From Leptasterias polaris (Eukaryota; Echinodermata; Asteroidea; Forcipulatida; Asteriidae), in contig JAZGTN010000089.1 of assembly GCA_037783415.1 (NCBI GenBank), positions 2,790,001 to 2,854,000 on the forward strand: a DNA stretch of 64,000 bases, read 5' to 3'. Of this stretch, positions 1 to 64,000 are shown one piece after another. The notes below the pieces were generated by a model. It was not told where the DNA came from. It saw only the letters and a program-made list of their open reading frames with translations, and made no database searches. The position numbers were made by a program, and so were the translations under genes. Every line of letters starts with the position of its first letter. Positions within the stretch are counted from its first letter, which is position 1.

Positions 1-150
1 GATCCCCTCCCAACGATCCCCTCCCAACGATCCCCTCCCAACGATCCCCTCCCAACCATCCCCTCCCAACCATCCCCTCCCAACGATCCCCTCCCAACCA
101 TCCCCTCCCAACGATCCCCTCCCAACCATCCCCTCCCAACGATCCCCCTC
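1..150. repeat. 14-bp minisatellite
   Basis: About ten tandem copies of a 14-bp unit of the form GATCCCCTCCCAAC, with G/C variation at the unit start (gatc versus catc). It begins at or before the window edge. Confidence 0.95.
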
Positions 151-1446
151 ACCACTAGCCCCTCCTCCCACTCACAAACACACTTGTTTGTCAACCCCAT
201 TGTTCTCCCATTGTTTGGACGTCACTATTGGTTTTGTACGCAAAACACCTAAATCCCTTTTGTTAAAGTCCTCAGTTTCAATGGGTAGACACCCCAGTAA
301 ATTAATTTTTTTTAAACCTTGCAACGTTACAATTAATCTTTATTTTCAGAAATGATTCAGAAACTCGTTAAGATGAATTTGAACTCCAAAGATCCCAGCA
401 GTTGTTCGAATAGAAACAAAATAATTGAAAAATATTCTTATAATAAGATATATATTAATAATAAAGTGTATATGTTCATGTGTGTATATATACATACTAT
501 CAGTTAATCAGTTTATCATTTTTTTATAAGAAAACTGAGCAAATTGCAGCTTGAAAAGTTAAAGCAACATTGATTTTGGTTTTTTTTTCCTATAATTTTG
601 GAAGAGATTTTCACATGGTGTTACCGCAAACCTCTCTTAGTGACTATTTTAAAACCAATATTAACCCATGCTTCCTTGGCCAACTTGCCCACCTCAATCC
701 ACACTCTATGGTCACTCCACACCACAATGTTTGGACTTAATATTGGTATACCTGGCCCAGTGATAAGCACTTGTTAATTAGGCCTACAGTCATCAATACC
801 CCCTTCAGTTGTGATTTTACAATTCTTGATTTTGTATGTTAGTTCTGATGAAAATGCAAAATTACTCATATGGCCAGTGTAGTGTCTTGCTTGCCAGGAA
901 ATGCCCTGGAATGCACAAGGCGTCTCTTTTTGTGAGATGACTTGAACAGATGGTTTAATATTGTAACAATTTAATTTCTAATCAAGAAATCACCAAAGCT
1001 CGCTGAATGTTGATGTCGGAATACAATCATCAATCAAACAGAAGACTGTTTCGGGCTAGATTGCATTCAGGGTTGAATATGCGTAATTAAAGTTGAAGTT
1101 GTCGGCCAAGGGTGCGAAATGTAAATCTGAACAAAACATGCAGCCTTTGGTAGCTTCTTTCTCAAATTTGGTAATAATTTAAATGAAATATTCACAGTAA
1201 TGTCTTATAGTCCACTTCTGGAGGATTAAAAATGCTTAAATTTTCTTTCTAATGAAATTCTCTACAATCCCTTAAAGCATGGTTTAAAGACCTTATGCAT
1301 TGTCGTTGAGTAGGACACCCTCTATAAGACGTTAAAAGAAGGTTGCTTATTCGCTCTTTGCACTGATCAGTCATGTGCGTCATGCTTCATTTGTATTGTA
1401 TTTATGCATCTGTTTGGATGAAAGTGTCATTACATTACCGTGACAA
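151..1446. other. Gene-free AT-rich interval
   Basis: No coding exon recognised. About 865-945 resembles one end of the MITE at 1447-1778 (shared 'atggccagtgtagt' and 'aggaaatgc' words). Otherwise unstructured AT-rich DNA. Confidence 0.6.
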
Positions 1447-1778
1447 TAGACCATGTGACCTGTGACATCACATGTTTACAAAAGAGCTGCATAGCCTGGA
1501 CTTCCTGCAGGCACAGTTTGTACACAGCTCAATGGAAGAATACAATCAATCTTATGTTTTATGGAGATTGCACTGTCTGATTTTTCTCAACTTTTGATAA
1601 GAAAGGGGGGACATCTCAAAAGCTGTACAGCTGTTGCTTTTGTAACCCTTGAATTTATGTGAAAGCTATCACACAAAATGTAAACTTTCCCTTATGGCCA
1701 GTGTAGTATCTTGCTTTTCAGGAAATGCAACAGAATGTACAAGGTCACTATTTCTGTAAACAAAGGTAACATGGTCTA
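1447..1778. mobile_element. MITE with TAGACCATGT termini, copy 1
   Basis: A roughly 332-bp element with inverted ends TAGACCATGTgACCT and AGGTaACATGGTCTA, followed inside by TTTACA/TGTAAA. A second copy in opposite orientation lies at 27731-28063. No coding capacity; TA-flanked, Tc1/mariner-like in style. Confidence 0.8.
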
Positions 1779-2482
1779 TACAGAGTTATATAATGCTTCT
1801 ATTCACTGCTGTCCCCAGTTCGACAAAGGACGAATTGAATACAATGGAATTTTACACTATTTTTACGTGAGGTGAGACTAGTTGTAATTGTCTTTCCAGT
1901 CACTCTATCTATTTGAAAATGATGTAACTGAGTTGGTGGAAGTTACACCAGGAGTGACTATGAGATGGTTCTTGAGTTATTACATTAGTTTATTCTGGGT
2001 ATATTTACAGGCTTGTGCGAGTTATGTCTCATACAAAAATAAAACCAGTCATGGTTCTCTGAAATTTAAATGAAAGAATTAAGTACATTGAAATTACACA
2101 AAATCAAAATAATAAATCTCCAGCTCAATTTGAAAAGACGGCAATTAGTTAAGTTCAAGTTGCCTAAAATGCAACATTTTTTCTAGCATGAATAAATGTG
2201 AATAGCCAAAAACACTATTGTATGCTAGCACATATAAGAAGTATCCAATACTGGCGAAAATCTGTGTTTGGATGAACTACTCTCAATCCAACTAGCTGAC
2301 TGGGCCGTATATTATTGGCAAAGTGGGCTGAAAAATAGCATAATATGAGTAAAAAATAACAATGAAGTTTATTTGAGATAAAATAATATTTGGGTCCTGC
2401 GTTATTATTTCTGACTATTTTCGCAACACTTGCATGTTTTATTAATTATTACATCAAAATGTTCAAGTCTTAGCTAGATCTG
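1779..2482. other. Gene-free interval
   Basis: AT-rich, no recognisable exon. The 61-codon ORF at 1888-2073 has no family resemblance or splice support. Confidence 0.6.
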
Positions 2483-2487
2483 CAATA

Positions 2488-2805
2488 CAGGGGCGGATCT
2501 AGGACTTTTTTCAACCGGTGGGCACAACGGCGCACCCAGGATTCGTATTAGGGTGGCTAAAACAAATTTGGTGGGGTCCAGGGGCCGGCCTCTTGGCCCC
2601 TGGTGGGGTCCAGGGGCGAAGCCCCTCTGGGGGTCCAGGGGGAAACGCCCTCTGACGCTCTGAGCCTTTGGCGTTTTGAGGGGTGAACAATCAAGCCTCC
2701 ATGTGCCTAAAAACAGAGAAATAGACACACTTTTTAAGCACTTCAGATTCATATCATTCTTCTAAATTTACTGGCAAATCGTAGCATCGATGATGGGGTT
2801 CAGGG
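2488..2805. mobile_element. Left-only subterminal segment of composite element
   Basis: GC-rich block with repeated 'ggggtccagggg' words between the left tip and the left arm. The right side has only about 45 bp here (12746-12790), so the element is asymmetric. Confidence 0.6.
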
Positions 2806-3894
2806 GCCCCCGGGTAAAATTTGAAGACAAATATATATATAAATAGGCCCTATATATAACTTGACCCAGGATAAAAGCTATATGTATTTTTGGAAATTAG
2901 TGAAGAATAGGCCAAAAATTAAAAATAAATTAAGGGGTAAGTCCGGCATTATTTATTAAATTTGGGCTATATTTTTAGGCCTTAAAATGATACAGTAAGC
3001 TCTACCGATGCCTGTGTTTGTACTTAACTTGACCTAGGAAATAAGCTATATTATTGGAAATATTGACAATTGAAAAATAGGCAACAAATTAAAAGAAATC
3101 GAAAGGGGTAAGTCCAGCATCGTTTATTAAATTTGGACCATATTTCTATGTTTCGAGTTTAGGCTCTAGCATTATGCGTAGGTGCTAATGATGCCTTTTT
3201 ATGAAGCTTGACCCTTGGTCAGTTATACTATGTGAAATATTGATACTGATTTAAAAATTATTGTCTTAAGAACTTCAGATTTGGGGGGAGGCTGCTGTAA
3301 ACACTTTGAAGCCCGCCTTCATTCTGACGGATAATGACATGACCAATCCGTTAATTCACGTTGCAGAATTGTGCAGTAATTTGTAAAGGGAACAGTAGCC
3401 TGTGTGGTTAGGGCAGGTTTTCAGTTGTACTGACCCTGGTTCGAATCCCACTACTACCTATTATTTTCTTTTATTAAGTCACCGTTTTCACATTGTATTA
3501 TTTAAGTAGTGTTTAAAATCACCTTCAAACACCAACGGGCTCCGCGGGGCACTGGATTGTTCGCATGCGTGCAGTCCAGAGCTGGTACACCCGGTTCGAG
3601 CCCTACTCCTATCAATGTAAGGGACTTGACTTTTACTGCTGGCCGCTGTAATGGATTGGGGTTCCGTCATGTCTCTCCCCAAAGTGGGTAGGGTGATTAT
3701 TCCGGATGGGAAAGGACAAGGAGGGACCGGGAACTAGCCAATCCCTGAAGGGAACTACATGGGTGATCACCCTGCTGGTTCGACCAGACTTTGAGTCCCC
3801 TGAACGCTTGGTCGTCACTCTGACTAACTTTCTGCACAAATTTGTTTTAACTTCAAATTTCTTTTTAAGGTATTGACTGTTTCCTTATACAGTA
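2806..3894 (+). repeat. Left inverted arm of composite element
   Basis: About 1.09 kb closely matching the reverse complement of 11681-12745 with scattered substitutions and small indels. Conserved landmarks are 'taaggggtaagtccggcat', 'gatgcctttttatgaagc', the tRNA-like box at 3438 and 'ggacaaggagggaccgggaa'. Short ORFs here appear mirrored in the other arm simply because of the inversion. Confidence 0.9.
3393..3461 (+). other. tRNA-like Pol III box sequence in left arm
   Basis: An A-box-like TGTGTGGTTAGGGC at about 3400 is followed by a canonical B box GGTTCGAATCC at 3438-3448. Spacing fits a tRNA-derived SINE head, but no complete cloverleaf is evident. A second B-box-like GGTTCGAGCCC lies at 3593-3603. 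Confidence 0.6.
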
Positions 3895-4289
3895 TTTTTC
3901 TTAAAGTTAATTTTGAGGCAAGTTAGGGCGACTATTTCTGGATAGTGGCCGAAATGTATTGTTATATCCAGAATTATTCAAATTTGTTTATAAAAACAAA
4001 ATAGACAAATCACAAGGGGTATAAGTAAGTCCAGCATTTTTGTATCAAATTTTGAACAAAGTCACAAGGGGTAAGTCCGCAGTTTTATAAAATTTGGGTC
4101 AAAATTCGGAAAAGGCCGGTAGTAAGTTTGGCTGAAATTCGTCAGAAGGAAAGAACGGCAAGTTTTATCATTTGTATATAATTTTGGCTCAAATAACCTG
4201 AAACGTCAAACGAAACGAACAGCAAAGCTTACCCCCTTGTAATTTTAGCTCAAATTACTTGAAATGTCAAAAGGAATGGACAGCAAGGC
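3895..4289 (+). repeat. Left inter-arm spacer with degenerate 'aaacgtcaaaaggaatggacagc' repeats
   Basis: Contains the 'caaggggtaagtcc' words also found in the arms, then degenerate ~60-65-bp repeats (tagctcaaattacttgaaa..cgtcaaa..ggacagcaaggcttacccc). Related copies at 11455-11680 run in the same orientation, not inverted. Confidence 0.75.
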
Positions 4290-5243
4290 TTACCCCTTGT
4301 AATCGGCCGGGGGGAAAAATTGCAAATCGCCTGAAATTTGGTTTAGAGGTAAAACGGAGTGCGAGGAGCAGACAATTCTTGGTTTGAGTCGTCTACGTTG
4401 GCAACTTTTTAAGATATTGCCTGATTTTCGATATAACGATGCCTCAAAATCAAGATTAAAATGCATCTGTAGTCCCAACCCCTTATCCCAAGCACCTGTA
4501 ACTCGGCGACCGTCTTCTACATGCAACGGAGTCTCTTTGGTTTAATTTTGAGGCAAATCGGAGAGAAAAAGTTTTCGAGACTGAAAAAATGACTGGACTA
4601 CCCCCTTGCCGTTTTTGCCAAAATCGGCCGAAAAAATGTTGTTTCCAAATCGCCTGAAATTTGGTATAGAGGTAAAACGGAGTGCGAGGAGCAGAACATT
4701 CTTGATTTGAGTCGTCTACGTTGGCAACTTTTTAAGATATTGCCTGATTTTCGATATAACGATGCCTCAAAATCAAGATTAAAATGCATCTGTAGTCCCA
4801 ACCCCTTATCCCAAGCACCTGTAACTCGGCGACCGTCTTCTACATGCAACGGAGTCTCTTTGGTTTAATTTTGAGGCAAATCGGAGAGAAAAAGTTTTCG
4901 AGACTGAAAAAATGACTGGACTACCACCTTGCCGTTTTTGCCAAAATCGGCCGAAAAAATGTTGTTTCCAAATCGCCTGAAATTTGGTATAGAGGTAAAA
5001 CGGAGTGCGAGGAGCAGAACATTCTTGATTTGAGTCGTCTACGTTGGCAACGTTTTAAGATATTGCCTGATTTTCGATATAACGATGCCTCAAAATCAAG
5101 ATTAAAATGCATCTGTAGTCCCAACCCCTTATCCCAAGCACCTGTAACTCGGCGACCGTCTTCTACATGCAACGGAGTCTCTTTGGTTTAATTTTGAGGC
5201 AAATCGGAGAGAAAAAGTTTTCGAGACTGAAAAAATGACTGGA

Positions 5244-7062
5244 CTACCCCCTTGCCGTTTTTGCCAAAATCGGCCGAAAAAATGTTGTTTCCAAATCGCC
5301 TGAAATTTGGTATAGAGGTAAAACGGAGTGCGAGGAGCAGAACATTCTTGGTTTGAGTCGTCTACGTTGGCAACTTTTTAAGATATTGCCTGATTTTCGA
5401 TATAACGATGCCTCAAAATCAAGATTAAAATGCATCTGTGGTCCCAACCCCTTATCCCAAGCACCTGTAACTCGGCGACCGTCTTCTACATGCAACGGAG
5501 TCTCTTTAGTTTAATTTTGAGGCAAATCGGAGATAAAAGGTTTTCGAGACTGAAAAAATGACTGGACTACCACCCCCTTGCCGTTTTTGCCAAAATCGGC
5601 CGAAAAAATGTTGTTTCCAAATCGCCTGAAATTTGGTATAGAGGTAAAACGGAGTGCGAGGAGCAGAACATTCTTGGTTTGAGTCGTCTACGTTGGCAAC
5701 TTTTTAAGATATTGCCTGATTTTCGATATAACGATGCCTCAAAATCAAGATTAAAATGCATCTGTAGTCCCAACCCCTTATCCCAAGCACCTGTAACTCG
5801 GCGACCGTCTTCTACATGCAACGGAGTCTCTTTGGTTTAATTTTGAGGCAAATCGGAGAGAAAAAGTTTTCGAGACTGAAAAAATGACTGGACTACCCCC
5901 TTGCCGTTTTTTTTTAATCGCCTGAAATTTGGTATAGAGGTAAAACGGAGTGCGAGGAGCAGAACATTCTTGGTTTGAGTCGTCTACGTTGGCAACTTTT
6001 TAAGATATTGCCTGATTTTCGATATAACGATGCCTCAAAATCAAGATTAAAATGCATCTGTAGTCCCAACCCCTTATCCCAAGCACCTGTAACTCGGCGA
6101 CCGTCTTCTACATGCAACGGAGTCTCTTTGGTTTAATTTTGAGGCAAATCGGAGAGAAAAAGTTTTCGAGACTGAAAAAATGACTGGACTACCCCCTTGC
6201 CGTTTTTGCCAAAATCGGCCGAAAAAATGTTGTTTCCAAATCGCCTGAAATTTGGTATAGAGGTAAAACGGAGTGCGAGGAGCAGAACATTCTTGGTTTG
6301 AGTCGTCTACGTTGGCAACTTTTTAAGATATTGCCTGATTTTCGATATAACGATGCCTCAAAATCAAGATTAAAATGCATCTGTGGTCCCAACCCCTTAT
6401 CCCAAGCACCTGTAACTCGGCGACCGTCTTCTACATGCAACGGAGTCTCTTTAGTTTAATTTTGAGGCAAATCGGAGATAAAAGGTTTTCGAGACTGAAA
6501 AAATGACTGGACTACCACCCCCTTGCCGTTTTTGCCAAAATCGGCCGAAAAAATGTTGTTTCCAAATCGCCTGAAATTTGGTATAGAGGTAAAACGGAGT
6601 GCGAGGAGCAGAACATTCTTGGTTTGAGTCGTCTACGTTGGCAACTTTTTAAGATATTGCCTGATTTTCGATATAACGATGCCTCAAAATCAAGATTAAA
6701 ATGCATCTGTAGTCCCAACCCCTTATCCCAAGCACCTGTAACTCGGCGACCGTCTTCTACATGCAACGGAGTCTCTTTGGTTTAATTTTGAGGCAAATCG
6801 GAGAGAAAAAGTTTTCGAGACTGAAAAAATGACTGGACTACCCCCTTGCCGTTTTTTTTTAATCGCCTGAAATTTGGTATAGAGGTAAAACGGAGTGCGA
6901 GGAGCAGAACATTCTTGGTTTGAGTCGTCTACGTTGGCAACTTTTTAAGATATTGCCTGATTTTCGATATAACGATGCCTCAAAATCAAGATTAAAATGC
7001 ATCTGTAGTCCCAACCCCTTATCCCAAGCACCTGTAACTCGGCGACCGTCTTCTACATGCAA
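5244..7062. repeat. Higher-order repeat block (945-bp trimer x2)
   Basis: The series 323 + 326 + 295 bp at 5244-6188 is repeated with the same diagnostic substitutions (for example 'gtggtccc' in the first unit and 'accacccccttg' in the second) at 6189-7062 and onward. It is followed by three successive identical 295-bp units. Confidence 0.85.
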
Positions 7063-8977
7063 CGGAGTCTCTTTGGTTTAATTTTGAGGCAAATCGGAGA
7101 GAAAAAGTTTTCGAGACTGAAAAAATGACTGGACTACCCCCTTGCCGTTTTTTTTTAATCGCCTGAAATTTGGTATAGAGGTAAAACGGAGTGCGAGGAG
7201 CAGAACATTCTTGGTTTGAGTCGTCTACGTTGGCAACTTTTAAGATATTGCCTGATTTTCGATATAACGATGCCTCAAAATCAAGATTAAAATGCATCTG
7301 TGGTCCCAACCCCTTATCCCAAGCACCTGTAACTCGGCGACCGTCTTCTACATGCAACGGAGTCTCTTTGGTTTAATTTTGAGGCAAATCGGAGAGAAAA
7401 AGTTTTCGAGACTGAAAAAATGACTGGACTACCCCCTTGCCGTTTTTTTTTAATCGCCTGAAATTTGGTATAGAGGTAAAACGGAGTGCGAGGAGCAGAA
7501 CATTCTTGGTTTGAGTCGTCTACGTTGGCAACTTTTAAGATATTGCCTGATTTTCGATATAACGATGCCTCAAAATCAAGATTAAAATGCATCTGTGGTC
7601 CCAACCCCTTATCCCAAGCACCTGTAACTCGGCGACCGTCTTCTACATGCAACGGAGTCTCTTTGGTTTAATTTTGAGGCAAATCGGAGAGAAAAAGTTT
7701 TCGAGACTGAAAAAATGACTGGACTACCCCCTTGCCGTTTTTTTTTAATCGCCTGAAATTTGGTATAGAGGTAAAACGGAGTGCGAGGAGCAGAACATTC
7801 TTGGTTTGAGTCGTCTACGTTGGCAACTTTTAAGATATTGCCTGATTTTCGATATAACGATGCCTCAAAATCAAGATTAAAATGCATCTGTGGTCCCAAC
7901 CCCTTATCCCAAGCACCTGTAACTCGGCGACCGTCTTCTACATGCAACGGAGTCTCTTTGGTTTAATTTTGAGGCAAATCGGAGAGAAAAAGTTTTCGAG
8001 ACTGAAAAAATGACTGGACTACCACCCCCTTGCCGTTTTTGCCAAAATCGGCCGAAAAAATGTTGTTTCCAAATCGCCTGAAATTTGGTATAGAGGTAAA
8101 ACGGAGTGCGAGGAGCAGAACATTCTTGGTTTGAGTCGTCTACGTTGGCAACTTTTTAAGATATTGCCTGATTTTCGATATAACGATGCCTCAAAATCAA
8201 GATTAAAATGCATCTGTAGTCCCAACCCCTTATCCCAAGCACCTGTAACTCGGCGACCGTCTTCTACATGCAACGGAGTCTCTTTAGTTTAATTTTGAGG
8301 CAAATCGGAGATAAAAGGTTTTCGAGACTGAAAAAATGACTGGACTACCCCCTTGCCGTTTTTGCCAAAATCGGCCGAAAAAATGTTGTTTCCAAATCGC
8401 CTGAAATTTGGTATAGAGGTAAAACGGAGTGCGAGGAGCAGAACATTCTTGGTTTGAGTCGTCTACGTTGGCAACTTTTTAAGATATTGCTTGATTTTCG
8501 ATATAACGATGCCTCAAAATCAAGATTAAAATGCATCTGTAGTCCCAACCCCTTATCCCAAGCACCTGTAACTCGGCGACCGTCTTCTACATGCAACGGA
8601 GTCTCTTTGGTTTAATTTTGGGGCAAATCGGAGAGAAAAAGTTTTCGAGACTGAAAAAATGACTGCCGTTTTTGCCAAAATCGGCCGAAAAAATGTTGTT
8701 TCCACATCGCCTGAAATTTGGTACAGAGGTAAAACGGAGTGCGAGGAGCAGAAAACTCTTGGCTTGAGTCGACTACGTTGGCAACTTTTTAAGATATTGC
8801 CTGATTTTCGATATAACGATACCTCAAAATCAAGATTAAAATGCATCTGTAGTCCCAACCCCTTATCCCAAGCACCTGTAACTCGGCGACCGTCTTCTAC
8901 ATGCAACGGAGTCTCTTTAGTTTAATTTTGAGGCAAATCGGAGATAAAAGGTTTTCGAGACTGAAAAAATGACTGGA

Positions 8978-10570
8978 CTACCCCCTTGCCGTTTTTGCCA
9001 AAATCGGCCGAAAAAATGTTGTTTCCAAATCGCCTGAAATTTGGTATAGAGGTAAAACGGAGTGCGAGGAGCAGAACATTCTTGGTTTGAGTCGTCTACG
9101 TTGGCAACTTTTTAAGATATTGCTTGATTTTCGATATAACGATGCCTCAAAATCAAGATTAAAATGCATCTGTAGTCCCAACCCCTTATCCCAAGCACCT
9201 GTAACTCGGCGACCGTCTTCTACATGCAACGGAGGTCTCTTTGGTTTAATTTTGAGGCAAATCGGAGAGAAAAAGTTTTCGAGACTGAAAAAATGACTGC
9301 CGTTTTTGCCAAAATCGGCCGAAAAAATGTTGTTTCCAAATCGCCTGAAATTTGGTATAGAGGTAAAACGGAGTGCGAGGAGCAGAACATTCTTGGTTTG
9401 AGTCGTCTACGTTGGCAACTTTTTAAGATATTGCTTGATTTTCGATATAACGATGCCTCAAAATCAAGATTAAAATGCATCTGTAGTCCCAACCCCTTAT
9501 CCCAAGCACCTGTAACTCGGCGACCGTCTTCTACATGCAACGGAGTCTCTTTAGTTTAATTTTGAGGCAAATCGGAGATAAAAGGTTTTCGAGACTGAAA
9601 AAATGACTGGACTACCCCCTTGCCGTTTTTGCCAAAATCGGCCGAAAAAATGTTGTTTCCAAATCGCCTGAAATTTGGTATAGAGGTAAAACGGAGTGCG
9701 AGGAGCAGAACATTCTTGGTTTGAGTCGTCTACGTTGGCAACTTTTTAAGATATTGCCTGATTTTCGATATAACGATACCTCAAAATCAAGATTAAAATG
9801 CATCTGTAGTCCCAACCCCTTATCCCAAGCACCTGTAACTCGGCGACCGTCTTCTACATGCAACGGAGTCTCTTTAGTTTAATTTTGAGGCAAATCGGAG
9901 ATAAAAGGTTTTCGAGACTGAAAAAATGACTGGACTACCCCCTTGCCGTTTTTGCCAAAATCGGCCGAAAAAATGTTGTTTCCAAATCGCCTGAAATTTG
10001 GTATAGAGGTAAAACGGAGTGCGAGGAGCAGAACATTCTTGGTTTGAGTCGTCTACGTTGGCAACTTTTTAAGATATTGCTTGATTTTCGATATAACGAT
10101 GCCTCAAAATCAAGATTAAAATGCATCTGTAGTCCCAACCCCTTATCCCAAGCACCTGTAACTCGGCGACCGTCTTCTACATGCAACGGAGGTCTCTTTG
10201 GTTTAATTTTGAGGCAAATCGGAGAGAAAAAGTTTTCGAGACTGAAAAAATGACTGCCGTTTTTGCCAAAATCGGCCGAAAAAATGTTGTTTCCAAATCG
10301 CCTGAAATTTGGTATAGAGGTAAAACGGAGTGCGAGGAGCAGAACATTCTTGGTTTGAGTCGTCTACGTTGGCAACTTTTTAAGATATTGCTTGATTTTC
10401 GATATAACGATGCCTCAAAATCAAGATTAAAATGCATCTGTAGTCCCAACCCCTTATCCCAAGCACCTGTAACTCGGCGACCGTCTTCTACATGCAACGG
10501 AGTCTCTTTAGTTTAATTTTGAGGCAAATCGGAGATAAAAGGTTTTCGAGACTGAAAAAATGACTGGACT
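8978..10570. repeat. Second higher-order repeat block (~957 bp)
   Basis: Units at 8978-9934 (with the distinctive extra G in 'aacggaggtctc' at about 9233) are repeated at 9935 onward with the same marker at about 10190. This indicates segmental duplication of a three-unit block inside the array. Confidence 0.85.
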
Positions 10571-11210
10571 ACCCCCTTGCCGTTTTTGCCAAAATCGGCC
10601 GAAAAATGTTGTTTCCACATCGCCTGAAATTTGGTACAGAGGTAAAACGGAGTGCGGGGAGCAGAAAACTCTTGGCTTGAGTCGACTACGTTGGCAACTT
10701 TTTAAGATATTGCCTGATTTTCGATATAACGATGCCTCAAAATCAAGATTAAAATGCATCTGTGGTCCCAACCCCTTATCCCAAGTACCTGTAACTCGGC
10801 GACCGTCTTCTACATACAACGGAGTCTCTTTGGTTTAATTTTGAGGCAAATCGGAGAGAAAAAGTTTTCGAGACTGAAAAAATGACTGGACTACCCCCTT
10901 GCCGTTTTTGCCAAAATCGGCCGAAAAAATGTTGTTTCCACATCGCCTGAAATTTGGTACAGAGGTAAAACGGAGTGCGAGGAGCAGAAAACTCTTGGCT
11001 TGAGTCGACTACGTTGGCAACTTTTTAAGATATTGCCTGATTTTCGATATAACGATGCCTCAAAATCAAGATTAAAATGCATCTGTAGTCCCAACCCCTT
11101 ATCCCAAGCACCTGTAACTCGGCGACCGTCTTCTACATACAACGGAGTCTCTTTGGTTTAATTTTGAGGCAAATCGGAGAGAAAAAGTTTTCGAGACTGA
11201 AAAAATGACG

Positions 11211-11680
11211 GCTACTTCTAAAAACATACTTGAGGCGCAAACATTGATAACTTCAGTGTCCTAAAGGGTCTTATAGAGATTTAGGCCTACTATTAAACCA
11301 AAATAGACCAGTATACATAATTAGTCTTGCCCGAGCAGTTCTCTAAAGTTTAAAACCACGACAGCAATGCTGTAATTATTGTCCATAAAAATGGTAATAC
11401 TGCTCATGTTCAATTAAACTGAACATGTACTCATTACTAGCCTCAAACATTGGCTCATATAACATGAAACGTCAAAAGGATGGACAGCAAGGCTTAGAGG
11501 CCAACACCTTGTAATGTTAGCTGAAATTACTTGAAACGTCAAACTTACTGGACAGCAAGGCTACCCCTTGCGATTTTGGTTCATTTTACATGAAACGTCA
11601 AAAGGAATAGACAGCAAGGCCTACCCCTTGTGTTTTTAGCTCAGCTTACTTAAAACGTCAATAAGGAACGGACATCAAGG
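11211..11680 (+). repeat. Right inter-arm spacer with degenerate ~62-bp repeats
   Basis: 11211-11450 is unique AT-rich DNA. 11455-11680 has about four degenerate copies of 'acatgaaacgtcaaaaggaatgg' / 'acagcaaggctaccccttg'. They are in direct orientation relative to the copies at 4180-4310. Confidence 0.75.
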
Positions 11681-12745
11681 TACTGTATAAGGAAACAGTC
11701 AATACCTTAAAAAGAAATTTGAAGTTAAAACAAATTAATTTGTGCAGAAAGTTAGTCAGAGTGACGACCAAGCGTTCAGGGGACTCAAAGTCTGGTCTGA
11801 TCACCCATGTAGTTCCCTTCAGGGATTGGCTAGTTCCCGGTCCCTCCTTGTCCTTTCCCACCCGGAATAATCACCCTACCCACTTTGGGGAGAGACATGA
11901 CGGAACCCCAATCCATTACAGCGGCCAGCAGTAAAAGTCATGTCCCTTACATTGATAGGAGTAGGGCTCGAACCGGGTGTACCAGCTCTGGACTGCACGC
12001 ATGCGAACAATCCAGTGCACCGCGGTGCCCGTTGGTGTTTGAAGGTGATTTTAAACACTACTTAAATAATACATTGTGAAAACGGTGACTTAATAAAAGA
12101 AAATAATAGGTATTAGTGGGATTCGAACCAGGGTCAGTACGATTGAAAACCTGCCCTAACCACACAGGCTACTGTTCCCTTCACAAATTATTGCACAACT
12201 CTGCAATGTGAAGTACCGGATTGGTCGTGTCATTATCCGTCAGAATAAAGACGGACTTCAAAGTTGTTGTTTACAGCAGCCTCCCCGAAAAATGTTAAAA
12301 CAGTATCAATATTTCACATGTATAACTGACCAAGGGTCAAGCTTCATAAAAAGGCATCATTAGCACCTACGCTTAATGCTAGCAACCAACATAGAAACAT
12401 GGTCCAAATTTGATAAACGATGCCGGACTTTCCCCTTACGATTTCTTTTAATTGTTTGCCTATTTTTCAATTATCAATATTTCCAATATTTATTTTTATA
12501 GCTTGTTTCCTATGGTCAAGTTAAGTAAAAACACAGGCATCGGTAGAGCTTACTGTATCATTTTAAGGCCAACAGTCGCAACTTAAAAATGGCCCAAATT
12601 TAATAAACAATGCCGGACTTAATACCCCTTAATTTATTATTTATTTTTGCCCTATTCGTCACTAATTTCCAAAAATACATATATAGATTTTACCTAGGTC
12701 AAGTTTATGTATCTATATATTTTTTTTCTTCAAATTTTACACGGG
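11681..12745 (-). repeat. Right inverted arm of composite element
   Basis: Reverse-complement partner of 2806-3894. The B-box-like sequence appears here inverted at 12119-12129. Compared with the left arm it lacks 'accctgctggttc' near 11803 and has other small indels. Confidence 0.9.
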
Positions 12746-12795
12746 GGGAACTGGCCCCCACCCCCACCCCCACCCCTGCATCCGCGCCTGCAATA

Positions 12796-13021
12796 AATTG
12801 AACAATGGCCTTAGCCCAGACCGCAGGAACAAAATAAAAACAAAACACAGACCTTAGATTACTCATTTGTTTTTTTTAATTGTCAATAGGTTAATTGTAC
12901 AATATATACAGGGATAATACAATTCTATACAGTACAACATTAATAGCCAATGAAGAATACGTCCATCTCAAGACCATAGCCAAGTCATAGAGTTATATAT
13001 CAAAACTAGAGGGAGAAACAA
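12796..13021. other. Gene-free interval
   Basis: Short AT-rich stretch between the composite element and the 17-bp minisatellite; nothing recognised. Confidence 0.5.
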
Positions 13022-13238
13022 CTGTGGCGCTGACCCACCATGGATACTGCCCCACCATGGGCGCAAGCTATCCCACCATGGGCGCAGTCCCACCACGGGC
13101 GCAGTCCCACCACGTGCGCTATCCCACCACGGGCACTGCCCCACCTTGGGCGCTGTCCCACCATGGGTACAGACCCACCAAAGGTACTGACCCACCAAAG
13201 GTACTGACCCACCATGGGCGCTGCCCCACAATGGGCAA
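13022..13238. repeat. 17-bp degenerate minisatellite
   Basis: About 12 copies of a 15-21-bp unit around CCCACCATGGGCGCTG (variants CACGGGC, CAAAGGT). Open frames on both strands here are artefacts of the repeat. Confidence 0.9.
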
Positions 13239-14356
13239 AAATACTTAGCAGTAAATTTCACACGAATGTCTTCTTAGGCTGATGCACAACCTGTTATTAT
13301 AATGATTGGTCAGCACCATCATATCGAGCGTCGTTTGTAACACCCTCTAGTCCTTATACATATATAACTTTATGAACTTAAGAGAACAAGGGATTAAAGA
13401 TGGCAGATTTATTCCACTACCCATCAACTTGATATGATTACAAGTCACTAGAAGAACCTAGCAGAATTCAGGAGCCAGCAATATCGAGAGAGCAGTATAA
13501 TCACATGATGGCACGCACTGCGACAAACATTTAACGAGCTGTCCGCAAGTCTATACAACCACAGACTACTTAAGTTCATCAAGTCAATAGGTCCTGGAAC
13601 ATATGCCATCCCTAACCCTCTCCCTGATCATTGGGGGCTAGCGTTCCGAGACGACCTGATTCTCACGGCAGTTTTGTCCATTCCAGCAATTTAACATAAA
13701 AAAACCTCATGTCTGCAACAAACAGTAAACAAATTTACACAGTTGGTAATAATAACAAGTTAAATATAAATAGAGGTGAGGAATAAAATAGATCAGGAGT
13801 AAACAAGATAAGTGTAGCCGGAAGCTGGTGGGACATTTTGCTGAAATGGATTCAAATTATCAAATTTGTTCTAGAAAAATAGATTACGCAGTTGAAGGTA
13901 ACGTTAGTGAACAAAGCCATATGTTCCTTTTGAGGGGGTTTCTACAGCAACTGAAAATTAAAAATGCAAATGTTACGAATTATTTGCTTTAATTGTGTTT
14001 TTTGATGTAGCCAATCAATCATCACATTCCTAGAATTGAATTTCAAATCTAAAAGGTGTTCTGCAAATTAAAACAAAAAGCACAGAAAATGTCATTGCCA
14101 TTGCCTTTTTAAAACAAAAACATTACCAATGTGTAGGTCAATAATTTCACGAACAAAAAGTCAACATACAAGATAAAACATGGTCAAAGTTGCTCTCTCT
14201 TTTTTTCACACTAAATTGTCAAAAAAACTTGAGATCCAATGAAGTAAATTTGACAAAATTGCCCGTTTGTATCGCCTGACAAGAATGAATTTTTAAAAAC
14301 ATACTTAAACAATTTTGCTTTCTCCAGAGCAACTTAGCTTTTAAAATAATAGTAAC
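13239..14356. other. Gene-free AT-rich interval
   Basis: No recognisable exon, element or repeat over about 1.1 kb. Confidence 0.6.
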
Positions 14357-15076
14357 AATTATGAACTCTTACCCAGTTACTGAGAATTATGAACTCTTAC
14401 CCAGTTACTGAGAATTATGAACTCTTACCCAGTTACTGAGAATTATGAACTCTTACCCAGTTACTGAGAATTATGAACTCTTACCCAGTTACTGAGAATT
14501 ATGAACTCTTACCCAGTTACTGAGAATTATGAACTCTTACCCAGTTACTGAGAATTATGAACTCTTACCCAGTTACTGAGAATTATGAACTCTTACCCAG
14601 TTACTGAGAATTATGAACTCTTACCCAGTTACTGAGAATTATGAACTCTTACCCAGTTACTGAGAATTATGAACTCTTACCCAGTTACTGAGAATTATGA
14701 ACTCTTACCCAGTTACTGAGAATTATGAACTCTTACCCAGTTACTGAGAATTATGAACTCTTACCCAGTTACTGAGAATTATGAACTCTTACCCAGTTAC
14801 TGAGAATTATGAACTCTTACCCAGTTACTGAGAATTATGAACTCTTACCCAGTTACTGAGAATTATGAACTCTTACCCAGTTACTGAGAATTATGAACTC
14901 TTACCCAGTTACTGAGAATTATGAACTCTTACCCAGTTACTGAGAATTATGAACTCTTACCCAGTTACTGAGAATTATGAACTCTTACCCAGTTACTGAG
15001 AATTATGAACTCTTACCCAGTTACTGAGAATTATGAACTCTTACCCAGTTACTGAGAATTATGAACTCTTACCCAC
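14357..15076. repeat. 28-bp minisatellite, about 26 almost identical copies
   Basis: The unit reads AATTATGAACTCTTACCCAG then TTACTGAG. Copies are virtually perfect, with the first divergence in the last unit (acccacttac). Such homogeneity implies recent expansion or assembly from one unit. Confidence 0.98.
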
Positions 15077-15191
15077 TTACATGGACATGGACATGAAACA
15101 TGGAGGACGATCACGTGCTATAACTGTGTGAGAGTTAATAATTCCATGCGTGCAGCCACATGCCTGCTTTGATCATTACAACACGGCCCGT

Positions 15192-15579
15192 TTAAAGGCA
15201 CAGTACACGTTTGGTAATGACTCTGAAAATTAATGGCAATAAAAACTTACTTGGTAAGCAGCTTTGGGTAGTATAATGAATTTTGAGAAACTTTTAACTT
15301 CAAAGTACTACGGTTTATGGAAAAATATATCACTTTTTATTCCCCAAAATTTGAATCTGAGAAGCGTTTCTGTCAGAAACGCTTCTCAGACTGTGTATTC
15401 CTATGGGGAATATTCTTCCTGCGTGGAAATCTTCGCTCCGGTTTTTCGGTGACATCTCAAAAACGCGACCACCTTTGAAGTGAAATTTTCACAGGTTAGT
15501 TTTATTGTATATACCTACATTTTCATAGGATTAACACAATCATTAGGCTCCAATTACCAAACGTATACAGCACCTTTAA
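15192..15579. mobile_element. TTAA-flanked TIR element
   Basis: Ends read TTAAAGGcaCAGTACACGTT and, inverted, AACGTATACAGcaCCTTTAA, with TTAA at both ends (15192-15195 and 15576-15579). TTAA targets are typical of piggyBac and Kolobok elements. No transposase. A perfect 17-bp-arm hairpin lies at 15356-15390. Confidence 0.8.
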
Positions 15580-16252
15580 GCTAGTAAAACCAAAGTTTGG
15601 TTCTGACCAATGAAAAGCACTTAAGACTTATGGTGAAATGGCACCATCAACAGCATCAACAAGAGTCTGTTTCTAGCATCTCGTTACACTGTGTCAGTGC
15701 TTTTAATTGATTGTCCAACGGTTCAAAACTACTGCCAATCCATCCATACAGGGGAAGGCAAGTCTGGACCGAGTTCTTCAACTTGCATTGCACAACACAT
15801 AAGATCTACAGCATTATGGGCCATGTCGCACTGAGGCAACATACACTAGTTCTAATCACTATCCAAGAAAGGAATAGTTCACCTCATTTTGTCAAGAATT
15901 TAATAAGCAGAAGTTCATTTTGTTCTATACCCTTTTCTTTTACACTGCTGCTGATCAAAACATCAAGTTTTACACCCACCGGTTCTTTCCTGAACCAACA
16001 CAAACTCATAGAGAAATGTCATGCACACGGTGCTTCCACAAGTAGTAAATTTTTAACATTCGTTTTCATCCACAGGCTTTCAGAAATTATTACTTGTCGA
16101 AGCTCAATCAAGAGAGGTCATGTTTCCGAGAGAAGAAAATTGTGAGTAAAATGTAAGCTTTGGTTCTGTTTAAAGTTTAGCCAAAACAAGCCTTGCAGGA
16201 ATTGTTTCATTAATAAATTTTATTGTACAGTCAAATATTCAAAACTTCAACA
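15580..16252. other. Gene-free interval 3' of COP1
   Basis: A 144-codon plus-strand ORF (15711-16145) is the longest non-repeat frame, but it has no recognisable domain, odd composition and no splice support. It is not called as a gene. Confidence 0.5.
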
Positions 16253-16326
16253 AAATAGTTTGGGCTTGAACAAAGACAAATTGACTGGATCTAGTCAATT
16301 TGTCTTTGTTCAAACCCAAACTATTT
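16253..16326. repeat. Hairpin made of two inverted SINE tails
   Basis: 34-bp arms (16253-16286 and 16293-16326, one mismatch) around a 6-base loop. Each arm is the 'attgtctttgttcaa.ccca' tail found downstream of the tRNA-like SINE B copies at 25248, 37700 and 46190. Confidence 0.85.
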
Positions 16327-18374
16327 AAAATATACCCAGTCAGTTTCCCTTGTTGTTTATAACTTGACTTCAACAAAATAGTCCCAAAATAATTTACAAC
16401 GACCTGTCTCTCAGCATAATGGGAACAAAAATCAAGATTTGAATACCAGTACAATAATGTTCAACTCTTTTGCATGCTGGTGTTGTCTGACCTTGACTCT
16501 GACCTACAATGGTCCGCATAATTTGATAATTTGAATCCTTTGCTGTAACAGAATTCTACTCGAATATCTGCTACAAAACAAAGGAATCATTTAACTGTGG
16601 ATAGAAACGTCTTGGGCCAACACCGTCATGGTTTTGATGAGCACAGAATTAAGCAAAATAAGAACAGCAGAGGTTATGAGGATTGTCATGCCATGGATCA
16701 TAAAGCTTTGTAGAAATGAACAACGAAAACGTAAAGTTCTGTTGGGAACTGTGAAACCTCGACTTGAAAACTTGACTTTTTGAGCTGTTAAATGATTACG
16801 AATATGATATCAGTGAAATGTATAATGAAATTTACTCATTCAAATTCTAAAAATATAATGGTTTGATTAACGACTCTTAAATGGAGAATTTTTTTGATTT
16901 TGTTGTTACTTAGGATAAGTAAAAATAAAATATTTTAAAACAGTTTTAATTTTCAGGTTTTTTCCTTTTGCGAATAGGCCCTATTTTGTAAAAATCAAAC
17001 AAATTCCAAGATGTAATTTTAAAAATATTCAAAAAACTTTCTGCATTTCTGGCCGACTTTCATTGTGCCTTTGAAAATTTAAAGGAACTTTTCTTTGTAT
17101 TGGAAAAGAGGAAAAACAAAACTTCTATTTTTCAAACTTCACGTTGAATCAAATCTTCCCTGTGGCAATACATAACTATATTGCTAAAATAATGCAAAAA
17201 ATAATTAGTCATACATTTGCATATATTGGCATATATTTAAATATATTAAGTATGAATTTTCCTCTCTCCGCCTCACAAAACTATAATCACTTTCTTCATC
17301 TTTCATTGCACATCATATTTAATAAATATTACTTCCCACTTTGGGATACTTCCTCAAAAATATTGGACTCAGTTTCCCTTTTGAGAGCGGTGAAGTGGAA
17401 ATTCATGAATTTTTTGTTACAAAAACATCCCATTCTTGGTTGCAATAATTTCTTTAAAACATTTACCTCATAAAAAATAGTCAGAAGTTGTTAGTTTTGT
17501 TTTTCTCTGACAACAAATTTTAAACTTTCTAGGAAATTTGGTATAACTGGAACTCAGATTCTTGGTACGTATTTTTCTTCATACTTTTTGTGTTATTGAA
17601 TAAATCTACTCATATTGAATACAACAGAACTGTTTGGTCTCGCAATGAAATTATTGTAACTGCTAAAGTATGCCAAAGAAAAGTAGAAAACATAAATATT
17701 TTTTGAGGTAAGGCGACAAAGACAGATTTTTCACCACAGCTTTAAAGAGTGAACTTCCTCGTGGTATAATTTGATTTGTAAAAATAGAAAAATATCACCG
17801 AGCAGACAAGTTAATTTCATTCACAAATTTGTTTTATCAAAGATGCTACCACCAAGGAGTAATTAAATGACAATTAATTATTAAATTTATTTCATCAATA
17901 TCAAATGTTTGGTATATTCAATCAAAATATTGGTTTTTTTTTTTTTTTGGCCAAGTCGCTTGTCATTCTAGATTCAGTTAATCGTGACTGTCTTTCAGCA
18001 CTTTGTACAAGACAAATTTGTGTTGATGGTTGAGAATTTTGACGGGTTTGTTTTGCTTAAAGTACTAAGTGAAGTACCAGTAATTATTGTGCCGATAATT
18101 GTTCCCACTCTTTTCATTATTTGGACTATATCTTCCTAAAAATTAAAAAACAGTTTACTCTACCCAAGAAAAATCAACCAATTAGGTTGATATTTATATA
18201 TGCTGAAAATCGCTTCAACTCAGTGCAACAAGTACAAGATGATCTTGAATGAGTAATGAACAGAACGATGGAGGGCTGTCATAGCTCTTACAGAGCCATC
18301 CAAAATGAAGAGGGGGTGTACTGTTAGCAATTTTTGACAAGCTCAGGGGCAACTAAAAACTGGATGACATTGAT
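16327..18374. other. Gene-free AT-rich interval
   Basis: About 2 kb of AT-rich DNA with poly-T near 17935. It could hold COP1 3' UTR or flank, but no feature is decisive. Confidence 0.5.
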
Positions 18375-18560
18375 GAATCCAAGGCAATGACAAACAGACT
18401 GACAAACAGTACGACACTAACGAGTCCAAGACAATGACAAGCAAGAATACAATGACAAACAAGAATACAATGACAAACAAGATGACATTGGCAAACATGA
18501 CACAGACGGATCAAATGCAATGCGAAACAAGATGATAATGACAAATAATAAGCAAGTTCC
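18375..18560. repeat. Degenerate 'aatgacaaacaaga' repeats
   Basis: Irregular 18-21-bp repeats built on caatgacaaacaagaatac / gatgacattggcaaacatg. An echo occurs at 19215-19240. Confidence 0.7.
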
Positions 18561-18777
18561 GACCAGGACAGTTGTTGAGTATAGCTGAACAAACTTGACT
18601 TGAACATTGTCTAGTCACCTGTGGATAGTGTGCTCTAGTCAACTATTTGGAACCAGCCACATGACCATGGTCACTTCCCTAGTTATTGTAGGGACTAATG
18701 ACTAAAGTCCAGTCACTAGACTTTAACTAGAAGTGTTGGCACTAGATTATCAGTGAGCATATGTAGCTAATAAACAA

Positions 18778-19181
18778 TGGTCGACCACGGTTCCTTGGTC
18801 GACTATGGTTCCTTGGTCAACCACGGTTCCTTGGTCGACTATGGTTCCTTGGTCAACTTTGGTTCATTGGTCGACTACGGTTCATTGGTCGACTACGGTT
18901 CCTTGGTCGATCACGGTTCCTTGGTCGACTACGGTTCCTTGGTCGATCACGGTTCCTTGGTCGACTACGGTTCCTTGGTCAACCACAGTTCCTTGGTCGA
19001 CTACGGTTCCTTGGTCGACTACGGTTCCTTGGTCAACCACAGTTCCTTGGTCGACTACGGTTCCTTGGTCGACTACGGTTCCTTGGTTGAATTCAGTTCC
19101 TTGGTCAACCACAGTTCCTTGGTCAACCACAGTTCCTTGGTTGAATTCAGTTCCTTGGTCAACTACAACGGTTCCTTGTCA
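18778..19181. repeat. 18-bp minisatellite
   Basis: About 22 copies of an 18-bp unit GGTTCCTTGGTCGACTAC. As 18 is a multiple of three, several frames stay open on both strands (for example repeating VDYGSL). The frames begin and end with the array and are not regarded as genes. Many units contain GTCGAC. Confidence 0.95.
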
Positions 19182-19760
19182 GACCTTGCTACCAGAGGAT
19201 CAGGACAAATCCAAGGCAATGACAAACATGATGACAATGACGATTGATGCAAACACTTCAATCCAAAAAGTCAATCATGGAATCATAGGCCATCCCTTGC
19301 ACACTTCGCTGATATGGTCATTGTAGATCCTGCTTGTACAAATCACTGTTGGGTCACACAGTTCATCCTTCACTTGCTGTAATTTACATAATCTCCTAGT
19401 TTACGAAACTCCAAAAAACAAAAGTGGTCCTGACGATATGTTGATCACCAAAACATCCAAAGAACAAAGTCTGGGGGAAACGTTTACTCAACAAATTTTG
19501 CAATTTCATTTTTAAAAAGCAGCCAGATGTCACTGTCACAAAAAAGCTCCCAAAACAATCCTTGCGTTTAAAATTAAAGAAGGGGTCGGGAGTTGGCAGA
19601 TGAGTGCAGACACAAGGTGTTTTGTTTTTTGAATTTAATATTAACCACCATGACAGGAAGATTGTCGAGCTTAAGGTTTAGCACAGTTTGATTGGAAGTG
19701 GACACCAGGGACTGATGAGCTGGCGAGTTGGTGGACCCTCTCAGAGGGTGGTATGTTGGA
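19182..19760 (-). other. COP1 3' flank or 3' UTR
   Basis: Lies directly after the COP1 stop codon on the minus strand. No poly(A) signal could be assigned with confidence. Confidence 0.4.
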
Positions 19761-19823
19761 TCATACTAATTCCAGCACCTTTATTGTACCCTGGCTGTTT
19801 GCTGCTACCAGGACATTGGAACC
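19761..19823 (-). CDS. COP1: COP1 terminal coding exon Q
   Basis: The acceptor CCTCAG/GGT follows a long T-rich tract. The exon encodes [20 protein letters not shown] followed by TGA, identical to the human C-terminus except Val for Ile. It closes the last propeller blade. The poly(A) site downstream was not located. Confidence 0.97.
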   Translation of the reverse strand, partial: GSNVLVAANSQGTIKVLELV

Positions 19824-22800
19824 CTGAGGACATAAAAATAAAAAAACAACAACGAGGATCAAAACTTGGAAATCTAACTCACTAAACATTTACATTTTAC
19901 TGTAAACCTTCCTAAATCATACAGAATCCAATCAGAATAAACAATTGTAGACTCTGATAAGAATGTTTTGATTAAGTCTTGCCCTATTACAATGTATGAT
20001 ATACTCCATGCTTCCAGAGTCCTGCATGAAAATTCTGCCCCCAAATCGAGGCTCTACACCCCAAATCGAGGCTCTACACCCACATGGCTTACCGTGCAAA
20101 AGACAAATATTAGTAGTGGCAACTACAAACAATGAAACCAATGTATTTAGGCAACATTCATAGCTATTAAACATCATCTGCTGTGAGTATTGTACTTGCT
20201 GATTACTATCGCTAGATATCAAGATCTTAGACTTACCGTTCTCCAAGCAACAGCGCTGACAAACTCATTACTATCGCTAGATATCAAGATCTTAGACTTA
20301 CCGTTCTCCAAGCAACAGCGCTGACAAACTCATTACTATCGCTAGATATCAAGATCTTAGACTTACCGTTCTCCAAGCAACAGCGCTGACAAACTCATTA
20401 GCATCTTCTTCCTTCTTCTCTTTGTCCTACCCAGAAATAAACACATTCAGTTTATTTGTATAATGATCACCGTCAAACCATAAAGTCATTGTTCCATCCA
20501 ATGGAAGGTAAATCATTGTGATATTTGAAGCACTTAACACTTGCATCACCGTAAAGCATTTGATACTCTAACCCAAGCAGCCTGTAGATTTGTGCCGAAG
20601 GACTCGGAACTTAGCACTGAGTTATACAATGCTAGCACACATCAATGTAACAGTAAAACCTTGGTAATAATCTTCATCCTCAATGCAATTCTAACATTTA
20701 TAAATCTGTTTTCTCATTTTGCATACACAGTTAGGGAACAATTTTGTTCAGCAATGTTGCATGGCAAAATATTTAGACTTAATACGTTTTTTGCACAAAC
20801 TTTATATTAGCATTGTGTCAAAAATTACGATTTTTGAATAGCAACTGATACAGCACATTCGAAACGTTATTGTAAAATGCTATGTAAGTACTAGTTATTG
20901 TTATTATTAAAAGAACTGTCTCTCTTCAGAGGCTCCTTCAACTCACCAGAACACTCCTGACAGTGTCAAACTTGAACGTGACTAACTGCTTGGACAGTCC
21001 TTTATAGTACAGATAGAGGGAGTTGTTCTCACTGCCGCAGGCAATGTAGTCATCGTTTGCAGCTAACCCTACAAAGTTCTTATCGTTTGTGTGACCACGG
21101 AATGTGCGTAAACAATGGGGTTTATCCACGGACCACAGCTTGAGCTGACTATCCGTAGACCTGCATAGGAAAGGTTTAGATTACTCCGTGTTAAAAGGAC
21201 AAATAGATTCCAATAGATAGTTCCTGATAAATGCTATTTTTACTTGTAATTTGGGTTCTGGCTTTGAGCTGGGTCCAGCGTATACCTTTTTATACACAGC
21301 AAAGAGGTTTATCGACCAAGCATGCAGGATAAATGTTCCGTATGTGGTTTTTATGCAAAATGCATAGTTCTGTATTCATTGAATGATATCATTTCCGGTA
21401 AAGACAGCCGACTGTATGACTTCACGTGGGAACTATTTATACACTGGCTTTCATAATACTTATCTATTCTGATTATGTGGCCATGTTTAAATGTGCGATA
21501 TAAACAGTCAGAAGTGATTAAACATGACCTGAAGTTATTGAGTCAAAAGAGGGCGCTATCAGATGACTGAACAGATTCACCGCATTTTAACTCCCTTATT
21601 ATTAGCCTACAAATTTCAACCAAATGGATGCTCATGTTTTTTTAGAAACTGCATGGTTATTTCCTTCATATATAATAGGTTTCAAGCAATGAATGTGAGA
21701 ACAAAAGGTTCAAAAAAATGTTCATAGATGTTTGAGCATGGTACCACTACAGCAGCAGCAACGTGTAGTGCTGACTAAGTGTTTTCCTTAAGGGCCTCGT
21801 CACATTTTTTTTTGTGAACTAGGAAGCAACCTCTGCTCCTCAAGAACAATTTTCCCCGACAAAATCTTAACATCCAAGAGAAAATTGAGTCCAATTGAAA
21901 TATACCTCATGCATTGACGTCATCACGTCACCATCTTACAGGTAAGATGATGATGCAACAATGGAAAACGCAAATCTATGTATGTGCAGCACACAGGATT
22001 GGCCAATGAGTAACCTTCTTTTGACCTCTAGCCAAGGGACCCCAACTCAAAACGACGCCATGTGCATAATGTCTATTGAAGATTGCCTGGTTGCCTATAA
22101 ATTGCCGCTTGTGACACAGCCCATGGACAGGATATTTAGTCTAGATAGTACTGGGCCCAATTTCATGGCTCTGCTTACCGTAAGCAAAGAATCGGCACTT
22201 ACGGAAGCAGGGAATTCTGCGCTTTTTCAGTGTATTTCACGGGTTAGCAGGGAATTTTGCTTGTGGGCATGCGTAACCCACTTTGCAAGGCATTCTACGC
22301 TTACACAGCTAGCGCAGAAATTCGGCGCTTGCTCGGTAAGCAAAGAATGGTTATCGCAAGCGCAGAATTTGGCGGTAAGCAGAGCCATGAAATTGGGTAC
22401 TGGAGACTTACGCAGACACAATCTCCTCTGAGTTGACGAACTTGGTGTAGGACACGGCCTTCTTGTGTCCCTTGAATACATTGAGGGGTTGCTTGGGATA
22501 CCTCAGGTCGTAGTAGTGGACGCAGTGATCGGCTGAGCCAAAGGCTAATGAGTACATTTTGGAGGGGTTGAATTTCACGCAGCAGACGTTGGCCTTCGCC
22601 TCTAGACATGCTACGGAGCGTTCTTGATTCGTAGACCAAAGTTTCACTGCAAACAAAACCATACAAGCCACGATATAAATAAAGGCAGATCCAAGATGAG
22701 CATCAATCTTAATTTCTAAGCGAAATGTGATACTGCTGCCAACTCATCTTAAAGGTAGGCTCATAGATGGGTTTTTGTCAATGAAATGCTGAAGTACGGC

Positions 22801-25800
22801 AAAATTATAAAGAAAGATACAATTACAGAGATGCCAACATTTCAAATTCAAAAAGAGTAATTTGCCCTCAGGCAATATATATAGCATTTAACAGAGATCA
22901 GTGTCATACATGTTCTGTGCTTTTTGACGATGTCGTATGCTCCGGCGCGCTGTGTGCAATGTTGATGTCGAGTCACAGCGACCGCGAGCAGATTTCACTA
23001 CGAAGTTGTAATCCTCTATAAAATCATGTTGTAATGAATCCATCGTTGTACTCCAACAAGCGAAAAACTAATCAAACTATTGTATTATTATATTGGTTTT
23101 ACCTGGCACGCGTAAACAACGAGCACCGTAATAAACATGATTTTATCAACAGTGTAGTACGACGAGCAAGACTACGCGCGGTTTTCTCAAACGCCCCAAT
23201 ATCAACATCAGTATACCTGGGGCGATTTGGTTAGCAACTGACCATGGCTGGTTGCCACTCTTCTAACACACATTGTCTACGTGTAAATCGAGGACACCAG
23301 CCTGATACTTATTACGCCCAATTAGGCTCTTCTACCGTGTGCGCGTTGTTTTCACCGGTCGTTTCGAAAAGGGCCTACGTATGCGCTGTTTCATGCGCTA
23401 CAATTCGCACAAAAAGTCAGATACCGAATACATTTTAGTGATACGCGCTATGAAAATAAATAGGATTCAAGACACAACACGTACATTAAATGTTTTATTA
23501 CTAGATATTTATAAAATCGTAAAGAACGAGGCGATGATCGTATTGTCGTAATTTGATAAATAAATCGTACAAATTACGCCTAAATCGTAAATGTTGGCAT
23601 CTCTGCAATTAAAGTCACATGTGAAAGTTTCAGCTAAATACAGTGTCTACTTGCTGAGGAAACAGCAACAAACTGTCATGATATTTTCACAAGAACCTCA
23701 AATCAATCTGACAACAGGTACCAACTGCATCTGTAGCTGCAGCATTCGCGAACGGACACAAACCCTCAGAAATCTGAGAAACAATTCATGTATGAACCGT
23801 TACTCAGATTTTAATATTTTGGGGTGAAACTTTTTCCGAACCATATTCCTTTAAAAAAATCACTTCTAAAAAATAGTTTTACTATCAACAGCTTACTTAC
23901 CAAGTCAGCTTTTATGGACATTGTTTTTTTACAGGAATTTACCAATCTATGATCCTACTTTGAAGATAAATCTGATATCTTTGAGCAAATATGGATAAAG
24001 GAAAAACAAGTTTCTAAAATCATTATGAAAGCTGAGCATGTGTTTGGCTGTTTAATAAAAAAGAGGCTTTCCCAAAGGGTTGCAGAGTGCTGGGGATAAC
24101 GAATGGAACTTGGTATTACCTTTAGCATCATCGGAACCAGATGCAATGAGTTTTGGGTCTACCCTGTTAAAATCAACACTCCAGCATCTTTTCTCATGCT
24201 CCTACAGGAAGAGAAAGTCATTCAGAAATTGTTAAAATTCTATTTGTGAAAAGTCGTTCAGAAATTGTTAAAATTCTATTTGTGGAAAACTTGTAACTTT
24301 CTGAGAGTAAATGGGAGCTTGTGAGATATTTGGTTACTAATAGACCATTTCACACAGCGATCAATAAATGTTGGGAGACCTAATATGTATAATGTTATGT
24401 GCCCGTAATATGAACATTTTCTCATGTTGATGAAATAATGGCAACACGATCATATATCTTTCTTTTTTTCAGTTTCGGTTTGTTCACGTTGGTGATATTT
24501 AGCCATGTTATTGTCTATTACCCATCATACAATTGAATCCTGAAAACTAGGATAAGTAGTTATTGACACTGCATTTCAACCCTCAAAGATTCTCTCTCAA
24601 AGGCTAAATGGAAAACATAATAAAAATTGCTCAATAAAGTTAAAAAGTGCTGCCTAAAAGAACCAAAAGAGCTTAGCTTAACAGATACAAGATTTTTCTT
24701 TTCTTTAACTAATCTAAGCTATCATTTAACTTTTATAATAACGAAGAGAATTTACACATATCTGCCAGAGGGAGGAGCTCATCTACCAACAAGCTTCAGC
24801 AACAACAGGTAGGAGTGACTTACTTGAAATAATCGGACCTTAGAAGCTGAGAATGCATCCCATAGTGTGACGGTTCCTTCATAATCACTACTTGCTAGCA
24901 TTCCTTTATGATACGCACTCCAACATACACAACTGGTGAGAGACAAAGAAAACAAAATACTACCATCTTCAGAAATTCACTCAAGAATGATCTATTCTTA
25001 GTTAATTTCATTTGTAGTAATAAAATAAAAGAAGGGGTTCGCCCCGGTGTTCCTGGTTTGATTGGTTGCATATTGCGCCACAGCACCTTGTAAACCATTA
25101 CATGGTGCTATGCAAAGGAATAGGTCTCATACTTCAACACGTAGCTCCACAAACCTTGCAAGAAAGTTGAAGCGCAATGAGCGTCACTGAGTGACGAATA
25201 TGACCGCTATATAAAAAGCCATTATTATTATTATTATTTATTATAAATCAATCAGGGGGTGAACAAAGAACAATTTACTGGAGCGGGATTTAAACCTTTG
25301 ACTTGAAGCAGGAATTGAACCTGTGACCTCCAGGTTTATGTGCTGGAGCTCCACAAACTGAGCTAGCTAGCCCTATGTTGGCAGTCTCCCTATCTTGACA
25401 AGATCTTCGTCCAACATAAGGCTATAGATAGCTAAGTTGGTGGAGCATCGGCACACCCGCAGGCAGGTCCAAATCCCGCTCTAGTAAATTTTTCTTCGTT
25501 CAACCGCACAAATGAATCAACCATACAACGCACAAGACTGGCAAGATCTACAATGAAAACTGACCTGATCTTGGAGTTGCAAACCATCTCATGGGCAGGA
25601 TAGTGAATATCTACAGCATCCATCACCACAGCACTGTACTCAAACACCTTGATTTTCTTTGTCACGCCGGCTATTGCAAAAAAATCGTTGTCCTTGTCGA
25701 ATTCAATACTGCAGAGAGACATTTCAATAGGAATCATGGAATCAACATTACTTAAATACTCGATGAGGAAAGAAATGTTGAAACCAACAATTTCACTGAG

Positions 25801-28800
25801 GTGCTTACAAGGGCGAGGGGTAACCAGCGGGAGGACAGGGAGGGCTTGACCCCACCCAAATTAAAATATCAGATTTTTCATATTTCAGCCCAACCTGACT
25901 TACCTTGAGACTATACTAGAACCATTGTAGACATCTGCATAGCTTAATGTGGCTAACGGACGAATTGAACTGAACTTAGTAAACTTAGACAGGCTATCGG
26001 TAAACTGGTTGAGCTGCTCACCCGATCTGTTTTCACCTACAGAGGGAACAAGAATGCAACAGATGTCAAGATTTCATTTCTACAGATAACAGTCCCCCTT
26101 TGTTGGAACAAACCTAAGTTCTGGCCCCAATTTCATAGAGCTAAAGCAGAAAAAAATGCTAAGCACAACAAATTTATGCTTACCAGAATAAGGTTACCAA
26201 CCAACTTACCATGTCATATGTGCAAGTTGTGACTGGTATCCTGCTCATTTCTGCTAAGCAACAAATTGTTAAGCAATATTTTCTGCTGAAGCAGCTCTAT
26301 GAAATTGGGCCCAGGTTGTGGGTTTGGGTCCTTTGTAGTACACGTTTAAGAGCACAGTGGAATTCCAATGGTGGAAGGGGTTTGATTTGAAATGCTTCGG
26401 TTTCAAAATATGCACCCCATTTTTTATAGCGCGTACTTGTTTGACCCATATTACCGGGATTTCCTGTAAAACACACATATTGGAATTGTCTATATAGAGG
26501 AACACTCCACCCGTTTTTCTTTGTGCTCTTGTTACTACTAGTATCAAATGGGAAACATGGAAAAATCACATTAAATAAAATGATGTGCTCTTTACAGTAC
26601 ACAGTTTGTTGGGGGATATGTTAATTTGTAAGTCAGTAAATAATTCATGTTTATTGTAATGCACTAATAAGCACTATACAGGCTTTTGGCAGATACAGCG
26701 TTTGTGTACTGTGACTATTCACGCACATTTAGGTTAAAAACAAAGGGCATTTTGAAACCCCCATAGAAAAAAACTCGACAAAAAATTAGGAATGATTAGT
26801 TTACTTCTTTAGGCCTATATTTGCATTATCAAAAAGTTAAGTATAGACCCCTTTGACGTCACAGGAAGCAAATGCCTTCCCACGTTCTGCCATAATGGGA
26901 TTGTCAAATTGTAAGCTTCTAAAAGCACATGTGTCACCTAAAATGCAAATGACACAGAAACACATTGTAAACCTGACTCCCATGTTGACACAATCAAGAT
27001 GAATTCTGGATGATGTTGAATGAGTCGTGTTTCGAAGACCCTTTAGCAAGAGTACTTGCTAAATACAGAATAAATTCACGGACATTTATATAAATAAGGA
27101 ATGATTTGCAAGACTTTGCAAAGGGCATCTATTACCCAGCTCTTTCTAAGAATTCCCAGAGCAACCTGAAAAGCTGATCTCTGCACAAAAACCGGTACAA
27201 AAGCCGACAATTTCACCGCTGGGAAGAGAAACTAATACATCTAAAAGAAACCTAGGGTTATAAATAGCAACTCCTCTCTCCTACACCAGAAAAATGTGTG
27301 GGCGGAATGATTCTGTTTTCATTTTTGGCCGTTGATCCCGCGGGAGAAAGGAGCAGTTGGTGCAAGCCTTATGGCATATTTTGTAATTTCTTCGTCACTG
27401 CCTTCAATAGGAGGAGAGGGTGTGTTGAAATGCTTACAAACGGGGATTGACTTAATTTGGTTGGGCCAAATCAAATTGAACACAAGTTTGTATTCCAGAA
27501 AATTCTATAACATGACCACCCATTGTAGATGCTGTAGTTAAACAAACTATACTGCAAAGTGTTCCAATGTGGAACCCTCCTGCTATGTATTGAAACAGAT
27601 TGATCATGACAATGGCGGTACTATGTTTAGAGATAAGCTTCACATTGTTGAAGGTGTACGTCAACACGTACCATAATGCCTTTGGCATTTCGCGCTGCCA
27701 TTCTGGTGCAAGCTCAAATCATTTAAACTATAAACCATGTTACCTTTGTTTACAGAAATAGTGACCTTGTACATTCTAATGCATTTCCTGACAGGCAAGA
27801 TACTACACAGGCCATATGAAAAAACTTACATTTTTGTGTCATAATTTTCACATAAATTCAAGAGTTACAAAAGCAACAGCTGTACAGCTTTTGGGATGTC
27901 CCCCCTTTCTTATCAAAAGTTGAGAAAAATCAGACAGTGCAGTCTCCATAAAACATAAGATTGATTGTATTCTTCCATTGAGCTGCGTACAAACTTTGCC
28001 TGCAGGAAGTCCAGGCTCTGTGGCTCTTTTGTAAACATGTGATGTCACAGGTCACATGGTCTATACCTCATGAAGAGAGGCATAAACATCTCGTACAGTT
28101 TATAAAATCTTTCCCTCTAAATTTTTTTTTAAATGCAGATTTCTAAGGTTGTTTTCTCAACTGTCTGAGAAATTATTGCAGTGTCCTTTTGATACAGACA
28201 TTCTTCAGTTTTTCAAAATTTAAAAAGAAGAAAATTCCAAGCACAGCGAGACTTTGTACTGTGTTTTTACTAACACAAAAATCAGATAATCAGCTGAAAA
28301 GTTGGATGCCAGTCAATGGGAGACTTTAGACTTTCAGCTAATCACCAAGAGAGGGCGCTCGTCACCAGGTAAAGTCAAAATTTTAGGAATAGGAAAAGCA
28401 TGGGAGTGACGGTCACCGACAGCACTCGTCAACAAATACTTCGCGTTTTGCGTGTTGTTTTTTTCTTTTAAGTTATTTTAGATTCAACCCTAGTGCGTTT
28501 TTGAATTGATAACACAATACCAAACACGTCGTGTGTAGTACCAAACTGTTCTGGAACAAAAAGTGGTGTGCTGAGTGTGGCGAGTAGCACTAGCCTAACA
28601 CTTTGTAGTACTAGTACATTAGTAGTGTAACAGCCAAACAACTTTACCTGGTAGGTCTGCTGCCCTCTAGTGGCAGAGATTTCCAAAAGTCTCCCATTAG
28701 AGAGATTTTTTATACGATAGGTTAACATTTAGAATTAGAATTCTATTTTCATTTAGAAAATACAATTAGCTGTCAACCAAAAGAACATATGGTATAAATG

Positions 28801-31800
28801 CAAACAATATTTAATTGTCTGACGTTTCGACCCTAGCTTCTGTTACACTTGTATACCTGTGTATGTGTGTTGTGATGTCATTTAGCCTTCGAGAATGACT
28901 CTGCTAGGGTCGAAACATCAGTCTATTAACTTTTTTTTGCAATATACCTTTGATTGAAAGCTTTCATTTTGACGTTGGTACTTACTGGGTGATATATCAC
29001 TCTGTCTGATACTGAAGTAGCACTGCTCTAGATCTTCCAGATGATGATGAAGACGTTTCCTTCTAGACGCTAACGTGGTGTCTAACCACTGCTGTCTACC
29101 ACCCTGGGGAAATAAACACAGACAGCCAAATCAGTCTTTCGTTACCCCTCATTCAATCTGAACATAAAGAGTGCTTATAAATCAATATGAAACATGTTTT
29201 TGGAATGTAGATGGGCAATTTCATTTTTACTCGCATAATTTTGACCGCCGGATATAAGATTGTCAGTACTGGCATAATAATAATAATAATAATATCGAAG
29301 TCTTATATAGCGCACGTATCTACCAAACAAGGTACTCAAGGCGCTGAGTATATACATACTTTCAGAAAGATAGGTTATTGCAGTGATGAAAATCTGAGAC
29401 CCAATTATTTAGCACCTTATAAGGGTTTACAAGGTGCTACGGCGCATTAAGCAGCCACAACCAGGAACACCGGGGCGAACCCCTTCTCTTTTCGATAAGT
29501 GCACTGGGTTCTTTTACGTGCATTCACAACGCACGGGACCAACGGCTTTACGTCCCATCCGAAGGACGAAGCATGTGGTTAAGTGTCTTGCTTAAGGACA
29601 CAAATGTCACGACTGGGACTCGAACCCACACTCTGCTGATCAGAAACACCAGAGCTTGAGTTCGGTGCTCTTAACCACTCGGCCACGACATTCCATAAGG
29701 ATGTAACGTTCTACAACCTTCTACCTTTTTGTCAATGCTAGATTTACTCCGAAGGCATGTGTTTCAATTCCCATGCATAATTAAATTTCATACATTGACT
29801 TGTGAATGCCAGAAGGAAACAATAAAACAATCACACTTTTACACTCAGTTTTCTTGAAACACGAACTGCTTACAACCTTTGGGCGGGCACTTTTGTTCAA
29901 GTCCTTCTGCCAGGCATATGACGAGATATATGGCATACAGAATTTTGTGTGTGATTTGATTAAGTGAAATGTGACTAAGCACAAGTTTCAATTGATTGTG
30001 TAATCAATCTTATTCAGACAGTCAGATTTCTGACAGCTGTGGTTGAAGTAGCCATGGAAGAACTGACTTTTTTCTGATCAAGGAGCTCTCTATGCACGAA
30101 AAGAGTATACCTTGTTGATCAGAGTGCATTCCAGTCTGATGCACATATAATAAAGGGCCACGTTACATAATTCGAGCTGAGACTGCTTTCTTGCTTAATT
30201 TTGCTTAGCAAGAAATTGATAAGCATTTTTCTGCTTAAGCAGTTCTTTGAAATTGGGCCCAGCTATGGCCAAGTTTGCACAAGGACCATTTGTCAACTCG
30301 AGGCCGATATTGCCTTATACCCAGCACATGTTTTTGAACATGAGTACCAGTTAATATTGGCCGCTACTCGACAAAAGGTCCTTGTGCAAACTTGGCCATA
30401 CATTGTAGCTGGTCCCAATTTCAAAGAGCTGTTTAAGCAGAACAAATTTGCCTCACAATTTCCCACTAAACAAAAATAAGTAGAAACCAGTCACAGACCG
30501 TATTGTGTTACATGGTATTTTGGCTGGTAACCTAATTCTCTAGTAAGCAACAATTTAGTTTTCGCTTAGCCACTGTTTCTGCTTAGAAGCAGCTCTTCAT
30601 AAAATTGATCCCTGGTTTGAAAAAAACAAAACTGCCATTATTATTTTAGGGTTTTTGATTCCTTTTGAGGCAACATTATTATTTTCACAGGATGATAGAA
30701 AATAACATTAAACATACTTGTACATTGATGTTAAAAAAAGAAGCTGCCTTTATTCCCTGACAGCGAAAGAAATTCTTAGAGGCACTCAATGTGTAACTAT
30801 TCTTGTTCAGGTACTTGTACAGAGTCGGCGCCCTCAAGCCATTTCTGGCTCTAGTGTCATCAAATCAATTCAAATCAATCCAACATACAGCTTGCCAAAG
30901 TATTTGCAAGTTTAGGAACAAATTACTAACTTGGACAACAAAATTAACGGGACAGCAAGGCTGAGGGGGGAAAACAGAACAGCTGCCGTTGCTAGAGGTA
31001 AAGATTTTCAGTATCATGGGCCTTTGATCAAATATAGGCAAAATTGTTTTTCATCATTAATCAAACTTGACTTCCCTTTTCAACCATTTATAGATTATGT
31101 TTCTGTATAATGATATGCGCAGGGCTGAGTTTGCATAAACCAAATTTGCATAATTCATGAATGGATTATTCAACACTTTTTTTTCTGGTGAAAATGTCTG
31201 GGAAAATAGCACAAAACAATAATTATTGTTTTGTTTAGGAAAGTACAGTATGATGACATGGGAATCACAAGAAATTTTTCATTTTTGAAATATTTTGGTT
31301 AAATGGAACTAAGCTAATTGCAGCTGTTTAGCTGTCTAACAGGGACAAACTTTACGCACCACAAATATTCGGAAGTTTGCCGAAATCCAACTTACGTTTT
31401 TACTGCCATTGAAGCCCTCCTGAGGGCCATCTGTCTTGGAAGAATTTTCTAGTTTGATTTTTGGTTGTTCATTACTGCAGAAGCGGATAAATAAAAAACA
31501 ACACTCATGGTTAAACTTCAGTCACTCAAGAAGCAAACTCGTATCAGTCATTGAAACTTACCAATCAAAGTAGTACCAAACTTCCTACTGACCAACTATT
31601 CAAAAATCATTTGATTGAGTTTGTATGGTTAAGACACTTGTCCAGCCTCAAATTTTTGAAATCAATTTGGCTTATCGTACAAATAAAATTGAGAGATAAG
31701 TATAATTTGAAGCTTTGCATGGGGAAGGAAGTGAGATTTGCAGGAGTCAACCATGGTGGTTCTGAGAAGAACCAGAGGGGAGATGAGTCTCGATATTTTG

Positions 31801-32837
31801 AGTAGTAGGCTCTGTACATCTTCGGGAGAATGCTGAACTACAACTGATGCAAAGGCAAAAATGGGTATTTACCAAAAAAAAAGCCCAATCAAAAATGTGG
31901 TTGCCAAAAAAAAGGCCCAATCAGAAGTGGGTATTTCAAAAAATGACCAATTAAAATTGGGCATTTGCAAATAAGAGGTATTGTAATCATGAAATGTAGG
32001 TATTATTATATTGCTTAAGGTACATTAAGGTACAGTGCAAAAAGGCAGTGCCATTTTAGACCAGGCTTGTTCCTGGTCTACCTACATGACCTACTCTTGA
32101 AGTTTTAATCAATCTACATCATTGGTGTTTGGAAAAAAGTACAACATTTCCATCTTGTAGTTTTCAATAAACACATCAAAAGACACACCCGTCTCCGATT
32201 TTTTAAGGGATTTTGTGCACGTTCATTATTAGGGGCTTATTTGGGTTACATAAATCAAAATAAACAATGAGGATTGGTCTTCAAATGTTATTTTCTCCAA
32301 TTTGACAGTATTTTAGATGGAACTATTTGTCCTGAGGGTTGACGCTGGCATTCACTCATTCATTCTTATTATAAGTTCTCAGATTTATAACTTGTCCTTT
32401 GTTTGCAAAAAATAGAAAGTGGCCTGATGTTTCGAACATAGCAGTCTTTCTCAAAAGCTAAAAAGAAAAAGACTCTACTAGGGTCCAAACGTCACGCCAT
32501 TAACTATTTTTGGCAATTATACCATAGGTCCTTTTGGTTGATTAGCATTTTGCGACAGATAACTCTATTTTCTCAGTTTTATCCCTTTTTTTTTATCCGA
32601 TACTGTATTGTCTGCAACAGAAGTCATCAGTTGCGTAAAACCAACTGACAACAATTTTTCCGTATTGTTATTTCTACACCATCTAACCTCCCCGGAGAGT
32701 GCCGTCATTATTTTCATTTTCAAAAGCTTTTTCTTGAAGCCGGAGGTGGCTATAGAAGTAATTTTAAAAGGGCACTTCACCGAACGGAACCATTCGGCTC
32801 AGGTTACAACCTCTAACAGCTCACACACACACACATG

Positions 32838-32887
<50 letters not shown>

Positions 32888-35800
32888 GCAGCACGTACAT
32901 TCACTGAACTGATCTTACAGTATAGAGCTGTTTTAAGGTATATTTATTGTACATGTACATAGAGGTTATTTTGAAAGGATTGTTTTTCAGTCTTGAAGCA
33001 TGTGTAATTGCTTGGCTTCCAGTAAACACAATTCTTGCACAAGTGTTATTCTCAATAATCCAGCTGCAAAACCAATATTTTTACAGAGATATATTGAACA
33101 AGTCTATTTTTGGAGGTTACCCCCCCCCCCCCCACTCCATTTCCCCCTTTGATGTTTTTGTATTATCTTGACGCATGTAGATGTTGGCTGCACCTAAATT
33201 TCCTTTCACATATTCTTGCGAAAACATTTCATGGAGACTTCCAAGCTATGCATCTTTTTCACTCAACAATTGAATAAGGGAGCTCAATGAAAAAGAAAGT
33301 AAAATTGCCATATTTTTTGTAATAAACCAAGGGAAACCAACTGGAAAATAAATCAATTTTGGGGTGAACAAAAGCCTAAATTTGACAGAATTCTTGCAGA
33401 TCTTTTTAAGATTGACAGTTTTTCTTTCTCTCTCAAGGAAAAACAGGCCTTAGAAAAAGAAAAGAGTTCAAGCAAAAAGTAACCAATATGTGTTAATCCC
33501 TGAATACTCAGTACTTTCCCGAGTCCTGTGAAAAGAATCAACAGGCATATTACTCGGTTTGGATTCGAACCCACAACCTTTGCCTTTCTAGAGCAGATGT
33601 CTCACTACTACACCACCGAGATGCCCCCCCCCCCCTTATCCCTGATGCAAATTTAACATCTATTAAAAATCATTGTGGGACCTGCTGCTAAAATATAGGA
33701 TTCAAACTGTATCTAGCTGTTTTTGAAGTTGCCATAGTCTTGTCATTGCGGCCAGTGGCCTTAGCCATGTCGTTGCAGCCAACGGCCGTAGCCATGTCGT
33801 TGCAGCCAACGGCCGTAGCCATGTCGTTGCGACCAATGGGCATAGTCATAGCCAAAGTCGAAATTGCTAGATTCGGATGTGGTCTTATAGCTTAAAACTG
33901 ACTGATCTATAAAAGTGAACATATTTTCAATGAACGATCCATTGGTGACTTTATATTTATAACTCTTCAAAACTAGAGTCAGACTGACACTTACCTTTAA
34001 AATGTTTTTCTGACCAACCTAAAAACAGTGGGAGTCCGAATAATATGCCAGGACGAATCAAACTCATTCTGTAGTCATGAATGAATGCATTTATGTACTT
34101 CGATCTGTTCCGAGACACTTTCTTAAGTGGGGGGTAAACACTTTAACAGAGAGGGTCGATGTTTCTTGGCTTGGGGGGGGGGGGGGAGGGAGGGGGAGGG
34201 AGAAGGTAGATGGGTGCCAAGATTTGTTATTACCTTGTGGATGGTGCTACTGCGTCGTCGTTGTTCAGAGCAACAGGATAACTCTGCATAGAGGAAACAA
34301 AACCGGAAAAAAATCTAATTGTTTGCCAGTTTCCCGAAATCTTTTCCAGGGGCAATGCTGACAAACAGCTAAGAAAACAAGGTTCTAAATTTTAGGAGGC
34401 AAGTTGAAAAGAAGGCATTTCCAACTTTTGGTAATACCTGGATTTATTAATTTCATGGAGCTTTTGGGGACAGTATCCTCAGCACTAAAGAAGTCGATCC
34501 AAGAGCAGGAGGATTTCTTTACATCAGAAGAAAGTACAGCTGGGCCCAATTTCATGGCTCTGCTTACCATAAGCAAAGAATTGGCGCTTACGGAAGCAGG
34601 GAATTCTGCGCTTACGTCAAGGGTATTTCATGGGTTAGCAGGGAATTTTTGCTTGTGCGCTTGCGTAGTCCACGTTACGAGGCATTCTACGCTAACACAG
34701 CTAGCGCAGAAATTCGGCGCTTGCTCAGTAAGCGGAGAATGGTGATCGCAAGCGCAGAATTCGGCGGTAAGCAGAGCCAAGAAATTGGGCCCTGGTTATT
34801 TCACCAAGGAGACATAGAAAGGTCTGAGTTTAGATTCCGTCTTAAATTTCTCATCCCTACTTTTCTCTAACGTGTCAAAAATTACCCACTAAAAATACAT
34901 CTGGTTGTCTATTCATGTGTTGTGTTGAATTACAATTTCAACTTAAAATCTGAACTCCTTACATTGTTCGTAAGCAAGCCTCTAACATTGAGTTTAAACA
35001 ATGATCTGGCACTACTGACGCAGTTAGTAATGAAGGTATTGTGGCTGAATGGCAGGGGACCAGTCACTAACAGTTCTAATGAAGGTATTGTGGCTGAATG
35101 GCAGGGGACCAGTCACAAACAGTTCTAATGAAGGTATTGTGGCTGAATGGCAGGGGACCAGTCACTAACAGTTCTAATGACAAGGTATTGTCAGGGGACC
35201 AGTCACATACAGTTCTAATTACATGGTATTTTGGCTGAAGGGCAGGGGGCCATTCACTAACAGTTCTAATGACAAGGTATTGTCAGGGGACCAGTCACAA
35301 ACAGTTCTAATGAAGGTATTGTGGCTGAATGGCAGGGGACCAGTCACTAACAGTCCTAATGAAGGTATTGTGGCTGAATGGCAGGGGACCAGTCACTAAC
35401 AGTTCTAATGACAAGGTATTGTCAGGGGACCAGTCACATACAGTTCTAATTACATGGTATTTTGGCTGAAGGGCAGGGGACCAAATCTAATGACATGATA
35501 TTTTGGCTGATGGAGCATGGCAAACGAGCAGCAACGGTCAGACTTACCGAGAGCATAGATGTGTAGGCCTCACGGTGTTTACTCAGTCGGTCTTCCACTC
35601 TCTTCACATCTTCCTCTAATAGTCTCATCTGCTTGGACAGTTCATCTAATTGCTATTTAAGATATGGTATGAACATGGTTACTCCTGACGCGACAACTCC
35701 TCAAACTTAAATGTTAGAACTCATTTTGTAAATACATGTAGGTAGGTGATAGTGGCATTGTTTAGCCCTAAACATACACTTGGTTTTGCCTAAAGTGCTG

Positions 35801-38800
35801 TCAATGTGAGACTTTGGAATGCGGTGGCAGCAGACTTACCAGGTAAATTTCCATTCTTTACGTAGTTCTGAGCATGCGCACATTACCAAGAACAATGGAT
35901 TTACCTGGTAAGTCTGCTGCCACCTAGCGTCCCAAAAGTCCCCCACTGCAAGATAATGAATAAGGTTTACTTCCGTTTTGGGAAACGCTTTTGGGTGACA
36001 TTTCAATCACAACAAAACTAGAAAATCCAGTGCTTTCTTGAAGTTGAACCTAACACTAAAGGCATAAGCCTACTAATCTACTCTCCACTATAACATTTAG
36101 ATAAGATGGGCTGTGATGCATCAAGATCATCAAACTTTGATCACACCAGGGGCCAATTTCATAGAGCTGCTTAAGCACAAAATTTGCTTAAGCACGAAAA
36201 AAGCTTGCTTATTATACTCTTGTTATTGGCCAAAACTCCATGCGATGTACATTGCTCATGACTTGTATTTAGCTGTTGTTTAGTTAGCATAACAATCGAG
36301 TGGAGTATTGGCCGGTAATCTGGTTTTACTAAGCAAGGTTTTTTGGTGCTTAAGCAAATTTTGTGCTTAAGCAGAGCCATGAAATTGGGCCCAGGGGATG
36401 GATTATGGAAGAATTGGGTGGTTACGGAAGCAAGCCTTTCCCATGTCAGCTGTTTATTTATTGATTTATTTAGACAGGGTAGCCTTATCAGTAATACAAC
36501 TGCTATCCTTAAGGGCCCTGTGTACAGGCAGTAAAATAAAATAAAAAGGAAATAGAAAAATACAGAGCACTAAGAAAATCCATGAATAAAGACAAAAAGT
36601 GTAAAACAAAATCAAAAATCTTACAAGGTAAAACGAAAACAGACACAAAAATGTTAAACACTTGTCCAAAGCAGGGTACATGAAAATTAAAACATGAGTC
36701 AAATAATTTTAAAAAGTCTATAAGCAATCACAAAGGATTACACCATCGCATATCAATTAATAATTCATTAAAAAGAGGCAAGTATATAAAGCAAAGATAA
36801 CTTTAAAATAAGCTCAAAACGGAAGCCAGTAACCGTCAAAAAACGGCAAATTGCAGGCTAACCAATACTCACATTAAAACGGAACCATAATTATAAAATC
36901 ACCAATAGCAGTAAACGACTAAGTACAATTGGTTAATAACAAAAAGAGACAATGGACGAAAAATTCCCCCCTCCCCCATCAGTATAGTAGGGCGAGGTAA
37001 AAGAGATAAAATTTTACAAAATTGGACAAATAAATATAAAGAAAGAGCTAGATATGGTACAAACTTAAAACAGAGATTTAAAATTTCTGAGAGTGTTGAC
37101 CTGTCTCTGAGCCGTGTTTAGCTTGTTCCATCCCAGGGTACCAAGATATTGAAAAGTGCGCTTACATGCATTTGTCTTTGGAACACTGGGCAGGTATAAT
37201 GACCCATTGAACTTGGAGCGAGTGTTAGTTGAGTGACTAGGCATTTTAAAGCGGGCTTTTAGATAAGCTGGACTCATATTATTCCTAAAATAGCTGTTCC
37301 TAAAATAATCCCTTTAATTCAAACAACTCCCCCCCATTCACACATGCGTATAACTTTTAAAAACAACCAGAAATTAATGATGCAAAACTTTGACATACCT
37401 CCTGTTTTCTTATTTTTGCATGTTCTAAAAACTCCTTCAAGATTTGGCTCTGTGCAAACCAGCTGTCCTGCATTACAGAGTGGAGACAAAATATTGCAAG
37501 TTAATTACAATTGCCCCTCAGAAACCATCTCTTAAAATATAAATTCAAAGCAACTTGATTGATCTATCTGCTGGAGCTTCCCAGATTGTATCGTAGACTT
37601 CGGTGAGATCCCTGGCTATATGGCAGTTACAGTCGGAATGGCTTCTGACTGGCAACCCTGGACAAAGATACTGACAAAATAGGGAGACCGACAACTTAGG
37701 GCTAGATAGGTTAGTTGTAGAGTGCCAGCACATTAATACAGAGGTCACAGGTTCAAGTCCCGCTCTAGTCAATTTGTCTTTGTTCAACCCCAAAATAAAA
37801 TGGAAAACATAAGAAAATGTCAATTCAGGAATTGATCTTTGGTTTGACCTTTTGGGGAAGTGAGTGGAAGAAGGATAAATCATGGCCATTTGCGGCCACT
37901 ACGCACAGGCCACTTGTGGCTGCTAATTCGTACATGGCCAATTAGTTATAACCATGCACTTGTTTAAAGAGTCTAGCACCCCGTCTCTCACCATTTCCAG
38001 CTGTCTTTTCTTGCTGACCAGGACCTCTAGCATCAGGTTGACTTCGGTCAGGTCCCATTTTTCTTGATCTGTAATTAGTTCCTGCAATTCACTTATATGA
38101 CTATTCTGAAGGCGAAAAAAAAAGTGTAAAAAATAAATGGGTGAAAAAACATAAAAAGCATGACTATATTGTACAGGTTAGGTCTGAAATGGGTGCTAGG
38201 CTGGGTTAGCATCAGATAAAAGGATATTTTAGTTGGCAGAGAATTTCTAACATTGCTATATAACCAACTTATTATCAAAACAAGCATTTTCGCCCAAAGC
38301 ATCCATCACACATCTTGTGCATTTTTTTTTTTTAAGGCCACAACTTCACAAAAAGATTATAAAAAGTTTCAGAATAGAAACATTTCTTGCTTTTATACAT
38401 TAAAACAAAATTAAACAAGTGGCCTAGAGGCCAATATCACTCCAATGTACACAAGGTTTTCAAAAATTGCATTAGAATATTCAAAACTTGACATATTACA
38501 AATTACAACTACCGTAATTTCTTGCGTACAAGACGCGTCTTATCTGACGTTTTTGACCACAAAATCATCACTGCGCCTTGTATTCCGGTGCGCCTTGTAT
38601 GATGTCGCTTGAGATCAAAATGACCGCGGCCGACGTGCAAATAATCTAGGCCCTATTTAATGTAGCTGCGGTCAGGTTAATAATGCGGTCGCCAACCATC
38701 AACTCACCACGCATTGTTGATGTAGTACATTATCAGCGCTCAACTCTCCAGACAATGTCGCCAGATTTTCATTCCGACAATGACGCGATGTATTGAGCCG

Positions 38801-41800
38801 CCTTTGTGGCCACGTGTCCCTATACATAACGACCGTGAATTCATACCAACAATGCAGCAACGTGTTCATCACTTCTTTTGTGGCCGCGATTTCGTACCAA
38901 AAATACTGCATTCAGATTAATCAGAACGATTGCGGAAGCATTCACCCAACCTCTATTGTGTGAACGGTGATTCACGCATTCACCCAACCTGTGTGAAAGG
39001 TGCGACCATGTCCATGGTTTACTTTAATCAACTTTATAAAAATAAACTGTAATCGTTACTTTTTAATTGATTGTATTTTATAAACGAAAAAACAATTATA
39101 AATCACGGGAAGTGACCCTTTTTCGAAACTAATTCTATGGTAGACCTTCAGCTTAGTTAATTGTTTCGTTTATTTTAGCTCAAAAGTTAGACATAAAATA
39201 ACTGTGGAGAAAACAAACCAGAAAAACGACGTCTTTGAATAAATGTTTGTGGTATAAAATAAAGAAAAGAACTTCTCATTAATTATAAATGTCACGTCCC
39301 CATCGATATCGGAATGGCAGGAGATTTTTCCTGTATGGTAGCGCCCTCTGTTGAACAAACAGATCTCTTCAGCCCTGCGGTAGCGCCCTCTGTTGGTCAC
39401 CTGTAAACTCCCTTCAACCCCTTGTGACACACGGGAGAAGAATCTCCTGAAAAAGTCGCTGAACGGTAGGTTGTTTCAGTTTAAAATGAACTTTTCTACA
39501 TGTCTCTACATGCTTCAAGCACATGTGATTTCTATTTATTCACATGTTGATTAGCGTGGTACTTTTAGGGTAACAAAATGACCCCTTTTTGGCGATGTAC
39601 CGATACGGTCTGCTGTTTGCAGTCACAGTGCATGTAAGATCATGCGCCTTGTACGGCGGTGCGCCTTGTCTGTTGACGCTTGAATTTTTTTTGGTAATTT
39701 CACGGCCCTGCGCCTTGTACGCCCCGCGTCTTGTACGCAAGAAATTACGGTAACACAAGAGCCAAGCGGCAATCGGCAATTAATCACACAGCAAATTGTA
39801 ATCAGTTTAGAAACCATAACCGTCATTACTACAAGCCACTACCAGTTCTCAAATTGGCATTTAGAAGTTTCATTAAAGAGGGAATAGTTAAGGGAAGCTT
39901 GTGGATTTGAACTAATAACTCTAGTAGAGTTCTTAAGTGGAGGGAGCACATAACGAAAGTTGTTAGAATTGAGTAATTTCATTCCAAAACTGTGCAACAG
40001 ATTGTGTCCTCTTTCCATTTATGTTCCAAACCCTTCATCGACTTACAAAACAGAAGCTCACATGTACTTATTTTAAACACAATGAGAATAAATAAACACA
40101 CACACAAAAACAGGTAGATTTTAATCCTACGTCACTTACTGGTGGTGAGAGTTTCAACCGTTTCTCATCGGACTTTTGTCGATACTTTAAAACTAATTCA
40201 TTTACTGTGAATAAAAAAGACAAAAATTGTACATTAAGAATAATGCAGAACTTTTTGCTGCACAGAGTCTCATACCACGACAATGCTTGAGCTGGAATTC
40301 TGTGCTAACAGCCCCAAGAATCATGTACACTTTACAGGGCGCAGTTTGCGCAGAATTCTGTGGAAAGCACCGCCACGAAATATGGCAGAGGCAAATTTAA
40401 GCCTACAGGTTACAGTGCCAGTCACTTTTGTTGGTCCCATGGTTTCATTGCCAGAAATGTACAATAACCCTAAGCCACCCTCGACCCATCAAAATCCAAT
40501 GGTTTGATTCTGTTAGACTGAGGACTCCAGTAGCAAACTGATTATGCTTTACATGGGATCAGGAATACCACCATAATCAGAGTCCATCAGTTTGGGTGTT
40601 AAGTTACTGGATGTTGTTGGACTGAGGACTGCAGTAGTAAACTGATTATGCTTTAAATGGGATCAGGCATCCCACCATAATCAGAGTACAACAGTTTGGG
40701 TGTTAAGTTACTGGATGTTGTTGGACTGAGGACTGCACTAGTAAACTGAATATGCTTTACATGGGATCAGGCATACCACCATAATGAGAGTCCATCAGTT
40801 TGGGTGTTAAGTTACTGGATGTTGTTGGACTGAGGACTGCAGTAGCAAACTGATTATGCTTTAAATGGGATCAGGCATCCCACCATAATCAGAGTACAAC
40901 AGTTTGGGTGTTAAGTTACTGGATGGTGTTGGACTGAGGACTGCAGTAGTAAATTGATTATGCTTTAAATGGGATCAGGCATACCACCATAATCAGAGTA
41001 CAACAGTTTGGGTGTTGAAATTACACACATACCATAATGGTGTTGGATTTTGTAAGAATTAGAAGGGCTCAAGCTTATTCACTCAATGGAGTTAATATCA
41101 TAATAACAATGATAATAATAATCTCCATTCAAATCCCTTACAATTTTTGTCCAAGGACTCAAAAAGCAGTGATTAAAGAGCGATTTATGACTTATCAACT
41201 ACGCATCCAGGAAGACCTAGATCAACTTTAAAATATCTGTAATTTGTTTTGGCTGCCATTTTCCTTCCCACAGAACCCCTGTTCATGAACCCCTCAACTA
41301 TCAGATCATGATCAGATTACATGTAACATGTTCATCAGATCAGGATGCCTTGACTCACATGCAAAATTTGGGAATATCTGGTCGTTCTTCTCGATGGCAA
41401 AGTTACACTTTGGACATCTGTTGCTCTCTTCTAGACTCTGGATAATGCACTTGTGACTGAAATAAAATCAAAAAACAATATTTCAAAAACTAAGAATACA
41501 CACCAACAACAACAACAAAAAACAACAAAAAGTTATTTCTAACTTGCCATCCACATATTTCTGTGGCACTTAATTTCATAGTGGACACATATGAAATTTG
41601 TTGTAAAATTTTAGAGCTTCCTACAATTACAACATGTACAACAACAAGATCTTACTCCCATTAATACATGTATATTTTAGGAAACTGTAAAAAATGTTCT
41701 GACTTTGTGACTTTGCTGTTGCAAATAAAATTATGACAAAAAAAATCATAAAGCTGTGAGAGTTTAATTTATTTCTTAGTAAATTCTGTTTGACAAGCAT

Positions 41801-43163
41801 TCACTGGAAATTACTCATGAACAATAATTATTTCATACATGGTGTTTTTTGGCTGGTGACCAGTCCCTACAAAGTGACAAAATATCTGTGCCCAACAATG
41901 TGCCTGGGTGGTTCTCTGAAAACTGGCCCCCTGTTGGGAGACATTTCCTAAGAGAAAAGTTGGAGATAACAAGACAATTGTCTTTCAAGAATGGAAAGTG
42001 GCTGGGGGGGGGGGGGGGGGGGGGGGGGTCACACCCTTGAAGTAAAACATACCCCATAAAAATGAAGGCCACTTTAAGCACTCAGTGGGTTACCTATTGG
42101 ATTATCATTTTAAATACAAACAGCAGAAGCGGTCCAATTTGACAGTAAAACTAGCTCGTTAATCAGACCAGGATATCAATCGCCCCAGAAAGAACAAATA
42201 TTGCCCTGGGGAACTTCCACGAAAAGCAAATTCAATGCCTCGAGCTGTCTGTGTTGTTTGCCTTAATTAAAGAGAATGTGTATCGCCAGTTGCATTTTTC
42301 AAAGTTGTTTCCGATTAAACTTGTTGCTATCTTTTTTTTAGTAATTTATTGTTACTGTTTTGGGGTGTGTTTTGTTTTGGTGCTCTATTTGTGATTTTCA
42401 TAAGTCACTTTAGGGAGTATTTCCTACAAAAGTTTTAAAATAGAAGTTTCTTTTTAAAGGTATAATACAGGATTGGTAAAAAAGCTGACATATAATAGTC
42501 GCAGACAGTGTTCATGTTTTGTGTGATCAACCATATGCATAAAATAACAAACCTGAGAAAGTTTGGGCTAAATCTGATGTGTTGAAGAATGCACAACTTT
42601 CAGCATGTTAACATATGGTCCTAAAATCAGCCGTTGCGGTTTGGGTTTGTTTTTTAAAGGTTTTAAGATACAGTTTTCTTGAATAAGAAATATTTCACAC
42701 AAAAATTGGTTCCAGTATGAACTTCATAATCAGTAAGCTTTCAGACTTAAATTAAACAAGGATGTTTTTTATCCTTAACAATCCTGTATTATACAGCAAT
42801 CCTTCACCGATCTTGAACTCTTGGTGGCAGCAGATACCGCCATTATTGCGGTGGTACCTGGGTGGTACTGCGCTGCCTAGCGACGGGTTTAAGCGATTTG
42901 CAAAGTAAAAGTCCAATAACCCGTGACTGATCAAATGATCGCCGTGTAGCCCAAACCTTATACCAGTCGCTAGGCAGCGCAGTACCACCCAGGTACACCG
43001 CAGTAATGGAGGCATCTGCTGCCACCAAGAGTTTAAGATCGGTGAAGGATTGCTGTATACCTAGATTTTAAAAGAGATACATTTCTTAATATTTGTTTCT
43101 TACCAGAAGCTGTGTCCACACTTGGTCATATGAGCTTCATCTATTATGTCGAAACAGATAGGG
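19761..43163 (-). CDS. COP1: COP1 (RFWD2) E3 ubiquitin ligase, 17 of its exons, 5' exon missing
   Basis: COP1 is a RING-type E3 ubiquitin ligase. In animals it works with DET1-DDB1-CUL4 and adaptors such as Tribbles to degrade c-Jun, ETS factors and C/EBP; this is family knowledge. Reading the minus strand, 17 exons join in one frame to 590 residues plus TGA: RING C3HC4 (about residues 1-42 of the visible part), a Lys/Glu-rich coiled coil (about 85-162), a low-complexity linker (163-205), a basic patch ASRRKR, and a WD40 propeller from about 286 to the end. Diagnostic stretches include [32 protein letters not shown] and the C-terminus TIKVLELV. Human COP1 is about 731 residues; the shortfall is mainly the missing N-terminal exon. 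All introns are GT-AG and every phase matches. A phase-0/0 exon could still be missing between 40140 and 38081, where human COP1 is longer. Confidence 0.96.
20211..20400 (-). repeat. 65-bp tandem triplication of COP1 exon/donor
   Basis: Three near-perfect 65-bp copies each contain 33 coding bases ([11 protein letters not shown]), a GTAAGT donor and about 26 intron bases. Donor hexamers start (minus strand) next to 20367, 20302 and 20237. Because 65 is not a multiple of three, the second and third donors do not preserve frame, and TGA intervenes anyway. Confidence 0.95.
20367..20426 (-). CDS. COP1: COP1 exon P: WD40 blade 7, donor triplicated
   Basis: The acceptor is GGGTAG/GAC and the donor ACG/GTAAGT at 20361-20366. 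It encodes [20 protein letters not shown], matching human DTNEFVSAVCWRA. The last 11 codons plus the donor and following intron bases are repeated twice more downstream at 65-bp spacing. Read-through past the first donor meets TGA after six codons. Confidence 0.95.
20947..21160 (-). CDS. COP1: COP1 exon O: WD40 blades 5-6
   Basis: The acceptor is ATGCAG/GTC and the donor CTG/GTGAGT. It encodes [41 protein letters not shown] and [11 protein letters not shown]. This is the most conserved stretch of the gene; the tyrosine-rich blade belongs to the family's VP-peptide-binding propeller. Confidence 0.97.
21161..22143. other. COP1 intron O-N, unannotated part
   Basis: No exon seen. 'agagggcgctatcag' near 21548 belongs to a recurring GCGCCCTCT word in this window. 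Confidence 0.5.
22144..22403. mobile_element. GGGCCCAATTTCATGG MITE, copy next to COP1 exon N
   Basis: Ends TGGGCCCAATTTCATGGCTC and, inverted, GAGCCATGAAATTGGG, flanked by TAC on both sides. The body has repeated gcgcttgc / aattctgcgctt words. It is highly similar to 34541-34793. Confidence 0.88.
22412..22646 (-). CDS. COP1: COP1 exon N: WD40 blades 4-5
   Basis: The acceptor is TTGCAG/TGA and the donor GC/GTAAGT. It encodes [27 protein letters not shown] and [16 protein letters not shown] (22144-22403) ends only about 8 bp beyond the exon, just past the donor hexamer at 22406-22411. Confidence 0.97.
22749..23964. mobile_element. TTAA-type TIR element, copy 1, with nested insertion
   Basis: The left end TTAAAGGTAGG is at 22749; the right end is a degenerate inverted counterpart (cctactttgaa) at about 23951-23962. 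Inside is 'gtgaaagtttcagctaaata', shared with the copy at about 53660-54175. A separate element (22826-23605) is inserted in it. Confidence 0.75.
22826..23605. mobile_element. 780-bp nested element with CAGAGATGCCAACATT termini
   Basis: 16-bp inverted ends CAGAGATGCCAACATT / AATGTTGGCATCTCTG, flanked by the 6-bp duplication CAATTA (22820-22825 and 23606-23611). The copy at 53.77 kb shows the empty site with a single CAATTA. More GC/CpG-rich than its surroundings; no transposase frame. Superfamily not assigned. Confidence 0.88.
24120..24201 (-). CDS. COP1: COP1 exon M: WD40 blade 3
   Basis: The acceptor is CTGTAG/GAG and the donor G/GTAATA. It encodes [20 protein letters not shown] then SGSDDAK, matching human COP1 with a few substitutions. 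Confidence 0.96.
24824..24932 (-). CDS. COP1: COP1 exon L: WD40 blade 2
   Basis: The acceptor is CACCAG/TTG and the donor CAA/GTAAGT. It encodes [20 protein letters not shown], matching human [20 protein letters not shown]. Confidence 0.96.
25031..25242 (+). mobile_element. SINE A 3' portion
   Basis: Starts in 'gaaggggttcgccccggtgt' and ends in 'gctatataaaaagcc' and a (TTA)n tail. It is the 3' half of the tRNA-derived SINE at 29275-29692, truncated at its head. Confidence 0.8.
25248..25398 (-). mobile_element. SINE B copy (tRNA-like), minus strand
   Basis: Reading the minus strand, the A-box region 'tagctcagtttgtggagc' and a B-box-like GGTTCAATTCC are followed by the 'ttgttctttgttcaccc' tail. 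It stands head-to-head with the next copy. Confidence 0.75.
25399..25506 (+). mobile_element. SINE B copy, plus strand
   Basis: Plus-strand 'tagctaagttggtggagc', 'aggtccaaatcccgctctag' and the 'ttcttcgttcaacc' tail. Divergent, inverted relative to 25248-25398. Confidence 0.7.
25565..25708 (-). CDS. COP1: COP1 exon K: WD40 blade 1
   Basis: The acceptor is CTGCAG/TAT and the donor AG/GTCAGT. It encodes [20 protein letters not shown] and later DAVDIHYP, near-identical to human COP1. The apparent upstream ATG at 25737 is intronic. Confidence 0.96.
25904..26036 (-). CDS. COP1: COP1 exon J: entry to WD40 propeller
   Basis: The acceptor is CTGTAG/GTG and the donor AG/GTAAGT. It encodes [20 protein letters not shown] then NGSSIVS, matching human [20 protein letters not shown]. 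Confidence 0.95.
26117..26313. mobile_element. GGGCCCAATTTCAT MITE
   Basis: Ends CTGGCCCCAATTTCATAGAG and, inverted, CTCTATGAAATTGGGCCCAG, both abutting GTT. Lies about 80 bp from COP1 exon J's acceptor side. Confidence 0.85.
26314..27730. other. COP1 intron J-I, unannotated part
   Basis: No exon or recognised element; short spurious ORFs only. Confidence 0.5.
27731..28063. mobile_element. MITE with TAGACCATGT termini, copy 2
   Basis: Reverse-oriented close relative of 1447-1778, sharing 'aaaagctgtacagctgttgc', 'gttgagaaaaatcagacagt' and the terminal words. Confidence 0.8.
28316..28698. mobile_element. TIR element with AATGGGAGACTTT ends
   Basis: Left end AATGGGAGACTTTAGA and right end CCAAAAGTCTCCCATT are inverted. 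Inside are ACCAGGTAAAG and TTACCTGGTAGGTCTGCTGC, the same module as the smaller element at 35805-35948. No coding capacity. Confidence 0.78.
28772..28975. mobile_element. Repeat with 'gggtcgaaac' arms
   Basis: Inverted words GACGTTTCGACCCTAG and CTAGGGTCGAAACATC about 90 bp apart; related to 32410-32545. Termini 'ccaaaagaacatatggtata' recur at the other copy. Confidence 0.6.
28986..29103 (-). CDS. COP1: COP1 exon I: basic motif before WD40 domain
   Basis: The acceptor is CCCCAG/GGT and the donor A/GTAAGT. It encodes [20 protein letters not shown], matching human [20 protein letters not shown] almost exactly. The RRKR cluster lies where family members carry a nuclear localisation signal. Confidence 0.95.
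29275..29692 (-). mobile_element. SINE A, full length (tRNA-Ser/Leu-like head)
   Basis: On the minus strand the head GTCGTGGCCGAGTGGTTAAG resembles a class II tRNA 5' half, with the B box GGTTCGAGTCC about 60 bases on. Then follow 'tgtccttaagcaagacactt' and 'aaggggttcgccccggtgtt', 'gcgctatataagac' and a (TAT)n tail. This is the standard architecture of a tRNA-derived SINE transcribed by Pol III. Confidence 0.9.
29693..30179. other. COP1 intron I-H, unannotated part
   Basis: Nothing recognised. Confidence 0.5.
30180..30620. mobile_element. Compound GGGCCCAATTTC MITE palindrome
   Basis: A half copy ends GAAATTGGGCCCAG at 30259. A full copy starts GGTCCCAATTTC at 30412 and ends near 30615. Between them is a perfect 24-bp inverted pair (30264-30287 and 30377-30400), so the element ends face each other around an internal palindrome. 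Confidence 0.75.
30621..31395. other. COP1 intron I-H, unannotated part
   Basis: Nothing recognised apart from AT-rich DNA; 'gtcggcgccctcaag' at about 30825. Confidence 0.45.
31396..31474 (-). CDS. COP1: COP1 exon H: linker
   Basis: The acceptor is CTGCAG/TAA and the donor AAC/GTAAGT. It encodes 26 low-complexity residues starting [13 protein letters not shown]. The region is poorly conserved in the family; the call rests on splice sites and phase agreement on both sides. Confidence 0.78.
31855..31975. repeat. Degenerate ~33-bp repeat
   Basis: Four diverged copies of 'gggtatttaccaaaaaaaaa' plus 'gcccaatcaaaaat'. Confidence 0.7.
32405..32545. mobile_element. Repeat with 'gggtc.aaacgtca' arms, copy 2
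   Basis: Shares 'ctgatgtttcgaac', 'actctactagggtccaaacg' and the terminal 'tataccataggtccttttgg' with 28772-28975. Confidence 0.6.
32823..32886. repeat. (CA)n followed by 48 consecutive G
   Basis: A short CA repeat, ATGC, then an uninterrupted run of 48 G on the plus strand (32839-32886). The COP1 pre-mRNA would carry it as poly-C. Exact length is likely to be unreliable in sequencing. Confidence 0.95.
33120..33133. repeat. C14 homopolymer
   Basis: Uninterrupted run of 14 C within COP1 intron H-G. Confidence 0.95.
33490..33622 (-). mobile_element. SINE C, tRNA-like, minus strand
   Basis: On the minus strand CTCGGTGGTGTAGTAGTGAG (A-box region) leads to B box GGTTCGAATCC, then 'gagtaatatgcctgt'. 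The same family is seen on the plus strand at 43325 and 43550. A C12 run (33624-33635) abuts its head. Confidence 0.8.
33737..33840. repeat. 27-bp tandem repeat
   Basis: About 3.5 copies of 'gccatgtcgttgcagccaac' plus 'ggccgta'. Confidence 0.85.
34173..34201. repeat. G14 and G-rich tract
   Basis: A run of 14 G followed by AGGGAGGGGGAGGGAG, about 30 bp from the donor of COP1 exon G. On the plus strand it is a potential G-quadruplex; the transcript strand is C-rich. Confidence 0.9.
34234..34283 (-). CDS. COP1: COP1 exon G: linker
   Basis: This 50-bp exon (acceptor ATGCAG/AGT, donor AG/GTAATA) encodes [16 protein letters not shown]. It was chosen because it alone bridges the phase between exon F (ends phase 0) and exon H (starts with one codon base). 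It resembles the human LYSPVSEDSTVP linker only loosely. Confidence 0.75.
34541..34793. mobile_element. GGGCCCAATTTCATGG MITE, second close copy
   Basis: Ends CTGGGCCCAATTTCATGGCT and, inverted, AGCCAAGAAATTGGGCCC. Very similar along its length to the copy at 22144-22403. Confidence 0.88.
35028..35495. repeat. 49-bp minisatellite
   Basis: Alternating units built on 'aaggtattgtggctgaatgg' / 'caggggaccagtcactaaca' / 'gttctaatg', with shortened variants (aaggtattgtcaggggacc). It sits just downstream (minus strand) of exon F's donor. Confidence 0.93.
35548..35652 (-). CDS. COP1: COP1 exon F: coiled coil end
   Basis: The acceptor is AAATAG/CAA and the donor TCG/GTAAGT. It encodes 35 residues; [18 protein letters not shown] matches human LSVLEEDIKRVEEM. 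A 49-bp minisatellite occupies the intron immediately downstream. Confidence 0.94.
35805..35948. mobile_element. Small palindromic MITE with ACCAGGTAAAT arms
   Basis: Inverted arms GTGGCAGCAGACTTACCAGG and CCTGGTAAGTCTGCTGCCAC are perfect over 20 bp and extend outward to GAGACTTTGG / CCAAAAGTCCC. Related to 28316-28698. Confidence 0.88.
36150..36395. mobile_element. GGGCCCAATTTCATAG MITE
   Basis: Ends GGGGCCAATTTCATAGAGCT and, inverted, AGCCATGAAATTGGGCCC, with CTTAAGCA-rich subterminal inverted words. Confidence 0.88.
36455..37290 (-). mobile_element. LINE 3' end (reverse-transcriptase C-terminus and UTR), relic
   Basis: The minus-strand frame (37277-37065) ends in [15 protein letters not shown] and LRNFKSLF, the pattern seen at the C-terminus of CR1/Jockey-type non-LTR reverse transcriptases (RTF.YLG..LWN.L.....LNSFK..LK). 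It is followed by about 600 bp of UTR ending in 'ctaaataaatcaataaataa' near 36455. The 5' part is missing and no intact ORF remains. Confidence 0.75.
37399..37467 (-). CDS. COP1: COP1 exon E: coiled coil
   Basis: The acceptor is ATGCAG/GAC and the donor GAG/GTATGT. It encodes 23 residues containing [18 protein letters not shown], matching human QLQILMEFLKVARRNKREQ. Confidence 0.92.
37640..37800 (+). mobile_element. SINE B copy
   Basis: 'aaaatagggagaccgacaac', 'ggctagataggttagttgta' (A-box region), 'acaggttcaagtcccgctct' (B box GGTTCAAGTCC) and the 'gtcaatttgtctttgttcaa' tail. Confidence 0.82.
37992..38081 (-). CDS. COP1: COP1 exon D: start of coiled coil
   Basis: The acceptor is TTGCAG/GAA and the donor ATG/GTGAGA. 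It encodes 30 residues containing [19 protein letters not shown], matching human LANVNLMLELLVQKKKQLE. Confidence 0.94.
38512..39750. mobile_element. 1.24-kb TA-flanked TIR element, copy 1
   Basis: 26-bp perfect ends beginning CCGTAATTTCTTGCGTACAA, with TA at both flanks (38510-38511 and 39751-39752). Tc1/mariner-like target. Internal 'gcgccttgta' words repeat near both ends. No transposase frame. The copy at 58376-59223 shares ends but little of its middle. Confidence 0.88.
39338..39400. repeat. Duplicated GGTAGCGCCCTCTGTTG word
   Basis: The 17-base word occurs twice, about 45 bp apart, inside the 38.5-kb element. Confidence 0.8.
40140..40204 (-). CDS. COP1: COP1 exon C: helix following RING
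   Basis: The acceptor is TTCACAG/TAA and the donor CCA/GTAAGT. It encodes [20 protein letters not shown], homologous to human NELILKQKQRFEEKRFKL. The exon ends in phase 0. Confidence 0.92.
40514..41018. repeat. 104-bp minisatellite
   Basis: About 4.8 copies at exactly 104-bp spacing (40517, 40621, 40725, ...), each with 'ggactgaggactgcagtagt' and 'cagtttgggtgttaagttac'. In COP1 intron C-B. Confidence 0.95.
41359..41456 (-). CDS. COP1: COP1 exon B: second half of RING finger
   Basis: The acceptor is TTTCAG/TCA and the donor T/GTGAGT. The exon completes the RING: its first base finishes the Cys of HSFC, followed by HKCI and NRCPKC, then NFA. The matching human sequence is YKCIHQSLEDNNRCPKC. 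Confidence 0.95.
42004..42028. repeat. G25 homopolymer
   Basis: Uninterrupted 25 G in COP1 intron B-A. Confidence 0.95.
42454..43071. mobile_element. TTAA-type TIR element carrying a nested MITE
   Basis: The left end TTAAAGGTATAATACAGGATTG has its inverted partner CAATCCTGTATTATA at 42779-42793. The right end is split by the palindromic MITE at 42794-43055, and host sequence resumes with TATACCTA. Confidence 0.7.
42794..43055. mobile_element. Palindromic MITE with ~100-bp arms beside the COP1 RING exon
   Basis: Ends CAGCAATCCTTCACCGATCT and, inverted, AGATCGGTGAAGGATTGCTG. Long nearly perfect arms share 'cttggtggcagcag' and 'ctgggtggtactgcgctgcc'. Flanked by TATA on both sides. It ends 49 bp from exon A. 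Confidence 0.9.
43104..43163 (-). CDS. COP1: COP1 exon A: first half of RING finger
   Basis: The acceptor is TTGCAG/CCC and the donor is TG/GTAAG. The exon begins with the third base of a Cys codon, so the previous exon must end in TG. It encodes [19 protein letters not shown], the first zinc ligands of a C3HC4 RING. The donor lies about 30 bp from the end of a transposon copy (42454-43071). Confidence 0.95.
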
Positions 43164-43324
43164 CTGCAATAAAAGACAGAGAGACAAGTTCAGTTTTCAG
43201 AGGGCTTGGGAATTGTCACAGACCCATATTTAAAAATAAGGAGGTTGTATATTTGTTTTTTCATGATTGGGCACTTCTTATAAGAAAGAACAAAAATTGT
43301 TTCGAAAACAGTTCTGTAACAACC

Positions 43325-43415
43325 AAAACAATGTCATCAAGCATCTGCTTTAGAATGGAAAGGTCGTGGGTTCCAGTCCGACCTGAGTAGTAAGGCCTGT
43401 ATATATATTTGTTTT
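43325..43415 (+). mobile_element. SINE C fragment
   Basis: 'agcatctgctttagaatgga', 'gtgggttccagtccgacctg' and 'agtaaggcctgtatatat' match the B-box half of SINE C. Confidence 0.7.
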
Positions 43416-43544
43416 CTTCTGCAGGTCTCAGAAAGCACCAAGTATACAGTGCTTTTCACACATCGGTATAAGGGTAAAACTAACAAATAATATTCATTAT
43501 CCCACATTATACAGAATTTGAACTGACATCTTGTCAGCGGGCAC

Positions 43545-43648
43545 ACTCGGTGGTAAAGATATTTAGACATCTGCTCTAGAATGAGGGGGTCTGGGTTCGA
43601 GTCCCACCTGAGTACTATGCCTGCGTATTATTATTATTATTATTTTTG
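43545..43648 (+). mobile_element. SINE C copy
   Basis: ACTCGGTGGTAAAGATATTT (A-box region), B box GGTTCGAGTCC, 'gagtactatgcctgcg' and a (ATT)n tail. Confidence 0.82.
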
Positions 43649-44419
43649 CAGAATTTGGAAAGGACCACAAACGTTATAAATGGTCATGGAGTATCTTTCC
43701 CGAACTCTAAACCCATGCCTTGCAACACACTTATCCATTCCTAACACAACAAAACAAGAAACGAATGAAGCACTTATTTCTTGGTAACAACCTAACAAAA
43801 TAATTGGCCTCAGTACAAACCAAACTGTCAAAACAAAGAACGCTATTTCTTCCCTAAAATGAAAACCCTGGAGGCAAAGTTTACTGAATACATTTTTTTA
43901 TCTCCTGAATACAAACCATAAGAATACCCAGGATGTAAACAGCCAGAAGACCTAGTTATTTGCTATAAACAGAATCAAAACGGAACTCTCTCAATAAGGC
44001 CAGCCCACCACCCCCAACATTCATTCACGACAGTTACGACGGCTAACAATGTTTCATTATCGACAACCAGAGATTCACATTTCTAGCTTGTGGGGGCAGA
44101 GCTCCGGCGCCCAATACTTGTATATGTTTCTTTTCTAGTTCTATTCTGCCATTCGTATTGAGTTGAAGAGATGGGGGGGAAAAATCAATTCAGAAAAGGT
44201 TAGAGTGATACACTGCGGGGCAACATTAACATTTGTGCGGGCAACATTAACATTTGTGCGGGCCACCTACTGTAGTCTTACAGTTCCCTAAAGCAAACCG
44301 TTCCGACATGACGAACAGTAATATTCATGAACACACTATGTCATTTTTATTGCATTCTCTTTGAATTTGTTGCCAGAAAACAAAGCAATGTGTACTCTAC
44401 TATCAGTGCTTCTGTGAAA
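43649..44419. other. Gene-free interval
   Basis: Only a short direct duplication (gggcaacattaacatttgtg, at about 44218 and 44239) was noted. Confidence 0.5.
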
Positions 44420-44552
44420 CCTGCAGCCGATTTCACGAAATACTATCTCGAGTTAGGACGAGTAACTCGTCCTAACTTAAGACTAGTCCTATCTCTTAGC
44501 ATTGCCTAGGACTAGTCCTAAGTTAGGAAGAGTTTGGTGAAATCGACAGCAG
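44420..44552. mobile_element. Small palindromic MITE with GATTTCAC arms
   Basis: Ends CCTGCaGCCGATTTCACgaa and, inverted, GTGAAATCGaCAGCAGG. Inside are inverted TTAGGACGAGT / ACTCGTCCTAA and GACTAGTCCTA words. Confidence 0.85.
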
Positions 44553-45654
44553 GAAACATAATTTACAAAAACTTTCTTGTTTTCCCCTTTTTGAATAGTA
44601 TTATCATGTATTTGGCCACTGATACAAAAAACCACATAAAGCAAAATAAAATAAACTGTAATTGTGATACAAGGAAATTAGCAATTGCAAGCACCCTCAT
44701 GTGGTTAAAAGCACGGTCAATTGAATGTACATGAATCTAAACTGAGGTTGGAAGATAAAATAGGATGGCCCCTTTATGGTGCAATCAAATTCAGTATCAT
44801 GATTGCAAATGCACACAGAGACTTTAGGACAATGATTGAGAATGAATTATTCAAATCTGTAAAGTACAGCCATGGTATGGTACTGGTAACCTCAGACCAG
44901 GCCTGGAATTATAAGGAGGCCATGGCCTGTTGCCCCTGGTCTTGGCCTTGGTGCCCCTTTAAAAAGTTTCCCAAAGACAGTTTTTTTAATGAAAGTCCCC
45001 TTTGCAAAATGAAAATGGCCATACGCTATTAATAATGATGAAACTCTAAGCCTGTAAGACCATGCCCAAATGAAGCGGCTACGGCTACGGCTACTGTAGC
45101 AATGATGAAGAATAGGCCTTTTCAGCGATCAAGTCATAGCCACTGCCGAAACACTCAATCCAAACAGTAGCCTTATTGGGTGGGTTTTTTTCTCTTGAAT
45201 TAAATGTGAATAAAATATCATGAATTTTGTCTGCAACGTCATATTCCTTCAAAAGTAAAGCAAGAATGGATGAATAGATTTCAACACAACGAACAGTGGG
45301 AAAAGGTGTATATTATCAATCAGAAAGTGATGTTTGTTATCGAGTCTTGACAATAGCTTATGACGGAACTGAAAACTGCAATGTACACTATGCACATGAA
45401 AGCAACATTCCCACAGTAACACAACCCAAGTCCGATTCAATTCCCACACAGTGACTCAGACGTGAATTTGAGTCATCATTTTACCTGTGCGTACTTTTGA
45501 TAATAATAATGATAGTAGTGGGTTGGGCTCGCACATACATAAATAGCACCAGCAACATCGGACTCGGCATGTTCTTGTACGCAAATCTACATCTTAGTTC
45601 AATTCTAACTCCAATAATAACTACATTAACCCTAACAGACTAGACCCTTGGGTA
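44553..45654. other. Gene-free interval
   Basis: No exon recognised. A purine/pyrimidine-rich 'ggaggccatggcc' stretch at about 44915-44945. Confidence 0.45.
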
Positions 45655-45950
45655 AACATACTGCCCAAATCCTTCTATATCCTTCAGATTAAAGTTGTCA
45701 TAAACCTAAAGTGCCCAAATCCTTCTATATCCTTCAGATTAAAGTTGTCATAAACCTAAAGTGCCCAAAATCCTTCTATATCCTTCTCCTTATTGTAAAT
45801 ATACATATTAGCCCAAATCCTTCTAAATCCTTTTGAGACAGAAGTTAGGGAGTCAACTTTGTGATTTACTTTAGGTGCTCTGCTGGGGCAAATATGTCAG
45901 CTTTATTACAATCTCCACCCCTAAAAGCCCAAATCCTTCTCAATCCTGCA
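45655..45950. repeat. 'gcccaaatccttctatatcc' repeat cluster
   Basis: One 51-bp unit is tandemly duplicated (45664-45765). Five further dispersed copies of 'gcccaaatccttct' run up to 45945. Confidence 0.85.
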
Positions 45951-46184
45951 CTTTGGCAATGAGGATATTGAAGGACTTAATAACAAAGTCCTGTAAAGAG
46001 TACAAATTCACCGCAAGGTACTCAAGGCACTAAAACAAGGACAAACAAAAGCAGTTACAAAATTAGTTTTGTCATGAGATACATTTTGATTAATTAACGG
46101 TTTGTAAGGTTTGTAAAGGCTGGTTTTTATTTTTTGAACGATTGTCAGTTTTAGTTCAAATTGATAGGTGTAAGAAATAAAATA

Positions 46185-46350
46185 AACTTTGGGTTGAACA
46201 AAGAATAATTAATTAGAGTGGGACTTGAACCTGGACCTCCAGATTAACATTCCGGAGCGCTCTACCGACTGAGCATCTAGCCATATCGTCGGCGGTCTCC
46301 CTACTTTGTCAATATCTTTACAAAATAGGGAGACTAGCATTTTCGTGAAA
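46185..46350 (-). mobile_element. SINE B copy with inverted partial copy
   Basis: On the minus strand the A-box region 'tagatgctcagtcggtagag' leads to GGTTCAAGTCC, then the 'attctttgttcaaccc' tail. A plus-strand 'caatatctttacaaaatagg' fragment of the same family abuts it. Confidence 0.82.
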
Positions 46351-47300
46351 CAAAAGTTTGAAAATGTAAAAACATTGTATGCCGCTATTATTATCCAGGA
46401 AGTGCACACAAATCTTAGGAATCATGTAACCTTAAGTAGGTCTTGTGCAATAAAACAACATTATCACAAAATCGAGATACAACATTTTTGCACTGAGTGT
46501 TTCTCGTTGAGTGACACAACTTTTATTACAAAAATGGGATATGATATTTTTGCAATTAAAAAACGATACTTAATTTTCTTTAAAAATGTTGGAATCAATA
46601 TTGGAATTACATTTATGATGCAGGTAAATGAGTTGTTTTGAATAACAAAAAATCATAAATCTTTAGTCTGGAAGTTTCCTTCAAAAAAATCACTACCAAA
46701 TTTCTATCAGAAATACAACGCACAAGAAATTCCTCTTCCTAAAACTTATTCCCTTTTTTGTTATTTGATAAATTAAAAATAAGATATGAAGGAGCACAAA
46801 ATCTCTTCAAACCGATGAATAAGTCCATCACTAGTATCTTTGTTGAGTATCCACTTCCGAAGGCCTTGGGCACACCTTTGTCTGCTGAAACACAAAGTAA
46901 TCACATTTGCAACTTTATTTGAGGCATGTCTGTGTATGACCTGGCTGGGCCAAATATCACAGCTCTGCTTTCAGCATTACGCTAATGGTAATACAAGTAG
47001 ATTTACATTCTTTAACATGCCGTTAGCGCAAAATCCTAGAAGTTTATTACAGAAGCAGGCAGGAAATTCTGATCAAAGGTGTAAAGGCCGCAAGTTTAGA
47101 AACAATCCAAGAGACACGGCAGCCGGCCTTAAATTACACTCGTTTGAGGCAAGGACCATGAGCATTGTAGCAATCTCCTCCCTTGCTTTCCCTAAAGTCA
47201 AGGTCTACAAAAGGTAAATGCCAGGCACTCATGTAATGTATCTTTCTTTTCTTCATCAAAATTTAATATAAACCTATGGATATTAAACTAAGTTTGCATG
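46351..47300. other. Gene-free interval with MITE fragment
   Basis: The 125-codon ORF at 46840-47217 runs through 'ctgggccaaatatcacagct', a diverged half of the GGGCCCAATTTC MITE family, so it is not called as a gene. Confidence 0.5.
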
Positions 47301-47306
47301 TATGTA

Positions 47307-47372
47307 CAATAAGCGCTGTGGTCTAAATGAAATGGCGCTATATAAAAGCCAAGTGTGTGTATGTATGTATGT
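47307..47372 (+). mobile_element. SINE A tail fragment
   Basis: 'aatggcgctatataaaagcc' followed by a GTAT/GTGT microsatellite, as in the 3' end of SINE A. Confidence 0.6.
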
Positions 47373-48301
47373 AATAATTCACATGGTACGGGAGTTAGGT
47401 ACAGGCTGCAAAAGTGCATGGTTCAAATCACATTATAACAAATCCCCCCTCAACAGAGGAGAACTGGGGCAGTTTAGATGCTTTGCCCAATTAATCTTCA
47501 TATAGAGGTGCACATGTGACACACGATATCTCAACTCCGGCAATTTTCACTTCTATAAATTGTCACCTCGGACGCTTCATCAACAACAATACCCCGAGGC
47601 CTGCACGCTGATTTACATGTATACCTTCACAACAAGTTCCGGATTCCGGATGTAGCGACTCTGAGAAATGAGATACCCCGATTGAATTGCAATCGAAAGA
47701 TTCACCCCAGCCTGCCTATATTATTTCAGATTGATTGCCCCGGTCGGCCTACGCCGTTTGTAATATTCTTGTTCGGCGTACACTGTGACAAGTGATTTCC
47801 GCCCCAGACTCACGAGTGTAAACGCATTTGTGTGAAAAACGGCAGCTGTTTTCTAAGAGGTACTGTATTCCTCCCCCATCTACGCCACGCCACGCCACGC
47901 CGGGTCAACAATTACCACAAGATTGAACACCAATTAAGATGGAAATCTTTGCCAGTGGCAAATAATTTGTATAATTTGAGAAAATTATCTCTTACGTTAG
48001 ACACTATTTTTAATTCTTTCTACAAAAGAAAATTACTACACAATACTGCTTAGTATTTTCTAGCACTACGCTCCATCACACAAAGTCTCTTCTAATACTG
48101 TACATCAATAACTCAAGACTGCTTAGTAGTTGTCGGCTAAACACCTGCTAAGAAATAATTGTTGTAGTACCAGGTAAAGAAAATATGTAACGCATCACGC
48201 ATCAAGGTGCATATTCAAAAGCATATAAATACTTCTAATAACGGGGAAATTTGAGAGTGACCCAAAATAGGGAGTAAATAATTTACAGACATTCAACTAC
48301 T
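47373..48301. other. Gene-free interval
   Basis: Includes a more CpG-rich stretch (about 47520-47900, with 'cgccacgccacgccacgccg'). A B-box-like 'ggttcaaatca' is at about 47421. No exon seen. Confidence 0.45.
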
Positions 48302-48640
48302 CTAATATACACAGAATGATATCAACCTTGGATGTCGGCAGACCGGATCTCTGAGATTTACAGTCTGAGTCTGCCATGGCCTCATCTTCTTATCTTCTTT
48401 AACAGCAAACCCAAGGGCAACCAGAGAGGCCAATTCATCAACAACAACACAGTCAACAACCAATAATAGGCTCGCTGCCACTACTGGAGGGTAAACACTG
48501 TCAACTGAGATCTGTGTCATTCTGTGGCCATCTTGGTCTGTTTCCCTAAACACAGTACTGTGTAAAGTATAGGGAAGCAAGAGGACCTGACTATTTTCAA
48601 TGCCAGCCTCAGTCTGCCACATTAGATCTAACAAAGACAA
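48302..48640 (-). other. Unidentified 112-codon ORF
   Basis: Open minus-strand frame containing DSVYPPVVAASLLLVVDCVV. It lacks any family I recognise. An acceptor-like TTGTTAG lies just upstream on the minus strand, but no matching donor or partner exon was found. It could be chance, or a diverged exon of another gene. Confidence 0.2.
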
Positions 48641-48952
48641 TTAATTTTAACTTGTGTCAGAGTACAATTGTAGAACAAAAACAGAGAAAATAAGCATAAT
48701 TTGTGACCCACGCCAAAGTTTTCAAAAAGAGTGAGATGGCATTATAGAGTGAAGACAACCCAAACATCAGCCTCGATATCAATGTGATGTGATGTAAAAA
48801 CATTCTACGTTAATAGAAATATTTACCTTCTAGACCCCAATTAATTCAATGAGCAAATAACCAAGTTTTTAGCAATGGCAGAAAGCGCCTGATTTTTGGC
48901 ATGAGGGATTCATACTGTTTCTGTTTGGAAACAGAAACAGAAAACAAACGTA

Positions 48953-49270
48953 AAAACAAGCCTTCATACGTTCCTTTATTTCTTGATTGTAAACAGCAAT
49001 GTTCTCACTGTATGTTAATTTTGTACAATAGAAGGCAACACACATAATGTACGCATGCAATATATGTGTATGAACAAGAAATTAGTAGTCCTATGCATTT
49101 AATAAAAAGTTAAAACAAGCCTTCATACGTTCCTTTATTTCTTGATTGTAAACAGCAATGTTCTCACTGTATGTTAATTTTGTACAATAGAAGGCAACAC
49201 ACATAATGTACGCATGCAATATATGTGTATGAACAAGAAATTAGTAGTCCTATGCATTTAATAAAAAGTA
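48953..49270. repeat. 159-bp tandem duplication
   Basis: Two virtually identical 159-bp copies begin 'aaaacaagccttcatacg' and end 'atgcatttaataaaaagt'. Confidence 0.97.
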
Positions 49271-50524
49271 ATCATTTCAAATGTATTGTTGAATTTGTCT
49301 ACCTGCAATAAATATGTAGTCTATATTTAATGAGACAAAGGTTATACATTGATTGACAATGCGATAATTACCATTACATCTCTTGGAGGTCAAGACACAC
49401 CCATTGTAAAGGTCTATTATCTGCAGTTCATCTGCACCTAGACTGCCCGAATCTGGCATATAATCTCTCCTTCAACAACCTTGGATTACACTGTCCCAAG
49501 CACTCCCCAGTCCACACCAGCCACAGAGGATACTGGGGGAAACAATCTAATCATGTATGGCAAAAGCTCTCAGCGCGCTGATTGCATTACACTGTGACTG
49601 AGCATGTGACATCCAGTAACTAAGCTCTCACATTTATGTGGGAGACCGTTTTTACGCAGTGCTGCACAATCCTGTGTTTTTCCCACAAAAACCAAAGGGA
49701 CATGGCCTTTCAGCAAGGACTGTACTGGAGCCACCATAATTTTCTGACATTTTCAGTGAACAATGTACACCCCAGCAGTGTTTCTCATCATTCAAAGTGA
49801 GGTGGCCAACAACACTACTTTCAGTGACCATCTCGCCCATTTTTTCGCAATACCACCACTTCTCTATGAAGATTTGCCATACAGGAAATCCAAATCATGA
49901 TATTTTCATTTTGTGTCATTTATTAGCTTTTTCCTTGACCTCTTTGCGTCGGGAACTCACATTTGTATACGGTGAAGATGAAATTATCACGCATTTGTGT
50001 GAGCGCTGCATTCCGGTCAGTTTGCAGGCTGCGTCAATTTCGCTTCAATCATCAATTTCAATTTTTACCACCACGCTCAGTTCACCAGCCAGGGGGAAAC
50101 ACTTCACTGCGGGTAATTTTATTATTTCTGAGTTGGCCTCATTTTAACATGCTGAACATGATCAAATATTGTGTATCCTGGACAACATGTGTAGAAAGAC
50201 CATGATTCAGCGACAGGAGTCCACGCACAGTGAGAAGACAGCAATAAACCTTTGTCATGCTGTCCCGATCTTTGTCATGTCCCCTGTGTGAATTACCAAC
50301 AAACGAATGACAAGTCTCATTATAACAAAAAGGGGGTCAGACTATATTGCTTTTATCAGCTTCGGTTTGGAAAAACAACATGGCTTTTGTAAAATTGAAC
50401 AAGTTAATTGTGAGCTACATGTATTCACTGTGTAGCCATACCCTAAAAAAATTGTGGTGGCATTCTATGGATTTTATTCCCTTCTAACCCGTAAACACAC
50501 TAATAATAAGCACAAAATTTGATG
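49271..50524. other. Gene-free interval
   Basis: Nothing recognised; short ORFs without support. Confidence 0.5.
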
Positions 50525-50692
50525 CTAGCTCCAGCCCAATTACATATTAGCTGTTTAGCCGCAAAATTCGCTTGACAAATTTATTTGCTTAGCACAAATA
50601 AGCAAAGTATCAGTCACAAGCAATGTACATCAGCATGAATTCTCTGTGCTCAGCAAACTTTGGTGCATCTTTATGAATTCAGGCCCAGATCT
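50525..50692. mobile_element. Diverged CCCAATTxCAT / TGAATTCAGGCCCAG MITE
   Basis: Ends 'ccagcccaattacatattag' and 'ctttatgaattcaggcccag' with internal 'gcttagcacaaataagcaaa'. A poor match to the GGGCCCAATTTC family. Confidence 0.55.
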
Positions 50693-52340
50693 GTTGTGGT
50701 ACAATGCATTCTAAACTGACAATGAGTCAACATCATCCAGTTACCCACTTGTCATGCTACCGGATGCAGCCAAGTGCATTAGATGCTGGGACAATGATTT
50801 GGGCAGGAAGACGAGACGAACAGAGATCTAAGATGCAGTCGTTGAAGTAATCCCCCACCATCTCCCAAGAAACCTTCCCCTAGACTTGACTCAAGTAAAA
50901 CATCACCAAAGATGAGGCTGGATATCAGGATCGCAAGGATGAGACAGAGCAATCTCCCTGCTCATGTTGATCCTGAGTTCTGTATTCATTTCAATTTTCA
51001 AGACTCTTTCAACAAAGGGCTCGGGCCACAAGAATGTTCTCTTTTTCCCAGATTGGCAGACGTCAATGAGGTAGATTACATGTATACATTTCATTCATGC
51101 TCCTTCCTGCAGTCATCACATACCAGCCTCCCACAAGTCTTAGGGGACTTAATAAGAAGCAAAAAAGTGAAAGCAAAAATGTTGTTTGTTTTTGTTTTTG
51201 TTGTTTATTTTCAAAATTATTATCAACAATTGATGAGAAGCAAAGCTCACTTATTCAGGGTTTTTTCCCATTCAACTAAACACTGTGAATCAGATTATTA
51301 TTTATTTTTTTCAAAACAATTTAAAAACATTTAAGTGATTTGTGACTTATCTGAGATTCAAAATCAACCTTAGTGAATCGTATCTCAAACCCAAATGACT
51401 CAAGATTTTGACACAGACTTGAGGATTGTGGACTCTGATACAAGACATGTATGTATGTATAGTCTTTATTTTCCAATTATAACAGTTAATAAAAAAACAA
51501 GAAATCACAATACTGTATACAAAATTATGTTGTAGTTGTTCAACCCCAAATTGTTAAAAAATACACATGTGGTTTTTAAATTATACATTCATTAATATTT
51601 ACTTTTTTAGACAGAAATTGTTAATTATTTGTAAAACAGTTGTACATATGTAAGGGTTGTTAAATGCAATACTTTTTCATTTTTTTAAACCAGTGGATGG
51701 ACTGTAATATATATATTTCAACAAAACTAATTGGCTTGTAATTTATTTTTATGCTGATCATAACAAATGCTCATAACAGGGCTGGTTAACATTATACGCA
51801 GCGCTTCTTTAGCCACTCTTTAAATGTAAAGCCCACGCGCTAATCTGCACCCCACCGGAAATCATCTTGCCACGATGACATTAAGTACCGTTATTTTCAT
51901 TTCTCCCGATCTTTATTTTCGTCCTGCCCAGGGACTCATATTGTGCAGTATCTCGATTCAGTGAGCGCCAGTTCCGATGCAAACAGATTGTGGCCATGTA
52001 GCGCTTCAATTAAGACCAGCTCGCGTCAGCACTCTTGTGTTTTTTCCCCCCAGGAGTGCTTTCTCTGGGGGTTCCAGCGCAACGGAGCGATCAGGGCACA
52101 TCCGGTAGTGAAAGCTGATGCGGGGGATAATGGGCCACAACAATTACATTGCAAACTCTAAATTATATGCACGTAAATGATTGGGAAATTACATACAGGA
52201 GGCATGATGAGTCTTGCAGGTCTCCATGTTCAAAAAAAGAAAACAACTATTGTACTACATGTACCTATGCTAGACACACTTAATGTAGATACACCGCATG
52301 TTCTACACAATATGTACAGAAAGCATTGTGTTAGCCAGAG
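50693..52340. other. Gene-free interval; more GC-rich at 51820-52140
   Basis: The 140-codon ORF at 50912-51334 has no recognisable domain. 51820-52140 is CpG-richer than its surroundings ('gcgcttcaattaagaccagc', 'agctcgcgtcagcac') and could be regulatory, but nothing decisive is visible. Confidence 0.4.
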
Positions 52341-52490
52341 GGGTGTCTGGGTGTCTTTTGGACACCCTGTTTTAAATTTGGACACCCTGTTTTATCTGTC
52401 ATTTTTCAAGTAAATGTATTGTAAGTGCACAATATTTGGACACCCAGTTTTAAAATTTCCAGCAAATTTTGACACCCATTTACCAAATCC
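52341..52490. repeat. 'ggacaccctgttttaaattt' repeats
   Basis: Five diverged ~20-30-bp units built on 'tttggacaccctgtttta'. Confidence 0.8.
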
Positions 52491-52904
52491 TGGCTAAAAC
52501 CTTGACAGAAAAGTACAGCACATGAAGGCCTTAGTTAAGTTCTTCCTCTGTGCTGTTCACAAATAGTCAACGACGGGAAAGGTCTGAAGCAGGGTTCTGC
52601 AATTCTTGTCCCTATTACAAGCTAATGTGTTAGTCCATGAAATATTCATGGTAAAAAACACAGCTTTAAACAGGTGAGATTTGAGTTATTGATGGAACAA
52701 AATTGTTTGCCCCTGAAAATGATGCCTCCTAGGATCAAGGATGTTTCTGTAGCATTTGTTTGAAAGTGAAAGTCATCCAGGAATACAATCAATATCAAAC
52801 TTCCAAGGAATCTACAAGCCTGGAATATCATTCAAGAATGGGGAAAATCTGTCTTGTTTTTCAGAGAAAGTAAACATGAAAACATAACCCCAATTTATTT
52901 GTGT

Positions 52905-53275
52905 CCTACATTGGCTGGCCATCCAACAACGCATCAAATTCAAGATCCTCCTTCCCACTTTACAATCCTGTGATGGACTAGCACCATGCTACAACATCAA
53001 AGAACTCATCACACCCAAACTGCAAACTTCTTCCATACATCTCCGCTCATCATCCACACCAACAATCTTCCCATTATTCTACGGGATTCCCTGACTGTGA
53101 ACACTTTCAAAAATAGATTGAAAACATAGGCCTACCTATTTATTTCAACTTCATGACTGCTTTTTCTTTAGATATTAAGCTATTTTATGTTTTTTTGTAA
53201 TTATTTGTAAAGCGCTTAGAAAGACTGCATATAGGCCTAAAGTGCTTTCTAAATGTTGATAATTTATTACAAGAC
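52905..53275 (+). mobile_element. LINE 3' end, relic
   Basis: The plus-strand frame reads HWLAIQQRIKFKILL-like residues (WLAIQQRIKFKILLPTLQ), then GLAPCY and LRSSSTP, then after a stop FKNRLKTY-like sequence. This is the conserved C-terminus of CR1/L2/Jockey-type reverse transcriptases (LHWLP...RI.FKVLLLTYK.LNGLAP.Y). 5'-truncated and frameshifted. The tail carries 'gtaaagcgcttagaaagac'. Confidence 0.88.
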
Positions 53276-53659
53276 CAGGGCAAAGGTAGCTGTGGCCTTT
53301 GAAATATTCTACCACATTCTACATAAAGTACATCCGCACTTTCAGGATGTCAACTTCACAATATCAAGATGTCAATGGCTATGCCAACCTGACATTGCTT
53401 GGCCTAAAGTTTGATCCCTCCTTTACTGGCTAAATTTGTGAATGTTACACGATGACATGCTTATTGCTTTGGTCTCACTACTAAAAGATTTCTCCGGGAA
53501 ACTTTATAAGCTGTAAGCTCTACTGTCTCATGGGTTTTTCTTTGAAAGTTGATATCCAAGTGTTCTAATTCTAAACGCTTTTGTTTTGAACCGCACATTT
53601 TATTTTTTAGAGAACATGATAATTTGTGAAGTAAATTTGTTTATGATACTTACAAAGAA

Positions 53660-54175
53660 ATGACAGCATTTCAGAAAGGAAAATTACAAGTAGGGTGATA
53701 CACATATGTACATGTAGATTGGTTTTTGTCCACTTAGTTCTAATTTATATGCAAAATTATAAAAAAGGATACAATTAAAGTCATATGTGAAAGTTTCAGC
53801 TAAATACAGCTGAATTTCAGCTGAATACAGTGTCTACTTGCTGAGAAAACAGCAACAAACTGTCAAGGTAATTTCACAAGAACGTCAAATCCATCCGCAA
53901 TTAATGAGGTGACAGCGGGTACCAACCGCATCTCTGGCCGCAGCATTTGGGACACCAACCCTCAGAAATCTGAAAAACGATATATGCATACATAGTTTCT
54001 CAGATTCAAATGTTTCGGGGTAAAATGTTATCCAAACCATATTAGTTTGAAGTGAATCCTTTCTCAAAGTAGTTTATACTATCAACAGTTGCGGTGCTTC
54101 TCAACAAGTAAGTTTTAATGGTCATTGATTGTTGGAGTACCAATCTACAGTATGACCCTACCTTTAAGAGTAACA
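53660..54175. mobile_element. TTAA-type TIR element, copy 2 (empty site)
   Basis: Shares 'gtgaaagtttcagctaaata', 'gtgtctacttgctgag' and 'ccctcagaaatctga' with 22749-23964. Ends TATGACCCTACCTTTAA at about 54174. 'gatacaattaaagtc' at about 53768 is the uninterrupted version of the nested insertion site. Left boundary approximate. Confidence 0.75.
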
Positions 54176-54889
54176 CATTTTATATCAGATCAAAAACTCA
54201 ATAATCCATCTCTCTGATATGAATTGTATAAATTGTCCGAACTTTAGGGTTTTTATGGCCATTTAGTGCTCTTGTCTGCACAGCCTTTTAGTGGTCTACT
54301 GCACACAAGACACCATTATACCACCTCCCCATGAACTGCAGCTCCACCTCTGTGTATGGTAACCAACCTGACCTTGACCTGACTAGGAATGTGACACCTT
54401 CTGCTGCACACTGGGCACTTCCCTGGATGGGACTCTGTGAACCCCATCACCTTCTCTGCATGACTGACAAACACAACATGGGCACAGCCAGCCAGTACAA
54501 TGACTGTATAAAACAAGTTCATGTGTACACTTACTCTGAATTTATGCAATGGATTGCTAGTGCACAAACCAATTATATCATACAATATGTAGTTGATGCA
54601 CTGTACTGTACATTTGCACTCCAAATCAAATGCTTTTAATACTTGCATAACACCTACATTTTTCCTTATTTAGTACTTTTCATGTTTCATGCTGTTCAAA
54701 TTAATCCCCAATTCTAAATTTGAAATTCTACATGACCAAAATTATCTGAAATGAACATTAAGGGTCATTTTTGCAACTATGTGTACAAAGTAGGCCTATA
54801 GGAAAGGCGTGACACAATGCATGAAGTTTGTTGTTTTAAAAATATAAAAAGCAGCATTTACATTGTACAAAACCTTCTTTCATACAGCT
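54176..54889. other. Gene-free interval
   Basis: Overlapping open frames on both strands (54316-54648, about 102-110 codons) have no recognisable domain and no splice support. Confidence 0.45.
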
Positions 54890-55065
54890 ATTTAAGCAGA
54901 AAATGATGCTTAAAATTGTTCCCTAAGCAAAAATGAGCAGGATACCAGTCACAGGTGGTACATGTGCCATGGTATTTGGGCCAGTAACCTCATTCTGTTA
55001 AGCATACTTTGGTTGTGCTTAGCTACCATTTTATGAAAGCAGCTCTATGAAATTGGGCCTTGGTC
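54890..55065. mobile_element. GGGCCCAATTTCATAG MITE, diverged
   Basis: Right end AGCTCTATGAAATTGGGCCT; left half 'agctatttaagcagaaaatg'. Degraded left terminus. Confidence 0.65.
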
Positions 55066-57114
55066 TTAGTTACCAAGGTCCCCTTCGCTGTTTTTTTGTG
55101 TCTTTCTGCCTCCAAGACTTTTTGATCTCAGGGGGAAAATATTTCCTTCCCCAAGGAAGGTTTGGGAAAAGAATAAGTGGCTGGCATTCAAGGCTATTTG
55201 AAGCTTGGTTTGATCATCTACAGGGTCATGGAATTTGATTTGGGCATTCAGTATTGTCACCTCAGGAGACAGGCTAGTATTGACTGGCAACGTTCATTTT
55301 GTTTAACGTAGTGCGATATCCCAACACGAATTACTGTCCGCAACACGAATTACTGGAGAAGAGATATCTGTATCACACGAACATCTGGATCATAAATTTC
55401 GATCCAGATTTATAGACTTGCCCAGTCCTAAGTCAGCCTCCCAAACAGTCAATGTAGCGCCCTCTACCGGTGGCTAATAGTAATACAAAAACAGCGTCGC
55501 CAATCAAGACTAGAGACAGGCATGTCAAAATGCTAGAAAACAATGTTTTTATGTATTTGCATTTTGACTTGTGTGCTTAATAGCAACTAAAAACACTGCC
55601 ATATCAAGACTTTGTTGTGCAGTTTAGGTGATCTCTTGTTCATATTGGCCTACATATAGCCCTTGCAAACTCTCGTAAGTCCATCAAAATCATGGAGAAT
55701 GTGGATGATTTTGAAGGATTGTCATTCATCTGTTGCCTACATGTACATGAGGTAGTAGGAGTCCTATAAAACTCCTCTCTAATGATTTTGAAGGACAGAA
55801 GCAGTAGGAATCAAACATAAACTCCTCTCGCCTGACTTTGAATGATTGTGGAGATTAACATCAAGGGGATTGTGCTGATAGCAAAACGTACAATGTGAAT
55901 GGCACACTGCACACAAGCATTGTTGAGTACAACTTCATATTTTGTGAACATACAGTACGCAGTGCGCATATGTGTTTTCTAAATGCGATCACGGAAAATA
56001 AGTACATGTACCACACATGTAACTACTTCCACACACACATTCCCGAATTTTGACTGGTAACAAATAAGTATGAACCAAAAAAAGTTGTTTAAAAAACAAC
56101 CTTTATCCACGTGTCTCGGTGACAAGCAAGCAGAGCCCCCCCTCCCCAGTTTTCCAACCTTTTACTTTGAGGTAATGCAGGGTTTACATTAAGGGCAATC
56201 AGTTGATGAACGGCCAATTTCTTACTTCCTACAGAGGAAATGACTATGAGGATTCCTGGATTGTATATAATGTACCTGGGATGGCGATGTGTGTATGATG
56301 ATTGGGTGTTGCTACTGTGCACTACATGATGTTGTTGTACAATGTTCTACAAGAACAAGATTAAGGCAGGAACGGGGAAAAGAATCTTTCAAATATCATG
56401 TTCAATTTCTATGAACATTAATTGACTTAGGCCTTCATACTAATAGTACATATGAAGATGTGTACTTCATAATCTTTTTTTCCCTTCTTATTTTTCTTTT
56501 TTGCAATTAAACCAACTCTACCCTTTTCAGAGTTGCTTCCTCTTTGAAGAAAATGCTTGCAAAATCAATTCTTTTCCCTGTTTGTCTCTTCTTCAACTTA
56601 CCTAGATTGCCCGCTGTCTGTGTGAAAAGTCTAGGTACATGTACAACTGTACACGTATTTACTAGTAACATAATATCTCTGTACATGTATTTATGATCTG
56701 TCAACGATCTGTGCCCATGAGTTCCTATGCAGTTATTATTAGAACCACAGCTGTTTCAGCTTTGACTGACAGTGTTTTCTAAGATGCAAATGTGGAGACC
56801 TGTCCCATGCACACTTTACAAATGAGATTCATCAATAATGTTCTCATGACTTAATTGGAATGGACTGAGGTCAACTCAAACAACTTCACTTTAAAACAAA
56901 AACCTGTACAATGTCATGAAGCTCAGTATGAGGTGTGTACTTCTGGTCAATTTTATCATTACATTTTGTAAAACTTTAATAGCATTATTAAATCTTTCTG
57001 GTAATGAAACCTAGGGTTCCTCCAAAGCGACTAGAACTGTATCCCATTGGCCACTGTATCCCATATTATAACTATGTAGAGAAGACAATGATGGAATGAT
57101 CAGTTTTGGATATG
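55066..57114. other. Gene-free interval
   Basis: About 2 kb without a recognised exon. Noted: a short duplication 'caacacgaattactg' at about 55324/55340, 'gtagcgccctctaccgg' at 55452, and repeated 'actcctctc..tga.tttgaa.ga' words at 55770-55860. Confidence 0.5.
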
Positions 57115-57260
57115 GGAGGGAAACCCCCAAATTGGGAAAGTTTACCCGAGAAATCGGGTAGGGACTGAAAACCCAATCTATGCGAGGCTCTGTCTGAGAT
57201 GGGATTGGAACCGGGGTTCACAGAGGTGAAAGGCAGGGCAAGATACCATTAAGCCAACCT
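57115..57260 (-). mobile_element. SINE D, tRNA-like
   Basis: On the minus strand 'caggttggcttaatggtatc' (A-box region) is followed by B box GGTTCCAATCC, then 'tcagtccctacccgatttct'. A different head from SINEs A-C. Confidence 0.65.
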
Positions 57261-58373
57261 GTGTACAGAACCAAGATCGAATACAAGAATCCTGCATTGC
57301 ATAAAATGGAAAACAGAGAGGTAAGGAAGAGAAAAAATTATGGCTTGTGGCTGTATCTAATAGTGTTCAAGCTTATGTTGAAATCATGTGTAATCAATGT
57401 GGATTTCAACCCTTCTCAGCCACAAGTGGTTGCAAGTTCCATCTTAACCTTAAATTGTAATAACGGACTTGCAATGCATTTAATTATTCTACACTTGAAT
57501 ATTACACATTTTTTTAAAGGAATTCTAGGAAAATTGTAGAATAACAATTTAATCTGTAGGTATTATTATGAATGGTTTTAAGTCCAATGATGACCAGATA
57601 TGATGGGCATTAGCCTACAATCCTGCAACAAGTCAGCACATTGGCATCCTCACAAACTATGACAAAACTGTGTCAGTAACCCGACAGGGAAATTTCATAA
57701 CAATGCAGTGTTTTTTTTTGAGCTTTCAACAGCTTTCTTTGGATGAATAATATACCCCTCCCATCCGCTCTCAGAACAACTGACAAGAAATTAGGAACAA
57801 AAATTATGAATACGCAAATGCCGGGAAGTGCAGCCTATGACTGTGTTAATTGGTGTACATGTATGATGCAGTTTGACAGTCCAAAAAAGGCGGCGTACCT
57901 AGTCAAACCTGTGATGGAGAGCATCTTGGCTCCGCGACAATGAGAGAAAGGCACACAGTGTTACTTGCTATGGTCAGTGTTATGCAGTGACGGTAATGTA
58001 ACGGAGTAAGGCATAAAGCAGGAAGTCATTCACTTAATTACATCAGCATCCGCCACTCTATTATTGCTCTGAAGAGACCGATAAACGGTGCCTCGGTACA
58101 ATTGGATCGAATGGAGAGCGAAAATTCTCTTACATGTAAATATTAACAGATTCCCAACCAACTAGAATTACAATACGAGTTAAAAATACAGCAAACTGAA
58201 ACTCACTTTTACAACCATTGGTTCTTGATACAGAAAACTAAAAATTTATTCAGGAATAAAAAGTGTGTTGATTGGTCATTATTTAGACCATGACCAGCAT
58301 GCACCTCATTTTAAGGCTAATGCAGAAGTAAAATGTGTTCGTGAAGTAGGCCTGTACATCATGTACCGTAATT
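57261..58373. other. Gene-free interval
   Basis: No exon recognised. A homeodomain-type 'cttaattacatc' core lies in a moderately GC-rich block at 57960-58120. Confidence 0.4.
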
Positions 58374-58375
58374 TC

Positions 58376-59223
58376 CTGTGGATAAGAAGCGTCTTATCTG
58401 ACTTTCAAAAAAAGTCACCGCGTCTTATCTTCCGATGCGCCTTATCTGATTTTGATTGAGTTCATTGTGATGATTACAATGTGAAATCTGACAACTGCAA
58501 AATAGCTCCTTTATTTCTACCTACACCGTTCACATTTTTGACGAAACTTACTGAAGAATGAAGTCACTGGCCATGCTGCTGCCCACAATAATAATAATAA
58601 CACCGTCGCGAATGAGCGACGATCAATGCATGCTGCACACAGTACACTGCTATATCACATGACTGGTACTAGTCTTTATTAAAAACAAGTCGTTTTTGTA
58701 TGTTATCGTGAAATGCTTTCGCCAACAGAGGGCGTACGTTCTTATTGTGACAGCATTATTAAGAAAGCGACCTCTAGTGTTTGTTGGTTCTTACATGTAT
58801 TGCAGCATTCAGCGAAGACTAGCAAAGACCAGCAGCCCATTCATTGGGAAACGTTGGGAAAACGTGTGTCTGCGCTCACTCGTTGTGTAAAAAGAAAAAC
58901 TGTTAAGCTATGGTTTTAGAAAAAATCTGTAAAACGAAAATGGAAAAAATAATAATGAAAAAATAGAAGTGAAGTTTTACTTGTCTTTGTGAAAAAAAAA
59001 ATTATCCCTTTGCGCTATGGTAAGTGTGCTTATATACCATCACAATCACCCCTGTATGTGTTGATGTCCAGCAGTATGGTACATAGCGAGCAAGTATGTA
59101 ATGTTGAGGATATGTTGCGCCTTAAGCGGCGGTGCACCCTATCTGTTAACCCTTGAATATTATTAGGTAATTTGAGGGTACTGCGCCCTGTACGTCGAGC
59201 GCCTTATACGCAGGAAATTACGG
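58376..59223. mobile_element. 848-bp TA-flanked TIR element, copy 2
   Basis: Ends CCGTAATTTCCTGTGGATAA and, inverted, TTATACGCAGGAAATTACGG, with TA at 58374-58375 and 59224-59225. The internal 'cgcgtcttatct' and 'gcgccttatct' words match the copy at 38512-39750. Confidence 0.88.
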
Positions 59224-60602
59224 TAGTCCATAATTTTAAATGCATTAACAATTCAATACACATTTGTGTTTGGGTTACCACTTTCATTTTCTTGTTTGAC
59301 GCTCCCCTTTGCACTGAAAGGCAGTAAGGTATTGTGCACCTTTAGGTTTGGGCATGGATGGTTTGGGGCATAAAGGCAACCAGATGAGTTAGACAAAGGG
59401 ACAAGTCCTCAGACATCTTCCAAACAAACAACCACTGTACACATTGTGTACAAAAATACATTGAGCTCCATACCTAACTTGATTTACAAGCATTTGTTTT
59501 CCAGATTTTTCAAGTCACAGCATACTCAATCAACTATTTCTTTTAACAATCGCTTCATTAAAAAAAAAAGGAACAATTGCACTGGTAATCGACAAATTTA
59601 TACATTTTAAGCCTACATGTATTACTATCCAACACTTTTTCTTCAGTAAAGCTATTCCTTTAACAAGAAAATACTGACACAACTAGAAAGTCTTGTTAAC
59701 AGTTTGTTTAAAAAAGATGAACATTGATTTTTTAAAAGGTTAAGATAACATAGAATGGTTGAAATTAACGCTTTATAGGATGGTTTGAATATAATGGTGT
59801 TGACTTGATATTTGGTGTCAAATGTTACAATCACACTTTCTGATGACAGATCATCACATATGATAGACTGAGATACATACATCTTCAACCTAACTATTAT
59901 TGTTTCAACATTTTGAAGTATTTATCTAAATAGATAGATACATTGTAACATGTTTCAACTTTTTCAAAATGTCACTACATGTATCATGTCACACTGTGTT
60001 CTTCAATCTATGGAATGATCGACATACATGTACCAAATTGTTTGGACATAGATTACATTGGAATGCCTGTCCCAGTGATAACCAATTGCTACATGGACTT
60101 GTACATGTATTTGGGCCTGCAGACCTCGGTCCACCTGAACCCTACAATGTTTTGGCAAAAACAATAGCCTATAGAAAGTTTTGTTTTTGGTGGAGGGGGG
60201 GTAGGATCCCAACAGTCCCAAATTCTTCCTTCTTTATACCAAACACTCAAGTAAACTACCACACATAGCCTATAATATATATTTTGCAGTCTCAATGCTC
60301 AAAGTAATAATTTTGATGGAAATAATTTAATTTTACAAGACCATTTGTTGATGCCACTGTAACATTAACACTAACATCATCATATTGGCCACAATGGAGC
60401 AACACATATGTTCTTTTTCATTGTACACTTCAGAATTGTTTTCAAAATTGTGTATTTCTAACATAGAAAATGTGCATCAAGGCTGATTCATACTTGCTGC
60501 AACTGCGCACTCACATCTGACAATGCGAATTCGGATTAAATGTTCATACTCATCAAAATAAAAGTATATACAATTTGTGTTGGCGTGCGGAAACACACAC
60601 TA
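59224..60602. other. Gene-free interval
   Basis: Short mutually overlapping ORFs at 59969-60295 on both strands; none recognised. Confidence 0.45.
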
Positions 60603-61330
60603 AGGCCAAATAAATAAAAAAACCAGTTGATCGTCCTGATTTTTTCAAAAAGAGGAGGATGAGGGCCTTTTTATTTATTATTTATTATTTTTTTCCAAGA
60701 TGGCCGCCAAGTATTTCAATTCAAACAGGCCACCAATTCTTCAGTTTGAAATCACCGCTAACTTTCTTTTATCTATTTGTTGCATGAGGACCCAGGTTAA
60801 CAGGGGGGTTTGCCGAAACATCCAACTTGTTCTTGGATTCCCCAATGTTGACCTGAACCTGGAAAAGTATAGTTAGAAAAGAAATACACTTTCTCAAAAT
60901 CTATTTGTGTGCAGGTATTTTTCAAAGGATTAACAAAATAGTAACACCTCACACAAGCAATCAGAAAAACACAAAAATGCAGAATACGTCATCAGAGACA
61001 CCAAGTCAGATTTGATCATGAACAAATACTTGTGAAAACAAAATTAAAATGACGTTGGATCATGTACTCGGCACGCCAGAAAAAAATATTTGTTAAAAAC
61101 AAATAAAAAATAAAAATGATGTGGGTCATGTACCCGACACATCATGCAGTTTACTATTTTTTTATAATTAATATTTAAAAACAACATTTTGAAGATTCCC
61201 TAGGCTTGGCTAAATAAACAAAACTTTAGCTGAAGTTCAAAAAAATAAAACAAACAGAGCTTTTGAACTTCGAGTTGGATTTGTAAATAAAAATGTTTGG
61301 CTCCACCTGCACTAGTTCCTTGACTACATC

Positions 61331-61741
61331 TTACACAAACAATGCACACTCAGTAGTAGTCTGGTACTGGTCAGACAGTGCTTCACCGTTGTCGAAGTCT
61401 CCCGACGCATAGTCCGAGAAAATATCGACAAGCATGCGTTTTTCGTCCCCTACTGACCGTGCATACCAAGGCTTAAGAATTTTGCTTTTGGTGCGAATTA
61501 CACACACACAAAGACCATCTTGCAGCTCATCTCTGATAAATTTTACTCTGAAAAAACCGTGTCCAGATTCAGAAGACGCCACACGAGATGCGTGGGTCAG
61601 CAACGCGGCAATGAAGACCAACTCGGCAATGAAGACCAACTCGACACGTTTGAAAGAACTCCACATGCGTGGGTCAGCAACGCGGCAATGAAGACCAACT
61701 CGGCAATGAAGACCAACTCGACACGTTTGAAAGAACTCCAC
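61331..61741 (-). CDS. Unidentified ORF inside TIR element
   Basis: A 136-codon minus-strand frame. Its first ~55 codons are translated 77-bp repeat (FFQTCRVGLHCRV type) and are probably not ancestral. The remaining ~80 codons (VKFIRDELQDGLCVCVIRTK, SKILKPWYARSVGDEKRMLV, ending TECALFV) have normal composition and look like a protein C-terminus, but I recognise no family. It may be a transposase remnant, a captured host exon or chance. An upstream exon boundary could lie where the repeat begins (about 61570-61590). Confidence 0.3.
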   Translation of the reverse strand: MEFFQTCRVGLHCRVGLHCRVADPRMWSSFKRVELVFIAELVFIAALLTHASRVASSESGHGFFRVKFIRDELQDGLCVCVIRTKSKILKPWYARSVGDEKRMLVDIFSDYASGDFDNGEALSDQYQTTTECALFV

Positions 61742-61820
61742 ATGCGTGGGTCAGCAACGCGGCAATGAAGACCAACTCGGCAATGAAGACCAACTCGACA
61801 CGTTTGAAAGAACTCCACAG
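61590..61820. repeat. 77-bp tandem triplication with internal 17-bp duplication
   Basis: Three copies start at 61590, 61667 and 61744. Each contains GGCAATGAAGACCAACTC twice in tandem, then 'gacacgtttgaaagaactcc'. Because 77 is not divisible by three, the same peptide appears in successive frames. Confidence 0.97.
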
Positions 61821-62263
61821 TCGAGTCAACTCGATCAAAACTTACAACGTAAGATACAGGTCGAGTTGTCTCAATGGTCGAAGTGACGACCGTAACCCTA
61901 GCTAAACTTCGTTCCCATGGATGATCGATCTCGCCGCACTATTTGATTGCATAGAGCTATGCTCGTATATCTTGTACATACAATGCAGCGTGCAGTCTAC
62001 CGACGGCCGATCGCCATAGCCCCATAATAAATGCGGTTTTGTGTTTTCCGACCCCCTTTTTTGTGTTGCAAATTCTAAAATATCGGTAAGTTTACATTAA
62101 AAATAAAAAAAACTCCAAAATTATGTCAAGGGTGGATTAAAAATACAAACAAATATTGTCTTTTTTAGGAAAAATCGAAAATAATAAATAATAAAAATAA
62201 GGATGCGGCCTCAAAAAAGGATGCGGGCGGGGACGATCAACTGGTATTTTTTTTTACTTGGCC

Positions 62264-63359
62264 TAACTTGTGTCTATACTTTTGTCCAGTGAAAGGATTT
62301 TTTCATATTTGATTGTTTTATCCTTGCATTCCTTCCAATCTGAACTACAAATATTCCCAATTTCCTTCCATTAACTCAAGCTGCCCTCTCTTTATCTTGC
62401 TATTCTTTCAAACTTGTGTTTTAAACAGATTTGGAAATAGGCACACAGTTTTCATCCTCTCTAATCAGGTTTACCACCATTCACTGACACTGCGTATACG
62501 CACCCGACAAATGTTAAAATATTTCAATTTGTCTGACTACGCATCCGATTAGTATGTACGACCCAATTTTCATTTTCTAAAAATTTAGACGCAGAAGTGC
62601 AATATAATTATGCACTGCGCTTCTGCTTACCCACTGCGCACTGTGATAAACGGGTATTCGCACTGCATACGCAGTGAAAACGCAGAAAGTACGAACTGGC
62701 CTAAACACTATGCAAGGTACAAAACAAGGAAAATGTAACCAAGTTCTTAAATAGATAGCTGGCTTTCATTATATTTAACTGTGACAGTGTAACCTTACAT
62801 AAAATGGTGAGTCATGTTACATTGAGAGTTCACACAATAAATTTGATCATGGTATTATTTCATTTGTTCAAAAGCCCACAAAGCTAACACCTTTTCTTTT
62901 CAGTTCTCTTTTGACATGTTTGAAAGGTGAAATCGCATTTATTGCAGAACTGCATACATCACATTGTGATCAATGGCTGATGCTTGTACCCAACCTGGCC
63001 AACATATATGTAAGGCCTGTCCTAAAAAACATCAATTCGTCTAGAAAATGAGTCTGGATGGTGCAATGTAAAGTACTCTGAACACCCCAAAAATAGTTTT
63101 GACTGATAATTGGTACAGATGTTTATGCACCCATGTAAAGTTTAAATGTAAGGTGGTGTTTCCCTCAGTACCAACCAATTCCATTAAAATCAAGCAACCA
63201 CATAATGGATTATCAAGGATTTGAGGAGGTTACTGTTGGGTTTAACTTTAATACGTGTAGGCTTTTAATTATAGTGTGTTAATTTAGAGTTCTTGTAATT
63301 TTACCTTATCGACTCCTACTATTGTACTATTCAACAAAGCATTGTTGTCATTCACAAAA
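62264..63359. other. Gene-free interval
   Basis: 'atgcactgcgcttctgc' / 'cactgcgcactgtg' words at about 62610-62690 look like a diverged MITE. No exon recognised. Confidence 0.4.
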
Positions 63360-63570
63360 TAGACCCTTCGCATAGATGGCATATCACGCGTGCGCACTAA
63401 CACTTTGGTTGGCAAAATGAAGGAACATCGCACCTTTTTATTATGGTGGCGAGACGCAGACGCATTTGTGCGTCTGCTTAGTGCACATCTCTATGGCGTT
63501 TGCCAACCAATAGTGTCGGTACGCAATCGCATACTTGAATGTAATTAGCATATTTCATGGGAAGGGTCTA
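63360..63570. mobile_element. TA-flanked palindromic MITE with AGACCCTTC ends
   Basis: Ends TAGACCCTTCGCATAGATG and, inverted, ATGGGAAGGGTCTA. Internal inverted 'ggttggcaaa' / 'tttgccaacc' and 'gacgcagacgcatttg' / 'gtgcgtctgc' words. Confidence 0.85.
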
Positions 63571-63772
63571 TTCATTCAATTGATATAGTTTATGTAAAAC
63601 TGACACACCTATCAGGTGAAGGTCAATTCCACCAAGTGGACCGCAAGAAAGGTTTCAATCAAATATATCACAAAGGTTTGCCCTGCACGGTTTATCCCCT
63701 TTAGGCAAGATCAACAATAGCATCGCACTTTCACTATGGAATGCTTGTTTCTCTCTCCATTTAATGAGGTCG

Positions 63773-63774
63773 CC

Positions 63775-63799
<25 letters not shown>
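63773..63799. repeat. C27 homopolymer
   Basis: Uninterrupted run of 27 C following 'aatgaggtcg'. Confidence 0.95.
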
Positions 63800-63805
<6 letters not shown>

Positions 63806-64000
63806 GAATGACTAACAATTCCACAGCCTAAACATTTCAAATGAAGCGTTTAGCAATCAGTTTTCTACTGGAAGGCTCTCTTTGTTGTAAATTGTACAGC
63901 GGTGAGTCCAGGGATCAATTTACAAAGCACACAATATTTCCCTCATGTACACTAACACAGCTATCACATCCTGGAAAATTTGTGGGAAACCATTCCAATA

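Follow-up and report, generated by a model that had tools for sequence, protein, structure and literature searches.

It has long been asked how satellite arrays come to lie at sites that are scattered and non-homologous. The question is posed here by a stretch of 64,000 nucleotides of the Leptasterias polaris genome (the window). The initial annotation had proposed a foldback transposon of ~10.3 kb in which hAT-like tips, a CAATA duplication, inverted arms of 1.1 kb and a central ~6.9-kb tandem array formed one transposition unit. Two readings were offered: the element may be a vehicle dispersing a satellite, or a transposon in which a satellite expanded. Is the array part of what moves?

Architecture of the window element

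The element spans positions 2488-12790 (10,303 bp) and is inserted between two exact copies of the target site duplication CAATA, at 2483..2487 and 12791..12795 (both + strand); the proposed boundaries were exact. The left terminal inverted repeat CAGGGGCGGATCTAGG (2488..2503, +) is a hAT-like tip of a type also present on a short MITE, L037, and at the 3' end of a hAT copy on C17. The right terminal inverted repeat is CAGGCGCGGATGCAGG (12775..12790, -). A pattern derived from both tips had only two matches in the window, at 2488 (+) and 12790 (-), both exact; shuffled controls with up to three mismatches allowed gave a mean of 0.50 matches. The joined flanks of the element had no spanning match among the initial set of loci. 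A genome search with the joined flanks later retrieved paralogues of the target, and all seven that were fetched were empty sites with a single CAATA, as had been anticipated. Together with the duplication and further copies in the genome, this bore out the proposal of one transposition unit.

Self-comparison, a check suggested at the outset, reproduced the claimed structure of arms and array. The left arm (2794..3894, +) and the right arm (11681..12760, -) were 87.6% identical over 1,133 columns, and in 40 randomly drawn pairs of stretches from the window the best inverted match reached 134 bp. Long inverted arms, here of about 1.1 kb, within a unit delimited by duplications and empty sites characterize a foldback element. 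The arms had also been called unique. This did not hold fully: within them there is an imperfect repeat (about 76%), and on either side of the array, between it and the arm, are direct 60-bp repeats, about two copies at about 4179..4303 (+) and about four, in the same orientation, at 11450..11680 (+). The left inner spacer (3895..4178, +) contains the motif which forms a 54-bp array in another copy, C55b. The right inner spacer (11210..11449, +) adjoins the array with sequence that recurs in other copies.

The two ends are not symmetrical. Apart from the tip, nothing at the right end pairs with the first ~306 bp of the left end. The left tip domain (2488..2806, +) is common with an abundant MITE-like family (83.6% to positions 1-321 of L037). 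Comparison with the MITE located a 19-bp inverted copy of its right subterminal sequence directly after this domain, inside the left arm (2807-2825). The right terminal region (12729..12790, -) is 79% identical to the MITE and resembles the G-rich 5' end of the C17 hAT copy. The two arms of the window element are 98.3% alike in their inner and 89.7% in their outer part. The inner part was more alike across the whole family (22 inner and 17 outer pieces; only pieces covering at least 85% of the query were kept). The nearest arm piece was the other arm of the same copy in C140b, C15, C55b and partly C111, and in the window for the inner left arm only. Gene conversion between the arms of one copy is not needed as an explanation, since the inner part is more alike family-wide and the own arm is nearest only in some copies.

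A motif search located B-box-like motifs in the left arm at 3438..3448 (+, GGTTCGAATCC) and 3593..3603 (+, GGTTCGAGCCC) and in the right arm at 11964..11974 and 12119..12129 (both -). The window holds seven such motifs against 0.06 expected, and we take GGTTCGAATCC to be Pol III B-box-like. Rfam searches of window and element returned no family, and a search for tRNA genes was equally negative. Relaxed ARAGORN settings produced two low-scoring calls in the arm and seven adjoining the C76 array, which we regarded as noise. Exact 23- and 21-base patterns of arm and satellite had no match in viral contigs. A distant blastn search of phage records returned 18 records covering 1-2% of the query, taken as chance.

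The central array, at 4323..11209 (+), consists of 21.8 copies of a 323-bp unit, all in the same orientation over ~6.9 kb as proposed, with segments 95-100% identical. Elsewhere arrays reached about 58 units. Of 234 full satellite units 231 were nearest to a unit of their own array; for this reason the arrays appear to be homogenised locally, each on its own. Long head-to-tail arrays with concerted evolution are the mark of satellite DNA. The descent of the unit from arm or spacer is unsettled. Its exact 15-base match to the left spacer (0/300) and its match to the arm end (1/300) were at the edge of the shuffled controls (2/2000 in a larger set), and for the right spacer 15 of 300 shuffles did as well. 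However, higher scores came from two overlapping tiles in another part of the window (37 and 35 vs 30). The 60-bp repeat matched the left spacer above chance (0/300 shuffles); its matches to the left arm (74/300) and to the satellite (246/300) were no better than chance.

Copies, MITE and a candidate mover

Searching the 630-Mb genome with the arm gave 76 matches, and the best 40 of 1514 candidates were scored. Nine further fetched loci had arms on both sides of a core. In eight a 323/356-bp satellite array sat at the same place, from only about 1.1 kb in C55a to about 58 units; the ninth, C55b, carried 54-bp and 60-bp arrays instead. The expected copies with arms around arrays of different unit number were thus found. 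Array orientation relative to the left tip domain was the same in seven of the eight copies where both were seen, and the sequence after the array was the same or a close variant in six copies.

Both an L-type and an R-type tip were recognised in four of the fetched copies (10.3, 12.5, 17.4 and 52.6 kb, the window element included), and each of these was bounded by an exact 5-bp duplication. In all six elements with both tips (these four, the MITE and the hAT copy) the longest matching duplication was exactly 5 bp; two random 5-mers match with a chance of 0.0015. In the remaining fetched copies one or both tips were not recognised, which made them uninformative on duplication. For C140a a genome search with joined flanks gave no paralogue spanning the junction among 73 matches. 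For C89b the joined flanks aligned across the junction, as at an empty site, with the 60-bp repeats around it. In the 52.6-kb copy a 1,451-bp repeat is composed of a tip fragment, arm, 60-bp repeats and satellite, and its copies match at 100% according to TRF over the part that was read.

The MITE L037 (902 bp) has the same tips as the window element and a 5-bp duplication; one paralogue at 94.9% provided its empty site. In a relative with the same left end, the left-tip domain contains a tandem repeat of 194 bp x 5.8. A search for an autonomous partner with the same tips had been suggested as well, and a transposase-bearing candidate was found, a hAT copy at C17:1709357-1714763 (5.4 kb). It has both tips, the target site duplication TAGAG and pieces matching DUF4371 and Dimer_Tnp_hAT, with open pieces in different frames. 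Out of 64 matches to the hAT dimer domain, the 3' flanks of 20 loci were fetched, and 2 of these carried the tip exactly. The left tip matched the 3' end of the hAT copies over 33 bp at 91% in the MITE and over 36 bp at 83% in the window element. At a second hAT locus, C36, one tip alone was identified, and the 5.8 kb examined showed no other end. A PDB search with one transposase piece gave four matches at E 0.95-0.98, taken as chance.

Movement, growth and rival explanations

Terminal inverted repeats common with an element bearing hAT transposase domains place the family in the hAT superfamily and substantiate the proposed hAT-like character of the tips. The usual 8-bp target duplication was absent; its length is 5 bp in the four foldback copies with both tips, in the MITE and in the hAT copy itself. 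In hAT elements 8 bp is usual but not defining, with groups of 5, 6 and 7 bp on record, and 5-bp duplications are those of the hAT5 group (Kapitonov and Jurka 2007, as cited in PMC12730594). By its ends and its 5-bp duplications the window element can be classed, at the sequence level, as a non-autonomous, hAT5-like foldback transposon.

Because tip types and duplication length are common to both, a transposase of the kind encoded at C17:1709357-1714763 would have moved it in trans. The array, inside the transposition unit and at a place common to the copies, would be carried to new sites, and four insertions with matched tips and duplications demonstrate carriage of at least some satellite units. 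Between moves array length would change, and unequal exchange or replication slippage would homogenise each copy, as the array-specific variants suggest. The arms are probably the product of an inverted duplication of the right end that became joined to the left tip domain common with the MITE-like family, because that domain is followed directly by 19 bp of the MITE's right subterminal sequence in inverted form. In the extreme case the interior may become a higher-order satellite, as in the 52.6-kb unit with its 1,451-bp repeat. We regard this joint account, a non-autonomous hAT5-like foldback moved in trans by a C17-type transposase, with an array carried inside the unit and homogenised locally and arms from inverted duplication, as highly probable. 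Both initial readings fit, in that the copies share an array that moves with them, and each array is homogenised separately.

How much satellite travels at a time is a separate matter. Possibly the element moves only when short, and arrays of 7-50 kb grow later at each site, so that seeds rather than satellites are dispersed. The homogeneous, array-specific units (231 of 234), the small array of C55a and the perfect 1,451-bp repeat, a sign of very recent local growth in the stretch read, agree with this. Against it, weakly, all four copies with both tips and duplications have many units, and no single-unit copy was seen among those four, which come from the best search candidates only. We put growth after landing at somewhat below an even chance. 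A bolder proposal is that satellite domains of 7 to 50 kb are each moved whole by a hAT transposase, in one cut-and-paste step, while the arms promote array growth and turnover by exchange, so that the family plants and regrows arrays (323-bp, 356-bp, 54-bp, 60-bp and 1,451-bp higher-order) across chromosomes. This is tentative, and we hold it to be less likely than not.

An independent satellite might have been captured, with arms on either side by chance or by nested insertions. That arms and array form one unit was initially tied to their not occurring apart, and this held only in part: the arrays of C76 (arm pieces at 75% and 85%) and C78 (only short 60-bp pieces) lack full arms within the fetched stretches. 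Capture is nevertheless very unlikely in view of the constant orientation in seven of eight copies, the homologous sequence adjoining the array across copies and the 5-bp duplication which bounds the whole unit in four. A segmental inverted duplication or an assembly artefact is still less probable, even though two copies have such features. In C140b each end carries an R-type tip, a duplication is lacking and one flank is the inverted copy of the other, so that the palindrome takes in some 840 bp of flank (98.1% across arm plus flank). C15 has a 4.6-kb direct duplicate at 99.9%. The window element has its 5-bp duplication, seven of seven fetched empty sites and copies at unrelated loci; for this copy the explanation is refuted unless raw reads contradict the assembly. 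A Helentron-type element, finally, would account for central satellite-like arrays between two flanking modules, which are typical of the oyster satellite carriers. Those elements are described as free of target duplications (PMC7492417). Because the four fetched foldback copies with an L-type and an R-type tip have 5-bp duplications, and because these tips match those of a hAT copy, we give this origin practically no credence.

The preferred account of a hAT5-like foldback carrying its satellite draws on a single genome. It contains the short MITE, the hAT copy with transposase domains and matching tip types, foldback copies whose arrays vary in length and repeat type, empty sites and a 52.6-kb unit whose own parts, where read, have become a higher-order repeat. 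With these side by side, the passage from transposon to satellite could be dated for each copy in turn. In this family, hAT5-like ends bound units longer than 10 kb, and most of the interior of such units is satellite.

Comparison with known systems

The foldback elements of sea urchins, the TU elements, have tandem repeats in their outer domain. The foldback structure is alike. The initial contrast, internal repeats here and outer ones there, is weaker than stated. Elements of the TU or Tetris type have tandem repeats within the inverted repeats or the outer domain; here the arms contain their internal repeat of about 76% and the relative with the same left end has its 194-bp repeat (x 5.8) in the outer domain, but the main array is enclosed by the arms.

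Precedents for satellite-carrying transposons exist. Tetris of Drosophila virilis is a foldback element without transposase whose tandem repeats grow into long satellite arrays and whose ends are common with the MITE DAIBAM (PMC4079207). Foldback structure, satellite growth and ends common with a MITE are thus alike. In Tetris, however, the repeats lie inside the inverted repeats, target duplications of 8-10 bp suggested Mutator, and no autonomous copy is reported there (PMC4079207); here the arms enclose the array, duplications measure 5 bp in the four fetched copies with L- and R-type tips, and a hAT copy has the same tips. The Xenopus element miDNA4 (Scalvenzi and Pollet 2014) likewise has inverted repeats and carries either a single monomer or an array whose length varies, yet it is a Tc1/mariner MITE, and the available text of the review does not mention long arms (PMC12628747). 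Cg_HINE of the Pacific oyster is alike in that a non-autonomous element disperses satellite-like central arrays, the longest of 29 monomers; it differs as a Helentron type without target duplication and with arrays of mostly up to 5 monomers (PMC7492417). The gadMor-hAT-1784 MITE of Atlantic cod is hAT-derived, non-autonomous and has long inverted repeats with tandem repeats, but these inverted repeats of about 600 bp are themselves tandem repeats of 167-169 bp, and the available description includes no central satellite array (PMC12368964). With the hAT5 group the window family has in common the 5-bp target duplications and, in its likely mover, the hAT transposase domains (PMC12730594). Likened to that group by its ends and duplication length, it differs as a non-autonomous element of 10-52 kb with long inverted arms and a satellite core.

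Architecture of the element and its relatives

The element occupies 2488-12790 of the window (10,303 bp) between two copies of CAATA. At its left end the tip CAGGGGCGGATCTAGG opens a tip domain roughly 306-319 bp long. Next come the left arm (2794-3894, 1.1 kb), a spacer, 60-bp direct repeats in about two copies and the satellite array (4323-11209, 323 bp x 21.8). A right spacer, about four 60-bp repeats oriented as those at left, the inverted right arm (11681-12760) and the right tip CAGGCGCGGATGCAGG complete the structure. The foldback with inverted arms around a satellite, proposed in the initial annotation, was borne out: the arms match each other in inverted orientation at 87.6% across 1,133 columns, and 40 randomly paired stretches of the window gave an inverted match of 134 bp at best. 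A transposase frame was not apparent in the element because the longest stop-to-stop frame has only 142 codons.

The 20-base motif GGACTTACCCCTTGTAATTT has five matches in the window with up to 5 substitutions (2944, 3115, 4078, 4286 and 12425), all confined to the arms, spacer and 60-bp repeats of the element (20 shuffled windows yielded 0-3 each). An old repeat motif seems to be common to these parts. Motifs which we take to be tRNA B-box-like occur seven times in the 64 kb (0.06 expected), four in the arms (3438-3448, 3593-3603, 11964-11974 and 12119-12129) and the others at 29616, 33561 and 43594. The inner arm may include SINE sequence of tRNA origin. At C76:1003000-1006200 (L031; C numbers denote contigs of the same genome, L numbers retrieved stretches) the neighbour of a satellite array resembles, by eye, the head of a tRNA-derived SINE and then an arm piece. 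Elsewhere in the window are a 28-bp tandem repeat (14357-15080, x 25.9, 99% match), an 18-bp tandem repeat (18757-19326, 21.6 copies) inside a 189-codon open frame with repeated WSTTVP, perfect arrays of 65 bp x 3.1 (20202-20400) and 77 bp x 3.0 (61588-61819), both at 100% match, and a run of 48 G (32839-32886).

When the assembly (629.7 Mb, 334 contigs) was searched with the left arm, at least 76 matches were obtained, the best 40 of 1514 candidates being scored. Nine further loci were retrieved, eight of which had the look of inverted pairs in the arm search, together with a tandem cluster on C7. Arm sequence flanks the core on both sides in all nine loci, and in eight the satellite lies between the arms, as the 323-bp unit or a 356-bp variant. 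The prediction that further copies would carry arms around arrays of differing unit number thus held in these eight loci, from about 1.1 kb to 58 matches. Arrays of 25.5, 28.9 and 40.7 units are present in C89b (C89:4545989), C140a (C140:1996k) and C140b (C140:2211k), and 5.5 units of the 356-bp variant in C15. Satellite matches number 12 in C101, 56 in C111, 58 in C89c (C89:3679k) and 5 across 1.1 kb in C55a (C55:2282k). The core of C55b (C55:830k; L020, L021) holds a 54-bp repeat (157 copies, 8.5 kb) plus about 57 copies of 60-bp repeats; the 323-bp satellite was not seen there. Its 54-bp motif resembles the inner-spacer motif. Array orientation relative to the left tip domain is constant in seven of the eight copies showing both, the exception being a copy of 52.6 kb. 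In the stretch C7:889000-898000 (L028) a unit of about 2.9 kb, which contains the tip domain, arm and 60-bp repeats as well as spacer motifs, occurs head to tail in about four copies. In its outer part, the right arm of the window copy shares just 89.6-92.0% identity with the 16 other outer arm pieces compared, themselves mostly 91-97% alike; no cause was found.

Movement and a candidate mover

Tips of both the L-type and the R-type, i.e. those of the left and right end of the window element, were recognised in four retrieved foldback copies: the window copy (CAATA, 10,303 bp), C89b (GTAAG, 12,498 bp), C140a (ACCTC, 17,410 bp) and C89:1713696-1766329 (ATGAA, 52,634 bp). In all four the longest duplication match is exactly 5 bp; the chance that two random 5-mers from the window match is 0.0015. 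In the remaining retrieved copies one or both tips were unrecognised.

The left flank of the window element is part of a dispersed repeat. A genome query with its joined flanks returned six copies reaching ten bases past the junction and one just past it, at 74-84%. The anticipated empty sites were found: all seven retrieved paralogues read ATCTGCAATA with a single CAATA and continue directly, the homology right of the junction being short (about 10-25 bases). For the C140a junction the same search gave no spanning match. The flanks of C89b belong to a 60-bp repeat array and, when joined, align over the junction with repeats around it. Judged from sequence, the foldback family moves as a unit.

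C140b (C140:2210977-2228068; L018, L019) has an R-type tip at each end and lacks a target duplication. Its flanks are mutual inverted copies of about 840 bp (98.1% across arm and flank), and it looks like an inverted duplication through the element end or an assembly effect. C15 and C140b hold near-identical duplicates, which could be real or assembly effects.

The hAT dimerisation domain had 64 matches in the genome. The 3' side, about 800 bp, was retrieved for 20 of them, mostly picked for long frames, and the tip CCTGGATCCGCCCCTG was exact in two of the 20, about 500 bp beyond the domain. One of these, at C17, is a copy of 5,407 bp with the tips CAGCGGCGGATACAGG and CCTGGATCCGCCCCTG and the target duplication TAGAG. 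At its 3' end the match to the left tip type extends over 33-36 bp; its 5' end is rich in G and resembles the right tip type. Among three separate open pieces, one matched Dimer_Tnp_hAT (3.4e-10) and one DUF4371 (1.2e-15); the third had no match in Pfam. A transposase-bearing copy with the same tip types, for which the initial annotation had proposed to search, is present in this genome, its open pieces lying in different frames in the copy seen. The usual hAT duplication is 8 bp; since a 5-bp group, hAT5, is recorded (excerpts of PMC12730594), we call the foldback family hAT5-like.

Behaviour of the arrays

A unit counted as full when its match to the reference started no later than position 6 and reached at least 318; 234 qualified, and partial units were left out. 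For 231 of these, every nearest neighbour belongs to the same array as the unit itself. The other three are one window unit (of 16), one C76 unit (of two) and the only C55a unit, for which there is no partner. Unit identity averages 98.6% within arrays (lowest 95.1%) and 95.3% between arrays (highest 99.1%), and arm pieces across copies are mostly 91-97% (outer) and 95-98% (inner) identical. These identities indicate that divergence of the arrays between copies is about as great as that of the arms, and that each copy homogenises its array internally. The two final segments on the right of the window array share 99% identity with each other and mostly 96-97% with the rest, a pattern to be expected if exchange were rarer at array edges.

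TAATGTGTATAAACGTAAATC or a close variant adjoins the array end in C111, C140a, C140b, C89c, C15 and the copy at C89:4137k, and the sequence beyond it is common to the window as well. Because of this common sequence, the array was probably present in a common ancestor and not captured anew by each copy. Two other arrays, those of C76 and C78, point the other way: in the 3.2-kb stretches covering their ends they have no full-arm frame. C76 has arm pieces at 75% and 85%; C78 has only short 60-bp pieces, and these on a single side. Thus the satellite, or old copies, can exist outside intact elements, as judged with the best 22 of 369 candidates of a satellite query of the genome scored.

The copy at C89:1713696-1766329 spans 52.6 kb between matched tips and duplications and was read in three short stretches (8.4 kb including flanks). 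In the middle one a 1,451-bp repeat runs for about two periods (TRF, 100% match), and every period combines a fragment of the tip with 590 bp of arm, with 60-bp repeats and with pieces of satellite. By search matches, additional pieces of arm and satellite are distributed over the span. We regard this copy as an end stage of the family; it may have landed at this size or grown afterwards.

Origin of the ends and known systems

The left tip domain alone had at least 102 matches (best 40 of 1417 candidates scored). Outside known foldback copies lie 34 of the 40 scored places, at 83-87%, and many continue as tandem repeats built from their own subterminal sequence. A relative from C105:919431 onward (L038) has the same left end, its left domain holding a 194-bp subterminal repeat in tandem (5.8 copies); a right tip was not recognised in it. 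Another retrieved place is a MITE of 902 bp with the same tip types, the target duplication ATGAC and one paralogous empty site (94.9%). This MITE matches the window element at 83.6% between its first 321 bp and the first 319 of the element, and at 79% between its last 59 bp and the right end of the element. A 19-bp piece from the right subterminal region of the MITE reappears inverted immediately past the left tip domain of the element. These matches suggest a foldback in which a left end of MITE type was joined to the right end copied in inverted orientation. Another order of events, a symmetric R/R element first and the left domain acquired later, may apply instead: C140b, C55b and the C89:4137k copy, judged by inner-module order, have an R-type tip where others have the L-type, and this permits it.

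Satellites within transposons are already established, according to excerpts on Tetris (PMC4079207), Xenopus miDNA4 (PMC12628747) and oyster Cg_HINE (PMC7492417), and a cod hAT MITE has tandem-repeat arms (excerpts of PMC12368964). In the literature surveyed by title and start of abstract, with few subscription papers, no description of a hAT foldback with a central satellite was found. As a variant of such known systems, the family combines in one genome hAT5-like ends, long inverted arms and a central array that varies in length and in kind with a transposase-bearing copy that has the same ends.
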